Source: Flavobacteriales bacterium
GTDB lineage: Bacteria > Bacteroidota > Bacteroidia > Flavobacteriales_F > PHOS-HE28
Assembly (NCBI GenBank): GCA_016788295.1
Contig: JAEUSY010000038.1
Coordinates: forward strand, 1-64,000
Direction of reading: 5' to 3'
DNA length: 64,000 bases
The position numbers and the translations under genes are program-made. Positions 1 to 64,000 of this stretch are shown here, one piece after another; positions within the stretch are counted from its first letter, which is position 1, and every line of letters begins with the position of its first letter. The notes beneath the pieces were generated by a model, which did no database searches, was not told where the DNA came from, and saw nothing but the letters and a program-made list of their open reading frames with translations.

Positions 1-141
1 ACGCGGATCATCTTTGGCAGCGGACGCACTGCTTTGATGCGTTCCAGCACACGTATCACGCGCAGGGCGGGCAAGGAGGTATCCACCTCGATGGCAAGCA
101 CCTCCCGGTTGTAGTCGTCGATCACATTGAGCAAGCGGTAC
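1..141 (-). pseudogene. IS3-family transposase fragment (integrase core)
   Basis: Read on the minus strand, this segment is an uninterrupted frame encoding part of an rve/DDE integrase core (QYRLLNVIDDYNRE, then EVDTSLPALRVI). It is clearly homologous to, but distinct from, the matching stretch of the OrfB just to its right ([22 protein letters not shown]). The frame stops being transposase-like exactly at 142, where the terminal repeat of the neighbouring element begins, and it runs off the left edge of the window. It is therefore part of a second, related IS3-family element, either interrupted by or abutting the complete one. The part beyond the window is unseen, so the length of the remnant is unknown. 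Confidence 0.75.
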
Positions 142-167
142 TGTAAGCACCCCCAGTTTAGGCGCAG
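142..167 (+). repeat. Left-end inverted repeat of the IS3-family element
   Basis: It starts TGTAAGCACCCCC and is followed by AGTTTAGGCGCAG. It pairs with the reverse complement of 1376-1402, which reads TGTAAGCACCCCC then TGAAACAGGTGCAG. The first 13 bases are identical and the inner part is imperfect. The IS boundary is placed here because the upstream transposase fragment ends at 141. Confidence 0.85.
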
Positions 168-1090
168 TGGTATGTAAAGGTACTTCTGAGTGTGGTGGTG
201 TTGTGGATGTCCTGTTGAACTGTGGGGAAGTCCGCGCGTGAGCCTGTGTAGTGGGCAGGGAGTTGTCCACATTTCAACAGGAACGCACGGGGAGACAAAC
301 GCAGCAGTGACCCGTGCGGGCGCACATGGTTGTAGCGCCACATCCACTCCTGGGTCATCTGTCTGACCTGCTCCAGAGACTCGAAAATCCAAGCGTCCAG
401 TACTTCGGTCCGGTAAGTCCTGTTGAAGCGCTCGATCAAGCCGTTCTGCATGGGGCGACCGGGCTGGATGTAGATGAACTCTATGCTCTTGGCCGCGGCC
501 CATTCCTTCATCGCCTGCGCGATGAACTCCGGTCCGTTATCCATCCGCAGGCGCTCGGGTTTCCCACGCCATTCGATGAGCTGCTCCAGCTCCCTGATCA
601 CCCGGGGGGCGGGCAGGGATGTGTCCACCGCGATGCACAAGGCCTCCCGGTTGAAGTCGTCCATCACATTGAAGGTCCTGTACTTGCGACCCGTCACCAA
701 GGCATCATGCATGAAGTCCATGCTCCAGGTGATGTTCGGCCCGATGGGCAGTACGATCGGGTCTTTCACCCGCTCGGGGACACGGCGCTTGGTGCGCTTA
801 CGCTGGGGCAGTTTGCACTCCTTGTAGATCCGATGCAGGCGCTTCTTGTTCGCCCCGCAGCCCTCATTCTCCATGCGGCTTCGTATCAGTGAGAAGCCCC
901 ATTGTGGCTCGCTTTCGGCCACGCGCATCATGTGCTCGATCACCTCCGCATCGTTCTTCTCCTTGGGCTCATAGCGGTACACGCTAGCGCTCAAGTTCAA
1001 CAGCTTGCAGGCCCGGCGTTCGCTGTACTGGCGCTGTTCGACCAGCTGGCGTACGATCGCTCGTTTGTCGTCCGGGCCTACAACTTTCCC
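158..1090 (-). CDS. IS3-family transposase OrfB (DDE integrase), read by -1 frameshift
   Basis: This is the catalytic half of the transposase. Downstream of the slippery site the frame reads [19 protein letters not shown] and continues into the first in-frame ATG at 1000, so independent initiation there would give a 280-residue product. It contains an HTH_21-like region ([20 protein letters not shown]) and an rve core with the three acidic residues in [16 protein letters not shown] and [15 protein letters not shown]. The C-terminus [20 protein letters not shown] is typical of the family. It appears full length and undamaged, and the active form is expected to be the OrfAB fusion. Confidence 0.9.
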
Positions 1091-1353
1091 TCGATGATCT
1101 CCTTGAGCACCTGGCGGTCCATCTGCGACTCGGTGTACATCTTCTCAAGGCGGGCATACTTCGCCTTCAGCTCCTTGAACTCCTTGAGCTGGTTGGCGTC
1201 CAGGCCGCTGTACTTGGCCTTCCACTGGTAGAACGTGGGCTGGCTTACTCCGTGCTCCCGGCAAAGGTCCGCCACCTTCTTGCCCGCCTCATGCTCGCGC
1301 AGCATCGCTACGATCTGCGTCTCGGTGAATCTGCTCTTCTTCATCCTGATCAA
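1078..1353 (-). CDS. IS3-family transposase OrfA (HTH_Tnp_1)
   Basis: This 91-residue protein supplies the DNA-binding half of the IS3 transposase. An N-terminal helix-turn-helix covers about residues 5-50 ([14 protein letters not shown], then [22 protein letters not shown]). It is followed by a leucine-zipper-like helix ([18 protein letters not shown]) ending in [10 protein letters not shown]. Length and order match the family. The reading frame overlaps orfB, which is read by -1 slippage at 1084-1090. An alternative start is the Met at residue 4. Confidence 0.9.
1084..1090 (-). other. Programmed -1 frameshift heptamer GGGAAAG
   Basis: On the minus strand the last codons of orfA read G GGA AAG TTG TAG. 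The heptamer GGGAAAG fits X XXY YYZ in the orfA frame, and slipping back one base gives GGG AAA GTT GTA, the orfB frame. Canonical position for IS3-family OrfAB synthesis. No downstream stimulatory structure was modelled. Confidence 0.75.
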
Positions 1354-1375
1354 GGTTAGGTGTTTCTACTTTCAC

Positions 1376-1402
1376 CTGCACCTGTTTCAGGGGGTGCTTA
1401 CA
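1376..1402 (-). repeat. Right-end inverted repeat of the IS3-family element
   Basis: Read on the minus strand it begins TGTAAGCACCCCC, identical to the other terminus over 13 bases, and continues with partial matching. It lies just upstream of orfA (start 1353), as expected for the promoter end of an IS3-family element. Confidence 0.85.
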
Positions 1403-1463
1403 CTTCGACTCCTCAGTCGCTGTGCGCCTTGCGTAGTACCGCTCCGCTTATGCTCAGGGCAGG

Positions 1464-1640
1464 CTACCTGCTCAAGTACATCGACCTCTCCCCGTACACC
1501 TGCCTAAAGAACGGATCCTTCAGGTCCTTGATGAAGTAGATCGCCTCGCCCGTGCTCTTCATCTCGGGCCCGAGGCTCTTGTCCACGTTGGGGAATCCGC
1601 CGTATGGCGGACTGAAGACGGGCACCTTGACCATTGTAGC
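1464..1640 (-). pseudogene. carB: 3' fragment of carbamoyl-phosphate synthase large subunit
   Basis: The minus-strand frame encodes VKVPVFSPPYGGFPNVD followed by LGPEMKSTGEAIYFIKDL and ends in ERSMYLSR and a stop. LGPEMKSTGE is the hallmark of the CarB C-terminal half, and the tail resembles the natural end of Bacteroidota CarB. Only about 58 codons are present and the rest of the roughly 940-residue protein is absent. The frame loses similarity near 1640, where an unrelated ORF begins. I read it as a stranded gene end left by a rearrangement; whether a complete carB exists elsewhere cannot be told from this window. Confidence 0.65.
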
Positions 1641-1641
1641 G

Positions 1642-2253
1642 CTACGCCTTGGCTTTGGTCCTGGATGACTTGCGCGCGTGCTTGGCATTGCGCGTTGGAA
1701 CTCCAGCACGCACGCGTTCGACCGTCTTCGCTGACTTCTGCTTCGCCATCAAAGCACGTAGCAGCTTTAGATCCTCGGCCGTGAGCTTGCCCCCGGCGAT
1801 CACTAGGTCCAAATCCTTGGGTTCCGCGATGTATCCCATCTCAACGTTCAGCGAAGTAACGTTCCACAAGATAACTCGCAGCCACTGGTCCAGCGCCAGG
1901 CCTCGTGCAGGCGGATGCGCCCATCGGGGAGCAGCTCCGGCGTTGATCGGCACGCACGTCATCCCCTCGCCGCGGTCGTTCATCGGGTGATAGCGCATGT
2001 CCAGGCTCCCAGCCTCATCCACCAAGGCGAGCAACTGCCCGCTGACAATGCGGCCGCCGGAATAGCGGCACGTCACGATACGGCCCGTTTGCTGGTAGTG
2101 GAACACCACTTCGGGCGAGACCTCGCCATTGGCACTGTTTTTCACGGGAATGAAGCGGCGGTCGTGGCAGTCGATAATGGGGTGTGGGCGGGCGGGTGAG
2201 GTCCGATAGCGAAGCGATCGATGCCTGCTCACGGCTACAAGTGGCTTGGACAA
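1642..2253 (-). pseudogene. Chimeric ORF: frameshifted 'N-acetylglutamate synthase'-annotated small protein plus unknown tail
   Basis: About residues 30-110 (DRRFIPVKNSANGEVSPE, VFHYQQTGRIVTCRYSGG, GLVDEAGSLDMRYH-like) match a small Bacteroidota protein often labelled n-acetylglutamate synthase. The expected C-terminal motif DGRIRLHEAWRWTSG is present but in another frame, reached if one base is removed from the G run at 1926-1929. The family start codon position reads ATT (2176-2178), not ATG. After WTSG the family similarity ends. The remaining open frame finishes with a lysine/arginine-rich tail (HARKSSRTKAKA) that I do not recognise. The whole looks like a decayed gene fused to a second remnant. 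Confidence 0.5.
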
Positions 2254-2280
2254 CTTGAGGTCACAAATTGTGACCTCAAG
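2254..2280 (+). promoter_or_regulatory. Perfect 13-bp-arm palindrome upstream of ORF6N gene (candidate operator)
   Basis: CTTGAGGTCACAA and its exact complement TTGTGACCTCAAG are separated by one base and end 15 nt before the ATG at 2296. The outer 11 bp of both arms recur in the palindrome inside the gene at 2519-2545. The position and two-fold symmetry suit a dimeric regulator or an autoregulatory site. The function is inferred only. Confidence 0.45.
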
Positions 2281-2469
2281 TTCTATTTTGGTCCCATGAG
2301 CAAGGCGCTGGTCAAGATACCGGACGAGATGGTCGCGCGCAGGATCTTCTCGATACGCGGCGAGAACGTGATGCTCGATAGCGACCTGGCGCAGCTCTAC
2401 GGCGTGGAGACCAAGGTGCTCAAGCAGCAGGTGAAGCGCAACATCCAGAGCTTTCCGGAGGACTTCATG

Positions 2470-2489
2470 CCTGCCTTCCGGTAGGCAGG
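2470..2489. repeat. 20-nt palindromic insertion within ORF6N gene
   Basis: CCTGCCTTCCGGTAGGCAGG is an almost perfect palindrome with one mispaired position. It sits exactly between codons ATG (2467-2469) and TTC (2490-2492) of the ORF6N reading frame. Its length, not divisible by three, is the cause of the frameshift. It is probably a small dispersed repeat; no second copy was noticed in this window. Confidence 0.6.
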
Positions 2490-2518
2490 TTCGAACTCAC
2501 AGCCGACGAGTTCGAGCA

Positions 2519-2545
2519 CTTGAGGTCACAGATCGTGACCTCAAG
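2519..2545 (+). repeat. Coding copy of the ORF6N promoter palindrome
   Basis: The arms CTTGAGGTCAC and GTGACCTCAAG flank a 5-nt centre (agatc). They are identical to the outer 11 bp of each arm at 2254-2280. In the restored reading frame this segment encodes the conserved ORF6N residues LRSQIVTSR. Confidence 0.6.
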
Positions 2546-2584
2546 ACACGGTGGTGCCCGCTACCTCCCGATGGCCTTCACGGA

Positions 2585-2617
2585 CTGCGCCTTCGCGAAG
2601 CCTTCGGCGAAGCGAGG
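2585..2617. repeat. 33-nt in-frame palindromic insertion within ORF6N gene
   Basis: Between codons for AFT(E) and HGVLM lies an extra segment rich in CTTCG/CGAAG inverted repeats (CTTCGCGAAG, CTTCGGCGAAG). Its 33-nt length keeps the frame and adds 11 residues (roughly CAFAKPSAKRG). The boundaries are judged from the family motif and may be off by 1-2 nt. Confidence 0.45.
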
Positions 2618-2930
2618 GCATGGCGTGCTCATGCCCTCCAGCGTATTGAAGAGCCCGCGTGCCCGTGCCGTGAACATTCAGATCATGCGCCTCTTCGTGA
2701 AGATGCGCGAACACCTGGTCACCCACAAGGTCGTGCTCCTGCAACTGGAGAAGCTGCGCGGCACCACGAAGGAGCATGCGGGCAAGATCGCCGTGATCTT
2801 CATGTATCCGAAGCAAATGGAACAGCGCCAGCAGCAGACCGAACTGCTGGACGAAATCCGGCGCAGCAAAGTCAAGAACCCCATCGGCTTCAAGGCTGTG
2901 ACCGAGCGGCGCGGCACGAAGAAGTGACCA

Positions 2931-3220
2931 CGGCTCCGGGCCGCAGGGTCCCCGCCAAATGCGCGGGAGACCGCTCATATGTTCGCACCGTGAACCGTGG
3001 GCAAGCACCTGTAAGGAAGGAGCATGAGAGTTTGTGGAGACCCTAAGCAGTTCATTGAACATGCTGATCTGCAGAGAGCGCCTCATGCTTCTCCTTGCTC
3101 TTTAGAGCCAGAACAGAATGTAGAGCGTTGGCCTGAAGCTGCCAGCAGCTCGAATACCAAGGATGAGAAAAGTGCGACGGAGAGCAATTCCTTCAGGTTC
3201 CTACCGCGGTGCCACATTAA
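2931..3220 (+). ncRNA. IS110 left noncoding region, possible bridge/seek RNA locus
   Basis: This 290-bp stretch between the ORF6N stop and the IS110 transposase has no convincing gene; a 66-codon frame at 3024-3224 has no recognisable content. In IS110-group elements the noncoding end upstream of the transposase encodes the guide (bridge) RNA. Position and size fit that role. I could not establish the exact left boundary or fold an RNA by eye, so both the element end and the RNA are tentative. Confidence 0.35.
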
Positions 3221-4306
3221 ATGATCACATCGATGATGAAGACAGGGACCGTTCGCCAATCCATAGGCATCGATTGCGCAAAGGATGAGTTCGTAGCGGC
3301 CTATTGCTGCTCGAATGATCTACGTGGAAGTGAATGCAAGGAGACCCGCGCGTTCAAGAACAGTAAGCAAGGCATTGCCCGGTTCATGACCTGGCAAGGC
3401 AAGCTGCGCGCAGAAGGGCTTGCTTTGCCCATGGTGATGGAGGCCACGGGTGTTTATCACGAGCAGCTTGCATGTGCGCTGCATGATGGTGGGCACCAAG
3501 TACACGTGGTGTTGCCCAACATGGCCAAGGCCTTCACCAGGTCCATCAACCTTCGCTCGGTGGACGATGGCTCCTCGGCACGCACCTTGGCCCTGATGGG
3601 CATGGAGCGCAGACTCGATGCCTGGGAGAAACCCCGAGAGCTCTACAGCCGCATGAAACACCTCACGCGTGAGCGGGAAGACATCCAGCAAACACTGGCC
3701 TCGTCGAAGAACCAGTTGCACGCGGAAGAGACCAGCGCCTTCACCAACCCTGGAACGGTCAAGCGCCTTAAAGGCAGGATCCGGTTCCTTACCAAACAGA
3801 TCCGCGAAATAGAGACCGACCTGCGCTCGCTGATCAATGCGGAGAAGAATGTGAAGGAGCGGATCGAAAGGGTATGTACCGCTCCGGGCATAGGTTGGTT
3901 GACCATGGCGGTCCTACTGGCGGAAACCAACGGCTTCCACCATGTGCGGAACCAGCGCCAACTGACCAAGTACGCGGGGCTTGATGTGGAGAAACAGGAC
4001 TCGGGCACCTCTGTGCACAAGCCTGGAAGACTCTCCAAGAAAGGCAATAGGCACATCCGCAAGGCACTGCACATGCCAGCGCTCTCGCGCATCCGCAGCG
4101 AAGCAAAGAGCAAGGAGTTCTTCAAGCGACTCGTATCCAAACATGGGGTGAAGATGAAAGCGGTTGCCGCTGTCCAGCGTAAAACCCTTGTGCTTGCCTA
4201 TACCCTGTGGAAGAACAACGCCACATACGACCAGCAGTACCAGTCCAGCACAGGTGCCAAAGAAAGAGGGCAGCCCTTGAAGGCTGCCCTGAACGAGCTG
4301 GCTTGA
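3221..4306 (+). CDS. IS110-family transposase
   Basis: This 361-residue protein has the two-domain IS110 layout. The N-terminal RuvC-like DEDD domain shows IGIDCAKDEF (D18) and VMEATGVYHEQ (E74). A coiled-coil-like middle follows at about 130-215. The C-terminal Transposase_20 domain shows APGIGWLTMAVLLAE, YAGLDVE and GRLSKKGNRHIRKAL, with nearby serines of the kind used for catalysis. Where many members have K-T-D-x-x-D-A, this one reads VDDGSSA, so the usual fourth acidic residue aligns with Ser119. Other starts (Met5, Met6) are possible. The gene is otherwise full length. The flanking noncoding DNA would carry the element ends. Confidence 0.88.
   Translation: MITSMMKTGTVRQSIGIDCAKDEFVAAYCCSNDLRGSECKETRAFKNSKQGIARFMTWQGKLRAEGLALPMVMEATGVYHEQLACALHDGGHQVHVVLPNMAKAFTRSINLRSVDDGSSARTLALMGMERRLDAWEKPRELYSRMKHLTREREDIQQTLASSKNQLHAEETSAFTNPGTVKRLKGRIRFLTKQIREIETDLRSLINAEKNVKERIERVCTAPGIGWLTMAVLLAETNGFHHVRNQRQLTKYAGLDVEKQDSGTSVHKPGRLSKKGNRHIRKALHMPALSRIRSEAKSKEFFKRLVSKHGVKMKAVAAVQRKTLVLAYTLWKNNATYDQQYQSSTGAKERGQPLKAALNELA
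4268..4289 (+). terminator. Hairpin in the 3' end of the IS110 transposase gene
   Basis: GGGCAGCC, a 6-nt loop CTTGAA and GGCTGCCC form a perfect 8-bp stem inside the last codons of the transposase. There is no following T run, so termination is uncertain; an RNA-structural or protective role is equally possible. Confidence 0.3.
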
Positions 4307-4416
4307 AGCCGCTCTCGGAATGAATCCGACCGTAAAAGTAAATCACTCAACCTAACACAGAATCTGCAGAGGTCTGGTGTCAACAGCAAGATGAAAAAAC
4401 TGATCATCTACTGACC

Positions 4417-6024
4417 ATGCGCGCGATAATCCTCTTATTGGGTTCCAATCTGAGCATGGGGCTGCTTCATGCTCAGTCTACTTTCGAGAAGCTCTATGAT
4501 GCAGGGTCTTCGTTCAAGTTGAACCTGGTCGAACTTCCCAGCGGTAACTTGCTGACTAGCATAGGGCCCACAAGGGCCATTTCAATCTTGAATCCACATG
4601 GAGAGATCATTTATACTCACTGTTATTGGGCGCATCCTGACTTCCGGATCACCGGCCTTGGAGGAATTCGACGCTCTGTGAATGGCGACCTGTTCTTTGC
4701 CGCTGGTGTAAGTACGGATAGTTGTTCAATAAATGGTGGACCTCTACTATTCAACTACAGGCCATGTTTGGGCAAAATAGATACACTCGGCAACCTGCTT
4801 GCTCTGAAAAGCTATCAGCTCCCCGACGGATGTAGGAACACGGCGGATGACCTCGTACCATTAGCTGATGGCGGAGTTGTTACTTGGGGGTATGAACACG
4901 GCTTTTTCCTAATGCGCACTGACAACGACCTGAGCCCCCTTTGGGCACGCCGGTTCCTTCATAGTGGGGGCTTTCAGTTCGTGAAGGAACTTCCGGGAGG
5001 AGATCTACTGGCCGGAGCGAACATGGAAACAGCCGGGACCGTGATCGTACGGTTCGACCCGGAGGGCAATGTTGTTTGGAGTAAGTCCTACTTCCGACCG
5101 AGCGGCAGACTGCAGGATGCTCTTGTCGAGTCGGACGACTCATTCGTGATCACAGGCTACACGGACAGCACTCTGTACAATTTCACCGAGCCTTTACCCC
5201 CGAGCTTCCAACCCAAGCTATTTATGCTTAAGTTGAATGGTGAAGGCGAGATCCAATGGTGCAAAGGATACGATAGTGCACCGTTCTACTGGCACACTCC
5301 ACTATGGGGACGAATTGCCCGGACACAGGATGGTAATTATGCTGTGACGGCCACCTTGGGCATGCCGGGGTATGCCCTATTCTACAGGCCGTTCCTGATG
5401 AAGACCGACTTGAATGGTGATACCCTTTGGACGAGCACGACAGGATACGCAGGCATGGCTCTCGCCGCGTTCGACCTATGCGCACATGCGAGCGGCAACT
5501 TCTACCTAAGCGGACTGATATGGGGCAACTTACCAAATGGTAATTCTGGTATGGTCTATGTTTTCAAAGCGGATGAGAACGGCGGATTCTCATGTGGTCA
5601 GGAGCATCACACCATAGAAGTACTTGACCTGTTCCCTGCAGATAGTGCGGTCGTCCTGAACTCCTTAGCGGGCATCACCGAAATGCCTGCGCTATTGAAC
5701 GATACCACGTTCGCACCGGTAACAGAATACAACGGCTGCACATTCGCCACCAAGATGCCCCCCCGCTTGGAGCGCCGCACGCCCATGTTCATCCGCCCCA
5801 ACCCGAACACCGGCCACTTCACCCTATCCTTCGCCGACCCCCTGATGGCCGAGAGCTACTACAGCGTGTACGATACCGTGGGCAAGTTGCTCTTCCAACG
5901 GCCCTTGCCCCAGGGCAAATCCACCGAGGAGGTGGACCTAACGCGCTTTGGGGCGGGCACCTACGTGGTGCGCTTTACCAGCAAGGAGGGGAGCTGCTAC
6001 GAGCGGGTGCTTTGCTCGCCGTAG
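4417..6024 (+). CDS. Secreted protein with T9SS type A C-terminal sorting domain
   Basis: This 535-residue protein has an N-terminal signal peptide (MRAIILLLGSNLSMGLLHAQ). The body has repeated motifs such as GNLLTS, GDLFFAAG, GGVVTWGYE, GDLLAGAN and DDSFVITGYTD, each resembling a blade of a delayed-rhythm beta-propeller. From about residue 455 the sequence PMFIRPNPNTGHFTLSF, then VYDTVGKLLFQ and GTYVVRF, forms the classic Por-secretion sorting domain. It is predicted to cross the outer membrane by T9SS and be surface-attached or released. The function of the propeller is unknown. The first 1.3 kb is visibly less GC-rich than the sorting-domain part. Confidence 0.8.
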   Translation: MRAIILLLGSNLSMGLLHAQSTFEKLYDAGSSFKLNLVELPSGNLLTSIGPTRAISILNPHGEIIYTHCYWAHPDFRITGLGGIRRSVNGDLFFAAGVSTDSCSINGGPLLFNYRPCLGKIDTLGNLLALKSYQLPDGCRNTADDLVPLADGGVVTWGYEHGFFLMRTDNDLSPLWARRFLHSGGFQFVKELPGGDLLAGANMETAGTVIVRFDPEGNVVWSKSYFRPSGRLQDALVESDDSFVITGYTDSTLYNFTEPLPPSFQPKLFMLKLNGEGEIQWCKGYDSAPFYWHTPLWGRIARTQDGNYAVTATLGMPGYALFYRPFLMKTDLNGDTLWTSTTGYAGMALAAFDLCAHASGNFYLSGLIWGNLPNGNSGMVYVFKADENGGFSCGQEHHTIEVLDLFPADSAVVLNSLAGITEMPALLNDTTFAPVTEYNGCTFATKMPPRLERRTPMFIRPNPNTGHFTLSFADPLMAESYYSVYDTVGKLLFQRPLPQGKSTEEVDLTRFGAGTYVVRFTSKEGSCYERVLCSP

Positions 6025-6040
6025 CCCCGCGAAGGCGGGG
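6025..6040. terminator. Hairpin between convergent genes
   Basis: CCCCGC, loop GAAG, GCGGGG: a perfect 6-bp GC stem immediately after the stop of the T9SS protein and before the 3' end of the minus-strand acyltransferase at 6103. There is no U tract, but the location between convergent genes suits a bidirectional terminator. Confidence 0.4.
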
Positions 6041-6102
6041 TGGTGGAGTAGCGCAACGCGTGCAAGCGATCATTGCAGCGCATACCCGCCTTAGAGCGGC
6101 AG

Positions 6103-6606
6103 CTATGGCCGTGGGATCACCCGACCCGGATTCCCCACCACCACACTGTTGGGCGGCACGTCCTTGAAGACCACGGCCCCTGCGCCCACCAGCACATCGT
6201 GGCCGATGGTGATGGGGCCGATTATGACGGCGTTGGCACCGATGTCCACGCGGTCGCCGAAGCGGGGCGCGCGGCTGTAGGTGCCATCCTTCATGCGCTT
6301 GTTGCCGATGGTGGTGCTGTTGCGCACGGTGCAGTGGGCACCGAACACGGTGCCGTCGTTAATGACCAACGCCTGGCCATGGTCCACGCGGAAGCCGGGA
6401 CCAATGCGTGTTTTCCACGGCAGCTCGATGCAGAGGAACCACTCCACACCGATGCGGTAGATGATGAAGTACCAGAGGAAGAGCAGGAAGGTGAGCTTGC
6501 TTTGCCGCAGCAGATGCGCGGTGCGGAACAGCAGCATCACGAGCTTCCCCTTGGGGTTGCCGCGGTTGGCCCGCCAGTCCTGGAAGATGTTCCACACGCT
6601 CGCCAT
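6103..6606 (-). CDS. Hexapeptide-repeat acetyltransferase (serine acetyltransferase/WcaF-like)
   Basis: This 167-residue protein has an N-terminal helical region (VWNIFQDWRANRGNPKG, FLLFLWYFIIYRIGVEWF) and a left-handed beta-helix of hexapeptide repeats (PRFGDRVDIGANAVIIG, ITIGHDVLVGAGAVV, PNSVVVGNPGRV). Such enzymes acetylate sugars during capsule, O-antigen or exopolysaccharide synthesis, or serine. The ATG overlaps the stop of the upstream glycosyltransferase gene (TAATG), so the two are translationally coupled. That pairing makes a polysaccharide role more likely than cysteine synthesis. The longer open frame upstream overlaps the GT gene and is not used. Confidence 0.8.
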   Translation of the reverse strand: MASVWNIFQDWRANRGNPKGKLVMLLFRTAHLLRQSKLTFLLFLWYFIIYRIGVEWFLCIELPWKTRIGPGFRVDHGQALVINDGTVFGAHCTVRNSTTIGNKRMKDGTYSRAPRFGDRVDIGANAVIIGPITIGHDVLVGAGAVVFKDVPPNSVVVGNPGRVIPRP

Positions 6607-7463
6607 TACGACCTGCCGCCAAGCAGTGGCGAAATGTACTGGTTGAACTGGAGCTTGAGGTATTGCGGCACGTAGAGCGCGGTGCGTGTGGCCTGCCCAA
6701 TGGCGGTGCCCACAGCGCCCAGGCCCAGGTCGTTGCTTACGCGGCGGCCCTCGCTGAGCACGCGTTTCAGGGGAATGGTCATGCTGGCGCCACCGGCCGT
6801 GAAGTTGGCCAGCACCACGGGCAGGTACAGGAACTGCTTGGGATCGTGGAGCCAGGCGGCCAGGGTCCACTTGTGGTCGCCGCTCACGCGCAGCCCGGCA
6901 TCGAAGGGGCGGCCCTGGTAGTAGCTGCGGCGCACGAAGAAGGTGGGGTGGTTCAACACCATCTCCCAGTACTTCAACAGGAAGCCGCTCTGTCGCGCAC
7001 GTTTCACCTTGCGATGACCATTGGGGTAGTGGATCCAGATGTCGCCGTGTACGATGTTGATGGGAGGTCGGTCCTTCACCGCCTCCACCACACGGGCCAC
7101 GGTGTCCGGCTCGTACCAATCGTCGGCATTGATCAGCGCCACCCATTCGCCGGTGGCCAGTGCCACGCCCTTGTTCATGGCGTCGTAAATGCCCTTGTCA
7201 CGCTCGCTCACCCACAGGTCGAGTCGGTCCTCGTATCGACGCACGAGGTCGAGGGTGCCATCCGAACTGCCGCCGTCCACCACGATGTACTCGATGTTGT
7301 CGTAGGTCTGCCCCAGCACGCTCTGGATGGTGCGCTCCAGGGTGGCCGCGCCGTTGTACACCACGGTGATGATGCTGACCAGGGGCCGCTGGGCGGTGCC
7401 CGACCGCTGTTCCCCCCGTTCGCGACGGCCTCCGCGCTGTTGTGTCATGGTGGTATTCGACAT
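6606..7463 (-). CDS. Family 2 glycosyltransferase
   Basis: A GT-A fold glycosyltransferase of 285 residues. The nucleotide-sugar core is PLVSIITVVYNGAATLERTI, YIVVDGGSSDGTLDLV and the DxD-like VALINADDWYEPDTV, followed by GDIWIHYPNG and HPTFFVRRSYY, typical of WcaA/WcaE-type transferases. I chose the ATG at 7463 (MSNTTMTQQ) because a GGGG-type Shine-Dalgarno stretch precedes it and the core begins about 27 residues later. The extension to 7598 is compositionally odd. The gene is coupled to the acetyltransferase at its 3' end and divergent from the sigma factor at 7601. Confidence 0.85.
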   Translation of the reverse strand: MSNTTMTQQRGGRRERGEQRSGTAQRPLVSIITVVYNGAATLERTIQSVLGQTYDNIEYIVVDGGSSDGTLDLVRRYEDRLDLWVSERDKGIYDAMNKGVALATGEWVALINADDWYEPDTVARVVEAVKDRPPINIVHGDIWIHYPNGHRKVKRARQSGFLLKYWEMVLNHPTFFVRRSYYQGRPFDAGLRVSGDHKWTLAAWLHDPKQFLYLPVVLANFTAGGASMTIPLKRVLSEGRRVSNDLGLGAVGTAIGQATRTALYVPQYLKLQFNQYISPLLGGRS

Positions 7464-7600
7464 CTGAAGGCCCCTGATACGCGGAGCGGCCGCGAAAGGA
7501 TCGGGAGGTGCCGACAAAGGAACGAAGCGCCGGCAACGAACGGCTGTAACTTTCCCCTCGGCCAACCGTCCCATGAGCACGGACAACGGTTCCCTCACCG

Positions 7601-8086
7601 ATGACGCCCACCGAATACAACCAAGCCGTGGACCAGCATGCCGATGGCATCTACCGCTTCGCGCTCAAGCATTTGCGCGATGAGGACCTGGCCAAGGACG
7701 TGGTGCAGGAGAGCTTCGCCCGGTTGTGGACGAGGCTGGACCAAGTGGAAGGCGCCAAGGCCAAGAGCTACCTCTTCACCACGGCCCACCACGTGATGGT
7801 GGACGAGGTGCGCAAAGGTGGCCGCAGCACACGGATGGAGGACCACCACGACAACCTGCGCACCACCAGCCAGTCGCAACCCGACCTGAAGGAAGTGCTG
7901 GACGCGGCGTTGGCCACCCTGCCAGCGGTACAGCGGAGCGTGGTGCTGCTGCGCGATCTGGAGGGTTATGCGTACGAGGAGATCGCCGAGCTCACCGGCC
8001 TGAACCTGGCCCAGGTGAAAGTGTACATCTACCGTGGCCGCACGGCATTGAAGGAATACATCGGCCAACTCGACCTGGTGCTATGA
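7601..8086 (+). CDS. ECF-type RNA polymerase sigma factor
   Basis: This 161-residue protein has region 2 (IYRFALKHLRDEDLAKDVVQESFARLW, cited in part) at about residues 16-45 and region 4 (LATLPAVQRSVVLLRDLEG, YEEIAELTGLNLAQVKVYIY) at about 105-150, in the standard sigma-70 family ECF arrangement. It overlaps by ATGA with the following membrane protein, which is the likely cognate anti-sigma factor. The transcripts it controls cannot be deduced from the window. Confidence 0.9.
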   Translation: MTPTEYNQAVDQHADGIYRFALKHLRDEDLAKDVVQESFARLWTRLDQVEGAKAKSYLFTTAHHVMVDEVRKGGRSTRMEDHHDNLRTTSQSQPDLKEVLDAALATLPAVQRSVVLLRDLEGYAYEEIAELTGLNLAQVKVYIYRGRTALKEYIGQLDLVL

Positions 8087-9402
8087 AGCAGCGCATTGAC
8101 CATAGCAACTACGAGGCCTGGCTGCTGGACCGGCTGGAGGGCAACCTGAGCCCCGCGCAAGAAAAGGAGCTGGATGCGTTCCTGGCGGCGAACCCCGGAC
8201 TTGACCCCGGCATGGACGAGCTGCCCACGCTGGGCCAACTCGACGCCAAGCTCACTGCAGCCGACAAGAACGCCCTGAAACGCACCCTGCCACCAACGGG
8301 CATGCCTTCCTTGGAGAACGTGGACGACTTCCTGGTGGCGCGCTTGGAAGGCGACCTGAACGCCGAGCAACTGCACGCACTGCGCCACTTCCTGCTGCAG
8401 CACCCCGATCTGCTGCGCAGCGCACACTTGTACGACCTGGTGAAGCTGGTGCCCGAGACCATGGCCTTTGTCGCCAAGCAGCACCTGGAGCGCCAATTGC
8501 CGCCCGTGGGCAAGCCCGACCGCCATACGCTGGACGACTTCCTGGTGGCCGAACTCGAAGGGGACCTCACCACCGAACAACGCAACGCGTTGGCCGCCTA
8601 TGTGGCCACCCACCCGGAGGCCGGACATGCCCGCGAATTGATGCAACGCACGCGCATCGCCGCCGAGGCCGTGGTGTATGCAGAGAAAGGTTCGCTGAAA
8701 CGCGGTGGTCGCGTGATCGCACTGGGCACGTGGGCGGTGCGGTTCGCTGCAGCTGCTTCGGTAGCCCTGCTGTTGGGCATGGGCATTTGGTACCTGGGCC
8801 GCAGTGAGGCCCCGGAACAACAGTTGGCCACAGTGCCCGAGGCCAGCACCAACACGAGCACGGAAAACCCGAAAGAAGTTCCTGTTGAAGCTGCTTCAAG
8901 CACACCGGAAAGTGCGGCGAACAGTGGCAACCCAGGGTCCGCTGTGCCTGATGTGGAGCAGCGAACGGGAACACCAGCCCCGACAACCGCACCAATGCCA
9001 CGCTTGGGCCGCGAAGAACCGGTGCAACTGGCCGCTGTTCGTGGAACGGTGCCCGGCCTAGGCTCGGAAGTGCGTCCGGCGCCGCGCACGGTGGCTGTGG
9101 AGAACGCCACCTGGCTGCCAGCCGACGAGCCAGTGGCCATGGCAAGCGGTACTTCGGCAACACCTGTGGCCTCCACATTGGGCGGAGCACTGGCCTCCGT
9201 GGTGCGCGAACGCGTGCTGGAACAGCCTGCGGGCAACACCGGACCACTGGGACAGGATGATGCGATCGCTGCCGTGGACCGCGGGTTGAAGGTGCTCGGC
9301 GGCGAACAGGCCGGGCTTTCGGTGGACCGCACCGAGCGCACGCGGACCTTCAACATCCGCCTGGGCCGCAACCTGACAGTAACGGCCAGCACACAGCGCT
9401 GA
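8083..9402 (+). CDS. Predicted membrane-anchored anti-sigma factor with repeated cytoplasmic module
   Basis: The start ATG overlaps the sigma factor stop (ATGA), giving 439 residues. The first 200 residues contain three related segments: LLDRLEGNLSPAQ, FLVARLEGDLNAEQ and FLVAELEGDLTTEQ, the last two preceded by LPP-G-P linkers. They resemble the zinc-less anti-sigma N-terminal helix repeated in tandem. A single transmembrane segment (FAAAASVALLLGMGIWYLG) lies at about 218-238, followed by a low-complexity Ser/Thr/Pro/Ala periplasmic region and a short C-terminal domain (RTRTFNIRLGRNLTVTAS). The role is inferred from position and architecture; no classical ASD zinc motif is seen. Confidence 0.7.
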   Translation: MKQRIDHSNYEAWLLDRLEGNLSPAQEKELDAFLAANPGLDPGMDELPTLGQLDAKLTAADKNALKRTLPPTGMPSLENVDDFLVARLEGDLNAEQLHALRHFLLQHPDLLRSAHLYDLVKLVPETMAFVAKQHLERQLPPVGKPDRHTLDDFLVAELEGDLTTEQRNALAAYVATHPEAGHARELMQRTRIAAEAVVYAEKGSLKRGGRVIALGTWAVRFAAAASVALLLGMGIWYLGRSEAPEQQLATVPEASTNTSTENPKEVPVEAASSTPESAANSGNPGSAVPDVEQRTGTPAPTTAPMPRLGREEPVQLAAVRGTVPGLGSEVRPAPRTVAVENATWLPADEPVAMASGTSATPVASTLGGALASVVRERVLEQPAGNTGPLGQDDAIAAVDRGLKVLGGEQAGLSVDRTERTRTFNIRLGRNLTVTASTQR

Positions 9403-9422
9403 TCGCGCGCCACCACTGCGGC

Positions 9423-9430
9423 TATCTTTG
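9423..9430 (+). promoter_or_regulatory. Promoter -7 box TATCTTTG upstream of leucyl aminopeptidase
   Basis: An exact match to the Bacteroidota TAnnTTTG element, 35 nt before the ATG at 9466. No clear TTG -33 element is seen at the usual spacing. Confidence 0.5.
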
Positions 9431-9465
9431 GCCGGCTGCCCGCAGAAGGCGGCACACTTCGGCCC

Positions 9466-10899
9466 ATGATCACCCTTGCCAAGTCCACCCGCCCCTCCAC
9501 CACGCGCGATACGCTGGTGGTGCTGAACGACCTTTCGCAACTGCGCCACCTCGACCTGGAGCGCAGCGACCGCCAATACCTGAACGAACAGCTCTTGGCC
9601 GACCCCGGACTGGCGGTCTGCGATGTGAGCGGACGACTGGTGCTGGCCCACTTGGTGAAGGAGGGCGATCGCCACCAACAGCTCGAAAAAGCGCGCAGGG
9701 CCGGTGATGCCATGGCCGCCCGCCTGAACGGCGCCAAGCGCACCGAGGCACAGGTGATCAGCCTGCAGGACGATGCCGCACTGACCCTGGCGCTTGCCGA
9801 AGGCGTGGCGTTGGGCAGCTACGCCTTCCGCAAGTACAAGACCGATGAGAACGGCGCACCCACGCTGGCGAAGCTCTCCCTGGTGGCCAAGGAGGTGACC
9901 GCGGCGAACGTGGACGAACTGAGCGATCTGTGCGATGCCGTGTGGACCGCCCGCGACCTGGTGAACGAGCCGGTGAGCTTCCTGAACGCCACACAGCTGG
10001 CCGCCGAGATCAAGACCCTAAGCCGCAACAGCGGGTTCAAGGTGCAGGTGCTGGACAAGGCACAGATCGAAGCGCAGGGCATGGGCGGCCTATTGGCAGT
10101 GAACAAGGGCAGCCTGGATGCGCCCACCTTCAGCATCCTTGAATGGAAGCCGAAGAACGCCGTGAACAAGAAGCCACTGCTGCTGGTGGGCAAAGGCGTG
10201 GTGTACGACACCGGTGGCCTCAGCCTGAAGCCAACGCCCAACAGCATGGACCAGATGAAGTGCGACATGGCCGGTGCTGCCGCCGTGGCCTGCGCCATGG
10301 CCGTGGTGGCCAAGCAGGAACTTCCCGTGCACGTGGTGGCGCTGATCCCCGCCACCGACAACCGACCCGGAGGCAATGCCTATGCCCCCGGCGATGTGGT
10401 GCGCATGCACAGCGGCCTCACCGTGGAAGTACTGAACACCGACGCTGAAGGCCGCATGATCCTGGCCGATGCACTGAGCTACGGCGAACGCTACAAGCCC
10501 GAGCTGGTGATGACCATTGCCACGCTGACCGGGGCTGCCATGCGCGCCATTGGCACCTATGGTACGGCCGTGATGGGCACCGCCCCGGACACCGAGTTCC
10601 ACCGCTTGGAACAGGTGGGTAACCAAGTGTTCGAGCGCACTGCCCGCCTGCCTTTCTGGGACGAATACGACGACGAGATCAAGAGCGATGTTGCCGACAT
10701 CAAGAACCTCGGCAGCGACCTGGCCGGTGCACAAACGGCGGGCAAGTTCCTCGCGCGTTTCACCACGCACCCCTACATCCACCTGGACATTGCCGGACCG
10801 GCCTTCCTTTCCCGCAAGGACAGCTACCGCACCAAGGGTGGCACCGGTGTGGGTGTGCGCCTGTTCTACGAGTTCATCAAGCAGCGCGCAAAACGCTGA
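9466..10899 (+). CDS. Leucyl aminopeptidase family protein (M17)
   Basis: This 477-residue cytosolic peptidase is predicted to release N-terminal amino acids from peptides using two metal ions. The signature NTDAEGRMILADAL is intact. So are the metal/catalytic stretches VGKGVVYDTGGLSLKP and MDQMKCDMAGAAAV, plus a conserved PATDNRPGGNAYAPGDV loop. The N-terminal domain (to about residue 150) is divergent, as usual in M17. It is followed after 20 bp by pdxA on the same strand. Confidence 0.93.
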   Translation: MITLAKSTRPSTTRDTLVVLNDLSQLRHLDLERSDRQYLNEQLLADPGLAVCDVSGRLVLAHLVKEGDRHQQLEKARRAGDAMAARLNGAKRTEAQVISLQDDAALTLALAEGVALGSYAFRKYKTDENGAPTLAKLSLVAKEVTAANVDELSDLCDAVWTARDLVNEPVSFLNATQLAAEIKTLSRNSGFKVQVLDKAQIEAQGMGGLLAVNKGSLDAPTFSILEWKPKNAVNKKPLLLVGKGVVYDTGGLSLKPTPNSMDQMKCDMAGAAAVACAMAVVAKQELPVHVVALIPATDNRPGGNAYAPGDVVRMHSGLTVEVLNTDAEGRMILADALSYGERYKPELVMTIATLTGAAMRAIGTYGTAVMGTAPDTEFHRLEQVGNQVFERTARLPFWDEYDDEIKSDVADIKNLGSDLAGAQTAGKFLARFTTHPYIHLDIAGPAFLSRKDSYRTKGGTGVGVRLFYEFIKQRAKR

Positions 10900-10919
10900 G
10901 CCTTCCGGCCTACGAAAAC

Positions 10920-11993
10920 ATGAGCGAGACCCGCCCCCCCATCCGCGTTGGCATCAGCTGCGGCGACCTGAACGGTATTGGCCTTGAAGTGGTTCTGAAG
11001 TGCTTTGAGGACACCCGCATCCTGCAGGACATCACACCGGTGCTTTACGCCTCGGCGCATACCGTGAGCTTCCATCGCAAGGCCCTGAAGCTGGACGAAG
11101 TGCAGTTCCACCGTGTAGCCGACGCCCGCGAAGCACTGCCGCGCAAACTGAACCTGGTGAACGTGTGGGAGGAGGACATCGCCATTGAACTGGGCAGACC
11201 CTCCGGGCAGCTGGCCTCCTATGCCATCAAGAGCCTCGAGGCCGCAGCACAGGACCTGGCCAGTGGCAAGGTGGACGTGCTGGTAACGGCGCCCATCGAC
11301 AAGCACAGCATGCAGCAGGCCGGGTTCGCTTTCCCGGGCCACACGGAATTCCTGCAACACATGGCCGGCAGCGACAGCGATGTGCTGATGGTGCTGGTGG
11401 GCGAAGGCCTGCGCGTGGGCACGGTGACCGGTCACATTCCCCTGAAGGATGTGGCCGCTGCGATCACCACCGAACGCATCCTGGCCAAAGCGCGCCTGCT
11501 GCACCAGAGCCTGCTGCGCGACATCGGCATCATGGACCCCCGCATCGCCATTCTGGGATTGAACCCCCACGCCGGTGATGGCGGCACGCTGGGCAGCGAG
11601 GACAAGGAGCGTATTGCCCCGGCCGTGCGCAAGCTGAACGATGAAGGCATCAAGGCCATGGGCCCCTACCCGGCCGATGGCTTTTTTGGCAGCGGAGGCT
11701 ACAAACACTTCGATGGTGTGCTGGCCATGTACCACGACCAAGGTCTGGCACCGTTCAAGGCATTGAGCTTCGGCAATGGAGTGAACGTCACCGCCGGCCT
11801 GCCGATCGTGCGCACCAGTCCGGACCATGGCACCGGGCTGGACATTGCAGGGCAGGGCGTGGCCGACGAGGGCAGCTTCCGCGCGGCCGTGTGGATGGCC
11901 TGCGACATCAAGCGGAACAGGGAACACTACCGCGAGATCACCGCGAACCCTTTGCAGCCGCAGAAGCGCGAGAAAGAGCGTAAAGAAGGCTAA
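10920..11993 (+). CDS. pdxA: 4-hydroxythreonine-4-phosphate dehydrogenase
   Basis: PdxA oxidises 4-phosphohydroxy-L-threonine in the DXP-dependent route to pyridoxal phosphate. The 357-residue protein shows the start motif VGISCGDLNGIGLEV and the three metal-binding His regions: GFAFPGHTEFLQ, LGLNPHAGDGGTLG and AMYHDQGLAPFK. LPIVRTSPDHGTGLDIAG near the C-terminus is diagnostic. Length and motifs are normal. It is convergent with gatA, whose stop lies only 9 bp away. Confidence 0.95.
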   Translation: MSETRPPIRVGISCGDLNGIGLEVVLKCFEDTRILQDITPVLYASAHTVSFHRKALKLDEVQFHRVADAREALPRKLNLVNVWEEDIAIELGRPSGQLASYAIKSLEAAAQDLASGKVDVLVTAPIDKHSMQQAGFAFPGHTEFLQHMAGSDSDVLMVLVGEGLRVGTVTGHIPLKDVAAAITTERILAKARLLHQSLLRDIGIMDPRIAILGLNPHAGDGGTLGSEDKERIAPAVRKLNDEGIKAMGPYPADGFFGSGGYKHFDGVLAMYHDQGLAPFKALSFGNGVNVTAGLPIVRTSPDHGTGLDIAGQGVADEGSFRAAVWMACDIKRNREHYREITANPLQPQKREKERKEG

Positions 11994-11997
11994 AAGC

Positions 11998-12012
11998 CCT
12001 GTTCAGAACAGG
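11998..12012. terminator. Short hairpin at pdxA/gatA convergence
   Basis: CCTGTT, CAG, AACAGG forms a 6-bp stem between the pdxA stop and the last codons of gatA. It is weak but well placed for convergent termination. Confidence 0.3.
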
Positions 12013-13406
12013 TGCTTTGCAGCGGCCAGCAACTTCGCCTCGGCGAACGGAGCGGCCATGAGCTGGAGGCCAAAAGGCAAGCCGTTGCTGTGCATGCCCG
12101 TGGGCAAGCTGATGGCCGGATTACCAGCCAGGTTGGCTTGCACCGTGAAGATGTCCTGCAGGTACATGGCCACGGGGTCCGAGACCGCACCGTGCGCAAA
12201 GGCCGTGGTGGGGCAGGTGGGACCGAGCAGGATATCGAACTGAGAACAAGCCTCCAGCGTACGGTCACGCAGGATCCGACGCACGCGTTGCGCTTGGGCG
12301 TAGTAGGCATCGTAATACCCCGCGCTGAGCACGAAGGTGCCGAGCAGGATACGGCGCTTCACTTCGGGGCCGAAGCCTTCGGTGCGGCTCAGGCGATAGG
12401 TCTCCTCCACCCCTTTGGCGGCCTTGCTTCGGTGGCCATAGTGGATGCCATCGAAACGCGCCAGGTTGCTGCTGGCCTCGGCCGTCGCGAGGATGTAGTA
12501 CGTAGGCACCTGGTGGTCGAGCAGGGGCACCTCCACGGGTTCCACCACATGACCATCGGCCTTCAGGCGATCGATGTGGGCCTGCAGATGGGCCACCACC
12601 TCGGGGTCCATACCGGGACGTTCGAGGCCCTCGCGGAAATAACCGATGCGCAACTTGCCGGGATGGGCGAGCGTGATGGGCTCCACCGGTTTGCGACTGG
12701 TGGTGCTGTCACGCTGGTCGCGGCCGGCCATCACGGAGTACAACGTGGCTGCGTCATCCACCGTACGGGTGAAGGGGCCGATCTGGTCGAAACTGCTGGC
12801 GAAGGCAATGAGGCCATGGCGGCTTACGCGGCCGTAGGTGGGCTTCAGGCCGACCGTTCCGGTGAAGGAGGCCGGCTGGCGGATGGAACCACCAGTGTCG
12901 CTACCCAGCGCTGCGTGAACAATGCCCGCTGCAACACTGGCCGCTGCACCGCCGCTGCTGCCACCGGGCACCATGTTGGTGTTCACCGGGTTCAGCACCT
13001 TGCCGAAGGCGCTGTTCTCGTTGCTGCTGCCCATGGCGAACTCGTCGCAATTGGTACGGCCCAGGATCACTGCATCGGCGGCGAGCAGGCGTTCCACCAC
13101 GGTGGCGCTGTACAGGCTGGTGAACCCTTCGAGGATGCGCGATGAGGCGCTGACCTTGTGGTCCTTGTAGCAGATGTTGTCCTTGATGCTGAGCACCACG
13201 CCGGCCAAAGGGCCTGCCTCTCCGGCCTTCACGCGGGCATCCACGCGAGCGGCCTGTTCCAGCGCGCTCTGGTCGAAGAGCTCGAGGAACGCATTGAGGT
13301 GTTTGTTCTGATGGGCTGCGGCCAAAGCGGCCTCCGTGGCAGCCGTAACGCTGGCCCCGCCTTCAACTGCGGAACGGGCCTCGCCAAAGGTCTTGGTAGT
13401 GCTCAC
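12003..13406 (-). CDS. gatA: Asp-tRNA(Asn)/Glu-tRNA(Gln) amidotransferase subunit A
   Basis: GatA is the glutaminase subunit of the GatCAB complex, which converts mischarged Glu-tRNA(Gln) or Asp-tRNA(Asn). The 467-residue protein has the amidase triad: Lys in VVLSIKDNICYKD, cis-Ser in PGGSSGGAAASVA and nucleophile Ser in SDTGGSIRQPASF. GRVSRHGLIAFASSFDQIGP is typical of GatA rather than generic amidases. gatB and gatC are not in this window. It lies 15 bp downstream of tatA on the same strand. Confidence 0.93.
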   Translation of the reverse strand: MSTTKTFGEARSAVEGGASVTAATEAALAAAHQNKHLNAFLELFDQSALEQAARVDARVKAGEAGPLAGVVLSIKDNICYKDHKVSASSRILEGFTSLYSATVVERLLAADAVILGRTNCDEFAMGSSNENSAFGKVLNPVNTNMVPGGSSGGAAASVAAGIVHAALGSDTGGSIRQPASFTGTVGLKPTYGRVSRHGLIAFASSFDQIGPFTRTVDDAATLYSVMAGRDQRDSTTSRKPVEPITLAHPGKLRIGYFREGLERPGMDPEVVAHLQAHIDRLKADGHVVEPVEVPLLDHQVPTYYILATAEASSNLARFDGIHYGHRSKAAKGVEETYRLSRTEGFGPEVKRRILLGTFVLSAGYYDAYYAQAQRVRRILRDRTLEACSQFDILLGPTCPTTAFAHGAVSDPVAMYLQDIFTVQANLAGNPAISLPTGMHSNGLPFGLQLMAAPFAEAKLLAAAKHLF

Positions 13407-13421
13407 GCCTGCGGTCGGGGC

Positions 13422-13616
13422 TTACTTGCCCTCTTCCTTTTTCTCCTCGCCCATGCCGTCCTTGGCGTTCTTGAACTCTTTCATGCCCTGGCCCAGGCCA
13501 CGCATGAGCTCGGGGATCTTCTTGCCCCCGAACAGGAGCAGAAGCACCACCACGATCAGTACGACCTGCCAAGGACCGATAACGCCGAGCAGGATGGACA
13601 ACGGGTTGGAGAACAT
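13422..13616 (-). CDS. tatA: Sec-independent translocase TatA/E
   Basis: A 64-residue protein with one N-terminal transmembrane helix (GPWQVVLIVVVLLLLFGGKK), the FGGKKIPELMRGLGQGMKEF amphipathic helix and a charged Lys/Glu tail. It would form the pore-lining component of twin-arginine export in the inner membrane. I chose the ATG at 13616; a TTG seven codons upstream also opens the frame but overlaps the TACCTTTG promoter box at 13635-13642. Confidence 0.9.
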   Translation of the reverse strand: MFSNPLSILLGVIGPWQVVLIVVVLLLLFGGKKIPELMRGLGQGMKEFKNAKDGMGEEKKEEGK

Positions 13617-13634
13617 GGGGAGTGGATAGGGCGT

Positions 13635-13642
13635 CAAAGGTA
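13635..13642 (-). promoter_or_regulatory. Promoter -7 box TACCTTTG upstream of tatA
   Basis: On the minus strand TACCTTTG matches TAnnTTTG and lies 18 nt before the tatA ATG at 13616, in the short gap after the EnvC-like gene. It suggests that tatA-gatA can be transcribed separately from the operon upstream. Confidence 0.45.
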
Positions 13643-13659
13643 ACCGTTCCGGGCGCGTT

Positions 13660-14913
13660 TCAGCGGAAGATCCACAGGGCGGGGTCCACCTTCACAAGGC
13701 CTTCGCTGGTGATCTTCCAGATCTCGATGTGCGCCACCGAGCCATTGTCGTCGGTGAGCACGGTGCCCACCACCTGTTTGGTGTCCACCTTCTGGCCTTT
13801 GGCCACGGTCACATCGCGCAGGTTGCTGTACACCGTACGGTAGGCGCCATGGCTGACGATGACCGCCTTTCCGGCACCGGGGATCACGATCACGCTGCTC
13901 ACCTCTCCCCGGAACACGGCCCTCACGTTTGACCCCTTCTCGGTGGTGATGTCGATGCCGTTGTTGTCGATCTTGATACCGGGCAACACCGGATGAGGTT
14001 GTGGTCCGAAGCGGCTGGTGATCACGCCCTTTTCCACCGGCCACGGCAACTTCCCCTTGTTCTTCTCGAAATCGGTGTTGAGCTCCTTGGCCTCGGGGGT
14101 GAGGGTGATATCCAACTTGGCAGGGCTGGAGGTCGTTCCGGCCGTACTGCCCTTGGGTTTCGGTTTGGGGTCCTTCGTTATGCTCTCCTCAATGGCTTTC
14201 TTGATGGCCGCGTCCAGATCATTGCGCTGCTTTTGCTGCTTGCGCTGGGTCTCTTTCAAACGGCCCTCTTCCTTACGCAGCGTGGCCAAAGCACTTTGTT
14301 GTCCGTTGCGGTCAGCGGCCAGTTTCTGTTTCTCGGCCTGTTCCATGGACACTATGCGGTTCTTCTCTTCGCGCTGTTCCTTCAATCCGGCCAAACGGGC
14401 CTCAATGGCGGCCTGTGTCTCGGCGATCAGTGCCGCCTGGCGCACCCGCTGCTGGCCGATCTGGCTCAGGTACCGACCGCGCTTGAAGGCCTGTTGGAAA
14501 CTGCTCGCCGCGAAGAGGTAGCTCATACGGTCGTAGGCGCTGCGATTACGGTAGGCGAACTGCACCATGCGTGCGTACTCCTCTTTCAGGGTCACGAGGT
14601 CCTTGCGCAACGACTCCACCAGTTCCTGGTCCTCATTGATCCGCTCATCCACGCGGCGCAGTTCCCCGTTCATGGTGCGGATCAGCTGCTCGCGGGCCTG
14701 GATCTGGCTTTCCAGCAACTGCAACTGTTGCTGGGTCACTTTCTGCTCTTTGCGCGCCTGTTCAATGAGGGCAGTGGTGGTGCGGATCTGCTTATCCAAG
14801 GCCTCGCGCTTCTTCTCCAGTTCCTTGCGGCTTTGCGCGCTGGCCGCCATGGGTGCCACAGCGATCAACAGCAGACACAGCAATGCAATGAGCACGTTGT
14901 GTGCCGCTCGCAT
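13660..14913 (-). CDS. EnvC-like murein hydrolase activator / M23 (LytM) domain protein
   Basis: A secreted protein of about 417 residues. The signal peptide ALLCLLLIAVAPMAASA is followed by a long coiled coil (about residues 27-240: LEKKREALDKQIR, LLESQIQAREQLIR, RMVQFAYRNRSAYDR, MSYLFAASSFQQAFKR) and a C-terminal LytM domain (ITSRFGPQPHPVLPGI, GIDITTEKGSNVRAVF, VSHGAYRTVYSNL, VAHIEIWK). The last zinc motif HxH reads HIE, as in EnvC-type proteins that activate amidases rather than cut peptidoglycan themselves. The ATG at 14913 is preferred because it begins the signal peptide. Confidence 0.88.
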   Translation of the reverse strand: MRAAHNVLIALLCLLLIAVAPMAASAQSRKELEKKREALDKQIRTTTALIEQARKEQKVTQQQLQLLESQIQAREQLIRTMNGELRRVDERINEDQELVESLRKDLVTLKEEYARMVQFAYRNRSAYDRMSYLFAASSFQQAFKRGRYLSQIGQQRVRQAALIAETQAAIEARLAGLKEQREEKNRIVSMEQAEKQKLAADRNGQQSALATLRKEEGRLKETQRKQQKQRNDLDAAIKKAIEESITKDPKPKPKGSTAGTTSSPAKLDITLTPEAKELNTDFEKNKGKLPWPVEKGVITSRFGPQPHPVLPGIKIDNNGIDITTEKGSNVRAVFRGEVSSVIVIPGAGKAVIVSHGAYRTVYSNLRDVTVAKGQKVDTKQVVGTVLTDDNGSVAHIEIWKITSEGLVKVDPALWIFR

Positions 14914-14920
14914 CCAAGGC

Positions 14921-15811
14921 TCAGGGCATGGGCACATACTTCTCGGGGATCTTGAAGTTCAACTGTAGCGGCCCTTCGGTGGTGATGCGTGAGAGCTCCA
15001 AGCTGCCTGTGGCCATGCGGCCGGGTTCGCTCAGGGTGATGCGGATGATCGTGGGCAGATACAGGCTCTCGGTACCGCTCCGTTGTTCATAACGCACATC
15101 GGCCACCTGGTCGCGTACGAGGTCGGTGATCTGCACGCGCACCACGCGGAAACTGTCCGGCTCCAACCAATACCGGTAGATGATCGCTTCTTTCTCTTCG
15201 GCACGCCGCAGGGTGCGCTCCAGTCGGCGTTCACCCATATCACGATCGCGCGCCAAGGTATCACCGGGGCTGATGTCCTCCGCCGCCCGCACGAAGCGCC
15301 GCTTCTCTCGGCTAGTGAGCACATAGTGACCATCCTCACGGTCGGAACGGTACTTCTCCTCGGGATCCAGGCCGATGGGTCTTCCGAGCAACGCCTGCTG
15401 GAAGAGCGAAAGGCTGGGCTGAAGGCCGAAACGTTTCCTGGCAGCCGCTGTATCGCCCACGAAGTACTGGTCATTCAGTTTGTCCAGCATCTTCACGCTG
15501 TCCACGGTAAGCAGGATGCGGGCCACTTCGATACCCAACGCAGGCACCACGCTTACCCAAACCGCGCTGTCCTGCACACTGCGCACCTGCGCCTTGAAGC
15601 TCTTGGAATCATCGGGCAACTTCACCTCCACTGCGGCCTTGGCCGAATAGTAGTGCACGGGCCCGGGGTCGCTGGCGATCAAGCGCTCCAACAACTTATC
15701 CGCCGAACGGGCAGGCAGGTCGCGGTTGGTGAGCACCAAGGGTCGGCCGCTCTTGCACGCCGCTGCCAGCAACGTGAGGCCAAGGAGCATACCCTTGAAC
15801 GCCCTCCTCAT
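14921..15811 (-). CDS. DUF4292-family lipoprotein
   Basis: A 296-residue predicted lipoprotein. From the ATG at 15811 (MRRAFKGMLLGLTLLAAAC) a lipobox LAAAC is present at residues 15-19. The mature part (SAKAAVEVKLPDDSKSFKAQ, VWVSVVPALGIEVARI, DSVKMLDKLNDQYFVGD) matches the Bacteroidota DUF4292 family, whose beta-rich fold recalls LolA/LolB-like lipoprotein carriers. Its start overlaps the TPR gene stop (ATGA), which implies co-translation. It sits just upstream of the EnvC-like gene, an arrangement familiar in Bacteroidota. A cell-envelope role is inferred. Confidence 0.85.
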   Translation of the reverse strand: MRRAFKGMLLGLTLLAAACKSGRPLVLTNRDLPARSADKLLERLIASDPGPVHYYSAKAAVEVKLPDDSKSFKAQVRSVQDSAVWVSVVPALGIEVARILLTVDSVKMLDKLNDQYFVGDTAAARKRFGLQPSLSLFQQALLGRPIGLDPEEKYRSDREDGHYVLTSREKRRFVRAAEDISPGDTLARDRDMGERRLERTLRRAEEKEAIIYRYWLEPDSFRVVRVQITDLVRDQVADVRYEQRSGTESLYLPTIIRITLSEPGRMATGSLELSRITTEGPLQLNFKIPEKYVPMP

Positions 15812-17571
15812 TCCACGCGTTTTCCTTCGTTGATCTTGCGGCCGATGAGCTCGCTGGCGTCGCCTTTGGCTTGCGCCTGCTTCCATTGTTCCATGGCGCC
15901 GGCCTTATCGCCAAGCTCGAACAGGATATCTCCGTAATGCTCCAGCAGCACGCCATCGGGTTCGGCCGTGCCGGCCAAGGCCTTTTCCATCCAGGTCCGG
16001 GCATCGGCATAGCGCCCCATTTGGAAGAGCACCCAGGCGTAGGTGTCCTGGTAGGTGGCGCTGCCGGGTTGCAGCTCGTTGGACCGGCGGCTCATGCGCT
16101 CGGCCTTTTCCAATTGCTCCTTGCGCAGGCTCAGGTAGTAGGCGTAGTTGTTAAGCGTGCCCGTGTTGTTGGGCTCCATGGCCAATGCCTTGTCATAGGC
16201 CTGGTCGCTCTTGCCGAACTGCTTCGCCTCATTGTATGCATCGCCCAAGCTGCTCCAGAACTGGGCCAACAGCGGCGGGTTGTCCACCACCAGATCACGT
16301 CCCGTAACCAGCGTCTCAATGGCGGCATCGTGCTGTCCGAGCTGCGAAAGGGCGATGCCGTTGTACAGGTATAGCTCCGGTGAGGTGGGGAACAAGGCGA
16401 TGGCCGCTTCGGCATCGGTGTGCAAGGCCTGGTGGTCGCCCAGTTGAAGGTCCAGTTGCAGCAATTGCAGGTGTATCGGGAAACGGTCCTGCTCGTTCAC
16501 CAGGGCCTTGCGGAACTCGGCGCGGGCCTCCTCGTACCGACCATCACGCAGGAGGAAATCGCCGTGGATGGTGTGGGGCTTACCGCTTTCGGGATGGGCC
16601 TGCTCCAAGGCATCGATCAACATGTAGGAGCGCCTGATCAGGTCGGTGCGGTCGTTCGGCCCCTCCCCTTCGCGGTTGGTCATCTCGAAGAAACCGATGA
16701 GCACCTGCATTTTGGCATCGATGTCCATCTCGGGGTCGCGGAAGGCCTCACCGAGCTCGGTGTATGCCTCTTCCATGCGGCCAGTGCCGTAGTAGTGCTC
16801 GGCCAGGGAAATGCGCAACATGCTGTTGCCGGGGTCCATGTCCAGCGCGCGCTTGTAATAGGTCAACGCTTTTTCGTGGTCGCCCTTCTGGTCGTAGAGC
16901 TCGGCCAACATGCCCAGGTATTGGGGCTCGTTCGGACGCGCCTTCACTGCACGTTGCACCAGCTGTTCGGCATCATCCACCTTGCCGGCATTCATGAGCA
17001 TGCCGAACTCGTTGGCGATGAGCTCTTCCGTAAGACCGAAGCGTTTCTCCATATCGGCGTACACCTTCTGCGCTTCGGAAACCTTGTCGCTGCTCGCCAA
17101 GGCGTTCGCCAGGTCGAAGTAGACCTCGTAACGCTCGGGCCATTGTTCAATGATGCCGCGGTACACCGTTGCGGCCTCTGCAGGCATGCGGCCTTGCTCA
17201 TACAGATCGGCCAGCAGGAAACGGTACCAGATGTTGGTCTTGTCGGCGGCTACGGCACGCTTGGCATGGTCCACTGCCGGAACGAACTGCTGCGACTGGT
17301 GGAAGAGCTTACTGAGCTCGAAGTGGGCGGCCCCGTTCTGCGGATCGAGCTTGAGGCACTGCTGGTAAAGCTGCACCGCCTTGGGTAGCTGACCGGCCAT
17401 GCGGGCCTGCGTGGCCTCCATGAACAACGCCATCACCTCGGCCCGGTGGTCAGGGCCTGTGGCCCGCCCTTCGGTGGCTGCGGGCGCCGAGGCGGTCGTG
17501 TTGCGCGAACCACCGCAGGCTGCCAGCACGAGCACCAGTGCAATACCGATCAGGGGGCGTGTCATGTTCAT
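15808..17571 (-). CDS. TPR-repeat lipoprotein
   Basis: A 587-residue protein whose N-terminus (RPLIGIALVLVLAACGGS) is a lipoprotein signal with lipobox LAAC. From about residue 45 to 580 it is built of tetratricopeptide repeats, for example AVQLYQQCLKLDPQNGAAHF, ALTYYKRALDMDPGNSMLRI and SDQAYDKALAMEPNNTGTLN. TPR solenoids bind peptides and scaffold complexes; the anchor predicts an envelope location. It is coupled by ATGA overlap to the DUF4292 gene and follows the nucleotidyltransferase by 15 bp. A second ATG at 17565 is an equally possible start. Confidence 0.87.
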   Translation of the reverse strand: MNMTRPLIGIALVLVLAACGGSRNTTASAPAATEGRATGPDHRAEVMALFMEATQARMAGQLPKAVQLYQQCLKLDPQNGAAHFELSKLFHQSQQFVPAVDHAKRAVAADKTNIWYRFLLADLYEQGRMPAEAATVYRGIIEQWPERYEVYFDLANALASSDKVSEAQKVYADMEKRFGLTEELIANEFGMLMNAGKVDDAEQLVQRAVKARPNEPQYLGMLAELYDQKGDHEKALTYYKRALDMDPGNSMLRISLAEHYYGTGRMEEAYTELGEAFRDPEMDIDAKMQVLIGFFEMTNREGEGPNDRTDLIRRSYMLIDALEQAHPESGKPHTIHGDFLLRDGRYEEARAEFRKALVNEQDRFPIHLQLLQLDLQLGDHQALHTDAEAAIALFPTSPELYLYNGIALSQLGQHDAAIETLVTGRDLVVDNPPLLAQFWSSLGDAYNEAKQFGKSDQAYDKALAMEPNNTGTLNNYAYYLSLRKEQLEKAERMSRRSNELQPGSATYQDTYAWVLFQMGRYADARTWMEKALAGTAEPDGVLLEHYGDILFELGDKAGAMEQWKQAQAKGDASELIGRKINEGKRVE

Positions 17572-17586
17572 GTTCGACCGGGAGGT

Positions 17587-18594
17587 TCAGCCCACGGTGC
17601 TGTCGTCGCTCAGGCTCAGGTCCATCGCCTTGCCCGTAACACTGGCGCGCTCGCCGATCATGCTGTTGTCGATAACGGCATCGGTGATGTGCACAGCAGG
17701 GCGCACGATCGAATTCCGTACCACGCTGTTGGTGATGACCGCATCGCGCTCAATGGAGACGTTCGGCCCCACGATACTGTTCACCAGGGTCACGTTCTCG
17801 CCGATAAAGCAGGGGCTGATCACCAAGCTGCCGCCCAGGTTGGCTTTAGGGCTCACCAGATCTTTGCTGTCCTTCAGGAAACCGAGCACCTTGGTGTTGG
17901 TGTCCACCATGGCGTTCTTGTTGCCGCAGTCCATCCACACATCCACCGCACCGGCCTTGAAGCGCGCACCCTTCTGCTTCATGTTCTCCATGGCGTTGGT
18001 GAGCTGGTACTCCCCCTTCTCCTTGATGTCGTTGTCCAGCAGGTACTGCATCTCCTTGCGGAGGCGCTCGCCATCGGCGAAGTAGTAGATGCCGATGATG
18101 GCCAGGTCGCTCACGAACTCCACGGGCTTCTCCACGAACTCGGTGATGATGCCATCGCCGTCGAGCTTCACCACGCCGAAGGGCCTGGGGTCATCCACCT
18201 TGTTCACCCAGATCACGCCGTCGCAGTCCTTGTCCAGTTTCAGCTGGGCGCGGAAGAGGGTATCGGCGAAGGCCACGATGACGCGGCCGCTGAGGGCGCT
18301 TTCGGCGCAGAGGATGGCGTGCGCGGTGCCGAGGGCCACCTCCTGGTAGTGGATGGTGCCTTTGGCGCCTACGCGCTTGGCGATCTCCAGCAGTTCGTTC
18401 TCCACCTTCACGCCGAAGGCAGGGTTCACCACGAAGGCGACCTCCTCCACGGGCTCTCCGGCCACGGCGGCCAGGTCCTCCACAAGGCGTTGTACAATGG
18501 GCTTGCCCGCGATGGGCAGCAAGGGTTTGGCGGTGGTGTGGGTGTGCGGACGCATCCGCTTGCCCATGCCCGCCATGGGGACAATGATCTTCAT
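17587..18594 (-). CDS. Sugar-phosphate nucleotidyltransferase (NTP_transferase, left-handed helix tail)
   Basis: The first 230 residues are a nucleotidyltransferase: the motif IIVPMAGMGKRMRPHT, then TAKPLLPIAGKP, binds the NTP, and FADTLF and DPRPFGVVKLDG follow. The remainder (GGSLVISPCFIGENVTLVNS, VGPNVSIERDAVITNSVV) is a hexapeptide-like beta-helix. It probably makes an NDP-sugar for envelope polysaccharide or wall precursors; the sugar is not predictable. The ATG at 18594 begins exactly at MKIIVPMAG; the upstream extension overlaps dut and is rejected. It is in operon with dut and the flippase. Confidence 0.87.
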   Translation of the reverse strand: MKIIVPMAGMGKRMRPHTHTTAKPLLPIAGKPIVQRLVEDLAAVAGEPVEEVAFVVNPAFGVKVENELLEIAKRVGAKGTIHYQEVALGTAHAILCAESALSGRVIVAFADTLFRAQLKLDKDCDGVIWVNKVDDPRPFGVVKLDGDGIITEFVEKPVEFVSDLAIIGIYYFADGERLRKEMQYLLDNDIKEKGEYQLTNAMENMKQKGARFKAGAVDVWMDCGNKNAMVDTNTKVLGFLKDSKDLVSPKANLGGSLVISPCFIGENVTLVNSIVGPNVSIERDAVITNSVVRNSIVRPAVHITDAVIDNSMIGERASVTGKAMDLSLSDDSTVG

Positions 18595-18610
18595 TCCAAG
18601 TGGTTCTCGC

Positions 18611-19054
18611 TCAGCGGGTCCCGGTATGCCCGAAGCCGCCCGCTCCTCGTTCAGTTGCGCGAAGGTCCGCACTTTCCTCGAAAGTAACCCTGACATACCG
18701 GGCGACCACCAACTGGGCCACCCGTTCGCCGTCGTTCACGGTGAATGGCTGGTCGCCATGGTTGATGAGCAGCACACCCACTTCGCCGCGGTAATCGGCA
18801 TCGATGGTGCCGGGGCTGTTCAGTACCGTTACCCCGTGTTTGAAGGCCAATCCGCTGCGTGGGCGCACCTGGGCCTCGGTGCCTTCGGGCAGCTCCAGGT
18901 AGAGGCCAGTGGGGATCAACGCGCGCTGGCCGGGGGCGAGTAAGATGGGGGCATCCAAGTTGGCCCGCAGGTCAAGGCCTGCACTTTGGTCGGTGGCGTA
19001 ACCAGGCAGTGGGTGATGGCTCTTGTTGGTGATGCGGACTTCGGTGGGCTGCAT
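18611..19054 (-). CDS. dut: dUTP diphosphatase
   Basis: A 147-residue trimeric dUTPase that hydrolyses dUTP to dUMP and PPi. All five motifs are present: [37 protein letters not shown] with [16 protein letters not shown] and the C-terminal [10 protein letters not shown]. It follows the flippase by 11 bp and precedes the nucleotidyltransferase by 16 bp, so it is embedded in an envelope-biosynthesis operon, as is common in Bacteroidota. Confidence 0.97.
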
Positions 19055-19065
19055 GAGGACCTCGT

Positions 19066-20556
19066 TCAGGAAGGCAAAGGTCGCAGCACGTCCTTCTCGG
19101 ACCTCCAGGCCACGCCAAGAAAGATCAACAGCACGACCGACCTCAATACATACTTCAACACCCCGTCCAGCATCACCTGTTCACATCCCCACCACAGCAC
19201 CACCGCCCCCGCCATGTACAGTAGCACACGGGTCACGTTGTACGGGATCGGGTAGTGCTTCTGCCCCCAGGCGTAGCTGATGGCCGCCATGCTGAAGTAA
19301 CAGATGAAAGTGGCCCACGCCGCGCCCATATAGCCGAGCGCGGGAATGAGCGCGAAGAGCAGCACGATGGTGATGATGGCGCCGATGATGCTGATGGCAC
19401 TGCCCACGCGCGGCCGGTCGGTGAGCTTGTACCACACGCTCTGGTTGTAATAGATGCCGAGGAACACGTTGGCGAGCATCAGGATCGGCACCACGCGCAG
19501 GCCCTCGTGGAAGGCCGGGTTGGGAATGAACCACTTGAAGAGGTCAATGAAAAGCATCACCACAAGGAAGGCGCTCATGCACACCGCCACGAAGATGTTC
19601 ATGATGCGCGCGAAGGTTTCCCGGCTGTCCTTCTCCTTGGCATGACTGAAGAAGAAGGGCTCAGCGCCCATGCGGAAGGCTTGGATGAAGAGGGTGATGA
19701 GCACAGCCAGTTTGTAGCAGGCGCCGTAGATCCCGATCTCGGCATCGGCCACATCGGCTGGCAGCAGGTACTTCAGGATCACACGGTCGGCGGTCTCGTT
19801 CACCATGCCGGCCAGGCCCGCGATCATCAGGGGCGCGCCGAAGGCGAGCATGGCGCGCAGCAGGTCCTTCTCGAACCCGCGGAACGCAGGCCACGATGGC
19901 AGCAACACCAGCAGCTTCACCGCCGTGCTCACCAGGTTGATGGCGAACACGTAGCCCACACCGAGCGAGGGATCGTACACGGCGTCGATCAGCGCGTTGC
20001 TCTGCCCCATATTGTACCGCTTCATGCAGTACAGCAGGAAGAAGAGGCTGAGTGCGATGTTCACACCCACGCTGAGCAGGTTGATGGCGGCGTACTTCCA
20101 CGGACGGCCTTGTTGCCGCAGCCGCGCCATGGGGATGGCGGTGATGGCATCGATGCCGATGATGAACACGAGCATCAGCACCGAGCTGGAATACGCGCCG
20201 TAGTGCAGACCGTCCGCGAGCTGTTCGGAGAAGAGGCCACCGATGAGCATGAAGGCCAGCGCCGGGAAGAACAAGCCCCAGGTCGCTGTGGCGTAGAGCA
20301 CCCGTCCGCCATCAGGGTTCTGCTTCACGTGGTCCTTGTTGGCGAAGCGGAAGAAGGTGGTCTCCATGCCGAAGGTGAGCACCACGTTGAGCAGGGCCGT
20401 CCATGAGTACAGCGCGGTGACCACGCCATACTCCGCTGGCTCAAAGACGAACTTGTTGGTGTACAAGGGCACCAACAGGAAGTTGAGGAAGCGCGCAACG
20501 ATGCTGCTGAGCCCGTAGATGGCTGTTTGGCCGGCGAGGTTGCGGAGGGCGCTCAT
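19066..20556 (-). CDS. Polysaccharide/lipid flippase (MATE/MVF superfamily, Wzx-like)
   Basis: A 496-residue integral membrane protein with about 12-14 predicted helices. It starts [20 protein letters not shown], with NFLLVPLYT shortly after, the classic opening of the polysaccharide-biosynthesis flippases. It is likely to move lipid-linked glycans or lipid II-like precursors across the inner membrane. It heads the dut-nucleotidyltransferase-TPR-DUF4292-EnvC run. Its first 10-18 codons recur twice upstream (20705-20731 and 21349-21411), an unusual repetition described in the findings. Confidence 0.88.
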
Positions 20557-20727
20557 GTTAATTCAACCACGGATGGACACGGATGGGATCCGCTTGACCG
20601 TCAAATGAAACAGCCTTGCTCACACCATGGACGAAGGTCGGAAGGGGTAGATGACGAACGCCATAGCCATCGACAAGTTGTGAAAGCGGGGTTGGGGATA
20701 GGCCGTCGGCGAGTTCGCAGAGGGCGC
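20557..20727. other. Intergenic filler with partial copy of the flippase start
   Basis: No gene of convincing quality. On the minus strand an ATG at 20731 overlaps the stop of the 147-residue gene and opens MSALCELADGLSP, resembling the flippase start [12 protein letters not shown] over the first 27 nt. The frame then drifts into unrelated sequence and ends just before the flippase ATG. The text also contains a short ggatggacacggatggg tandem motif at about 20569-20587. Confidence 0.5.
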
Positions 20728-21171
20728 TCATGTGGAGGTCATTCGACGTATCTCCGCGATGACCGGATTTATCCGACTGTCATGAGAGGCTGGCGGAATT
20801 AATAATCGCTGCCCATCTTGGAAATGTAGCATAAGACCAAGCTGCTTGGCATACATGTTCGCACGCCATTCGATCTGGTTCACCTTCTCCATTTGGAATG
20901 ACCGCACTGGTCGGAGCAAGTAGTAGGACCTGATCAACCGCTTGGGTACATCGAAGACCACTCGTACCGGGACCGATGCGGTCATCCAAACTATCACTGC
21001 GAGAAAAGCAAGTGCGCAAAGGAGCACAAGTGCGGCTCTGAGGTCTGCACCGTGGACAACAATGTGTGACAAAGCCACCCACCCACCGGTCAATACAATC
21101 CCGGTGAAGCACAGAATATACAACCACACCCACGACTTAGTGCGGAAGACTATGGCTTCAGAATCATTCAC
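20728..21171 (-). CDS. Small two-helix membrane protein, unknown function
   Basis: A 147-residue protein starting with GTG (21171). Two transmembrane helices (VWLYILCFTGIVLTGGWVAL and LVLLCALAFLAVIVWMTA) are followed by a PH-like beta-rich domain (RVVFDVPKRLIRSYYLL, VNQIEWRANMYAKQLGLML, LIPPASHDSRINPVI). Base composition is visibly richer in A+T than its neighbours, suggesting acquisition. The stop overlaps an ATG that begins a partial flippase copy. A preceding frame (21164-21478) reads into this start but I could not identify it. Confidence 0.55.
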   Translation of the reverse strand: MNDSEAIVFRTKSWVWLYILCFTGIVLTGGWVALSHIVVHGADLRAALVLLCALAFLAVIVWMTASVPVRVVFDVPKRLIRSYYLLRPVRSFQMEKVNQIEWRANMYAKQLGLMLHFQDGQRLLIPPASHDSRINPVIAEIRRMTST

Positions 21172-21348
21172 ACCAAGGTGAAATTCTCCTTCCGTTTATA
21201 CATGAACGTACCCCCATCAAGATCCGCCATGAATCCAGGCCGCCCCCTTTCTCCAACTCCATATTGATTACTTCCTCGTCGACACCGATAAGTGCTTTGT
21301 TAAGAAAATGGATGAGTGCGGGCCCACGGCGCGATGGTCGGGTCGAAG

Positions 21349-21411
21349 TTACTCGGCGCTGATGAGCCCGTAGATGGCCGTTTGACCGGCGAATTTGCGG
21401 AGGGCTCTCAC
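21349..21411 (-). pseudogene. Truncated copy of the flippase 5' end
   Basis: GTG at 21411 opens [20 protein letters not shown] and then a stop. This matches the flippase start [18 protein letters not shown] at 15 of 18 residues, and about 47 of 55 nucleotides are identical. The GTG overlaps the stop of the 100-residue gene upstream (GTGA). It is a stranded 5' fragment of a flippase gene separated from its body by about 0.8 kb. Confidence 0.7.
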
Positions 21412-21710
21412 GGTCGATCGTGGCTATCTGGACCGTGTCCAGGAACAAGCTCAACGACTTGGCCCTTCTTGAAAGCACCCTTCATTCCTGTGTCAATGAG
21501 ATGAAAAGCAAACACATCGAGTCTCTGGTTCCCTTTCTCGTCAGTGACCCGCGGGATTTCTAACCAGTTGTGTATGGCCACTCCACCAAGCATCGAGCCT
21601 TGCGGCACATTGAACAGAGCATCTGCATCTAGGAGCCGAGCGAAGACGAACACTCCGCGACCAGTGATGGTAACCGGTGAATCAACTTCGAACCGCACAC
21701 TCATTCTCAT
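21408..21710 (-). CDS. Small hypothetical protein coupled to the crotonase gene
   Basis: A 100-residue protein beginning at the ATG at 21710, which overlaps the crotonase stop (ATGA). It is predicted to be beta-rich: MRMSVRFEVDSPVTITGRG, VFVFARLLDADALFNVPQG, LGGVAIHNWLEIPRV, FKKGQVVELVPG. The sequence faintly recalls a translation-factor beta-barrel, but that is not a firm assignment. No signal peptide. It ends exactly at a truncated flippase start. The function is unknown. Confidence 0.55.
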   Translation of the reverse strand: MRMSVRFEVDSPVTITGRGVFVFARLLDADALFNVPQGSMLGGVAIHNWLEIPRVTDEKGNQRLDVFAFHLIDTGMKGAFKKGQVVELVPGHGPDSHDRP

Positions 21711-22495
21711 GCCCCTTTGAACTCCGCCTTCCGCTTCTCCATGAACGCCCCTGTCCCTTCCTTGAAATCCGCGGTGCCGAAACACTTGCCGAACTCTTCT
21801 ATCTCGCGTTGTAGGCCGTCGGCGCCGGGCTCGTAGCCTGCGTTCACGGCGCGGATGGCGGCGCCCAGGGCGGTGGGGCTGTTGCGGGCGATCTTGCTGG
21901 CGAGCTCCATGCAGGTGCTGAGCAGTTGGTCAGCAGGTACAACGTGGTTCACCAGCCCCCATTGTTGGGCTTCGGCGGCGGGGATCATGCCGCTGCTGCC
22001 GAGCAGGATCATTTCCATGGCCTTGCCCTTGCCCACCAGTTGTGCCAAGCGCTGCGTGCCGCCGTAGCCGGGGATCACGCCCAGGCCCACCTCGGGCAGG
22101 CCCAGTTTGGCGGTCTCACTGGCCACGCGGAAGTGGCAGCTCATGGCGAGTTCCAGTCCGCCGCCCAGCGCGAAGCCGTTCACGGCCGCGATCACGGGTT
22201 TGTTCAGGCGTTCCACGTGGTTGAAGAGCTTGTCGTGCCCATCGGCGCTCAGGGCCTTGCCCTCTTCCACGCTGAAGTGCGCGAACTCCTTGATGTCGGC
22301 ACCGGCCACGAAGGCCTTGGCACCGCTACCGGTAAGGACGAGCACGCGTACACTGGGGTCGCCCTCAGCATCGTTCAGCGCGCGGTCCAGCTCGTCGATG
22401 GTGGCGCGGTTCAGCGCGTTGAGCTGGTCGGGCCGGTTGATGGTGATGAGGCGGACGGGGCCTTCGTCGGCGATGAGGAGGTTCTGGTAGGACAT
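21707..22495 (-). CDS. Enoyl-CoA hydratase/isomerase family protein (crotonase)
   Basis: A 262-residue crotonase-fold enzyme. It has the oxyanion-hole and CoA-binding motifs TGSGAKAFVAGADIKEFA and NGFALGGGLELAMSCHF, and the second catalytic glutamate in LGLPEVGLGVIPGYGGTQRL. Both glutamates needed for hydration are present, so 3-hydroxyacyl-CoA or crotonyl-CoA hydration in fatty-acid or butanoate metabolism is likely. The start at 22495 (MSYQNLLIADEG) is preceded by a hairpin at 22517-22535 that separates it from the kinase gene upstream. Confidence 0.92.
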   Translation of the reverse strand: MSYQNLLIADEGPVRLITINRPDQLNALNRATIDELDRALNDAEGDPSVRVLVLTGSGAKAFVAGADIKEFAHFSVEEGKALSADGHDKLFNHVERLNKPVIAAVNGFALGGGLELAMSCHFRVASETAKLGLPEVGLGVIPGYGGTQRLAQLVGKGKAMEMILLGSSGMIPAAEAQQWGLVNHVVPADQLLSTCMELASKIARNSPTALGAAIRAVNAGYEPGADGLQREIEEFGKCFGTADFKEGTGAFMEKRKAEFKGA

Positions 22496-22516
22496 TGAAC
22501 TGTTGACTTTAGGCGA

Positions 22517-22535
22517 CTCCGGGTCGAGCCCGGAG
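22517..22535. terminator. Hairpin between histidine kinase and crotonase genes
   Basis: CTCCGGG, loop TCGAG, CCCGGAG, flanked by an extra A-T pair: a GC-rich stem 22 nt after the histidine-kinase stop (minus strand). Could be a terminator or a dispersed repeat of the 'gactccgggtcgagcc' kind. Confidence 0.4.
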
Positions 22536-22556
22536 TGACATGGCCAAAGGTACCGG

Positions 22557-25500
22557 CTACTTCCGCAGGGGCAAGGCCACGAAGAAGGTGGTCCCCTCGC
22601 CTTCGCGGGTCTCGAACCACACCCTTCCCCCGGCGCTTTCCACGATGCGCTGCACCATGGCGAGTCCCAAGCCCATACCGCTGCTCTTGGTGGTGAAGTT
22701 GGGCCTGAAAATGCGCTCGCGGTCGGCAGCTGCAATGCCGCTCCCGTTGTCGTGCACCTCGGCAATGGCCTGTTCGGCGGTCTGTTTGAGCACCACGGTG
22801 ATCTTCGGCGTTCGGCCTTCGGGGATGGACTGCTCGGCGTTCTTGAGCAGGTTGTTGAACACACGCAGAAGCTGTTCGCGGTCGGCGCGGATGGGCAGCG
22901 CACCGGCAGCGATCCGTTCCAACGTGAAGTGCTTCTCGGCCGCACCGATCAGTGCCATGGCCCCTTCGGCCACCTCGGCCAGGTCCAGGTCCTGCTCCTG
23001 TGCCCGCGGCATCTGTGCGAAGTTGCTGAACTCGCCGGCGATGTTGCTCAACGCATCGATCTGCTCCACCATGGCCCGGCTGAAGCGCTCCAAGCGTTCG
23101 GCGGCATCAGGCGCATCGGGTCGCCACGTGCGCTGGAAGTGCTGGATGCCGAGCTTCATGGGCGTGAGCGGGTTCTTGATCTCGTGCGCCACCTGCCGGG
23201 CCATTTCGCGCCATGCGCTCTCGCGCTCGCTGCGGGCCAGCTTCTCGGCGCTCTCGCGCAGCTCGGCCACTTTGCTGTTGTACACTTCCACCAAGCGGCC
23301 CACTTCATCGTCGCCCTTGTAGCGGATGGGCTCGTTGGCCCCTTGCAGTGCCACGCGGCCCAAGGCATTGCGCAGGAGGTCCAGCGGACGCGTGGTCCAG
23401 TTGCTGATGAACACGGCCACCAGCACACTGAGCGCGAACATGAGCACGAAGAGGTTCACCACGGCCACCAGCACCGATGAGCGTTCCTCTTCCTGCTGCA
23501 CCTGATCGGCGAAGGAGGGCAACGCGAGGTAGGCCATCACCAACCCGCGCCGATCGCGCAGAGGCATGTACGCCGTACGGAACGATGCATTGCCGATGTG
23601 CTCCTGGTGTACGAACGCACTGGTGCCCTTACGCACCAACTCCACGTAGGCCAAGGGGTCCATGCGGCGGCCAAGCAGACCGTTGTTAAAGACCTGCGGA
23701 CGACTGGTGGCGAGCAGTTCGCCGTGCGTGTTGTACAGCGTGATGTCGGTTCGGAACACGTTGCCCGCACGGGCCAGCAGGCGATCGAGGTACAGGGCAT
23801 GCCGATCGGTGAGCTCGCCTTCGCCATCCAAACGCTGTTGCAGATCGGCATGTACGGAGCGCATGCGTTCGAGGATGTCCGCCTCGAAGCGCAGGTTGTA
23901 CTGGCGAGAGAGCAGCCGCTGCGTGCCGATGCCGAAGAAGACCAGTCCGGTGGTGCCGAAGAAGACCAGCGCCAGGCGCACCTTGGTGCCAATGCCCGGC
24001 ACCCATACCTGTTCGCGCCGAAGCAGGTGGTGCATGAAATAGGCCAGCGACAGTAGCACGCCGAAGAAGGCGAAGAGGTAGCTGAACGATGTGGCCTTGT
24101 CCAGCGGACCAGGCATGGGCAGGCCCAGTACGAGCAAGGTGCCCTGTGCATCGCCGCGTGCCAGGAACTCGGATCGCCCTTCCTGGTACCACAGGAAACC
24201 ATCGCCGGGCATGCTGCGCTGCCAGTGCAACGGATGGAAGACCGGACCCTGCTGTTCCACTAGCTTGCCACGTTCGTAGCGGGCCTTGGTGTAGCGTTCA
24301 CTGCGGCGCGCAAGCGGATCGTCGCCACTGAGCAACAGCTCCGGGAATCCCGCGCCTTGCGACACCGGACGCAAGTGCAGCTCCACGATCAACTGCCCCG
24401 GCGACAGGCTGTCCACAGGCATTACCGCCACACGGGCATGGTAGTAGGTGGTCTGCCCCGGACGCTCTTCCATGATAAGGTCCGGCATATCCGCCACACC
24501 GGGACCAATACCGAACGCGCTGGTATCGGACAACATGCTGCTCGGCGGATCCGGGTCGGTGGAGCAGAGCACCTGCCCCGTGGTGTCGAAGGCGAACAGG
24601 CGCACATCGTACCGTTCCCAATAGCCACCGAAGTAGGGCTGGCGCACCAAGCGATCAAGGTCGCCCGAACTACAGCTCCGGTTACCCGTGAGCAGACCAT
24701 ACAGCGCTGTGTCCTTGCGGATCAGGGGCGCGGTCTCGCGGAACATGTACTCCACCACGGGATCCTCACGCGAGGCCAATCGCTCGGCCAAGGCCTGTCG
24801 TTCACGCTGTTCACGCTGATACGTGTGCCGTGTGAGCAGGTGTGCGGTGGTGCCGGCCAGAACGGCCAGACCGAGCACCACATGCAGGAAACGTGGCCTG
24901 TCCAGCGCCACGCGCATCAACACCAACATGGGTATCACCGGCCACAGGAACACGATGGTGTCGCGCACACCGAGCAGGTGATGCACGGCAATGGAAGCGG
25001 CCAGTATGACCATGCCCAGGGCCCAGGACCGGAGAAGGCCATTGGCCCGAGCTATGGGCCCCAGTAGCGCGTAGACCACCACGGCCCAGCCACCGAACAT
25101 GAGCGCCATGCCTGCAACGGCCACCAGACCGTGTACGCCAAGGCCCTGCACATGGTAGAGGTCAAGCTCCACACTACTGTCCGCCACCAGACCGATGATG
25201 AGCTGTGTGATCCACGCGGCATGGAGAAGGACCACTGCCCAATACAATACACGCATGGCTCCTCCCGGTGCAGCGCTGTCGCGCACGGATCGCATCAGGA
25301 ACAGGGCCATGATGAACAGGAAAAGGGCGTTCAGCACCAGATCACCGAGGCTCGGGAACACCACGGAGGTAGCGTACACCGCGGGATCGAACAAGGGGAT
25401 GCGACTGAACGGTCCTACGGGCATGTACCACAGCATGAAAGCCCTGAGCACGACCGCTCCCACTATGAATGACAACAATGCCGGAACCGAACCGCCATTC

Positions 25501-26195
25501 GCACGCATGCTCATGCATGCACGCCAGAGCGCTGCCAGTCCAAGAAAAGCGGCCAACAGCACCAGACAGAGCCGGACCCAGATCCACGTACCGAGCTCCT
25601 GCGCACCGTCCATCCAATTCACGGTGAACATCGGTGTGCTTTGGCCATCATGTACCGCGATCCCGCTCGGGTCATCATCCACCACCTGCAGGCCCGGTGC
25701 TGCTTGAAGCGAAGGATGGAAGCCGCGAACAAGGAAGCGGTTCTCGATGGGCGGAACGTACCACACTTGCCGCACGCCATGAACAGCGAGTTCGCCCACT
25801 GTCACAGAAGCATGAAGCCAACTACCATCTCTTAAAGGAAGCAGTCCGACCGTATCACTGGAGAGCGTCGCGAGATCCGCTGGCATATGGCCCGACCAGC
25901 CCACCAGACTGTCCTGAAATGCCACGACGAACAAAGTGCCCGTTCGCGCATCCTCCTGCTCCAAGGCCGCAACGCGCGACGCCATCCAGGCATCGGTCCC
26001 CAGCTCCGCACAGCGGCGTGCTTCATTGGCCGTGGACTTCTGCAGATCGGCCCGTGCGAGCAGCAGCGCCTTCTCCAACCGGTGCGCTTCGTGCTTGAGC
26101 GTAGCGTCCCCATCCGGCTGATCCACTAACAGGGAGAGCCCGAACGCGAGCGTTGCCAGCAGCAGATAGAGAAGGGTGCGGCGCATGGTCACCAA
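22557..26195 (-). CDS. Very large multi-pass sensor histidine kinase (NtrY-like)
   Basis: A 1212-residue protein. The N-terminus has a membrane helix and a short extracytoplasmic part, then a block of about eight helices (residues 200-450). An extracytoplasmic region of about 240 residues is followed by two helices near 700-760, a second sensor region (residues 760-920), another helix and a HAMP. The kinase core has the phospho-acceptor in MARQVAHEIKNPLTPMKLGI (about residue 1000), and the ATPase boxes VFNNLLKNAEQS, DNGSGIAAADRERIF and GMGLGLAMVQRIVESAGG. No response regulator is adjacent. The signal sensed is unknown. Confidence 0.88.
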   Translation of the reverse strand: MVTMRRTLLYLLLATLAFGLSLLVDQPDGDATLKHEAHRLEKALLLARADLQKSTANEARRCAELGTDAWMASRVAALEQEDARTGTLFVVAFQDSLVGWSGHMPADLATLSSDTVGLLPLRDGSWLHASVTVGELAVHGVRQVWYVPPIENRFLVRGFHPSLQAAPGLQVVDDDPSGIAVHDGQSTPMFTVNWMDGAQELGTWIWVRLCLVLLAAFLGLAALWRACMSMRANGGSVPALLSFIVGAVVLRAFMLWYMPVGPFSRIPLFDPAVYATSVVFPSLGDLVLNALFLFIMALFLMRSVRDSAAPGGAMRVLYWAVVLLHAAWITQLIIGLVADSSVELDLYHVQGLGVHGLVAVAGMALMFGGWAVVVYALLGPIARANGLLRSWALGMVILAASIAVHHLLGVRDTIVFLWPVIPMLVLMRVALDRPRFLHVVLGLAVLAGTTAHLLTRHTYQREQRERQALAERLASREDPVVEYMFRETAPLIRKDTALYGLLTGNRSCSSGDLDRLVRQPYFGGYWERYDVRLFAFDTTGQVLCSTDPDPPSSMLSDTSAFGIGPGVADMPDLIMEERPGQTTYYHARVAVMPVDSLSPGQLIVELHLRPVSQGAGFPELLLSGDDPLARRSERYTKARYERGKLVEQQGPVFHPLHWQRSMPGDGFLWYQEGRSEFLARGDAQGTLLVLGLPMPGPLDKATSFSYLFAFFGVLLSLAYFMHHLLRREQVWVPGIGTKVRLALVFFGTTGLVFFGIGTQRLLSRQYNLRFEADILERMRSVHADLQQRLDGEGELTDRHALYLDRLLARAGNVFRTDITLYNTHGELLATSRPQVFNNGLLGRRMDPLAYVELVRKGTSAFVHQEHIGNASFRTAYMPLRDRRGLVMAYLALPSFADQVQQEEERSSVLVAVVNLFVLMFALSVLVAVFISNWTTRPLDLLRNALGRVALQGANEPIRYKGDDEVGRLVEVYNSKVAELRESAEKLARSERESAWREMARQVAHEIKNPLTPMKLGIQHFQRTWRPDAPDAAERLERFSRAMVEQIDALSNIAGEFSNFAQMPRAQEQDLDLAEVAEGAMALIGAAEKHFTLERIAAGALPIRADREQLLRVFNNLLKNAEQSIPEGRTPKITVVLKQTAEQAIAEVHDNGSGIAAADRERIFRPNFTTKSSGMGLGLAMVQRIVESAGGRVWFETREGEGTTFFVALPLRK

Positions 26196-26243
26196 TGCCT
26201 CAAGGCTCGCGCCAAAGTACGGGTCCCGTGGGTGTGGGTGCGC

Positions 26244-26954
26244 TCAATGGCCGCTCACCAGCTCCACATCGAACAGGTCCGCGAGCTCCAGCTTCAGCCT
26301 GTTCTTCACCTCTTCGATGTCCACCAGCCCACCAAGCTCCTTGGCCATACAGGTCACCCCCTTGTCGGCAATTCCGCAGGGAATGATGTTCTCGAAGTAG
26401 CTCAGGTCGGTGTTCACATTGAAAGCGAATCCGTGCATGGTTACCCAGCGGCTGGCGCGGATACCGAAGGCGCAGATCTTGCGCGCTTTGAAGGGGTCGG
26501 TCCAGTCGAGCCATACGCCGGTGAGGCCCTCGATACGCCCGGCCTTGATGCCGTATGCTTCCAGCGTACCGATCACCGCTTCCTCCAGCGTGCGCAGGAA
26601 ACGATGGATGTCCGTGAAGTGATGATCGAGGTCGAAGATGGGATAGCCCACGATCTGCCCCGGCCCGTGGTAGGTGATGTCGCCGCCGCGATCGATGGGG
26701 AAGAACTGCACGCCCTTCTCGCGCATCTCCGCCTCGTTCAGCAACAGATGGCTCTGCTTACCGCTCTTGCCGAGGGTGTACACGTGCGGGTGCTCGCAGA
26801 AGAGCAGGTGGTCCTCAGTGGGCACCTGCTCACTTTCGGGCAGGTTACGGTTGGCGATCTTCCGGTCGATGGTGGCCTGGAAGAGGCGCGTCTGCAGGTC
26901 CCACGCGGTGGCGTAATCGATGAGGCCGAGGTCGCGGTAGTTGATCTGACGCAT
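26244..26954 (-). CDS. lipB: Octanoyl-[ACP]:protein N-octanoyltransferase
   Basis: LipB moves octanoate from acyl carrier protein to lipoyl domains, the first step of endogenous lipoate synthesis. The 236-residue protein shows FCEHPHVYTLGKSGKQSHLL, the family signature RGGDITYHGPGQIVGYPIFD, the catalytic Lys in KARKICAFGIRASRW and the catalytic Cys in ENIIPCGIADKGVTCM. The start ATG (26954) gives MRQINYRDLG; the longer reading frame would run through the inverted repeat beside the GxxExxY gene and is not favoured. Confidence 0.94.
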   Translation of the reverse strand: MRQINYRDLGLIDYATAWDLQTRLFQATIDRKIANRNLPESEQVPTEDHLLFCEHPHVYTLGKSGKQSHLLLNEAEMREKGVQFFPIDRGGDITYHGPGQIVGYPIFDLDHHFTDIHRFLRTLEEAVIGTLEAYGIKAGRIEGLTGVWLDWTDPFKARKICAFGIRASRWVTMHGFAFNVNTDLSYFENIIPCGIADKGVTCMAKELGGLVDIEEVKNRLKLELADLFDVELVSGH

Positions 26955-26957
26955 GTT

Positions 26958-26994
26958 CACCGCAGAGGCGCGAAGGCGCAAAGTTCGCAGAGTG
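26958..26994 (+). repeat. Inverted repeat, left copy, flanking the GxxExxY gene
   Basis: Begins CACCGCAGAGGCGC and continues with a CGCAAAG block and CGCAGAG. It matches the reverse complement of 27395-27430: 14 identical bases at the outer end, then the shared CGCAAAG. Confidence 0.65.
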
Positions 26995-27009
26995 CTTCGA
27001 TAGACGAGT

Positions 27010-27393
27010 TCATTCGACCAATCCATTAACGACCCGGCGCAGGCCTTTTTTGAGAAGTGCTTCATTGAAGTTGATAAGCAGGCCCAACTGGCATCCCGTC
27101 AACTTCAAATAGGTCAGCAGTTGGGCGATATGACTATCATGCAAGGCCTCAACGGCCTTTACTTCAACGATGACCATGCCCTCGACGATAATATCCAGCC
27201 GCAGCGAGGCACCGAGATCCTTGCCGCGGAATGCGATCGGCACTGGAACCTGCTGCTCGACCCGCAATCCTATGTCCCTAAGCACCTGAACCAAGCACAA
27301 TTCATAGACGCCCTCCAGCAGGCCAGGGCCCAGTTCGCGATGGACCTCGATAGAAGCCTGAATGACCTGCGAACTGATCTCGTTATGCGTCAT
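27010..27393 (-). CDS. GxxExxY protein
   Basis: A 127-residue protein of the GxxExxY family, often found in multiple copies in Bacteroidota. The namesake motif is GLLEGVY at residues 25-31. Other family marks are ISSQVIQASIEVHRELGPG, VEQQVPVPIAFRG, LRLDIIVEGMVIVEVKAVE and LLTYLKLTGCQLGLLINFN. The LDIIVE...VEVKAVE pattern resembles the D-ExK core of PD-(D/E)xK nucleases, so DNA cleavage has been suspected, but this is inference. The gene is tightly bracketed by inverted repeats and separates lipB from the isomerase gene. Confidence 0.88.
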   Translation of the reverse strand: MTHNEISSQVIQASIEVHRELGPGLLEGVYELCLVQVLRDIGLRVEQQVPVPIAFRGKDLGASLRLDIIVEGMVIVEVKAVEALHDSHIAQLLTYLKLTGCQLGLLINFNEALLKKGLRRVVNGLVE

Positions 27394-27394
27394 T

Positions 27395-27430
27395 GCCTCG
27401 CGCCCTTTGCGTCCCGGCGCCTCTGCGGTG
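27395..27430 (-). repeat. Inverted repeat, right copy, flanking the GxxExxY gene
   Basis: On the minus strand it reads CACCGCAGAGGCGC then CGGGACGCAAAGGGCGC. It begins two bases before the GxxExxY start codon and lies just downstream of the isomerase stop (27438). It pairs with 26958-26994. Confidence 0.65.
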
Positions 27431-27437
27431 AGCACCC

Positions 27438-28424
27438 TCACTTCACCTCCGCCAACTTCCCCTTCAGCATATTGATCACCGCTATCTCGGTGGGGTCCAC
27501 GCCTTTCTTCTCGGCCCAGTAGTAACTCACCCAGTCGCCGAGGTTGATCAGGAACAATTGGCGCGCGAAGGCGGTGTCGCCCTGGCTCCAAACGTCGTGA
27601 ACGTGGGGCGTGTACTTCTTGAAGACCTCCTTGTTGATCTCCATGCGGATCTGGCTGCGCTCGTGGTCCTCCTTGTGGCGGAAGATCACCACGGCGACGT
27701 CGTCCTTGCCACCGGCCCAGCCCACGAGTTCGTTGTGGTTCATTTCCGGGATGGCGTGGTGCCAGCACAGCTCCTTGCTGTTCTCGTTCACTTGCTGGCG
27801 GAAGCGGATGCTCACGGCCTCGGTGCTCGCCTCGCTGTAGATCACCAGGCGCTTGCCAACTAGCTTTTCCGTCAGCTCCATGGCGGCCTTCTTGATGTCC
27901 TCCTTATCGTGCTCCAGCATGTTGGCGGCGGTCTTGATGGCCCCCTCGAAGCCATCGCCTATGATGCCGAAGTGGTGCAACACGAAGAACTGCTGCACAA
28001 GCGAATAGGCCAGCATGGTGCGGGGCGGGTTGCCACCGGGGATCACAATGTGGTCCAGGCCCTTCGCCTTGGCCATTTCCAGCATGGTGCCACCGCTGGT
28101 GATCACCACTACGCGCGCCCCCTTGTTCAGGGCCTGCTCCATGGCGGCAAGGGTCTCCTCGGTGTTGCCGCTGTAGCTGCAGGCGATCACCAGGCTCTTG
28201 TGGTTCACATAGCCCGGCAGATAGTAGTTGTTGTACACCTCGATGGGGCACTTGGCCTCTTTGTGCACCAGTTGTGCCGCGATGCGCCCACCTATGCCGC
28301 TGCCACCCAGACCGGTGACCACCACGTTGCCGTATGGCCCGCCGGGGGCTTTCAACGTGGCCTTGCGGCCGATCTCCAGGGCTTCCTTCAGTTGTTTCGG
28401 AAAGGCGTCGATGAGGTTGTACAT
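27438..28424 (-). CDS. Bifunctional phosphoglucose/phosphomannose isomerase
   Basis: A 328-residue SIS-domain isomerase. It has VVVTGLGGSGIGGRIAAQLV and VIACSYSGNTEETLAAMEQ (phosphate-binding SIS loops), a conserved NENSKELCWHHAIPEMNHNE region, and the C-terminal VSYYWAEKKGVDPTEIAVIN. It is predicted to interconvert glucose-6-P or mannose-6-P with fructose-6-P in glycolysis and sugar-nucleotide supply. ATG at 28424 (MYNLIDAFPKQL). It is divergent from lysS across a 97-bp region with candidate promoters for both. Confidence 0.88.
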   Translation of the reverse strand: MYNLIDAFPKQLKEALEIGRKATLKAPGGPYGNVVVTGLGGSGIGGRIAAQLVHKEAKCPIEVYNNYYLPGYVNHKSLVIACSYSGNTEETLAAMEQALNKGARVVVITSGGTMLEMAKAKGLDHIVIPGGNPPRTMLAYSLVQQFFVLHHFGIIGDGFEGAIKTAANMLEHDKEDIKKAAMELTEKLVGKRLVIYSEASTEAVSIRFRQQVNENSKELCWHHAIPEMNHNELVGWAGGKDDVAVVIFRHKEDHERSQIRMEINKEVFKKYTPHVHDVWSQGDTAFARQLFLINLGDWVSYYWAEKKGVDPTEIAVINMLKGKLAEVK

Positions 28425-28445
28425 GGGGTTCGGTTGCTGACGGTG

Positions 28446-28453
28446 CGAAAATA
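28446..28453 (-). promoter_or_regulatory. Promoter -7-like box TATTTTCG for the isomerase gene
   Basis: On the minus strand TATTTTCG resembles TAnnTTTG with one change, 21 nt before the ATG at 28424. It is back to back with a similar box for lysS. Confidence 0.4.
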
Positions 28454-28491
28454 GACCGCTCCTACGCTCATAGCGCTTCAGGGGTTGCGGG

Positions 28492-28499
28492 TATCTTCG
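28492..28499 (+). promoter_or_regulatory. Promoter -7-like box TATCTTCG for lysS
   Basis: TATCTTCG lies 22 nt before the lysS ATG at 28522. The same box precedes the M28 peptidase gene at 33935. No well-spaced TTG was found upstream. Confidence 0.4.
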
Positions 28500-28521
28500 C
28501 GGTCCATTTTCAGAGGTCCTC

Positions 28522-30057
28522 ATGTCGCACACCCTTTCCGACCAGGAGCTGGTACGCCGCGAAGCGCTCCAGAAGCTCCGTTCCCTTGGTATTGACCCCT
28601 TTCCTGCGGCAGAGTTCAAGGTGACCCACCATGCCGTGCAGCTCCGGAGCGAGTTCCAGGATGTGGGCCATGCCGTGGAAGGCCAACAGCCCGAGGCCAA
28701 CGTGGTGCTCGCGGGCCGCATCATGAGCGTGCGCGTCATGGGCAAGGCCAGTTTCGCCGTGCTGCGCGATGCCACCGGCGACCAGCAGATCTACGTGAAC
28801 CGCGATGAGATCGCCCCGGGCGAGGACAAGACGCTGTACAACGAGGTGTTCAAGAAGCTGCTCCACATGGGCGACTTCATCGGCGTGAAGGGCTTCATGT
28901 TCCGCACCCAGACCGGTGAACTGACCCTGCACGTGAAGGAGCTTACCGTGCTGGGCAAGAGCCTGCGCCCGTTGCCCGTGGTGAAGACCGACGACCAGGG
29001 CAACGTGCACGACGCCTTCACCGATCCCGAGCAGCGCTATCGCATGCGCTACGTGGACCTGATCGTGAATCCGGGTGTGAAGGAGACCTTCCTGAAGCGG
29101 ACGCGCATCTTCAATGCGATGCGGGAGGCCTTCCAGCAAGCGGGCTACCTCGAGGTGGACACGCCTGTGATGCAACCGATACCCGGCGGTGCCGCTGCAC
29201 GTCCGTTCATCACCCACCACAACGCGCTCGATACGCCGTTCTACCTGCGCATCGCCAACGAGCTCTACCTGAAGCGGCTCGTCGTGGGCGGCTTCGAGGG
29301 CGTGTTCGAGTTCAGCCGCAACTTCCGCAATGAGGGCATGGACCGGACACACAACCCGGAGTTCACCATTATGGAGCTCTACGTGGCCTACAAGGATTAC
29401 CGCTGGATGATGGACTTCATCGAGGGCGTTTTCCGCAAGGTGGCCACCGCAGCGAACGGCACCGCCGTAGCGCAGTTCCAAGGCAAGGCGATCGACTTCG
29501 GCCAGCCCTTCAAGCGCATTACCATGTGTGGCGCCATTGAAGAGAAGATAGGCCTCAACGTGCTGGACATGGCCGAGGACGATGTCCGCGCCCTGTGCCT
29601 GAAACATGGCATTGATGTGGCCCCCAGCATGGGTAAGGGCAAGCTGATCGACGAGCTGTTCAGTGAGCTGGTGCAGCCCGGATTGATCCAGCCCACCTTC
29701 GTGATGGACTTCCCGCTGGAGATGAGCCCGCTCTGCAAGAAGCACCGCGATGATGAGCGCCTCACCGAACGCTTCGAGCTTTACGCGGCCGGCTTTGAGG
29801 TGGGCAATGCCTACAGCGAGTTGAACGACCCTATCGACCAGCGCGAGCGCTTCGAGGAGCAACTGAAGCTGATGGAACGCGGTGACGACGAGGCCATGTT
29901 CATCGACCAGGACTTCCTGCGCGCCCTGGAGTTCGGCATGCCGCCCACCAGCGGCATCGGCATCGGCATGGACCGCCTGGTGATGCTGCTCACGGACAAC
30001 CCGGCCATCCAGGAGGTACTGCTGTTCCCGCAGATGCGGCCCGAGAAATTTGATTGA
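28522..30057 (+). CDS. lysS: Lysyl-tRNA synthetase (class II)
   Basis: A 511-residue enzyme that charges tRNA(Lys). An N-terminal OB-fold anticodon-binding domain (VVLAGRIMSVRVMGKASFAV) is followed by the class II core. Motif 1 is in AGYLEVDTPVMQPIPGGAAA, motif 2 is FRNEGMDRTHNPEFTIME and motif 3 is GIGIGMDRLVMLLTDNPAIQ. Length and motifs are typical, and the protein ends normally at FPQMRPEKFD. Confidence 0.97.
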   Translation: MSHTLSDQELVRREALQKLRSLGIDPFPAAEFKVTHHAVQLRSEFQDVGHAVEGQQPEANVVLAGRIMSVRVMGKASFAVLRDATGDQQIYVNRDEIAPGEDKTLYNEVFKKLLHMGDFIGVKGFMFRTQTGELTLHVKELTVLGKSLRPLPVVKTDDQGNVHDAFTDPEQRYRMRYVDLIVNPGVKETFLKRTRIFNAMREAFQQAGYLEVDTPVMQPIPGGAAARPFITHHNALDTPFYLRIANELYLKRLVVGGFEGVFEFSRNFRNEGMDRTHNPEFTIMELYVAYKDYRWMMDFIEGVFRKVATAANGTAVAQFQGKAIDFGQPFKRITMCGAIEEKIGLNVLDMAEDDVRALCLKHGIDVAPSMGKGKLIDELFSELVQPGLIQPTFVMDFPLEMSPLCKKHRDDERLTERFELYAAGFEVGNAYSELNDPIDQRERFEEQLKLMERGDDEAMFIDQDFLRALEFGMPPTSGIGIGMDRLVMLLTDNPAIQEVLLFPQMRPEKFD

Positions 30058-30132
30058 TACCTAGAACAGCGTCGGGGCGCACTGACCTATGGAGTTGCAC
30101 CCGAAGCGTCGACCGACCTCGGGCGCTGGAGC

Positions 30133-30705
30133 ATGACGAAGGCGACCGGGTCGACCTACGTGAGTGACGACGTTCCTGAAATGGCAACCATCGAACATCC
30201 ACTGCTGGTCCTTACACCACGACCGTGGAAATGGCTGGGCGTGCTGGCCATTGGCGTCCTGTTGATGGTCGGTGGTTGGTGGATGGCCCATTATGCCGCA
30301 GAGCCGTTCAAACGGACAGTCGGCTGGTTCAGCCTGGTCTTCTTCGGCTTTGTCGCGGTGATGGCGGCGATACAACTTGTTCCAGGGACCTCTCAGGTGG
30401 TGGTCACTTCCAACGGCATCTTTGTAAAGACCTTCCTGCGCAGAGTTCAATACGCATGGAGCGAGGTCGAACGGTTCGGAGTGGCCGAATGGACCCAGCG
30501 GCACGGGCCGTTCCGGCAGCGGCAGCGGTACATCGGCATCTTGTTCATCACGGGTTCGAAGCACCTGATCAGCAACCGGCGCATGCAAGCTTGGACCACG
30601 GCCTTCTGGGGTTATCATGCACTGTTGCCGGACAACTACGGCTACGAACACCAAGAACTAGCTGATCTATTGAACGGCTACCTCAGATCAGCCCGCAAAG
30701 GCTGA
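30133..30705 (+). CDS. Small membrane protein with PH-like domain
   Basis: Up to 190 residues; the internal ATG at 30181 (MATIEHPLLVLTPRPWKW) is a credible start. Two transmembrane helices (LGVLAIGVLLMVGGWWMAHY and FSLVFFGFVAVMAAIQL) precede a bacterial PH-like region (VVVTSNGIFVKTFLRRVQYA, WSEVERFGV, ISNRRMQAWTTAFWGYHALL). The layout resembles that of the 147-residue protein at 20728-21171. The 3' end overlaps the convergent GNAT gene by 28 bp. Its function is unknown. Confidence 0.65.
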   Translation: MTKATGSTYVSDDVPEMATIEHPLLVLTPRPWKWLGVLAIGVLLMVGGWWMAHYAAEPFKRTVGWFSLVFFGFVAVMAAIQLVPGTSQVVVTSNGIFVKTFLRRVQYAWSEVERFGVAEWTQRHGPFRQRQRYIGILFITGSKHLISNRRMQAWTTAFWGYHALLPDNYGYEHQELADLLNGYLRSARKG

Positions 30706-31232
30706 TCGATCCGCACCCGCCACACCATCGCAGGAACACCGCGGTGCACGGTATCCTTCTCGTGCGTCATGCCATTGCGCTTGGCCACGGCCTGGCTCGC
30801 GAAGTTCTGGTGATCGATCAGCGAGATGACCGAAGGCACGCACTGATGCTGGCGCGCGAACTCCTTGCACGCAACAGCGGCTTCGATGGCATAGCCGTGA
30901 CCCCAGGCCGAAGGCACCAAGTGGTACCCGATCTCCAGTTCATCAAGATCATCCACCACTTGCGTCAACAGGCCGATCATGCCCACAGGCCTGCCCGATG
31001 CGCGTTCGATCACGGCGTTCAGTCCTGAGCCGTCATGGGCATGCCGTTCCAAAGCCCGTTCAATGAACGCCTTACATTCGGTCTCGCTCCCTACCGTGAA
31101 CGGCATGAAGCGGATGGCCTCCGCGCTATTGATGTACTCCATCCACCACGACACATCGTTCATGGTGACCGTGCGGAAAAACAGCCGCTCAGTGGAAAGA
31201 CCGTTCAACGAAGGGATCGGCAGCTTCATCAT
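30678..31232 (-). CDS. GNAT-family N-acetyltransferase (RimJ/RimL-like)
   Basis: A 184-residue acetyltransferase starting MMKLPIPSLNGLSTERLFFR. The TERLFFRTVTMND opening, IGYHLVPSAWGHGYAIEAAV (the acetyl-CoA pyrophosphate loop region) and LIDHQNFASQAVAKRNGM are typical of the Acetyltransf_3 group that modifies ribosomal-protein N-termini or small molecules. The substrate is unknown. The open frame continues upstream but without family similarity. Confidence 0.85.
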   Translation of the reverse strand: MMKLPIPSLNGLSTERLFFRTVTMNDVSWWMEYINSAEAIRFMPFTVGSETECKAFIERALERHAHDGSGLNAVIERASGRPVGMIGLLTQVVDDLDELEIGYHLVPSAWGHGYAIEAAVACKEFARQHQCVPSVISLIDHQNFASQAVAKRNGMTHEKDTVHRGVPAMVWRVRIDQPLRADLR

Positions 31233-31284
31233 GTGCGAAGATCCATCGCCTGGCGATACCACGCATGGATGAGGTACTAAACCA

Positions 31285-31983
31285 ATGCACAACTTCGTTC
31301 TACACTGCATGCGTTCGCCAGCGTTCGCCCTCACCGTTCTGTTCGGCCTTTGCCAGCAGCTGCTTTGCGGGCAGTATGGCATTGGGGTCCAGGGAGGATC
31401 TTTCCACACCACACCTGTATGGGCAGCGAAGCAGGCATTGGGTCGTGTGCAAAGCTGGACAACCGGATTACAATTCGTGGAAGGTCGCCGAGGTGGGCCG
31501 GGATTCAGAACTGGGCTCGATGTCGGACAGCGCACATTCGATGTTCAGGCGCAGAGCAATGAGAGCAGCATCATGGAGGAGTTCTCCGTGGTATCCACCA
31601 TGCTTTGGATCTCTTTCGAAATGCGTTGGTCCCTGAGCAGGAAACACCGGATCTTTTTCGAGCTTGGTCCGGTCATCGGCTTCGAGGTCCATGAGAAACG
31701 CTCCGGCATCCGCTATTACGAAGGACACGACTTCTTCGGCATACATTGGCGCAGGAATGAGGTCTCGGCTTCAGAGGTCGAGTCCGGATTCGCCATTCGC
31801 GATGGGCGTTGGCGTCTGGGACTTTCTTCAGAGTGGCCTCTTGCAGGGCGATGGCTTGTTACCGCTGGAGCGCACATTTCACCCGGCGTTGGGAACTGGG
31901 CGCTTGGCCATGGCTACGCCACCTTGGATAGCAGCATCCGAGCTGGGCTTCTCTATCTCTTGCCCGGGAAGGGCCGTCGGTGA
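31285..31983 (+). CDS. Predicted outer-membrane beta-barrel protein
   Basis: A 232-residue protein; the ATG at 31309 (MRSPAFALTVLFGLCQQLLC) may be the true start and provides a signal peptide ending near CGQ. The mature part alternates short beta strands with aromatic residues (GIGVQGGSFHTTP, TMLWISFEMRWSLSRKH, IFFELGPVIGFEVHE, WRLGLSSEWPLAGRWLVTAG), typical of an 8- to 10-stranded barrel. I do not recognise a specific family. It is convergent with the HEAT-cyclophilin gene 8 bp downstream. Confidence 0.6.
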   Translation: MHNFVLHCMRSPAFALTVLFGLCQQLLCGQYGIGVQGGSFHTTPVWAAKQALGRVQSWTTGLQFVEGRRGGPGFRTGLDVGQRTFDVQAQSNESSIMEEFSVVSTMLWISFEMRWSLSRKHRIFFELGPVIGFEVHEKRSGIRYYEGHDFFGIHWRRNEVSASEVESGFAIRDGRWRLGLSSEWPLAGRWLVTAGAHISPGVGNWALGHGYATLDSSIRAGLLYLLPGKGRR

Positions 31984-31991
31984 GCAGGAGA

Positions 31992-33839
31992 TCAGTCCAC
32001 CCGCTCCACCTTCTGCATCACATCGCCTACCTGTAGCCGCCACACTACATCCATGCCCTCCACCACTTCGCCGAATCGTGTGTAACGGCCATCGAGGTGC
32101 GGCGTGGCCACGTGGGTGATGAAGAATTGGCAGCTCTCCGTATCCCTTCCCGCCGAGGCCAGGCCGACCGATCCCGCACTGAAGGGCGTGCGACCGATCT
32201 CCGTGCGCAACGTCCACGGCATGCCGCCGTAGCCATCGCCGCGTGGGCAACCGCCCTGCACCACGAAGTTGGGCACCATGCGGTGGAAGGCCTTGCCGTT
32301 GTAGTAGCCCGCAGTGACCAAGGAGTCGAAGACAAGGCTGCTGCCGGGGCAATCGTTGACATCGGTGGAGAGAATGATGGTGCCCTTGTCGGTAGTGATG
32401 CGGTAGCGCTGGCCTTGTTTCAAGGCCCTCAACTTGGTGGGATCGATGGGGTGATTGAAAGAAGGTACGCTGTGCATGGGTGTGGGTATGGTACGTCCAT
32501 CGCGCTTCGCAGCCAGGCCCTCGATGAGCTGGACCGCCTCCAAGTCGCGTATGGGATGCAGTGATGCAGCGGCCTTCTGCTGCACTTCCGCGGGGAACAG
32601 GACCGCAAGCTGGTCTGCCGGAGAGAAGGCCAACTGCTCTGCGGCCGCACAAATGAGACCGGCATCATTACATGCGAAGACCCGATGCCAGAAGGGTGCA
32701 GCCTCCCGTAGTTGCATATCGAACGAAATGGCCCGGGGCATCCTCATGTGCATGGCCGTGCGCTGCGCCAGAACACCGAATGCCGCTTGGCGCTCCACCG
32801 CAGGACGTTCACTGTAGAGAATGGCCTCGAGCTCGGTATCGCTCAATGCCTCTTCCAAAGAACCAAGGCCTCGTATGCGTAATGCTTCCTGGTAAGGATC
32901 GGCATAACGCACCTTGCACAACGAGTCCACCATGGCTTTCACGGCTTTTCGATCCCCAGCAAGCACCGCTGGTGGAAGCGCTTGTCCAGCAAGGACCTCC
33001 AACCAACGCAATGCTTCTTGCGACGAGGTGGGTGTGCGTTCTGCCAGCACGCCGTGCACGGCTGCGCGGAACGCAGGATCAGCATCCTTGCTCCAGGCCA
33101 ACAGCGCATCGTTGGGCAGGCCCTGTGGGGTGTGACCCAGCGATTGCAACGCTGCGATCCGCTCCATGGCCACAACACCCGGGCGCGCGGCATTGCGCAG
33201 CATTCGCTCTGCGGTCGCTCCCCTCGCCTTCACCAAGGCACGCAACAGGTAGGCGCGCACTTCGGGCGCCTTCTCCTGCTCCAAGGCCCGGAAAAGCAGT
33301 GCGCTGTCAGCGTTCACCACAGGTTGCGGCAACCGGCGCAGGGCATCGGCGGCGCGTACACGGTCCTGGCCACTACTGCGTTCGAGGTAATGCACGGCCG
33401 TGGGCATATCCTTCAACATACCGTTACGCAGCACCGCTACCAGCGATGCGCTCACGAAGGCTCGCTGGACAAGGGTATCACGCTCGATCAATGAGGCCTC
33501 GGCCAATTGCTGCACGGCCGCACTATCCGCAACAAGGCCCAACGCGAATACCACCTGTCGGCGGACCGACGGATCAGGGTCGCTCAATGAACCGAGCAAA
33601 CACGGCAACCCAAGCTTATCCTGCACGCTTGCGAAGGCCAGGGCAGCGGCCTCGCGAACAGTGGCCGAAGTGTCCTCCAGTAACGCACACAACGCATCGG
33701 TATCTCGATGTTCCTGTGCATCCAGCACGGGCCCCAAACGCTCATCAGCCCAGCGGTTGGGCGGTGGTGGGGGAGCGTCTTTCGCGGACTCACAGCCGAT
33801 CAGCAATAGACACGCAAGTGCAATGATGGACCTTACCAT
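31992..33839 (-). CDS. HEAT-repeat lipoprotein fused to a cyclophilin-type peptidyl-prolyl isomerase
   Basis: A 615-residue protein with lipoprotein signal (MVRSIIALACLLLIGCESA). Residues about 40-430 are HEAT-like alpha repeats (DTSATVREAAALAFASVQD, DPDPSVRRQVVFALGLVAD, DADPAFRAAVHGVLAER). Residues about 460-612 form a cyclophilin domain (FHRMVPNFVVQGGCPRGDG, CQFFITHVATPHLDGRYTRF, GEVVEGMDVV). It would be an envelope-anchored proline isomerase whose HEAT solenoid may hold clients. The combination is known in Bacteroidota but uncommon elsewhere. Confidence 0.85.
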   Translation of the reverse strand: MVRSIIALACLLLIGCESAKDAPPPPPNRWADERLGPVLDAQEHRDTDALCALLEDTSATVREAAALAFASVQDKLGLPCLLGSLSDPDPSVRRQVVFALGLVADSAAVQQLAEASLIERDTLVQRAFVSASLVAVLRNGMLKDMPTAVHYLERSSGQDRVRAADALRRLPQPVVNADSALLFRALEQEKAPEVRAYLLRALVKARGATAERMLRNAARPGVVAMERIAALQSLGHTPQGLPNDALLAWSKDADPAFRAAVHGVLAERTPTSSQEALRWLEVLAGQALPPAVLAGDRKAVKAMVDSLCKVRYADPYQEALRIRGLGSLEEALSDTELEAILYSERPAVERQAAFGVLAQRTAMHMRMPRAISFDMQLREAAPFWHRVFACNDAGLICAAAEQLAFSPADQLAVLFPAEVQQKAAASLHPIRDLEAVQLIEGLAAKRDGRTIPTPMHSVPSFNHPIDPTKLRALKQGQRYRITTDKGTIILSTDVNDCPGSSLVFDSLVTAGYYNGKAFHRMVPNFVVQGGCPRGDGYGGMPWTLRTEIGRTPFSAGSVGLASAGRDTESCQFFITHVATPHLDGRYTRFGEVVEGMDVVWRLQVGDVMQKVERVD

Positions 33840-33913
33840 GGTGCACGAAGATCGCGACTAACGCGCCTTCCGCCCCGGGGTCATGCCAACGTCATTCCCG
33901 GGTTCCTCCGCCC

Positions 33914-33942
33914 TTGCAGGCCGGGTGCACCGGGTATCTTCG
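33914..33942 (+). promoter_or_regulatory. Promoter (TTG - 18 nt - TATCTTCG) of the M28 peptidase gene
   Basis: TTG at 33914-33916, an 18-nt spacer and TATCTTCG at 33935-33942 match the TTG/TAnnTTTG Bacteroidota promoter layout with one change. The box ends only 7 nt before the ATG at 33950, implying a very short or absent leader. Confidence 0.5.
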
Positions 33943-33949
33943 CGCCGCC

Positions 33950-35626
33950 ATGAAACCTACGTCCCGCCTGCTTTCCGCCCTGTTCCTCGGCGCCCCGTTG
34001 CTGTTGTCGGCCCAATTACAGTCCGACGCCGATTCGCGCGACCAGATGAAGTACGACGTGAAGTACCTCGCAAGCGACCTGCTCGAAGGCCGCGAAGCGG
34101 GTACGGCCGGTGAGCGCCTGGCCGTGGAGTACATCGCCGCCAAGTTCGGCAACGTGGGACTGATGCCCTATGGGGACAATGCAGGCTACGTGCAGGCATT
34201 CACCTTCAACGCCGAACCTGTGCGCGGTGCAGCCAACACCATGCAACTGGGCCGCAAGAAACTGAAGCTCGATGACCAGTGGTTCCCCATGGCCTTCTCG
34301 GGCAGTGGCCAGGCAAAGGGCAAGATCATGAAGCTCGGTTACGGCATCAACGCGCCCGACCTGAAGTTGGACGACTACGCGGACGTCACCGACTTGAAGG
34401 ACCGTATCGTGGCCTTCTCCATCAGCTCGCCCGATGGGATCCATCCGCACAGCAAGTACCTGGCTTACCATGATCTGCAGGCCCGTGCCCAAAAGGCCGC
34501 CGACATGGGTGCCTCGGCGGTGCTTTTCTACAACGACGACCCTACGGCCACCGTACCCGAGGCCAAGCTTTCGCCCAAAGTGAAGCCCATCAGCATCCCC
34601 GTGGTGTTCCTTACCGGTGATCAGTACGAAGCACTTGTGGTGGACAACAACCCCTGCGTGATCGGGGTGGACATCGTGCGCGAACAACGCACCGGACACA
34701 ACGTGGTGGGCTTGCTGGACAACGGCGCCCAGAACGTGGTGGTGATCGGCGCGCACTTGGACCACTTGGGCTGGGGGGATGAGGGATCGCTACATCGCGG
34801 CGAGAAGGCCATCCACAACGGGGCCGACGACAATGCCAGCGGAGTGGCTGTGCTACTTCAACTGGCGCGCGACCTGGCCGAAATGGACCACACCCGGGCC
34901 AACGACTACCTCTTCATTGCATTCAGCGGCGAGGAGAAAGGCCTGTACGGGTCCAACTACTGGACCAAGCACCCCACGCTGCCCATCGCGGAGCTCAACT
35001 ACATGATCAACTTGGACATGGTGGGCCGCCTGGACAGCACCGGCGCCATCGGCATCAACGGCGTGGGCACCTCACCTGCCTGGGAAGAAGTCCAGCGCGT
35101 GCTCGTGGGCGACCTGAAAGTGAAGACCACCAGCAGCGGCATCGGCCCGAGCGACCACACGAGCTTCTACCTGCAAGACGTGCCCGCCATCCACTTCTTC
35201 ACCGGCACGCATGCCGACTACCACAAGCCCAGCGACGACGAGGAGAAGATCAACTACGACGGCATGCTGCGTATTGCGCGCTACATCGAATCGCTGATCG
35301 CCACGCTGAACGACGATGGCAAGCTCACCTTCACCAAGACCGAGGAGGTGAACACCGAGAACACACCGCGTTTCAAGGTGACGCTGGGCGTGGTGCCCGA
35401 CTACCTGTATGACGGCAAGGGCATGCGCATTGATGGCGTTACCGAAGGCAAGCCCGCCGCCAACGCCGGTCTGCGCAAGGGCGATGTGGTGACCGGTATC
35501 GGTGCCGTGGAAGTGACCGACATGATGGGCTATATGAAAGCCTTGGGGCAGTTCAACAAAGGCGACAAAGCACCGGTGAAGGTGCTGCGTGATGGCAAGG
35601 AGATGGCGGTGGAGGTCACGTTCTGA
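33950..35626 (+). CDS. M28 family zinc aminopeptidase with PA and PDZ domains
   Basis: A 558-residue secreted peptidase. Signal peptide (MKPTSRLLSALFLGAPLLLSA); PA-type insert domain at about 110-240 (KDRIVAFSISSPDGI, AQKAADMGASAVLFYNDD); M28 core with ligands in VIGAHLDHLGWGDE, HNGADDNASGVAVL, AFSGEEKGLYGSNYW, NLDMVGRLD and THADYHKPSDD; C-terminal PDZ (GVTEGKPAANAGLRKGDVVT). It is predicted to trim peptides in the periplasm or outside the cell. The start was chosen at the signal peptide; an upstream in-frame ATG at 33914 coincides with the promoter. Confidence 0.92.
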   Translation: MKPTSRLLSALFLGAPLLLSAQLQSDADSRDQMKYDVKYLASDLLEGREAGTAGERLAVEYIAAKFGNVGLMPYGDNAGYVQAFTFNAEPVRGAANTMQLGRKKLKLDDQWFPMAFSGSGQAKGKIMKLGYGINAPDLKLDDYADVTDLKDRIVAFSISSPDGIHPHSKYLAYHDLQARAQKAADMGASAVLFYNDDPTATVPEAKLSPKVKPISIPVVFLTGDQYEALVVDNNPCVIGVDIVREQRTGHNVVGLLDNGAQNVVVIGAHLDHLGWGDEGSLHRGEKAIHNGADDNASGVAVLLQLARDLAEMDHTRANDYLFIAFSGEEKGLYGSNYWTKHPTLPIAELNYMINLDMVGRLDSTGAIGINGVGTSPAWEEVQRVLVGDLKVKTTSSGIGPSDHTSFYLQDVPAIHFFTGTHADYHKPSDDEEKINYDGMLRIARYIESLIATLNDDGKLTFTKTEEVNTENTPRFKVTLGVVPDYLYDGKGMRIDGVTEGKPAANAGLRKGDVVTGIGAVEVTDMMGYMKALGQFNKGDKAPVKVLRDGKEMAVEVTF

Positions 35627-35668
35627 TCGCGCACAATTCAGGGCAATTGCAACCGAGCCGCCGGCACC

Positions 35669-35687
35669 GTCGACCCTCCGGGTCGAC
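35669..35687. terminator. Hairpin between M28 peptidase and gpsA
   Basis: GTCGACCC, TCC, GGGTCGAC forms a perfect 8-bp stem in the 114-bp gap. There is no T run downstream; it may be a terminator or a dispersed palindromic repeat. Confidence 0.4.
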
Positions 35688-35740
35688 GCTACAGGTGCAT
35701 CGATCCACCGAGTAACGTGTAACCCCGATCTTCGCCAACG

Positions 35741-36739
35741 ATGTCCAATGCACAACGCATCGCCGTCATCGGCGCCGGTAGCTGGGGCACCGCCCTGGTG
35801 AAGCTCCTTTCGTCCAACAACGAACGCGTGGGTTGGTGGGTACGCCGCACGGCCACCATCGACCACATCCGCAAATACGGTCACAACCCGGATTACATCA
35901 GTGCCGCGCAGTTCGAGGTGGAAAGGCTGGCCATGGACAGCGACATCCACGCCGTGGTGCGCGATGCCGATGTGCTGGTCATCGCCGTGCCCAGCGCCTT
36001 CCTGAAGGCCACCATGGAACAGCTGGACCCCGCCGAACTGAAGGGCAAGACCGTGTTCAGTGCCGTGAAAGGCATTGTGCCGGAGACCAACCAGATCGTG
36101 GGCGAATACCTCTTCCAGCACTGGGGCGTGGCCGAGAACGACTTCGGTGTGATCTGCGGACCCTGCCACGCTGAAGAAGTGGCCATGGAGCGCCTCAGCT
36201 ACCTCACTATCGCCTGCCAACACCGCGCCAAGGCAGAGGCCATGGGCCAGGCGCTGAACGGGCGCTTCATGAAGACCTCGCTGAGCGACGACATCTACGG
36301 TACCGAGTACGCCGCCATCCTGAAGAACGTGATCGCGGTGTGCGCCGGCATCACCGTGGGCCTCGGCTATGGCGACAACTTCCGCGCGGTGCTGGTGAGC
36401 CGTGCCATCCAGGAGATCGAACGTTTCGTTACGGCCGTTCACCCCATTGCCCGCGACATCAACGAGCCCGCCTACCTCGGCGACCTGCTGGTGACCGCCT
36501 ACTCCACCTTCAGTCGCAACCGCGAGTTCGGCAACATGGTGGGCAAGGGCTACAGTGTGCGCGCCGCACAGCTGGAGATGAACATGGTGGCCGAGGGCTA
36601 CTACGCCGTGAAGTGCGTGCACGAGATCAACGCCAAGCTCGGCGTGGACATGCCCATCACCGAGACCACCTACCGGATCCTCTACGAGAAGATGGCGCCC
36701 ATGATGGAGATGCGCCTGCTCAGCGATCGGCTGGCGTAG
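35741..36739 (+). CDS. gpsA: NAD(P)H-dependent glycerol-3-phosphate dehydrogenase
   Basis: A 332-residue enzyme that reduces dihydroxyacetone phosphate to sn-glycerol-3-phosphate for phospholipid synthesis. It has the N-terminal dinucleotide-binding motif IAVIGAGSWGTALVKLL, the conserved SAVKGIVPETNQIV and ICGPCHAEEVA, and the catalytic Lys in YAAILKNVIAVCAGITVGLG. The substrate-binding tail SRAIQEIERF and KGYSVRAAQLEMNMVAEGYY are present. Length is normal. It is convergent with the LysE-family gene. Confidence 0.94.
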   Translation: MSNAQRIAVIGAGSWGTALVKLLSSNNERVGWWVRRTATIDHIRKYGHNPDYISAAQFEVERLAMDSDIHAVVRDADVLVIAVPSAFLKATMEQLDPAELKGKTVFSAVKGIVPETNQIVGEYLFQHWGVAENDFGVICGPCHAEEVAMERLSYLTIACQHRAKAEAMGQALNGRFMKTSLSDDIYGTEYAAILKNVIAVCAGITVGLGYGDNFRAVLVSRAIQEIERFVTAVHPIARDINEPAYLGDLLVTAYSTFSRNREFGNMVGKGYSVRAAQLEMNMVAEGYYAVKCVHEINAKLGVDMPITETTYRILYEKMAPMMEMRLLSDRLA

Positions 36740-36746
36740 ACGCCGC

Positions 36747-37376
36747 TCACGGCACCCACCCCATCGCACGCATCATACCATAGCCACCCGCCGCCAACAG
36801 CAGGCAACCAATACTGCGGAACAGGGTGCGTAACCCTGTTGGCGACAGCTTCTCCTGCGCCTTTACGCCAAGGCGTACCAGGATCATGAGCAGGATGATG
36901 GCGCCCGTGAAAGCGCCGAGGGCGAAGGCCAGCAGGTGTACCAGGGCGTCGCTTGTCATGTTGAACGAAACGAGCATCAGCTTCACGCCACACCAGAAGA
37001 GCAGCAGTTGCGGGTTGGCCATACCCAACAGCACACCACGCCGCAGGTCGCCGGTCAGCTTGTCCTCGCCGGGCGCAGCTGGCCTAGGATAAAAGATGAA
37101 CACGAAGTAGATGCCCAGCACCAGCAGGATGGTGGACACGATGATGGTGATGCCCGTGGCGCCGATGCCCAACTGTTCCACCAGCCAACCCGCGCCGAAG
37201 AAGGCCACGCCCGCGTAGATGAACTCGGGGATGGAGCCACCCACCGCCATGCGCCGCCCTGCATGTCGGCCCCACTTAATGGTATGCGCCAGCACGGCCG
37301 TGTTGACCACGCCGGCCTGCAACGAGCCGATGAAACTTGCCACCGTGGCGGCCAAAAAGAAGAGCAGCGTATCCAC
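36747..37376 (-). CDS. LysE-family transporter
   Basis: A membrane protein of about 209 residues with six predicted helices, opening VDTLLFFLAATVASFIGSLQ, with AGVVNTAVL following, the LysE/RhtB family start. Later segments include GITIIVSTILLVLGIYFVFI, GVLLGMANPQLLLFWCGVKL and FALGAFTGAIILLMILVRLG. Export of amino acids or other small molecules is inferred. I prefer the GTG at 37376. An ATG at 37415 would add 13 residues of poor quality and overlap the divergent gene that starts at 37405. Confidence 0.75.
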   Translation of the reverse strand: MDTLLFFLAATVASFIGSLQAGVVNTAVLAHTIKWGRHAGRRMAVGGSIPEFIYAGVAFFGAGWLVEQLGIGATGITIIVSTILLVLGIYFVFIFYPRPAAPGEDKLTGDLRRGVLLGMANPQLLLFWCGVKLMLVSFNMTSDALVHLLAFALGAFTGAIILLMILVRLGVKAQEKLSPTGLRTLFRSIGCLLLAAGGYGMMRAMGWVP

Positions 37377-37404
37377 CTTTGCGCAAAGTAGCCGCTTCTC
37401 CGCA

Positions 37405-37641
37405 ATGGGACTCATCCGCCTTCACTGGGATTTTTTCGGTCCCGATTCCGTGACCACCGCCGAGCACTTCCTGCATCACGTGGACGAGTTCTGCAAGCGG
37501 GAGAACATCAGCGGCCACCGGCACTGGGTGGTGCCGCAAACGGTGCGCACCACCGCCATTGTGGAGTGCGACGAGCAGTACCTGAAGCCACTGCGCGATG
37601 CCTTGCGGCCCGTGCGCGGTGAGCGTGTGTTAGCGGAGTAG
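37405..37641 (+). CDS. Conserved small Bacteroidota protein, unknown function
   Basis: A 78-residue protein starting MGLIRLHWDFFGPDSVTTAE, followed by HFLHHVDEFCKRENI, HRHWVVPQTVRTTAIVECDE and a short Arg-rich end. It is soluble, histidine-rich and without signal peptide. I recall similar short proteins in Bacteroidota genomes but know no function. It is divergent from the LysE-family gene and convergent with the T9SS protein 3 bp downstream. Confidence 0.65.
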   Translation: MGLIRLHWDFFGPDSVTTAEHFLHHVDEFCKRENISGHRHWVVPQTVRTTAIVECDEQYLKPLRDALRPVRGERVLAE

Positions 37642-37644
37642 CGC

Positions 37645-39240
37645 TCAGCGGACGATGCGCACCGAGCTACGCTGACCACCGGCCAGCATCTCAACAACGT
37701 AGGCACCGGACGCCAATCCCTTCGTATCGCTGTGCAGGCGCTGTGGTCCGGCAGGCATGCGTGCCGACATCAGCTTGCGCACCAAGCGACCATTGCTGTC
37801 CAGCAGGTTCACTTCCACCTCGCCGGCCACAGGCACATCCACTTCGGTCACCAGCTGATCGGCATTCGCGAACCAAGCGCGCAGTGGCACATTCGTATTA
37901 CCCGTGACAGCAACTCCCGTGGTCACATCGCGCACCAGAAGCACCCTGAAAAGCCGCGTGGAGGCATCGCTCTGGGTGCCGGTGTTGATGAAAAAGATGT
38001 TGGCCGCACTGCTCTGGATGCCACCCACGATATGGCCAGCAAGCACCGTGTCGGCGGTCAGTTGGTCCAGGTCGATGACACCAACGTAGGTCGTTGGCAC
38101 ATCGGGGTGAACGATGAACTCGGCACTGGACCCCAGCAGCGCGGGCATGGTGCCAATGGCCGTCTCCGTCATGCTGCCGTTCGTCGCGCGCTCAACCTTG
38201 CTGATGGTGTTCACAAAAGGCACGTTGGGGTCGTCCCACAACTGGCCCTCGGCATCAAAGTAGTACTGCCCGATGCCTCCGAAGAAGATCGTGCTCATAC
38301 GCTGCTCTTGTGCGGACCACGCCGGCATGTGTGCCGTGTGGTATTGGTTAAGCAACTGCTCGAAACCGGGCACCACCGTATAGCCCTCGGGAGTAATGTC
38401 CACCGTGTTCAACCAGGGGATGTCGCTGGCATACTGGAACACACCTGTGAACGCGGTGAACCCAAGCTCACCGCCGGGGAAAACCTGAGGGACCAGGTTG
38501 TAATCGCGGCGATGCAGGTTCACCGTGTCCACGGTCTCGGCGTAGTCGGTGATGCTGATCGTGGTGCCATCATCGGTGATGTGGAAGCGACGGATGGCGT
38601 TGGTGTACTCTTGAACGAAGCCCGGGCCGAAGTCGGGGCCCTGTGGATTGTAACGCCCCATGAAACGCTGTCCGCCCACCAGGTAGAACTCATCGTTCAA
38701 CAGGCCCAAGTAGCCGCCGGTGACCGCCATGCGCGCATCATTGATCTGCCGGAAGTGCGGGGCCAACGCTCCTCCGGTCTTGATCGCGGCAATGGCACCT
38801 GGCACATCAACGGCTGTGAGCTTGCTGTGCGTGATGTGGTCGTTCGCCGTGGGCGAGAACCCGTAGCCGCCAATGATGTAGAGCGTATTGCCCCGCACCT
38901 CGAACTCCATGTTCGTGCATTGCAGCTGTTCGAAGATCGCGGTGGGCAGCGTGGAGATGCTCGCGCTCCATACCTGCGCAGTGGCGGGGTTCACCACGTA
39001 TGCACTGGTGTTGTTGTCCGCAGCGAGGAAAGCCGCAAAGGGTTGCCTGCGGTGCAAGCCGTCCGTGCGACCGCCGATCAGCAACCACTCGCCCTCATTC
39101 TGCGCCCAAGCGAACGACTGGATGCCGGGCATATTGGGGATGGTGACCTCCTGCAACACCACGCGCCGGTCGCCCAAGTGCTGGGCTCCAAGGGTAAAGG
39201 GAAGGGCGCACAGGAACAGGCTGAGCGTACGGAACTTCAT
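37645..39240 (-). CDS. Secreted propeller-like protein with T9SS C-terminal sorting domain
   Basis: About 531 residues from the ATG at 39240 (MKFRTLSLFLCALPFTLGAQ, a signal peptide). The body has Kelch-like motifs (EGEWLLIGGRTDGLHRR, NTLYIIGGYGFS, NDEFYLVGGQRFMGRYNP, STIFFGGIGQYYF). The C-terminus (VNLLDSNGRLVRKLMSARM, AGPQRLHSD, GAYVVEMLAGG, VRIVR) is a type A sorting domain for T9SS. Predicted to be surface-exposed; ligand unknown. A longer start at 39264 adds eight residues before the signal peptide. Confidence 0.8.
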   Translation of the reverse strand: MKFRTLSLFLCALPFTLGAQHLGDRRVVLQEVTIPNMPGIQSFAWAQNEGEWLLIGGRTDGLHRRQPFAAFLAADNNTSAYVVNPATAQVWSASISTLPTAIFEQLQCTNMEFEVRGNTLYIIGGYGFSPTANDHITHSKLTAVDVPGAIAAIKTGGALAPHFRQINDARMAVTGGYLGLLNDEFYLVGGQRFMGRYNPQGPDFGPGFVQEYTNAIRRFHITDDGTTISITDYAETVDTVNLHRRDYNLVPQVFPGGELGFTAFTGVFQYASDIPWLNTVDITPEGYTVVPGFEQLLNQYHTAHMPAWSAQEQRMSTIFFGGIGQYYFDAEGQLWDDPNVPFVNTISKVERATNGSMTETAIGTMPALLGSSAEFIVHPDVPTTYVGVIDLDQLTADTVLAGHIVGGIQSSAANIFFINTGTQSDASTRLFRVLLVRDVTTGVAVTGNTNVPLRAWFANADQLVTEVDVPVAGEVEVNLLDSNGRLVRKLMSARMPAGPQRLHSDTKGLASGAYVVEMLAGGQRSSVRIVR

Positions 39241-39318
39241 GGTCGTAAGGGTTCGGAAGGTCAAACCTCCGGCTCTTTCACCGCGTGTCCAGTAACTCTT
39301 GTCACATTAGCGCTGATC

Positions 39319-40698
39319 TCACCCCAGCACCCACCGCAGCACGCGCTCCTTCAAGCTCGTGTAGGGTGGCAATTGAATGCCTGGCTCCATGAGCGTGCTG
39401 GCGTGTACCACACCCTTGTGATTCGAGAACAGCTCGAAACTGGCCTTGCCATGGTAACGGCCCATGCCGCTGGTGCCCACCCCACCGAAAGGCATATCGG
39501 GGTGCCCGAAATGAAGCATGCAATGGTTGATGCATCCACCTCCGAAGGCGATGCGTTCCGTGAAGTAGCGCTGTGCCCTACGGTCGCTGCTGAAAACGTA
39601 GGTGGCCAGGGGAAACGGATTGCGCTTAACCATGGCAAGTACCTCCTCCCGCTCAGACCACGGTACCACGGGCATCACTGGACCGAAGACCTCCTCGCGC
39701 ATGGGCGGGGCATCCAAGGGCACGTCCACCAGCACAGTAGGGGCGATGTACCGATCGGATGCATCGTGGGTGCCACCCATCGCCACTTGTCCATGTTGCA
39801 GATAGTCCTTCACCACCTGGAAACGCCGGTCGTTGACCAAGCGCGCGAAATGCGGGCTCTTTTGCGGGTCGCTGCCATAGAAGCGCCTGACATGCTTCGC
39901 CACTGCGGCGATGAAGGGCTCCATCACTTCACGATGCACCAGTACGTGGTCCGTGGCAATGCAGGTCTGCCCGGCATTGAAGTACTTGCTCCAGGCTATT
40001 CGTTGTGCCGCACGGTCAAGGTCCACCTTGCGGTCCACAATGGCGGGGCTCTTGCCACCCAGTTCCAGCGTTATAGGCGTAAGGTGTGGTGCTGCCAAAG
40101 CCATGATCTGCCGACCCACGTTCGGGCTACCCGTAAAGAAGATGTGATCGAAACGGAACGGGGTGATGAGCTGTGGCCCCACCATGCGGCCCGGCCCCTG
40201 CACCACCAGCACATGCTCAGGCGCGAACGCCTCGCCAATGATACGCTCCAGCACCGCCGCTGTGCGGGGCGTCTCATTACTGGGCTTCACCACCACACAG
40301 TTACCCGCGGCAATGGCGCCGACCAATGGCGAAAGCACCAACAACGCCGGGTAGTTCCATGGTGCAATGATCATCACCACGCCCAGTGGCTCGGGTCGCA
40401 CCATGCTGGATGCCACCTGCAAGGCCAGCGGTGTGGGCGGGTGTGCCGGACGCATCCATTCTTTCAGGCCCACCAACGCGTGTGCGATCTCGGCATACAC
40501 CAGACCCACATCGCTCAGGTAGGCCTCGAACCGTGGCTTGCGCATGTCGGCGTGCATCGCTGACAACAGCTCTTCTTCGTGTTTGCGCAGGCTAGCGCGC
40601 AGGCGCTTCAAGGCATCGCGCCGCGCGGCATATGAGCGTGTGGCATCCGTTTCGAAATGGGTGCGCAGGCGGTGCAGCGAAATGAGGGGGGCGTTCAT
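39319..40698 (-). CDS. Aldehyde dehydrogenase (class 3-like)
   Basis: A 459-residue NAD(P)-dependent aldehyde dehydrogenase. It has the cofactor and catalytic motifs MIIAPWNYPALLVLSPLVGA, VVVKPSNETPRTAAVLE, FTGSPNVGRQIM, the catalytic Glu in TLELGGKSPAIVD and the catalytic Cys in YFNAGQTCIATDHVLVH. The short length and FGGVGTSGMGRYHGKASFE ending resemble fatty-aldehyde/class 3 enzymes. The ATG at 40698 overlaps the stop of the DUF3667 gene (ATGA), so it is the last gene of a coupled cluster. Confidence 0.9.
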   Translation of the reverse strand: MNAPLISLHRLRTHFETDATRSYAARRDALKRLRASLRKHEEELLSAMHADMRKPRFEAYLSDVGLVYAEIAHALVGLKEWMRPAHPPTPLALQVASSMVRPEPLGVVMIIAPWNYPALLVLSPLVGAIAAGNCVVVKPSNETPRTAAVLERIIGEAFAPEHVLVVQGPGRMVGPQLITPFRFDHIFFTGSPNVGRQIMALAAPHLTPITLELGGKSPAIVDRKVDLDRAAQRIAWSKYFNAGQTCIATDHVLVHREVMEPFIAAVAKHVRRFYGSDPQKSPHFARLVNDRRFQVVKDYLQHGQVAMGGTHDASDRYIAPTVLVDVPLDAPPMREEVFGPVMPVVPWSEREEVLAMVKRNPFPLATYVFSSDRRAQRYFTERIAFGGGCINHCMLHFGHPDMPFGGVGTSGMGRYHGKASFELFSNHKGVVHASTLMEPGIQLPPYTSLKERVLRWVLG

Positions 40699-41543
40699 GC
40701 GTTGATGCTCCACATGGTGGCCTGGAACAACAGCAATCGGTAGGCTGATAGCGCGAACTGCAACCCGAACAGCATGGCCGCAGCGCGCCAAGTGGCACCC
40801 AGCCACGTGCAGACGAAGAAACGCCGCCCGATGCCGATGGTGAACCAGAAATGCAGAATCACCAGGGGGATGGCGAGCAACTCATCCACCGAGCGGTCGG
40901 ATACTGCTGCGCCCATGGCTTGTTGAGCGCTAAGCAATATGAAGCTGATCGCTCCGAGCGCCAATGTCGCAACCCACAAATAGAAGCCCATCAGCTCGAA
41001 GGAGGCCGTGATGTATGCGCTGACGAACCTCCGCTTCCGGATGTAGAGCACGCTCATGGGCTGCAATAGCAGGAACACCATGGTGACCAGCAGCAGCTTG
41101 GCATTGTTCGCAGAGGCAGGCTCGTACAGCACCTTGAATTCCTCCAGCGTGCGGCCGCTTTCCGCCAGATGCGCTTCCACCTTGCGTTGTGCCCAGCCGC
41201 TGTATTGTTGATTGTGCAACTGGCTGTTCAGCGTGGTGTTGAATGTCTCGAACAGCGGGACGGCGAAGTAGATGAAGTTGGCCAGGAAGAAGAAGGCCAC
41301 CGGTCGCATGTACTTCACACGGCGGCCGTCCATGTAGGCCGCGCTCAGCTCGCCGGGCCGCAGTACCACGGCCTTCAGCGTGTTCCAGAACTTGCTGTCG
41401 GCAAAGGTGAAGGCGTTGAGCAGCGCACCCAGGTAGTGTTTCAGTGTGTGGTCGTCGGGTGTGAGGACCTTCTCGCCACAGGCGGAGCAATAGAGGCCGC
41501 TCACTGCGTTGCCGCAGCTCTTGCAGGGAATGGCCTCGCTCAT
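40695..41543 (-). CDS. DUF3667-type zinc-ribbon membrane protein (first copy)
   Basis: A 282-residue protein. The N-terminal zinc ribbon is CKSCG...CSACG (residues 7-24), followed by FADSKFWNTLKAVVLRPGEL and YMDGRRVKYMRPVAFFFLAN, the family core. Helices follow, such as AKLLLVTMVFLLLQPMSVLY, GFYLWVATLALGAISFILL and AIPLVILHFWFTIGIGRRFF. The biochemical role of the family is unknown. It lies between GT2 (11 bp upstream) and ALDH (ATGA overlap), with a paralogue on the other side of the GT2. Confidence 0.82.
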   Translation of the reverse strand: MSEAIPCKSCGNAVSGLYCSACGEKVLTPDDHTLKHYLGALLNAFTFADSKFWNTLKAVVLRPGELSAAYMDGRRVKYMRPVAFFFLANFIYFAVPLFETFNTTLNSQLHNQQYSGWAQRKVEAHLAESGRTLEEFKVLYEPASANNAKLLLVTMVFLLLQPMSVLYIRKRRFVSAYITASFELMGFYLWVATLALGAISFILLSAQQAMGAAVSDRSVDELLAIPLVILHFWFTIGIGRRFFVCTWLGATWRAAAMLFGLQFALSAYRLLLFQATMWSINA

Positions 41544-41553
41544 GGAAGCGAAG

Positions 41554-42555
41554 CTAAGCCGCCAGCACGAAGTCCACACCCTCCACCAAGCTCCGTGAGG
41601 AAAGGAACTCCGCGATGCGATCACCCGTGCCGCGCTGGCTGATGAATGAAACGATGAACGCTTCCCCAGCGGGTGGCAGGTGCTCGTGCGGGATGAACGC
41701 ATAGCCCTGCACTTCGCGCGCTTTCACATCGGTGAAGGCGCTGATCTCGATCCCCTCGGCTTCCAGCTTCGCGGCGCGGTCGCGGCACAGGTTGCTGGTG
41801 CCGGCGATGATCACCGGACGGCCCTTCAACTTGCGTTGCATCCACCGCGCCAGCCACTTCGCCTTGGTGGTGAAGAACGCATCCACACTGTAGTTGGGGT
41901 GCGCGCGGCTGAGGCGTTGCGCATGGTCATTCCAGGTGAGCAGTGCCTCAGGGAGCTTCGCGAAGTGTACGCCTGCATCCATCCAGCGCAACCAGAGCTC
42001 GTGGTCCTCGGGTAGCGGTCCCGTATCATAGCCGCCATGGAGGTCCACCAGCTCGCGTCGGAACATCACCGTGGGGTGCGCGAGCGGAGCGTCCACAAAG
42101 CGTTTCACGTAGTGTGCGTGCGGGGAAAGGATGGCGTTCTGCCAGTCTACGAAGGCGCGCATGCCACGATGTTCATGCACAGTGCTTGCAAATGCCGTTT
42201 GCGTGCCCAGCACGCCGATCTCCGGATGCGCGTCGAGGTAGGTCGATTGTTGCGCCAGGCGTTCCGGATGGCTCACATCATCGGCGTCCATGCGGGCGAT
42301 GTACTTCCCCTTCGCATACGCCAGGCCGGTGTTGAGTGCGTGTGCGATGCCGATGCGGGATTCGTGCAGCAGAAGGATGCGTGGATCGCGATCGGCCCAG
42401 CGGAGCGCCATGGAGGTGCTCTCGTCGGTACAGGCGTTATCGATAAGCAGGAGTTCCCATTCCGAACAGGTCTGTGCAACGATACTGGCCACTGCACCAT
42501 CGATCGTCGCAGCGGCGTTGCGGTGGGGGAGAAGGATGGATACCCGCGGCCTCAT
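41554..42555 (-). CDS. Family 2 glycosyltransferase
   Basis: A 333-residue GT-A glycosyltransferase. It starts MRPRVSILLPHRNAAATIDG, with WELLLIDNACTDEST and the metal-binding GKYIARMDADDVSHPERLAQ, and an acceptor region HPTVMFRRELVDLHGGYDTG. The C-terminal 80 residues (GRPVIIAGTSNLCRDRAAKL, VKAREVQGYAFIPHEH) look like a separate Rossmann-like nucleotide-binding segment. The start overlaps the upstream DUF3667 stop (ATGA). Probably a capsule/lipid-glycan transferase; the acceptor is unknown. Confidence 0.88.
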   Translation of the reverse strand: MRPRVSILLPHRNAAATIDGAVASIVAQTCSEWELLLIDNACTDESTSMALRWADRDPRILLLHESRIGIAHALNTGLAYAKGKYIARMDADDVSHPERLAQQSTYLDAHPEIGVLGTQTAFASTVHEHRGMRAFVDWQNAILSPHAHYVKRFVDAPLAHPTVMFRRELVDLHGGYDTGPLPEDHELWLRWMDAGVHFAKLPEALLTWNDHAQRLSRAHPNYSVDAFFTTKAKWLARWMQRKLKGRPVIIAGTSNLCRDRAAKLEAEGIEISAFTDVKAREVQGYAFIPHEHLPPAGEAFIVSFISQRGTGDRIAEFLSSRSLVEGVDFVLAA

Positions 42556-43307
42556 CGCGGTGGTCGCTGCATCAGTTGGTCCAGCGGCACGTCCAGCAGC
42601 AGGGCCACCAGCACCGTACACAGCACCACGTACAGCATGAAGGTCACCGGCACCATCACCACCGCTTTCACCACGTTCCACACGGTGATGCGGTGCAGTG
42701 CGATGGCGGCCGCGATGAGGATGCCGAAGATGGTGAGCATGCCCAGCAGCTGCAGGCCCGGCCAGAACTGGTACAGGGGGATCAGCAGCGTGGCGGCAAT
42801 GAGGTAAGTGCCCACCGCGAAGAGGTAATGCACCAGGCGCTCGGTCCAGTTGAGCGTGGTGCGCGGGAACAGCAGCCGGTCGAAGCTGGCGAGCATCGTC
42901 ATCAGGATCGGCAGCAGCAGGTTCACATTGCGGCTCATCCAGTGGTTCACCTGCATGGCGGGCGTATCGGGCACCGCGCTCAGGCCGGCATCCAGCACCG
43001 CCGCATCCACGGGGTCCCACTGAAGCACCCAGCGCATCAGGTAGTAGAAGCCCACGCCCAGCAGGAAGAGGCGCACCGGCGGTGTGTAGGCCTTGCGTTT
43101 GCCTGCCAGGTAGCTGTGCGTCAGTTTTCCTGGTCCTGCGAAAAAGCTGCGCAGCGTGTACAGGATCGGCGCATCCACATTGTACAGGCCAGAAAGGAAG
43201 TCGCCCAGAACCTCCCCCAAACGCACGCCCGGCGCCACCCGTCCCTGTCCGCAGGTGGGGCAGTAGGAATGGTTGTGCGGGTGGCCGCAGTTGGCACATT
43301 CGAGCAT
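42552..43307 (-). CDS. DUF3667-type zinc-ribbon membrane protein (second copy)
   Basis: A 251-residue protein with N-terminal zinc ribbon CANCG...CPTCG (residues 4-20), then LGDFLSGLYNVDAPILYTLR, SFFAGPGKLTHSYLAGKRKA and YTPPVRLFLLGVGFYYLM. This is the same order as the paralogue at 40695-41543 (ribbon, RPGEL/GPGKL, Y-GKR/DGRR, then helices). Several transmembrane helices follow. It heads the DUF3667-GT2-DUF3667-ALDH cluster. Confidence 0.82.
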   Translation of the reverse strand: MLECANCGHPHNHSYCPTCGQGRVAPGVRLGEVLGDFLSGLYNVDAPILYTLRSFFAGPGKLTHSYLAGKRKAYTPPVRLFLLGVGFYYLMRWVLQWDPVDAAVLDAGLSAVPDTPAMQVNHWMSRNVNLLLPILMTMLASFDRLLFPRTTLNWTERLVHYLFAVGTYLIAATLLIPLYQFWPGLQLLGMLTIFGILIAAAIALHRITVWNVVKAVVMVPVTFMLYVVLCTVLVALLLDVPLDQLMQRPPR

Positions 43308-43323
43308 GGGGTGAAGTTAGGCG

Positions 43324-43461
43324 CTACACGGATCTCAGCACCCGCATCACCACCTCCGCCTTCTTCGCACCCACTACCGCCAAAACATACTTGGGCAGGG
43401 CCTCTCGGATGCCCTTGGTGCTACCGAAGTGGGTGAGGAGCTTCTGCGCGGTGCCGGGTGG
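43324..43461 (-). pseudogene. Duplicated 3' end of uvrC (helix-hairpin-helix fragment)
   Basis: The minus-strand frame PPGTAQKLLTHFGSTKGIRE, ALPKYVLAVVGAKKAEVVM, RVLRSV and stop parallels the real UvrC C-terminus (GPGTAQKLLKRFGSIQGIRE, ALPEDVVAEVGAKKAEVVL), with about 70% identity over 40 residues. The frame upstream of 43461 is unrelated. It is a stranded partial copy lying about 1.5 kb from the true uvrC 3' end (44904). Confidence 0.8.
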
Positions 43462-43626
43462 AACGGACGCTCGCGTGAGCGACCACAACGGCAAGTACGC
43501 GCACGGGGAGTAGAGCAACGTGCTTTCTTACCGGACGGTCGAATTCCCTCATGATCCAGCACCACCCTTCACGATCCTTAACGCCCCACCGCACTCACCC
43601 GCGCCCCAAGCCCGCTATGTTCGGGC

Positions 43627-44814
43627 ATGCCAACGCACTACCTGCTGCCTGCGCTGCTCCTGTGGGCCTGTACTGATGGGGGCGCGGTACGCACGCGCTT
43701 GGTGGAACACGCCGCACATGCGGAGCGCGACCGGCTTGTTGCCAGCGACCTGCACGTGTGGCGCACAGTGGATACCTCGGATGTGCAGGCCCAGGCGGAT
43801 GTGGCCTGCCTGCGGCGCTTCTTCGTGAACAAGATGGACCCCAACGCAGCGCAGGACTTCTGGTGGCAGCCCGATGTGGAGACCTACGTGCGACCCTACG
43901 AGGACCTGCTGTACACCGAGTACGACAGCACAGCGCGCTTGCGCTACCTGCCCACGCTGATGGACCGGCGCCCCCTGCCCGATGGCACCCGGCTACTGCG
44001 CGTGAAGTGGGCCACCCGCGACAGCACGGGCCGGGCGGAAGAGGTGCGGCAGGTCTTCGACTTCCTGGCGCGCGACACGCCCGAAGGCACGCGCCTGGCC
44101 TTGCCGCTGGCGTGGAACACCGCCACCTGGCCGCGGTACCAGGTGGGTCCACTTACCTACATCGTGTCCCCGGAGCGGCGTTTCGACCCCGCCGTGGCCC
44201 GTGCGCAGGAGCAGGACGTGGAGGCGCTGGGGCGCTTCTTCGGCATCGCGCCCTTCCCCATCACCTACTACAGTTTCAAGGACCCGGCGGACCTGTTCCG
44301 GGCGCGGGGTTTCCAGGTACACCCGATGATGTACGCCCATGCCACCGGAGGCCGGCTGGACCACGGCGGGCAGGTGTATGCAGGCAACAACAGCGAGCGC
44401 TACACCCACGAGATCGTGCATGCCTTCATTTTCCGCAGCCTGGACCGCAATGGCATGGACCTGCTGCACGAAGGACTGGCCACCTGGCTGGGCGGAAGCA
44501 ACGAGCACCCCTACGCCTGGCACCGCGCACAGCTGCAGCGTATGCTGGCCGAGGAACCCGACCGCGACCTGCGCCAGGACCTGAACGTGTACAACAGCGC
44601 CTACTACGCCGACGAAACGAACGTGGCTTACACCATCGGCGCCCTGGTGGTGGAGCACATCCTGCGCACGGCGGGAAGGGACGCCCTCTTCGCGCTCTTC
44701 GCCGAGGAACACGCGGAGCTGAGCGCCCTGGAAAAGCAAGGCATCCGCGAGGCGGAGATCAACAGCTGGGTGCGGGAAGCGCTGAAGAAGGAGGCGTTGC
44801 TGTTCGCGCCATGA
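43627..44814 (+). CDS. Predicted envelope metallopeptidase with HExxH motif
   Basis: A 395-residue protein with N-terminal lipoprotein-like signal (HYLLPALLLWAC). Near residue 260 YTHEIVHAF provides the gluzincin HExxH zinc motif, and LLHEGLATWLGG, about 20 residues later, supplies the third ligand glutamate, as in M1/M48-like and peptidase_MA-like families. Upstream lie YIVSPERRFDPAV and FGIAPFPITYYSFKD, an N-terminal domain I do not recognise. A TATGTTCG sequence ends 3 nt before the ATG; if it is the promoter, the true start would be downstream. Confidence 0.72.
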   Translation: MPTHYLLPALLLWACTDGGAVRTRLVEHAAHAERDRLVASDLHVWRTVDTSDVQAQADVACLRRFFVNKMDPNAAQDFWWQPDVETYVRPYEDLLYTEYDSTARLRYLPTLMDRRPLPDGTRLLRVKWATRDSTGRAEEVRQVFDFLARDTPEGTRLALPLAWNTATWPRYQVGPLTYIVSPERRFDPAVARAQEQDVEALGRFFGIAPFPITYYSFKDPADLFRARGFQVHPMMYAHATGGRLDHGGQVYAGNNSERYTHEIVHAFIFRSLDRNGMDLLHEGLATWLGGSNEHPYAWHRAQLQRMLAEEPDRDLRQDLNVYNSAYYADETNVAYTIGALVVEHILRTAGRDALFALFAEEHAELSALEKQGIREAEINSWVREALKKEALLFAP

Positions 44815-44840
44815 CAGCGTTGTTCGAAGCGCGCCTTCCC

Positions 44841-44880
44841 TTCACACTTCACCTTTCGAGCAGGAGTGAGGTGTGAGTGA
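44841..44880. repeat. Imperfect inverted repeat between convergent genes
   Basis: cttcacacttcacc and gagtgaggtgtgag form an imperfect stem in the 89-bp gap between the peptidase and uvrC 3' ends; further gtgag/gtgtga motifs follow. It may act as a bidirectional terminator or be a dispersed repeat. Confidence 0.35.
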
Positions 44881-44903
44881 GGAGGTGTGATGTGTGAGGT
44901 GGC

Positions 44904-46703
<1,800 letters not shown>

Positions 46704-46780
46704 CAATGGCCAAAGATCGGGGATGGGCTTCGCCCGTGGAGATCCGTCTTCGATCCAAGATGGGATGAGTGGCGAGTAAG

Positions 46781-46843
46781 CGAGTGGCGAGTAAATGCCC
46801 CAGGTCCGGCACTTATCGCCGCGGGGCATTTACTCGCCACTCG
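46781..46843. repeat. Long perfect inverted repeat between uvrC and lpxD
   Basis: The 21-nt arms 46781-46801 and 46823-46843 are exact reverse complements, separated by 21 nt. The arms contain gagtggcgagt, and further copies of gtggcgagt occur at 46769-46778 and, inverted, at 46860-46875. It lies between the divergent start codons of uvrC and lpxD. Confidence 0.75.
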
Positions 46844-46913
46844 ACGGCCGCAGGCCGAACTCGCCACTCGCCACTCTCCCCCCTACCTTGGCGGTCCATT
46901 ACGAACGCGCCCC

Positions 46914-47933
46914 ATGCAATTCACCGCCGCTCAGATCGCCCAGCTCCTGCAAGGCACCGTGGAAGGCGACCCCAACGCCACCGTCAACAAACTCTCGAAG
47001 ATCGAGGAAGGTGGCGAAGGGTCCCTGTCCTTCCTGGCCAACCCGGCCTACACGCAGTACGTGTACGGCACCACGGCCAGCGTGGTGATCATCGGGCAGT
47101 CCTTCGAGTTGAGCGCACCGGTGAAGACCACCCTGGTTCGCGTGGCCGATGCGCAGGGCGCCTTCGCGAAGGTGCTGGCCATGTACAACACCATCAAGTT
47201 GGACAAGAAGGGCATCTCACCACAGGCGGTGATCGAGGCGGGTGCCACCCACGGCGACAACTGCTATATCGGCGCGCTGGCCTACATCGGCGCCAATGCG
47301 AAGCTGGGCAACAACGTGAAGGTCTACCCCCACGCCTACATCGGCGACAACGTGACGATCGGTGACAACACCACCGTCTTCGCCAACGTCACCATCTACT
47401 CCGACTGCATGGTGGGCGCCAACTGCATCATCCACAGCGGCACGGTGATCGGCAGCGACGGCTTCCGCTTCGCCACCGGACCCAATGCGGCGGAGAAGAT
47501 CCCACAGATCGGCAACGTGGTCATCGAGGACGATGTGGAGATCGGGGCCAACTGCGCCATCGACCGTGCCACGCTGGGCAGCACGATCCTGCGCAAGGGG
47601 GTCAAGTTCGACAACCTCATCCACATCGCGCACAACGTGGAGGTGGGCGAGAACACCTACTACGCGGCGGGTGGGGTGGTGGCCGGTTCCACCAAGATCG
47701 GCAAGAACTGCATGTTCAGCGGCCAGGTGGGCATCATCGGTCACCTGAAGATCGCGGATGGCACCATCATCGCTGCGCAGAGCGGTATCAGCAAGGACAC
47801 CAAGGCCGGCGAGGCCTACATGGGCTCACCCGCATGGGAGGCCAGCAAGTACCGTAAGAGCTACATCCACTTCCGCAACCTGGACCGCATCGTGGAACGG
47901 ATCAACAAGCTGGAGAAGGCGGCGAAGGGCTGA
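46914..47933 (+). CDS. lpxD: UDP-3-O-(3-hydroxyacyl)glucosamine N-acyltransferase
   Basis: LpxD adds the second hydroxyacyl chain in lipid A synthesis. The 339-residue protein has the N-terminal uridine-binding domain (MQFTAAQIAQLLQGTVEGDP, GEGSLSFLANPAYTQYVYGT) and a long hexapeptide beta-helix (NCYIGALAYIGANAKLGNNV, SDGFRFATGPNAAEKIPQIG). The catalytic His is in LIHIAHNVEVGENTY. The C-terminal helix FRNLDRIVERINKLEK is normal. Predicted cytosolic trimer. Confidence 0.95.
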   Translation: MQFTAAQIAQLLQGTVEGDPNATVNKLSKIEEGGEGSLSFLANPAYTQYVYGTTASVVIIGQSFELSAPVKTTLVRVADAQGAFAKVLAMYNTIKLDKKGISPQAVIEAGATHGDNCYIGALAYIGANAKLGNNVKVYPHAYIGDNVTIGDNTTVFANVTIYSDCMVGANCIIHSGTVIGSDGFRFATGPNAAEKIPQIGNVVIEDDVEIGANCAIDRATLGSTILRKGVKFDNLIHIAHNVEVGENTYYAAGGVVAGSTKIGKNCMFSGQVGIIGHLKIADGTIIAAQSGISKDTKAGEAYMGSPAWEASKYRKSYIHFRNLDRIVERINKLEKAAKG

Positions 47934-47943
47934 ATTTCACGAT

Positions 47944-47982
47944 AATGGGAAAGGCTGGGCAGTACGCCCAGCCTTTCCCATT
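47944..47982. terminator. Strong bidirectional hairpin terminator after lpxD
   Basis: AATGGGAAAGGCTGGGC, loop AGTAC and GCCCAGCCTTTCCCATT form a perfect 17-bp stem 10 nt after the lpxD stop, between convergent lpxD and the minus-strand secreted protein ending at 47997. It is the most convincing terminator in the window. Confidence 0.8.
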
Positions 47983-47996
47983 CACGGATGCCACGT

Positions 47997-50900
47997 TCAG
48001 GGCAACTGTTCCTCCCGGGAGTTGGTGGGGATAACACCCCCGATATTCTGCAGAATGGGATCGCGATCATTGTCGGCGTTGGTGTACTTCACCACGCCAT
48101 CAAGGTTCACATCCTCGGGATGGTAGCCGACCGCCGTGCCTGTTGGTGTAACACCGCCGATACGGGACAGAATGGGGTCGCGGTCGTTGCCAGCGTTGGT
48201 GTACTTCAGTACGCCATCGCCGCTCACATCGCCGGCCCACAGCACCCGCAGATCGCCCAAGGCCTTGCGGGCATCGGTGCCAAAAGTGGCCGTGGACGGG
48301 CTTGAAAGGTCCACCACCTGCACACCGTTGCCGAAGGGCAGCGCAAGGGCCGTCATGACACCCAAGTGGTTGCGGTGGCGTACCACCACATGGTAGTTGC
48401 CGCGCGTAGCATCGGGGAACACCAATGGCGAATTTCCATCGGGCATCACCACCTTGCCGTTGGCCTGCACAATGGCCGCTCGCTCATCCACAATCACTGT
48501 GGAGTTGGTGGCATCGCGTAGTTCCACCCACACCCAATCCACCGGTGCCGCTGAACCCTGACGGTCAAATACGGCCTGGGTCATTACCACGCCGGAACCT
48601 TGCGGGTCCGTTTGGGGCAGCAAGCCTGAGCTGTGGAGGAGTGTGCGCATCTGTGTGCCCTGTAGCGGCCCCTCAAGAAGCATGGTCAATGCCAGTTCCG
48701 CATCGCCGTCCAAATAGTCGTAGATGCCATCCATGTCGCGGTCCACACCATGGCGCAGCATGGTGCTGGGGTGTACAACGGTCCATGTGAGCGGGTTGCC
48801 TGCCTGTGCATGGGCCACCAATTGCGCGTGGGTTACAGGCGCCGCGCCGTTCTGATCAGGCTGGTAGTTGTCGGCACCCAGGTAATGGAAACCGCGCAAC
48901 TCGCCGTTCCATCTACCCTTCACCACCAAGGCATAATCGGAGGGGTACTTGTTCACCCAGTTGCGGAGCGAACCCACGCGGCCAACACTACCGGCACTGC
49001 CATTAATGGTCATACGCATGCCCACGGCGGGCAAGGCGTCGTGTACAGTGTGCACCAGATCGAACTGGTGGCTCGGTGGACTGTTCTCCTGCGTGATACC
49101 ACCGCTCCAGCTGAGCAGTTCGGGCTCATAGTCGCCGAAGTAGTGTCCGCTGACGCCCGGGTTATTGAACCGCGTTTCCATGATGCCATCGGCCATCAAC
49201 CCGAAGCCGCTGGTGCATTCGGTGGTGGTGTAGAAGAAGCCGTTCTTGCGGTAAACCGTTCGCAGGTCCGGTACCATGTTGGTATTGTTGGTCATCACCA
49301 CTTGGGTTCCTTGGTTGGTATTGGAACCATTGCCGGGCAGGTGCCCACGACCGCTACCGGTCTGGTGGCAGTGGGAACAGTTCACGTTCACGGCCACGAA
49401 GAGCCTTACGCCCGCTGCGGGTACGGTCTGGAAGGTGGTACCGGTAAAGCGCACGCGGTTCGGCATCCGCTCAACTGATGCGGCCACGGAGCTGTCCGGA
49501 CGGATGGTGCGGTACGGGTTCGGCACGTGCCAGCATGCGTCCAGGAAGTCGGCGAACTCCTGCATGCTCACCGCATCAAGTGGTGCATCGGCACCCTGCA
49601 GATCGGCAAAGGCACCCGCGAAATCATGGAAGCCGCCCTTATCACCACGCCAATGCAATTTGCCGGTGCCTCGGTTGATGATGTCGATGAGGAACTGGGT
49701 GGTCTTCAATCCCTTCATCGGATGGAAGGTCTTGTTGCCCGCTGGGTCGTTCACAGTGACCATGTCACCGGCCGGGTTGCCCAGGTCCCACGCGAGACGG
49801 TCCCAGCGTGCATCCACGTGGCACGAACCGCACGAGATGTGGCCATGGCCGCTGCCGGTGTGCGTGTTGTACAAGTGCTTGCGCCCCTTCTTGATCACCT
49901 CGGGCGTAGGGTCGAAGAAGGTGGTACGATCCGTTTCGCGGTCGGTGGCGAGGTCGATGGTGGAGATGGAACCATCGAACTTGTTCAACACATAACCGCG
50001 TGTGCGGACCTCGTCGAGCACGATGCCCGTGGGCCCCTCGCCCACCACGATCGGCTCCTGCATCACCCGCGAACCCGTGGCGGCAATGGTGATCACGTTG
50101 TTCGATCCCATGCCGGTCACATAGGCCTTGCTGCCATCGGCCTTCCACACAATGCCACGCGGATCGCCAATGGATTGCTTGCGCAGCACCGGTGCGGAGG
50201 TGTGCGTGCCGTAGTTGATGTGCGGGTTGAGGTCGGCGATGAGCGGACCGCCTGCGGGTGCGAAACGCGACACGTTCACGCGCAGGAACTTCCCCTTCAG
50301 GTTGGGCTCGAAGCGCACTTCGTTGGTGGCATCGGTTCCCACCACATACACTTCGCCGCTCTGCGGATGCACCGCCATGGCCATCAGGATGTTGCCCAGG
50401 TGGTTCTTGTAGGTGACGCTGGCCGTGCTGGGGCTGTTGGCGTTGATCATGGCCACATCGCGGTCGGGCATGTCCCAGCCTGCAATGCGCGATGTGCCCG
50501 TGATGCCCCCTGTAACAATGTTGGTCCAGTTGCCGCCATTGTCGTCCATCCACTGGCCTGCAGCGTTCTTGCGCACCACCAGGCTGTGATTGCCGGGCAT
50601 GGCCGGATTGTTCGGGTTCATGGGTGGCTGGAAACCCGTGCCCGCATTGGGTACCGGCACCACACCACCATAGGGACCAGCGGGATGTGTGACATCACTG
50701 GTCACCGTGGTGCAGGCACCGCCCTGTACCGAACAGAATCCGCCCGCGTGGAATGTATTACCCGGTATCACTGTGGTCTGGTTGCCGCTCTCGAAGAATG
50801 CGCAATAGACCGTGCTGCCATCGGGGCTCACGGCCAGGGCGCGCGGTTGTTCACCTTTTAATAGCACTTGCGTTGGCGCAGCGGCCAGGTTGGCGGGATC

Positions 50901-51401
50901 GAACACCTGCACCATCTCCTGCTCGGCACAGCTCACAAACGCTTTCACCGGCGATCCCGCGAAGACCACATCGGCCGGTTCGTTCTCCGTGAGCACGCTA
51001 CGCACCGTGGCCTTCAGCGTGAGGTCCACAATGCTCACTTCATCGCTTACCTGACACACCACCCATGCCTCGTTGTTGGTGCGTGCTCGCACGGTAACGG
51101 GGTCGAGGCCCACCGGTATGCTGGCGCTGTGGACGAGGCCTGCGGCCGTAATGGAGTACACCTCCAGACTGTTGTTGCCTGTGTTCACGGCCAGCAGCTT
51201 CGTGCCATCGGGCGTCATGTCCAACGGATGCACATGTGCCGACTCGAAATTGGTGAAGGTGTTCGCAGGTACGCTTTTACCGTTGCCTTGATCGCGACTT
51301 TCATCGCCCGTCTCCAAGGCGTTGAAGGCCGAAAGTGCGGCAACCCCAAGGACCAACGCAAGGGCGATAGAGGAACGATGCTGGGTGATGCGTGCGCTCA
51401 T
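47997..51401 (-). CDS. Large secreted YVTN-propeller/cytochrome c protein with dockerin-like tail
   Basis: About 1134 residues from ATG 51401 (MSARITQHRSSIALALVLGV, signal). The N-terminal half is a YVTN-type beta-propeller (HPLDMTPDGTKLLAVNTGNN, PRALAVSPDGSTVYCAFFES, GPTGIVLDEVRTRGYVLNKF). Two haem c sites follow: CGSCHVDARWDR at about 525 and NCSHCHQTGSGRG at about 675, in the style of di-haem peroxidase/MauG-like proteins. The end carries two dockerin-like repeats (GDVSGDGVLKYTNAGNDRDP and DVNLDGVVKYTNADNDRDP). Exported and probably surface-displayed; substrate unknown. Confidence 0.82.
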   Translation of the reverse strand: MSARITQHRSSIALALVLGVAALSAFNALETGDESRDQGNGKSVPANTFTNFESAHVHPLDMTPDGTKLLAVNTGNNSLEVYSITAAGLVHSASIPVGLDPVTVRARTNNEAWVVCQVSDEVSIVDLTLKATVRSVLTENEPADVVFAGSPVKAFVSCAEQEMVQVFDPANLAAAPTQVLLKGEQPRALAVSPDGSTVYCAFFESGNQTTVIPGNTFHAGGFCSVQGGACTTVTSDVTHPAGPYGGVVPVPNAGTGFQPPMNPNNPAMPGNHSLVVRKNAAGQWMDDNGGNWTNIVTGGITGTSRIAGWDMPDRDVAMINANSPSTASVTYKNHLGNILMAMAVHPQSGEVYVVGTDATNEVRFEPNLKGKFLRVNVSRFAPAGGPLIADLNPHINYGTHTSAPVLRKQSIGDPRGIVWKADGSKAYVTGMGSNNVITIAATGSRVMQEPIVVGEGPTGIVLDEVRTRGYVLNKFDGSISTIDLATDRETDRTTFFDPTPEVIKKGRKHLYNTHTGSGHGHISCGSCHVDARWDRLAWDLGNPAGDMVTVNDPAGNKTFHPMKGLKTTQFLIDIINRGTGKLHWRGDKGGFHDFAGAFADLQGADAPLDAVSMQEFADFLDACWHVPNPYRTIRPDSSVAASVERMPNRVRFTGTTFQTVPAAGVRLFVAVNVNCSHCHQTGSGRGHLPGNGSNTNQGTQVVMTNNTNMVPDLRTVYRKNGFFYTTTECTSGFGLMADGIMETRFNNPGVSGHYFGDYEPELLSWSGGITQENSPPSHQFDLVHTVHDALPAVGMRMTINGSAGSVGRVGSLRNWVNKYPSDYALVVKGRWNGELRGFHYLGADNYQPDQNGAAPVTHAQLVAHAQAGNPLTWTVVHPSTMLRHGVDRDMDGIYDYLDGDAELALTMLLEGPLQGTQMRTLLHSSGLLPQTDPQGSGVVMTQAVFDRQGSAAPVDWVWVELRDATNSTVIVDERAAIVQANGKVVMPDGNSPLVFPDATRGNYHVVVRHRNHLGVMTALALPFGNGVQVVDLSSPSTATFGTDARKALGDLRVLWAGDVSGDGVLKYTNAGNDRDPILSRIGGVTPTGTAVGYHPEDVNLDGVVKYTNADNDRDPILQNIGGVIPTNSREEQLP

Positions 51402-51531
51402 GGGCAAATGCTGGTTCAAGAATGTATTCCGGCCCGCCAATGCACCACACTTCCTCTCCCGCTGAGGCCAAACCGAACGGTAAGCTAATAAATCGGCATG
51501 AGATCATGCAACACGCGAGGCCCGCGCGTCG

Positions 51532-54126
51532 TCAGAAGCGGTGCGCCAGGGTCACTGTTCGCTTGTACTTTTCCACATTGCCTTCAAGGTCGTATACCTC
51601 CATGAGGATGATGTATGGACCGATTCGGCCTTTGTCGCCGCCATCCAGGAGGCCGTCCCAACTGATGGCTCCCTCCGTCCCAAGAAGCAGGTTCTCCATC
51701 AACTTGCGCACTTCACGACCGGCAATGTCATACACGCTCATGTTCCCCACGAAGCCCGGCTCATCGAAACGGTAGGCAATGGTGAGCAGGTCCTGGTATC
51801 CATCGTTGTCCGGGCTGAAAATGGCCGGGTCGATGGTGACCTCGCCCGTGGCGGAAGGCACCTCGGCGTATTGCGAATTGACGAAGCCCGGCGTTGCGCG
51901 CCCTGCGATATCGGAGGCCGTATGCCAATTGGTGGGATCGTCCGTAGGTCGATCAGGATTCACACGCTCCAGGCTGTAACCCTCGGTCTTGCCCACCAGC
52001 ACGAAGTGCAGATCATCGTCGTACCGGAACAGGTCGACCACCGTGTTCGCAGCATCGGTAAGCACCACGGCACCATTGTCGTTGTTGTAGCTGGGCAGGG
52101 TGGTCTGCAGGAAGCGCTCGCTGCGGCTCTGCGGATAGCGCGAAATGATGTCGGCGGAGTTCGGTGTGAGCAGGATGTACTCACCGGGCAGCAGGAGCAC
52201 GGTCTCTGTGGTGATGGTACGGTAGTTGGCAATGGCCCCGTTGGTCTCGTTGGCCAGTTGCAGCCCACCCAGGCTCACGGTCTTTGCCGAGCGGTTGTAG
52301 ATCTCCACAAAGTCGCTGCCAGTACCCACTGGATCATAGAGCACTTCGTTGATCACCAGATCGCCAGGTAGAACGGGCTCGGGCAAAGCGAAGGTGGCCG
52401 AGTTAGAGGCAGAGATCACGTTGCCCACGCAGTCGGTCACACCTGAAACCGTAACGGTGTAGAATACGCCCTCCGTTAGCGGCTGGGCCAGTACCAAGCG
52501 CACACGGTCGTTGGTACCAAGGACAGGATCGGCAACGGTAATGGACATCGCGGGCACGATCACATAACCTCCTGTCGAAAGCGAAGCCGCGTCCATCGGT
52601 TCGCTGAAGACCAGTTCCAATTGGCTGTTGCCGATCACCTGCACGCTTTGTAACGTGGGCGGCACCACATCGGGCGTGGGGTCGAACATGCTGTTGACCA
52701 CTCCCGGTGTACCTCCTGCGGGCGCATTGCTCGCGATCCAGTTGGTTGCACCGGAGCATGGTGTGCTGGGGTTGATCTGTTCCAAGGTCCAACCGCCACT
52801 TTCCTTATTGCTGTCCCCGTACCAACTTAGCGCATAGCTCACCGCATCGATCAGTGTGTTGTCCGGAGCAGTGAGTGCCAGGTTGTCGCCGTCGTTGTTC
52901 AATGAGGGCAGGCTGCTTACCGCAATGCGTTCGCTCACCGAGGCGAACAAGGGTGAATTGGACGTGCTCGTAATGATCACATGCTGGCCGGGACCAAGCG
53001 CATACGAGGGAAGCGTGGCCGTGCTGGTACCATCGGTGAACTTCCACCCGGCCAGATCGAAGGTTTTGTTCGTAGTGGTATTGAACAGCTCAACGAACTC
53101 CGCATCCGGCAGACCCACCGTGGGTGACGGGTCCGCCATGAACTCGTTGATGACCACATCGCGGAACTCCGCCACCGCAGGCACCACCCACGAAAAGTCC
53201 GTTGAGGCATTGCCAGCAGTATTTCCGCTCAGGTCCTGCGCCCCGTTGGACAGCAGGCTGTACGTGTTGTTCGCGGTGAGCGCAATGGCTGGGCTAACAT
53301 GCACCAGCGCAGGATCGCTTCCGTCCAATGTGGCTCCGCTCACCCCGATGAAGGGAATGATGTCGTAGTTCCCGATCGCTGCTGCGGTCAAGGGTTCGCT
53401 GTACACCACGTCCACGTTGGTGGCGCTGGTGGCCGTTACGCTCACGATCGCTGGCGGCGTCAGGTCCACCGGGATATTACCCACCACGAAGTCGTCGAAG
53501 TAGTGGTTATTGACCGGCCCTGCGGCACTGCTCTGTTCAATGCGGACCCCGAAGTGCGTACTTGAAACAACGGCCGCATCCGTCAAAGGGCCCACGCTGG
53601 CGAAGGTGCCCGTGTTGCCATCATCGAAGAACAGCATCCACGCCAGGTCGGTGGTGCGCTCCACGCGTATCCGGAACGGGTTGCTGGAACTTCCGTTCAC
53701 GATGCCGTCGGCACTCACCAGCACCGAGGTGTTCACCCCGGCCACGCGCTTGAACAACTCCACCCTATCGGCCGTGCCGCCCACCCGCACGAACCAGCCG
53801 TTCTGCGCGAGCGAGAGGTCAGCGTTGTCGGCCATCAGGTACATGTCCACATAGTTGGCGCCGCTGGTGGAGAACCGCAGGTCCATGAACCATTCCCACC
53901 GTGCATCGCTGGCCAATGTGCTCGGCGTGCTCAGGTAGAAGTTGGCGGCGCCCGGACTATTGCTGCGCAGCATCTGGTCGCCACCCTGGTCCACCACCGT
54001 GAACAAGCTCGTGCTGCCGCTCCATGCCGGTGCGTTGGTGAAGTCGCCATCCTCCAGGTCATCGGTGAACTGGGCCATGGCGCACACCGGCAACAGCGCT
54101 GCAAGCAGGAGGTACGGACGGTTCAT
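51532..54126 (-). CDS. Large secreted lamin-tail-domain protein with C-terminal sorting-type domain
   Basis: About 864 residues from ATG 54126 (MNRPYLLLAALLPVCAMAQ, signal peptide). A lectin-like beta domain (about 20-190) is followed by an Ig-like region (VDVVYSEPLTAAAIGNYDII), lamin-tail domain 1 (VVINEFMADPSPTVGLPDAE), a further Ig-like region (LELVFSEPMDAASLSTGGYV) and lamin-tail domain 2 (LVINEVLYDPVGTGSDFVEI). The C-terminus (DPAIFSPDNDGYQDLLTIAY, VYDIAGREVRKLMENLLLG, ISWDGLLDGGDKGRIGPYI) resembles FlgD-like/gliding-type C-terminal domains. T9SS export is likely. Confidence 0.83.
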   Translation of the reverse strand: MNRPYLLLAALLPVCAMAQFTDDLEDGDFTNAPAWSGSTSLFTVVDQGGDQMLRSNSPGAANFYLSTPSTLASDARWEWFMDLRFSTSGANYVDMYLMADNADLSLAQNGWFVRVGGTADRVELFKRVAGVNTSVLVSADGIVNGSSSNPFRIRVERTTDLAWMLFFDDGNTGTFASVGPLTDAAVVSSTHFGVRIEQSSAAGPVNNHYFDDFVVGNIPVDLTPPAIVSVTATSATNVDVVYSEPLTAAAIGNYDIIPFIGVSGATLDGSDPALVHVSPAIALTANNTYSLLSNGAQDLSGNTAGNASTDFSWVVPAVAEFRDVVINEFMADPSPTVGLPDAEFVELFNTTTNKTFDLAGWKFTDGTSTATLPSYALGPGQHVIITSTSNSPLFASVSERIAVSSLPSLNNDGDNLALTAPDNTLIDAVSYALSWYGDSNKESGGWTLEQINPSTPCSGATNWIASNAPAGGTPGVVNSMFDPTPDVVPPTLQSVQVIGNSQLELVFSEPMDAASLSTGGYVIVPAMSITVADPVLGTNDRVRLVLAQPLTEGVFYTVTVSGVTDCVGNVISASNSATFALPEPVLPGDLVINEVLYDPVGTGSDFVEIYNRSAKTVSLGGLQLANETNGAIANYRTITTETVLLLPGEYILLTPNSADIISRYPQSRSERFLQTTLPSYNNDNGAVVLTDAANTVVDLFRYDDDLHFVLVGKTEGYSLERVNPDRPTDDPTNWHTASDIAGRATPGFVNSQYAEVPSATGEVTIDPAIFSPDNDGYQDLLTIAYRFDEPGFVGNMSVYDIAGREVRKLMENLLLGTEGAISWDGLLDGGDKGRIGPYIILMEVYDLEGNVEKYKRTVTLAHRF

Positions 54127-54167
54127 CGAGTAGCGGATCATGCCCGATGGGCGGGGTTGAAAGGTAG

Positions 54168-54175
54168 TACTTTCG
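54168..54175 (+). promoter_or_regulatory. Promoter -7-like box TACTTTCG upstream of asd
   Basis: TACTTTCG fits TAnnTTTG with one change, 27 nt before the ATG at 54203, in the 76-bp divergent gap between asd and the lamin-tail gene. Confidence 0.35.
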
Positions 54176-54202
54176 GCTCCCGTTGAACGATCACAAAAGA
54201 GC

Positions 54203-55198
54203 ATGAAAGTCGCTGTTGTCGGGGCCACCGGACTGGTCGGTGGTGTCATGTTGAAAGTACTGGAGGAGCGCGGGTTCCCGGTAACGGAACTGCTGCCCGT
54301 GGCCACCGCGAAGAGCGTGGGCGGCACCATCACATTCAAAGGGAAGGAGGTGGTGATCATCGGCATGGAAGAGGCCATTGCACGTCGACCGGACGTGGCG
54401 CTCTTTTCCGCCGGTGGTGGCACTTCGCTGGAGTGGGCACCGCGCTTCGCCGAGGTGGGCTGCACCGTGATCGACAACAGCAGCGCTTGGCGCATGGAGC
54501 CGGACAAGCAGCTGGTGGTGCCCGAAGTGAACGGCCACCTGCTCACGGCCAACGACCGCATCATTGCGAACCCCAATTGCAGCACCATCCAATTGGTGAT
54601 GGCCCTTGCTCCACTGCATGCCGCACTGGGCGTGGAACGCGTGGTGGTGAGCACCTACCAGGCCGTTACGGGCACTGGGATGAAGGCCGTGCAACAACTG
54701 GAGAACGAGCGCCTGGGGGTGGATGGCGAAATGGCCTATCCCTTCCCCATCGATCGCAATGTGATCCCGCGCTGTGATGTGTTCACCGACAACGGCTACA
54801 CCAAGGAGGAGATGAAGCTGGTGAACGAGACCAAAAAGATCCTCGACCCGGCGATCCGTGTAACGGCCACCGCAGTGCGTGTGCCGGTAACTGGCGGCCA
54901 CAGCGAGTCGGTGAACATCGAGTTCGCACGCGAGTTCGAATTGGATGCCGTGCGCGATCTGCTGCGCGCCGCACCAGGGGTTCTCCTGCTTGATGACCCC
55001 GCGCACGACAGCTACCCGATGCCCATCATCGCACAGGGCCGCGATGAGGTGTTCGTGGGCCGCCTGCGCCGCGATGAAACACAGCCTCGCACGCTCAACC
55101 TCTGGATCGTGGCCGACAACCTCCGCAAAGGCGCTGCCACCAATGCTGTGCAGATCGCCGAATTGCTGGTGCGTGCCGGCCATCTCGGCCGCCAGTAG
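54203..55198 (+). CDS. asd: Aspartate-semialdehyde dehydrogenase
   Basis: The enzyme reduces aspartyl-4-phosphate to aspartate semialdehyde, the branch point to lysine/diaminopimelate, threonine and methionine. The 331-residue protein has the NADP-binding start MKVAVVGATGLVGGVMLKVL, the active-site Cys in IANPNCSTIQLVMALAPLH, and the catalytic His in VRVPVTGGHSESVNIEF. STYQAVTGTGMKAVQQLENE is also diagnostic. Normal length. Confidence 0.96.
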   Translation: MKVAVVGATGLVGGVMLKVLEERGFPVTELLPVATAKSVGGTITFKGKEVVIIGMEEAIARRPDVALFSAGGGTSLEWAPRFAEVGCTVIDNSSAWRMEPDKQLVVPEVNGHLLTANDRIIANPNCSTIQLVMALAPLHAALGVERVVVSTYQAVTGTGMKAVQQLENERLGVDGEMAYPFPIDRNVIPRCDVFTDNGYTKEEMKLVNETKKILDPAIRVTATAVRVPVTGGHSESVNIEFAREFELDAVRDLLRAAPGVLLLDDPAHDSYPMPIIAQGRDEVFVGRLRRDETQPRTLNLWIVADNLRKGAATNAVQIAELLVRAGHLGRQ

Positions 55199-55261
55199 TG
55201 CGTAACAATACGTGAGTGGCCCGGTCGTTCAAAAGCCACCGTCAACCCGATACCCACGCCC

Positions 55262-56158
55262 ATGAAAGCAGCGTCCCTCCTCGTCGGCATCCTGTTGTGC
55301 AACGTGGCGCTGGCCCAGGAGGGCGACAGGCCACCGACCGCCCTCGGACATGCCTATGTGGCCGGCGGTGGCTTCTTCGCTGGCGAAGGCACGCTCTTCC
55401 CGCAGGACATCACGCGGATCACCACGGGTTCAACCCTGTTCACAGGTGATCTATCCGCTTACAAGAACTACGACCACTACGGCGACCCCTTCATCATGGG
55501 CGCCGGGCTGTTCACCGGTGGCCTTAGCGTACACCCCCTGCGAAAGGTCAATGCGCCCGGACCGGAACTACGGCTCGGGTTCATTTATGGAGGGCGTTCG
55601 GGCCGCAGCGCGTATTACAGCCGTTTGGATTCAAGTCCCTACGACACGCTGACCTCGGGCCAGACCGGCGACCAGTACTACGTGGATTCCGTGTGGGGCA
55701 GCAGCTACGCCATCGCCCAGACCTACGAACGCTTCGGGCTCGATGCCGCGCTGGTGTGGCATACGCAGGGACGCTGGAGCATCCACGCTGGCGTGGGCAT
55801 CATGGCCGGTGTGCTCGCCAACGTACGGACCACCATCCAATACGAGGAGTTCAGTGGGGTGTCCGCCGCAAGCACCAGCTCCTCTTCCGGTAATTATTAC
55901 CCCTATGCCTACGGTTACTATGGTACGGGCGACTACAGCTCATCCTCCGAAACGCTGCAACGTGGAACCGGGTGGTGGACCAGCCTGTACACGCCCTTGG
56001 GGCTCGACTTCCGCTTTGGCCGTACCGGCGATTTCTGGATCCGCGTGCATGCCTTCATGGAACTCAGGCCGCAACTGGTGGTGCAGCATACCACCGACCT
56101 CGGCACCACCACCAGCTTCGGTGCGCAGAGCCTGTTCGGGCTGCGGTTCAGGCTCTGA
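55262..56158 (+). CDS. Hypothetical outer-membrane or periplasmic protein
   Basis: A 298-residue protein with signal peptide MKAASLLVGILLCNVALAQ. The mature part is Gly/Tyr/Ser-rich with alternating strands (AYVAGGGFFAGEGTLFPQD, MGAGLFTGGLSVHPLRKV, GPELRLGFIYGGRSG, SIHAGVGIMAGVLANVRTTI, FWIRVHAFMELRPQLVV) and a final aromatic residue pattern FGLRFRL, suggestive of a beta barrel. A Ser/Tyr-rich loop (SSSSGNYYPYAYGYYGTGDY) sits in the middle. No known family was recognised. It is convergent with lspA, whose stop follows directly. Confidence 0.6.
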   Translation: MKAASLLVGILLCNVALAQEGDRPPTALGHAYVAGGGFFAGEGTLFPQDITRITTGSTLFTGDLSAYKNYDHYGDPFIMGAGLFTGGLSVHPLRKVNAPGPELRLGFIYGGRSGRSAYYSRLDSSPYDTLTSGQTGDQYYVDSVWGSSYAIAQTYERFGLDAALVWHTQGRWSIHAGVGIMAGVLANVRTTIQYEEFSGVSAASTSSSSGNYYPYAYGYYGTGDYSSSSETLQRGTGWWTSLYTPLGLDFRFGRTGDFWIRVHAFMELRPQLVVQHTTDLGTTTSFGAQSLFGLRFRL

Positions 56159-56830
56159 TCAGACGGGCTGGGATGGCGATCCCTCAGTAGGGGGAAGGTC
56201 GCCTTCGGTCACTTGCGCGGCAGCTTGCTCTTCGGGCTTGGCGGCGTGTGGCCGTTGAACCAGGATGAAGAGCGCCACGCCGACCGTGATGGCCGCATCC
56301 GCTATGTTGAAGACCGGCCTGAAGAAGACCATGTGCTCTCCTCCCCAGATCGGCATCCATTCGGGCAGGCGACCCTTCCACAGCGGGAAGTAGAACATGT
56401 CCACCACGGCACCATGCAGCAGCGGCGCATAACCGCCACCGGGAGGAAGGAAAATGGCACGACGGAACGGTGTGCTCTCACTGAACAGCACACCGTAGAA
56501 GGTGCTGTCGATGATGTTGCCCAGTGCGCCAGCGAAGATCAATGCCACACTGAACACCAGCATGCGGCTGGCACCGGTACGCGTCATCTTCAGCAGGGCG
56601 TAGCCGATACCCCCCACGGCAACAATGCGGAGCAGGGTCAGCAGCAACTTGCCCCATTCGCCACCGAACTCGAGACCGAAGGCCATGCCCCGGTTCTCGA
56701 TGAAATGCAGGAACGCATGGTTCCCAAAAAGGGGGATCGCCGTGTCGTAAAGGAACGTGAGCTTCACCCACACCTTCAACACCTGATCGGCGATCAACAC
56801 CGATAGGATGACGGCCAGTGCGCGCTTCAA
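56159..56830 (-). CDS. lspA: Lipoprotein signal peptidase (signal peptidase II)
   Basis: LspA cleaves prolipoprotein signal peptides after diacylglyceryl modification. The 223-residue membrane protein has four helices. The catalytic aspartates lie in GALGNIIDSTFYG and VFNIADAAITVG. HFIENRGMAFGLEFGG is the conserved loop. Between the two catalytic motifs there is a longer periplasmic insertion (PPGGGYAPLLHGAVVDMFYF, LPEWMPIWGGEHMVFFRP), as is usual in Bacteroidota. The C-terminal tail is Ala/Glu/Pro-rich. Several lipoproteins in this window would be substrates. Confidence 0.94.
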   Translation of the reverse strand: MKRALAVILSVLIADQVLKVWVKLTFLYDTAIPLFGNHAFLHFIENRGMAFGLEFGGEWGKLLLTLLRIVAVGGIGYALLKMTRTGASRMLVFSVALIFAGALGNIIDSTFYGVLFSESTPFRRAIFLPPGGGYAPLLHGAVVDMFYFPLWKGRLPEWMPIWGGEHMVFFRPVFNIADAAITVGVALFILVQRPHAAKPEEQAAAQVTEGDLPPTEGSPSQPV

Positions 56831-56861
56831 GTTCGTCGGTTGACGGTCCGGAACGAAGGGC

Positions 56862-57884
56862 TTAGTTGCCCATCTGCTGCTTGGCCTCGATGCTCAGGGT
56901 GGCATGGGGGACCAGGCGCAAACGCTCCTTGCTGATCAGGCGACCGGTAACGCGGCAGATGCCGTAGGTCTTGTTGCGGATCCGCAGCAGGGCATCCTCC
57001 AGGTGCTTGATGAACTTCTCCTGGCGGGCGGCCAGCTGGGCGGTCTCCTCGCGGCTCAGCGTCTCACTGCCGTCCTCGATCATCTTGAACGAGGGGCTGG
57101 TGTCGTCGGTACCGTTGTTGTCCGTGTTGGCCAGGGTCTGCTTCAGCAGGTCGTAGTCCTTGCGGGCCTCTTCCAGCTTCTTCATGATCAGCTCCTTGAA
57201 CTCGGACAGCTCATCATCGGAGTAACGGGCCTTGTCGGCGCTCTCCAACGTGGACACCTGCTTCTTCACCACGGGCGGGGCCATGGGGCGGTTGGGGGCC
57301 ACCACTTGGGTGACGAGCGGTTGCTTGGACGAGGGGGCGCTGGACTCTTTGGTCTCCTTCTTCACGGGTGCTTGCTTCACAGGTTTGGGGGCGGGTGCCG
57401 GTTTCTCGGCCTTGGGCGCAGGGGCCACCGCCTTCGGGGCCGGTTTCACCTCCACCTTTTTCACGGGTGCGGGCTTCGCCGGAGCTACTTCTTTCCTGGC
57501 CACGGGCTTGGCGGGGGCCTTGGGGGCCACCTTCTTCGCTACGGGCTTCTCGGCCTTCTTGGGAGCGGCCTTCTTCACCACCACGGGCTTGGCCTGTTTG
57601 GCGGCCTTCTTCGCCACGGGCTTGGCTGCGGCCTTCTTGGGGGCGGGCTTCACCACCTTCTTGGCCACGACCTTTTTCGCCGGAGCCTTCTTCACCGGTT
57701 TTGCGGGCTTGGCGGCCTTCTTGGCAGCGGGCTTCGCCTTGGCCACCACCTTCTTGGCGACTGGTTTCGCCTTGGCCGGCTTGGCCGTCTTCTTGGCAGC
57801 GACCTTCACCACTTTCTTGGGTGCAGGTTTCGCAGCCTTTTTGGCGGGCTTTGCAGCCTTTTTGGGAGCGGGTTTCTTGGCCAT
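56862..57884 (-). CDS. DksA/TraR-like regulator with histone H1-like AKP-rich N-terminal tail
   Basis: About 340 residues from ATG 57884 (MAKKPAPKKAAKPAKKAAKP). Residues 1-190 are a lysine/alanine/proline-rich low-complexity tail of the histone H1 kind. A helical coiled coil follows (FKELIMKKLEEARKDYDLLK), and the C-terminus is a TraR/DksA zinc-finger-like module (HLEDALLRIRNKTYGICRVT, GRLISKERLRLVPHATLSIE). Only one cysteine of the usual four remains, so zinc binding is doubtful. It could bind DNA through the tail and RNA polymerase through the C-terminus. A TATATTTG promoter box lies 28 nt upstream of the ATG. Confidence 0.82.
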   Translation of the reverse strand: MAKKPAPKKAAKPAKKAAKPAPKKVVKVAAKKTAKPAKAKPVAKKVVAKAKPAAKKAAKPAKPVKKAPAKKVVAKKVVKPAPKKAAAKPVAKKAAKQAKPVVVKKAAPKKAEKPVAKKVAPKAPAKPVARKEVAPAKPAPVKKVEVKPAPKAVAPAPKAEKPAPAPKPVKQAPVKKETKESSAPSSKQPLVTQVVAPNRPMAPPVVKKQVSTLESADKARYSDDELSEFKELIMKKLEEARKDYDLLKQTLANTDNNGTDDTSPSFKMIEDGSETLSREETAQLAARQEKFIKHLEDALLRIRNKTYGICRVTGRLISKERLRLVPHATLSIEAKQQMGN

Positions 57885-57911
57885 GGCGAACCGGGGATTT
57901 TTCGAGATCCG

Positions 57912-57919
57912 CAAATATA
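57912..57919 (-). promoter_or_regulatory. Promoter -7 box TATATTTG upstream of the DksA-like gene
   Basis: On the minus strand TATATTTG is an exact TAnnTTTG match, 28 nt before the ATG at 57884, within the gap after ileS. It suggests independent transcription. Confidence 0.5.
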
Positions 57920-57933
57920 GTCGGAATGGCCCG

Positions 57934-60900
57934 TCAGTTCGCGCTCCTGAGCAAGCTGAGCACGGCGGTGGAAGTACCGTCCAGATCCACCTCGTGCAGG
58001 CCCGGGCCCTCGGCGGGCAAGGTTTTCACAAGCACCTGGTCCTCAGGTGTTACGGCTAGCGTTTCCGCAAGGATGTAGGCGGCGTGGTTGCGCACGGCAT
58101 GCACCAGGCGGGCATCGCCACTGTCCAGCACGTGCAGCTGCACCCGGTCGGTCACCTCGAAGCCGCTCTCCTTCCGCAGGGTCTGGATCCGGCTCACGAG
58201 CTCGCGGGCGATACCCTCCTGCACCAGCTCATCGCTCAGGGTGATGTCCAGGGCCACGGTCAGCGGACCATCGGCGGCAACACTAAGGCCGGGCACCGTT
58301 TCGGCGCTGATCTCCACATCGTCGCGCAGTAACTCCACCTCCTGGCCTTCGATCGTGAGCTTCATGCTTCCGTTCGCCTCCAATTCGGCGATCTGCGCCT
58401 GATCGAAGGCGGTCACCGCAGCGGCCACGGCCTTCATCAACTTGCCCATGCGCGCGCCGAGCTTGGGGAAGATCGGCTTGATCTTCTTCGTGAGCTTGCT
58501 CTCACTCGCATCGAGGATCACCAGCTCTTTCACGTTGACTTCGCTCAGTACGAGGTCGCGGATAGCCTCCAAGCGCGTGCGCATGGTGTTGTCCGTAACA
58601 GGCACGAGCATCTTCTGCAGCGGCTGGCGCACGCGGTGACCTTCCTTCTTGCGGATGCTGAGCACGAGCGAGGTGAGCTTCTGCGCCAGAGCCGTGCGCT
58701 GCTCCAGCTCCAGGTCGATGGCGGTCTCGTCGTGTTTCGGCCAATCGCTCAGGTGAACGCTCGTGCCTTTCAGATCACGGTAGAGCCGATCACTGAAGAA
58801 GGGCGCGATGGGTGCGCTCAGCATGGCGATCACCTCCAGGCACCGGTGCAACGTTCGGAACGCCGCGTTCTTGTCGGCACCGAGCTCGCCCTTCCAGAAA
58901 CGGCGGCGGTTCAATCGCACGTACCAGTTGCTGAGGTCCTCCACCACGAAGTCCTGGATGGCGCGCGCGGCGATGGTGGGCTCGTAGTCCGCGTAGCTCG
59001 CGTCGGCCAGTTTGATCACGCTGTTGAGGCGCGAAAGGATCCAGCGATCGCTTTCGGTCAATGTGGCCTCACCCTTGCCGTCGTAGCCATCGATGTTGGC
59101 ATACAGCGCGAAGAAGTTGTACGTGTTGAAGAGCGCGCGGAAGAACTTACGCTGCACCTCGGTGATGCCTTCGGCGTCGAACTTCAGGTTGTCCCAGGGC
59201 GAGGCGTTGCTGATCATGTACCAGCGCACGGCGTCGGCACCGTACTGGTCCAGCGTCTTGAAGGGGTCCACCGCATTGCCCAGGCGCTTGCTCATCTTCT
59301 GGCCCACCTTGTCGAGCACCAGGCCGTTGCTCACCACGGTCCTGTAGGCCACGGAATCCTGCGTGAGCGTGGCGATGGCGTGCAACGTGTAGAACCAGCC
59401 ACGCGTCTGGTCCACGCCTTCGGCGATGAACGCTGCAGGGAACTTCTCCTTGAAGGTGGCCTCGTTCTCGAACGGGTAGTGCCATTGCGCGTAGGGCATC
59501 GCACCGCTGTCGAACCATACGTCGATGAGGTCGGCCTCGCGGTGCATCGGCTTGCCGCCGGGCGACACGAGCACGATGTTGTCCACGTACGGACGGTGCA
59601 GGTCCACCGTGTCGTAGTTCGCATCGCTCATGTCATCCGCTTTGAACAAAGCATACGGATCGGCCGCCATCACGCCCGCTTTCACCGCGCGCGCGATCTC
59701 TTCCTTCAACTGCTTCAGCGAACCGATGCACAACTCCTCATCGCCATCGGCGGTGCGCCAGATGGGCAGCGGAATGCCCCAATAGCGTGAACGCGAAAGG
59801 TTCCAATCCTGCAGGTTCTCCAGCCAGTTCCCGAAGCGGCCTGTGCCGGTGCTCTCGGGCTTCCATGTGATGGTCTTGTTGAGCGCGATCAAACGGTCCT
59901 TCTTCGCGGTGACGCGCACGAACCAGCTGTCGAGCGGGTAGTAGAGCACCGGCTTGTCGGTGCGCCAGCAGTGCGGGTAGTTGTGCTCGTACTTCTCCAC
60001 CCTGAAGGCGCGGCCCTCGGTCTTCAGCTTGATGGCGATGCGCTCATCCACGCTGAGGTATTTGTCGCGGCCCTGCTTCTTTGCTTCGGTGGCGCGCTCT
60101 TCATCGGTGTAGTACTCGGCCTTCACGTACTCACCGGCGAAGTCGGTCACTTCGGGTTTGAAACGACCGCGCAGGTCCACCAGTGTGAGCGACCCGATGC
60201 CGTGCTGACGCGCCACACGTTGGTCATCCGCACCGAAGCTGGGCGCCGTGTGTACCACGCCGGTACCATCCTCAGTGGTCACGAAGTCACCCCCGATCAC
60301 TTTAAAGGCATCCCCGCCTTCGGGAGTCGCATAGGGCAGCAGTTGCTCGTAGTGGACGCCTTCGAGCTGGTGGCCGTAGAACTCTCCATCGATCGACCAA
60401 GGGATGTTCTTGCCGTCCTTCTTGTACGCATCAAATGAAGCGTCCTTGCTCTCCTCCTTGAAGTAGGCGTTCAGCCTCGCCTTCGCCAGCACCACGGTCT
60501 GTGGCTCGTGCGTATAGGGGTTGAAGGTCTTCACGCGCACATAATCCAGCTTCGGCCCCACGGTGAGCGCGGTATTGCTGGGCAAGGTCCATGGAGTCGT
60601 CGTCCACGCCATGATGAAGACATCGCCGAACGCATCGGTGACGAGGAACTCGCTCGCGTGATCGGGCTTCACCTTGAAGAGCGCCACGGCACTGGTGTCC
60701 TTCACCGGCTTGTAGGTGCCGGGCTGGTTCAGCTCATGGCTCGAGAGGCCCGTGCCTGCAGCGGGACTGTACGGCTGGATCGTGTAGCCCTTGTAGAGCA
60801 GGTCCTCATCGTAAAGCTTTTTCAGCAGGTGCCAAACGCTCTCGATGTACTTGGTGTGGTAGGTGACATAGGGCTTCTCCAAGTCCAACCAGAAGCCGAT

Positions 60901-61317
60901 ACGCTTGGTGAGGTCGTTCCACACATCGGTGTAGCGCATTACGGCCTTCTTGCAGGCCGCGTTGTACTCCTCGATCGTGATCTTCTTGCCGATGTCCTCC
61001 TTGGTGATGCCGAGCTCCTTCTCCACGCCCAGTTCGATGGGCAGGCCGTGGGTGTCCCAGCCGGCCTTGCGGTCCACGCGGTGGCCCTTCTGCGCCTGGT
61101 AGCGGCAGAAGATGTCCTTGATGGTGCGGGCCATCACGTGGTGGATGCCGGGCAGGCCGTTGGCACTGGGCGGGCCCTCGTAGAACACGAAAGGCGGTGC
61201 GTCCTTGCGCAGCTCCAAGCTGCGGCCGAAGGTGTCCTCAGCCTCCCATTGCTTCAACACATCCTCAGCGACCTTGGGCAGGTCGAGCTCATCGTACTGC
61301 GGGAAACGCTTGTCCAT
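57934..61317 (-). CDS. ileS: Isoleucyl-tRNA synthetase
   Basis: A 1127-residue class Ia synthetase that charges tRNA(Ile). The ATP motif (HIGH-like) lies in NGLPGIHHVMARTIKDIF, and the KMSKR loop in LDKVGQKMSKRLGNAVDP. The editing domain is present (GTGVVHTAPSFGADDQRVA), as are the WDTHGLPIELGVEKELG and IEGVDQTRGWFYTLHAIATL-like motifs. The protein is longer than the roughly 940-residue E. coli type and resembles the IleS2/eukaryote-like class common in Bacteroidota, which is often less sensitive to mupirocin. That last point is an inference from class. Confidence 0.95.
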   Translation of the reverse strand: MDKRFPQYDELDLPKVAEDVLKQWEAEDTFGRSLELRKDAPPFVFYEGPPSANGLPGIHHVMARTIKDIFCRYQAQKGHRVDRKAGWDTHGLPIELGVEKELGITKEDIGKKITIEEYNAACKKAVMRYTDVWNDLTKRIGFWLDLEKPYVTYHTKYIESVWHLLKKLYDEDLLYKGYTIQPYSPAAGTGLSSHELNQPGTYKPVKDTSAVALFKVKPDHASEFLVTDAFGDVFIMAWTTTPWTLPSNTALTVGPKLDYVRVKTFNPYTHEPQTVVLAKARLNAYFKEESKDASFDAYKKDGKNIPWSIDGEFYGHQLEGVHYEQLLPYATPEGGDAFKVIGGDFVTTEDGTGVVHTAPSFGADDQRVARQHGIGSLTLVDLRGRFKPEVTDFAGEYVKAEYYTDEERATEAKKQGRDKYLSVDERIAIKLKTEGRAFRVEKYEHNYPHCWRTDKPVLYYPLDSWFVRVTAKKDRLIALNKTITWKPESTGTGRFGNWLENLQDWNLSRSRYWGIPLPIWRTADGDEELCIGSLKQLKEEIARAVKAGVMAADPYALFKADDMSDANYDTVDLHRPYVDNIVLVSPGGKPMHREADLIDVWFDSGAMPYAQWHYPFENEATFKEKFPAAFIAEGVDQTRGWFYTLHAIATLTQDSVAYRTVVSNGLVLDKVGQKMSKRLGNAVDPFKTLDQYGADAVRWYMISNASPWDNLKFDAEGITEVQRKFFRALFNTYNFFALYANIDGYDGKGEATLTESDRWILSRLNSVIKLADASYADYEPTIAARAIQDFVVEDLSNWYVRLNRRRFWKGELGADKNAAFRTLHRCLEVIAMLSAPIAPFFSDRLYRDLKGTSVHLSDWPKHDETAIDLELEQRTALAQKLTSLVLSIRKKEGHRVRQPLQKMLVPVTDNTMRTRLEAIRDLVLSEVNVKELVILDASESKLTKKIKPIFPKLGARMGKLMKAVAAAVTAFDQAQIAELEANGSMKLTIEGQEVELLRDDVEISAETVPGLSVAADGPLTVALDITLSDELVQEGIARELVSRIQTLRKESGFEVTDRVQLHVLDSGDARLVHAVRNHAAYILAETLAVTPEDQVLVKTLPAEGPGLHEVDLDGTSTAVLSLLRSAN

Positions 61318-61334
61318 CAGGGCTTTTTACGGGG

Positions 61335-61342
61335 CCGCAAAG
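61335..61342 (-). promoter_or_regulatory. Promoter -7 box TATCTTTG upstream of ileS
   Basis: On the minus strand TATCTTTG exactly matches TAnnTTTG, 18 nt before the ileS ATG at 61317. The -33 element is not obvious. Confidence 0.5.
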
Positions 61343-61367
61343 ATAGCGGGATGGACCCGGACAGACC

Positions 61368-61919
61368 TCAGTGCATACAGCCTTGGTAGGCCCTCGCTTG
61401 TACCCGGTATGCTCGGGGCATGTGCTTCAGAAGTCCTTCGATCGCCGAATCGCCTTGCTGGTCACTGGCCCATAGACCGGTGACCAAGGCCATGGTCCCG
61501 GGTGCAGCTGTCGCATCATACTGGTCGAGATACTCAATGCTCAGCGTTTTCCCTTCAAAGCGCCGGGGGTAATACTGACCAGCGTACACTTCGTCCTCAT
61601 CATCCAAAGGCAACATGATCGAGTCTCGGATCGGATCGTAGTACCTGCCCATCGTATCGATCTCGGCGGGAAGCACCAAGGCGAGCATCTGCATCTGCCG
61701 GTGCAGAACCGCATAGTTGCGACCTGTGTCGGCGATGGTCATGAACAGGTCCACCATGTTCTCCGATGGGTCCCATGCGTTAGCGGTGTCCTCGATGGCC
61801 AAGGCCACGGTCGTGTCCGATAGGTCGCTTTTGGGACCCGCCGTTGTGGTGCTCCCTTCAGGTCGACATGCAACGAACAGCATCAAGAGCCCGACCTGGA
61901 ATGTGCCTCGCATAAGCAT
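61368..61919 (-). CDS. Hypothetical lipoprotein
   Basis: A 183-residue predicted lipoprotein: signal MLMRGTFQVGLLMLFVAC with a lipobox-like FVAC, then a Thr/Ser-rich linker and a small domain (ENMVDLFMTIADTGRNYAVL, LVLPAEIDTMGRYYDPIRD, DEVYAGQYYPRRFEGKTLSI, DSAIEGLLKHMPRAYRVQAR). No recognised family. It sits 50 bp upstream of ileS on the same strand. Confidence 0.65.
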   Translation of the reverse strand: MLMRGTFQVGLLMLFVACRPEGSTTTAGPKSDLSDTTVALAIEDTANAWDPSENMVDLFMTIADTGRNYAVLHRQMQMLALVLPAEIDTMGRYYDPIRDSIMLPLDDEDEVYAGQYYPRRFEGKTLSIEYLDQYDATAAPGTMALVTGLWASDQQGDSAIEGLLKHMPRAYRVQARAYQGCMH

Positions 61920-61955
61920 GTTGTTCGCAACGAGATGAACAGCGTCGACCTCAGA

Positions 61956-62720
61956 TCACCCCCTGAACCGCACCATCACCGTGTTCCCCTTTTCCTCTCG
62001 TCGCGTTTCAAGCTGATCCTTCAGCGCGTTCACCAGGGATGAGAGCGAGGCATGCCCATAACTGCGCGGGTCGAAACCGGGGTCCAAACGGCGCAGTGCC
62101 TGACCGATAAGGCTGAGCGAGGCTTCCTCCTCCTCGCCCTTGGCGATGTTGAAGGCCTTGCGCAGCTTGCGCATCAGCTCGCCGTTCTGCGAGAGCTTGG
62201 ATGGGGCTGCCTTGGTGGATGGCGATGAGGCTCGTTTCGCGCCATTGGCCCGCTTGGGCCCCTCCCTCGGCTCCTCCTGCACGTCCAGATTCTCCACGTA
62301 GATGAAGCGCTCGCAGGCCTTCACAAAGGCGTCAGGGGTCTTCTTCTCGCCCACACCCATCACGAACAGGCCGCTCTCGCGTAGCCGCGTGGCCAGCCGC
62401 GTGTAGTCGCTATCACTGCTCACAATGCAGAAGGCGTCCACCAGTTCACCGTGCAGGATGTCCATTGCGTCGATGATCAGCGCGCTGTCGGTGCTGTTCT
62501 TGCCCTTGGTGTAGGCGAACTGCTGCACGGGCTGGATGGCGTTGCTGTTCAACAGGTCCTTCCAACCGCTCATGCCCATGGTGGTCCAATCGCCGTAGAT
62601 GCGCCGGATGGTGATGGTGCCCGTCTTGCTCACCTCCTCCAGGATCGGTGCGAGCCGCTTGGGCGCCGCGTTGTCCCCATCGATCAGCAGGGCGATCGTG
62701 GTGTCGTTGATCTTCTTCAT
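61956..62720 (-). CDS. NYN-domain (PIN-like) protein with C-terminal LOTUS/OST-HTH-like domain
   Basis: A 254-residue protein. The N-terminal 150 residues are a LabA-like NYN nuclease fold with acidic residues in TIALLIDGDNAAPKRLAPIL, STDSALIIDAMDILHGELVD and FCIVSSDSDYTRLATRLRES. A charged linker (about 155-185) precedes a C-terminal helical domain (ELMRKLRKAFNIAKGEEEEA, LIGQALRRLDPGFDPRSYGH, LSSLVNALKDQLETR) that resembles OST-HTH/LOTUS. RNA processing is the likely role, by family. No antitoxin-like gene is next to it. Confidence 0.83.
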   Translation of the reverse strand: MKKINDTTIALLIDGDNAAPKRLAPILEEVSKTGTITIRRIYGDWTTMGMSGWKDLLNSNAIQPVQQFAYTKGKNSTDSALIIDAMDILHGELVDAFCIVSSDSDYTRLATRLRESGLFVMGVGEKKTPDAFVKACERFIYVENLDVQEEPREGPKRANGAKRASSPSTKAAPSKLSQNGELMRKLRKAFNIAKGEEEEASLSLIGQALRRLDPGFDPRSYGHASLSSLVNALKDQLETRREEKGNTVMVRFRG

Positions 62721-62750
62721 GCGGGCACCAAGTTAGGCGCGACCTCCGCG

Positions 62751-64000
62751 CTACATGGTCCCCTTCATCATCTTGTTCCAATACAACCAAGGCAGCATGT
62801 ACTTCTTCAGGATCCACATGCTCCAGAGCGGCTTGCTCGTGTCGAACATCCTGCTCAAGAGCGGATCGCTGTCGCGCACGTTGTCGTACTTGAACTCGGC
62901 CAGGAGCATTTTCCCGTAGCCGGTCACCAACGGACAGCTGCTGTACCCTTCGTACTTCGCTGGAGAGAGCATTCCGTCCTTGATGCGTTGCAGGATGTTG
63001 GCCACCACCACAGGTGCCTGCTTGCGGATGGCCGCGCCGGTCTTCGCCGTGGGCAGCGCAGCCGCATCCCCGAGGCCGAAGATGTTCGCATAGCGCTTGT
63101 GCTGCAGGGTATTGATGTCCACTTCCAACCAGCCCTTGTTGGGTCCATCGGCATAGGCAAGGGGCGAGTTGCGAACGAAGTCCGGCGCGCTCTGTGGCGG
63201 GGCCAGGTGCAGCATGTCGTAGTGCATCACAATGGTGCTCTCGCCCTCCACCTTTTCCTGTAGGCCCTGTTCCTCGGTGATCACGCAATGGTTATCGCCG
63301 GGCTTGCTCCATTTGAAGTGGATCTCCTGCTTCACCGGGTCGATGCGCACCGGGTTGTAGAAGGTCTTCAGGATGATGTTCTTCTTGCGGATGACATCCT
63401 CCAGTGCGAAGCGGAAGGGTTCCACACCGAAGATCACCGAGCCGGGCGTGGCGAAGACGAGCTTGGTCTTGTCGCGCGTGCCCTTGCGGCGGAAGAACTC
63501 ATCGGCCAGGTAGGCGGCCTTCTGCGGTGCACCACCGCACTTGATGGGCGTGCTGGGTTGGGTGAAAACCGCCGTGCCTCCCTTGAACGCGGACATCACA
63601 CGCTTGGTCTTCTCGGGGTCGATGTAGTTGCTGCACACCTTGTCGGTGGCCAGCGCTTCACGCAGACCGGGCATGTCGTCGATGTTCAGCTGGATGCCGG
63701 GGCACACAACCAAGTGACCATAGGTGTAGGCTTTGCCCTCTTTCGTCCGCACGGTGTTCGCCTCCGGCTCGAAGGTGGCCGCGTGCTCCTTGATGTGGTC
63801 GACACCGGGCGGGATCAGGGTGGCCTCATCGCGACGTGTATCCTGCATGCTGAAGGTGTCAGCAGCTACCAACGTCCAGGCGGGCTGGTACCAGTGGTCC
63901 TTAGCGGGGTCGATGATGGCGACCTTCAGGTCCTTCTGCTTGCGGCGCAGTTGCGCGGCTGTCATGATGCCAGCGGTGCCGCCGCCGATGATGAGGATGT
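62751..64000 (-). CDS. Sulfide:quinone oxidoreductase-like FAD protein (5' end beyond the window)
   Basis: The frame is open to the right edge and begins there with ILIIGGGTAGIMTAAQLRR, the FAD-binding start, so a few N-terminal residues are missing. The next parts are VAIIDPAKDHWYQPAWTLVA, YGHLVVCPGIQLNID, AVFTQPSTPIKCGGAPQKAA, FGLGDAAALPTAKTGAAIRK and the C-terminal membrane-binding helices near LWSMWILKKYMLPWLYW. Redox-type cysteines occur in KVCSNY, IKCGG and SSCPLV. It probably oxidises sulfide and passes electrons to quinone; a related NADH dehydrogenase is less likely. Confidence 0.87.
   Translation of the reverse strand, partial: ILIIGGGTAGIMTAAQLRRKQKDLKVAIIDPAKDHWYQPAWTLVAADTFSMQDTRRDEATLIPPGVDHIKEHAATFEPEANTVRTKEGKAYTYGHLVVCPGIQLNIDDMPGLREALATDKVCSNYIDPEKTKRVMSAFKGGTAVFTQPSTPIKCGGAPQKAAYLADEFFRRKGTRDKTKLVFATPGSVIFGVEPFRFALEDVIRKKNIILKTFYNPVRIDPVKQEIHFKWSKPGDNHCVITEEQGLQEKVEGESTIVMHYDMLHLAPPQSAPDFVRNSPLAYADGPNKGWLEVDINTLQHKRYANIFGLGDAAALPTAKTGAAIRKQAPVVVANILQRIKDGMLSPAKYEGYSSCPLVTGYGKMLLAEFKYDNVRDSDPLLSRMFDTSKPLWSMWILKKYMLPWLYWNKMMKGTM

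Follow-up and report, generated by a model that had tools for sequence, protein, structure and literature searches.

Between lipB and an isomerase gene, in the 64,000 nt window from a Flavobacteriales bacterium analysed here (contig JAEUSY010000038.1, positions 1 to 64,000), lies a 127-codon gene of the GxxExxY family with an inverted repeat on each side. A sequence-only reading of this region proposed that the gene and its repeats form a non-autonomous mobile unit, possibly mobilised by its own protein. Are gene and repeats mobile as one piece, and, if so, what might move them?

The unit in the lipB-isomerase gap

A repeat search of the window found two inverted arms of 35 nt each that are 80% complementary and enclose an intact GxxExxY CDS (127 aa; 27010-27393, minus strand) as their only gene. 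Arm 1 (26954-26988, plus strand; core from 26958), beyond the 3' end of the gene, is TGTTCACCGCAGAGGCGCGAAGGCGCAAAGTTCGC read inward, and arm 2 (27400-27434, minus strand), on the 5' side, is TGCTCACCGCAGAGGCGCCGGGACGCAAAGGGCGC read inward. On the left, 21 bp separate the arm's inner edge from the stop codon; on the right, 6 bp separate it from the start codon. The exact 14-mer CACCGCAGAGGCGC is present at 26958-26971 (plus) and 27417-27430 (minus), and a second CGCAAAG block falls inside both extended arms, so the repeats reported by the sequence-only reading were correct in position and sequence, as was their placement next to the gene. With lipB starting at 26954 and the isomerase gene ending in a stop codon at 27438-27440, the whole unit, with a core of 473 bp from arm to arm (26958-27430), takes up essentially the entire gap. 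When the 250 nt either side of the gene were compared for ungapped inverted matches, with a threshold score of 14, the window unit scored 17.5 and none of 111 shuffled pairs reached the threshold. With up to one mismatch, the 14-mer occurs 13 times in the genome and its reversed control not at all. The arm pair is far above chance.

The protein matches TIGR04256 (141.5 bits, cut-off 35; E = 1.4e-41) and PF13366 (139.4 bits, cut-off 22; E = 8.7e-41). Across 42 sequences E27, D67, E77, K79 and Q91 are invariant and Y95 is conserved in at least 90%. We take E27/D67/E77/K79 with Q91/Y95 to be the full PD-(D/E)xK plus QxxxY set of RecB/Cas4-type nucleases. The structure prediction that had been suggested as a check gave an AlphaFold2 model (pLDDT 94.6) that folds like Cas4, with SSO0001 (4ic1) as the best structural match (Z 9.9, rmsd 3.0, 99 aligned). 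The Foldseek match of the model was weak (E = 2.9e-3), and a sequence search of solved structures found no relative. On residues and modelled fold, GxxExxY is a predicted Cas4/RecB-like PD-(D/E)xK nuclease. A known defence system was rejected, as PADLOC returned weak Cas4-like matches only. Where dN/dS could be computed, same-genome copies included, it was 0.03-0.12, and this strong purifying selection indicates that the protein is maintained. The term non-autonomous was not borne out, since the unit has its own intact gene for the predicted Cas4-like nuclease, and it is the gene-less arm pairs described below that look like non-autonomous partners.

Each arm consists of about three imperfect copies of an 8-10 nt word, and GxxExxY arms are self-similar at lags 8-10. 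The words vary among loci (CGCAGAG, CACAGAT, ACAGGAT and more). Median unit lengths are 539 bp in a genus/class sample and 495 bp in a cross-phylum sample, with arms at median distances of 23-64 bp from the matched part of the gene. Single arms did not fold better than shuffled sequences (mean z -0.17 and -0.27; window arms -0.5 and -0.4), and REP controls in the same test gave z of -1.5 and -5.9. Among arm mismatches, sense G-U and A-C were equally common (112 vs 108, p = 0.84), with no wobble excess, and an Rfam search returned no match. Given no wobble asymmetry and no Rfam match, an RNA-hairpin reading of the arms was rejected; as G-U is not in excess over A-C, it is simpler to assume that the arms are recognised as DNA.

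Arm words of this genus (CTTTGCG) are similar to a promoter-like ACCTTTGC upstream of genes (window 26960-26995; L006, L012 and L014), and some arms may, judging from this resemblance, have been co-opted as promoters.

Gene and arms are copied as one unit

Collecting GxxExxY genes with their flanks, as had been proposed, revealed matching arms at most other loci. In the genus/class sample of 111 loci the median inverted score was 18.5 and 77% reached 14, compared with 3.9% of cross-locus pairs, 3.3% of lipB flanks and 0% of shuffles. Same-locus flanks in direct orientation reached 14 in 22.5% of cases, which in part reflects tandem arms beside the gene. The cross-phylum sample, 75 loci in all, spanned about ten phyla (Bacteroidota, Chloroflexota, Planctomycetota, Cyanobacteriota, Desulfobacterota, Acidobacteriota, Verrucomicrobiota, candidate phyla and some Proteobacteria). 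Here 60% reached 14, against 6% of cross-locus pairs and 0% of flanks displaced 950-1200 bp outward; these percentages, like those for the genus/class sample, describe loci picked by profile score or pattern, orthologues included, and are not population estimates. About one-quarter to two-fifths of the sampled genes lack arms above the threshold. The words CACAGAG, CGCAGAG and CGCAAAG recur across the sampled phyla, Chloroflexota, Cyanobacteriota and Planctomycetota among them, and cross-phylum loci have 5.7 inward and 2.1 outward word cores each.

A census of inverted pairs irrespective of gene content, at a score of 16, found 3 in the window and 12 and 10 in two 400 kb samples, compared with 0, 0 and 2 after block shuffling. 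In the two 400 kb samples, word-structured arm pairs 300-600 bp apart enclose only GxxExxY or PF05635 genes. The gene-plus-arms arrangement recurs over many bacterial phyla, and the window unit looks like one copy of a widespread mobile DNA. The family is also multicopy, as the sequence-only reading had stated, with five to seven GxxExxY genes in each of G037, G039 and G052.

Arm words track the lineage of the protein. Among armed loci from different genomes, protein distance and word similarity were coupled with a Mantel r of -0.43 (0/2000 permutations), and across phyla the coupling was -0.32 (0/2000 permutations). Co-inheritance of gene and arms also predicts such coupling, and recognition of the word by the protein is not needed for it.

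Copies within single genomes mark the ends of the unit. L138 and L142, in one genome but in unrelated surroundings, are 89.6% identical over 483 bp, a match that ends 15 and 4 bp past the arms. Two further same-genome pairs match from arm to arm, L149/L150 over 530 bp (81.5%) and L136/L139 over 513 bp (84.8%). Across genomes, the similarity of L030 to L131 and of L098 to L113 ends within 10 bp of the arms. Since duplicates within a genome, in otherwise unrelated flanks, resemble each other no further than the arms, gene and arms travel together, and we conclude that they are one evolutionary unit, copied arm to arm, which upholds the mobile unit postulated from the window. No target-site duplication was evident in the five copy pairs inspected. 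Just outside three of the four arm ends of the duplicated units L136 and L139, both in G051, there is a different repeat, TTGTTACTGTTCGGGT.

Orthologous slots and gene-less pairs

Of 23 species in which lipB and the isomerase gene are adjacent, six have the GxxExxY unit between them. Junctions without the gene, which the sequence-only reading had suggested seeking, were found in relatives; most contain an inverted pair that lacks the gene and is made of different words, in many cases of the period-7 type GAGTGGC. In a tree without the G010 copy, the genes at the lipB site in five congeners group as a single clade (support 93/84; 94% of bootstrap trees). From this grouping we conclude that there was one old insertion at the lipB site that was then inherited, and on this tree, which is without G010, a recent or a repeated independent insertion of the gene at the window site found no support. 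The mobility proposed for the window unit is supported, but this copy is old and inherited, not a recent insertion.

The uraD-uraH site contains a unit with ACCGCAACG arms in G023 and a gene-less 111 bp pair of CACAGAG words in G013, with neighbouring sequence that is 98% and 96% identical. The segment G013:C73:18026-24275 (L336, L337) is 95-96% identical to the uricase region of G023:C32, compared with 82-90% in the surroundings, which suggests that the segment was recently exchanged. In an adjacent intergenic region of this putatively exchanged segment the arm words differ too. Three species share a unit with the same arms at an epimerase-glycosyltransferase site, where others have different pairs and a single-arm remnant is left on one contig from G019, whose assembly has 5% contamination. 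At this slot, L301 (G017) and L310 (G037) have homologous non-GxxExxY ORFs between CGCAGAG and CACAGAG arms, respectively, a pattern that looks as if arms had been swapped around a retained cargo.

The two arms of a slot have similar words within one species (cosine 0.62-0.74). Words from different species at one slot mostly differ, with 63-80% of pairs below a cosine of 0.2. Among species that retain the gene the words are related (0.46 at lipB, 0.95 at the second site), and gene-bearing and gene-less species at the same slot have a word cosine of 0.03. The three slots were chosen for having a unit in some species, and a rate of exchange cannot be read from these values. Simple insertion does not account for the word switch at shared slots. 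Cut-and-copy at the arms, or repair-driven conversion between arm pairs, is proposed as a process that would also explain it.

The words are dispersed well beyond the units. In 43 congeneric genomes, CCGCAGAGGCGCAGAG with up to two mismatches has 643 matches compared with 49 for the reversed pattern, and CCACAGATGACACAGAT has 129 compared with 4 for its control. Among the matches listed, neighbours within 300 bp of one another were convergent in 34 cases, divergent in 3 and tandem in 14, and the convergent ones were spaced 48-148 bp apart. Gene-less convergent pairs and single arms number in the hundreds in the congeneric genomes. For two further words, genomes that carry the cognate gene have higher counts, in comparisons that involve small groups of 7 and 4 genomes (medians 15 vs 5, p = 0.0015, and 12.5 vs 1, p = 0.004; p = 0.007 and 0.015 with the unit's own arms subtracted). 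The exceptions, G033 and G013, are rich in the word without a listed cognate gene.

At 46767-46878 the window also has a convergent inverted pair without a gene, built of period-7 words (GAGTGGCGAGTAA.. / ..TTACTCGCCACTC) of the kind seen at PF05635 genes and at gene-less lipB sites; G025 has a similar pair. Elsewhere in the window (2253-2545), a palindrome, CTTGAGGTCACAAATTGTGACCTCAAG, is found upstream of an ORF6N-like gene, with a close copy in the reading region about 260 bp further on.

PF05635 genes, which encode a four-helix bundle (23S IVP), are multicopy in the genus, where 42 of 43 genomes gave matches. Of 30 sampled loci (L237-L266), 16 have inverted arms, built of period-7 words and self-similar at lags 7, 14 and 21. 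The PF05635 units are a parallel system.

What moves the unit, and how it compares with known systems

Five genomes with 2-7 GxxExxY genes each (G039, G037, G052, G042 and G022) gave no match to Y1_Tnp (PF01797), and the unit-rich G039, G037 and G052 are among them. RAYT genes that do occur in the genomes analysed are flanked by palindromic REPs of other sequence or by no strong arms. RAYT was rejected as the mobiliser, being missing from several unit-rich genomes and having different repeats. Scans for GxxExxY found no match in 50,697 phages, and matches on 8 of 72,556 plasmids and on one viral contig, and phage- or plasmid-borne spread was rejected on these counts. With RAYT absent from several unit-rich genomes, and the family absent from phages and rare on plasmids and viral contigs, the nuclease is the remaining candidate mover inside the unit, and we infer that it drives the unit's movement.

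We consider it probable, though well short of certain, that the window unit is a copy of a widespread chromosomal replicator, a nuclease gene within word arms that resembles REPIN-RAYT but uses a Cas4-like enzyme. The GxxExxY nuclease would recognise its own word and nick or cut at the arms and so set off copying of the segment they bound to intergenic sites elsewhere, often sites with an arm pair already in place. Gene-less pairs would be non-autonomous derivatives, as RAYTs are thought to serve REPINs, and the window copy would stem from a single entry into the lipB-isomerase gap in an ancestor, inherited since. A broader proposal, which we put forward tentatively and give rather less than an even chance, is a new class of prokaryotic replicator: a Cas4-like nuclease acting by itself would read a tandem-word code private to its terminal arms and direct its unit, as well as gene-less pairs, to intergenic slots, where arm pairs of other words would be overwritten. 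The GxxExxY and four-helix-bundle systems would then compete for slots across many phyla.

Alternatively, the arms could be spread by another enzyme, of the host or a transposase, with GxxExxY as cargo that gains from being bracketed. We regard this as unlikely: arms do also bracket PF05635 genes, with period-7 words, and an unrelated ORF in G017 and G037, and the same slots alternate between word classes, but word and GxxExxY lineage are coupled, G039, G037 and G052 lack the best-known candidate, Y1/RAYT, whose flanks are different where it does occur, and the 300-600 bp arm pairs of the two 400 kb samples hold GxxExxY or PF05635 genes alone. Less probable still, by some distance, is that the arms are selected regulatory DNA or RNA (a terminator, promoter or RNA hairpin) between which the gene ended up. 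The intergenic position of units and gene-less pairs fits such a role, as does the likeness of arm words to the promoter-like sequence upstream of lipB in relatives; against it are the lack of a G-U over A-C bias, the presence of identical words in Chloroflexota, Cyanobacteriota, Planctomycetota and others, and the replacement of words at orthologous slots between species. That the gene merely landed among dispersed generic repeats draws on how common the words are in these genomes, and is already refuted by the low cross-locus and shuffled controls; duplication from arm to arm, word-protein coupling and the inward excess of word cores also oppose it, and we give it next to no credence.

No description of the GxxExxY repeats was found in the open-access literature, though one may exist elsewhere, and the gene-plus-arms mobile DNA is apparently undescribed so far. 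GxxExxY is a large multicopy family with no assigned function in open-access sources, where the name was found in print in only two papers, and the link to arms offers it a testable role and explains a family of short intergenic repeats shared across phyla. Should the nuclease indeed read its word, GxxExxY would be a small protein that binds or cuts DNA in a sequence-specific way, with many natural specificities.

Among known systems, Cas4/RecB nucleases share the fold, the catalytic residues and weak Cas4 profile matches, but GxxExxY has only 127 aa, stands alone without a CRISPR context and is enclosed by repeats. Units of the 23S rRNA intervening sequence/PF05635 type (PMC4990558) likewise have a small gene within inverted arms, are multicopy in the genus and often arm-flanked, and their words occur in the same slots as those of the GxxExxY type. 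However, their protein is another one, their words have period 7, their arms are at a greater distance from the gene (medians of 107 and 93 bp), and GxxExxY arms give no RNA-pairing signal. IS elements and MITEs offer a parallel in terminal inverted arms around one gene, movement of the segment as one and gene-less derivatives, whereas the GxxExxY unit has no DDE, HUH or recombinase gene, shows no clear target-site duplication in the five pairs of copies and has arms made of short-word arrays that diverge widely between relatives. In REPIN-RAYT systems, inverted REP doublets occur with TnpA_REP (PMC3116915, PMC8266576). The likeness extends to inverted doublets about 50-150 bp apart scattered between genes, to several word types per genome, each tied to one nuclease lineage, and to single arms that are likely remnants. 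The differences are that GxxExxY arms are tandem words where REPs are palindromes, that the predicted enzyme is of Cas4/RecB-like PD-(D/E)xK type and not a Y1 HUH transposase, and that the GxxExxY gene, often multicopy, is placed between the inverted arms and travels with them. The GxxExxY unit works like REPIN-RAYT or an IS/MITE pair, yet without palindromic arms, Y1 or any other transposase, and GxxExxY with its arms is proposed as a nuclease-based counterpart to REPIN-RAYT.
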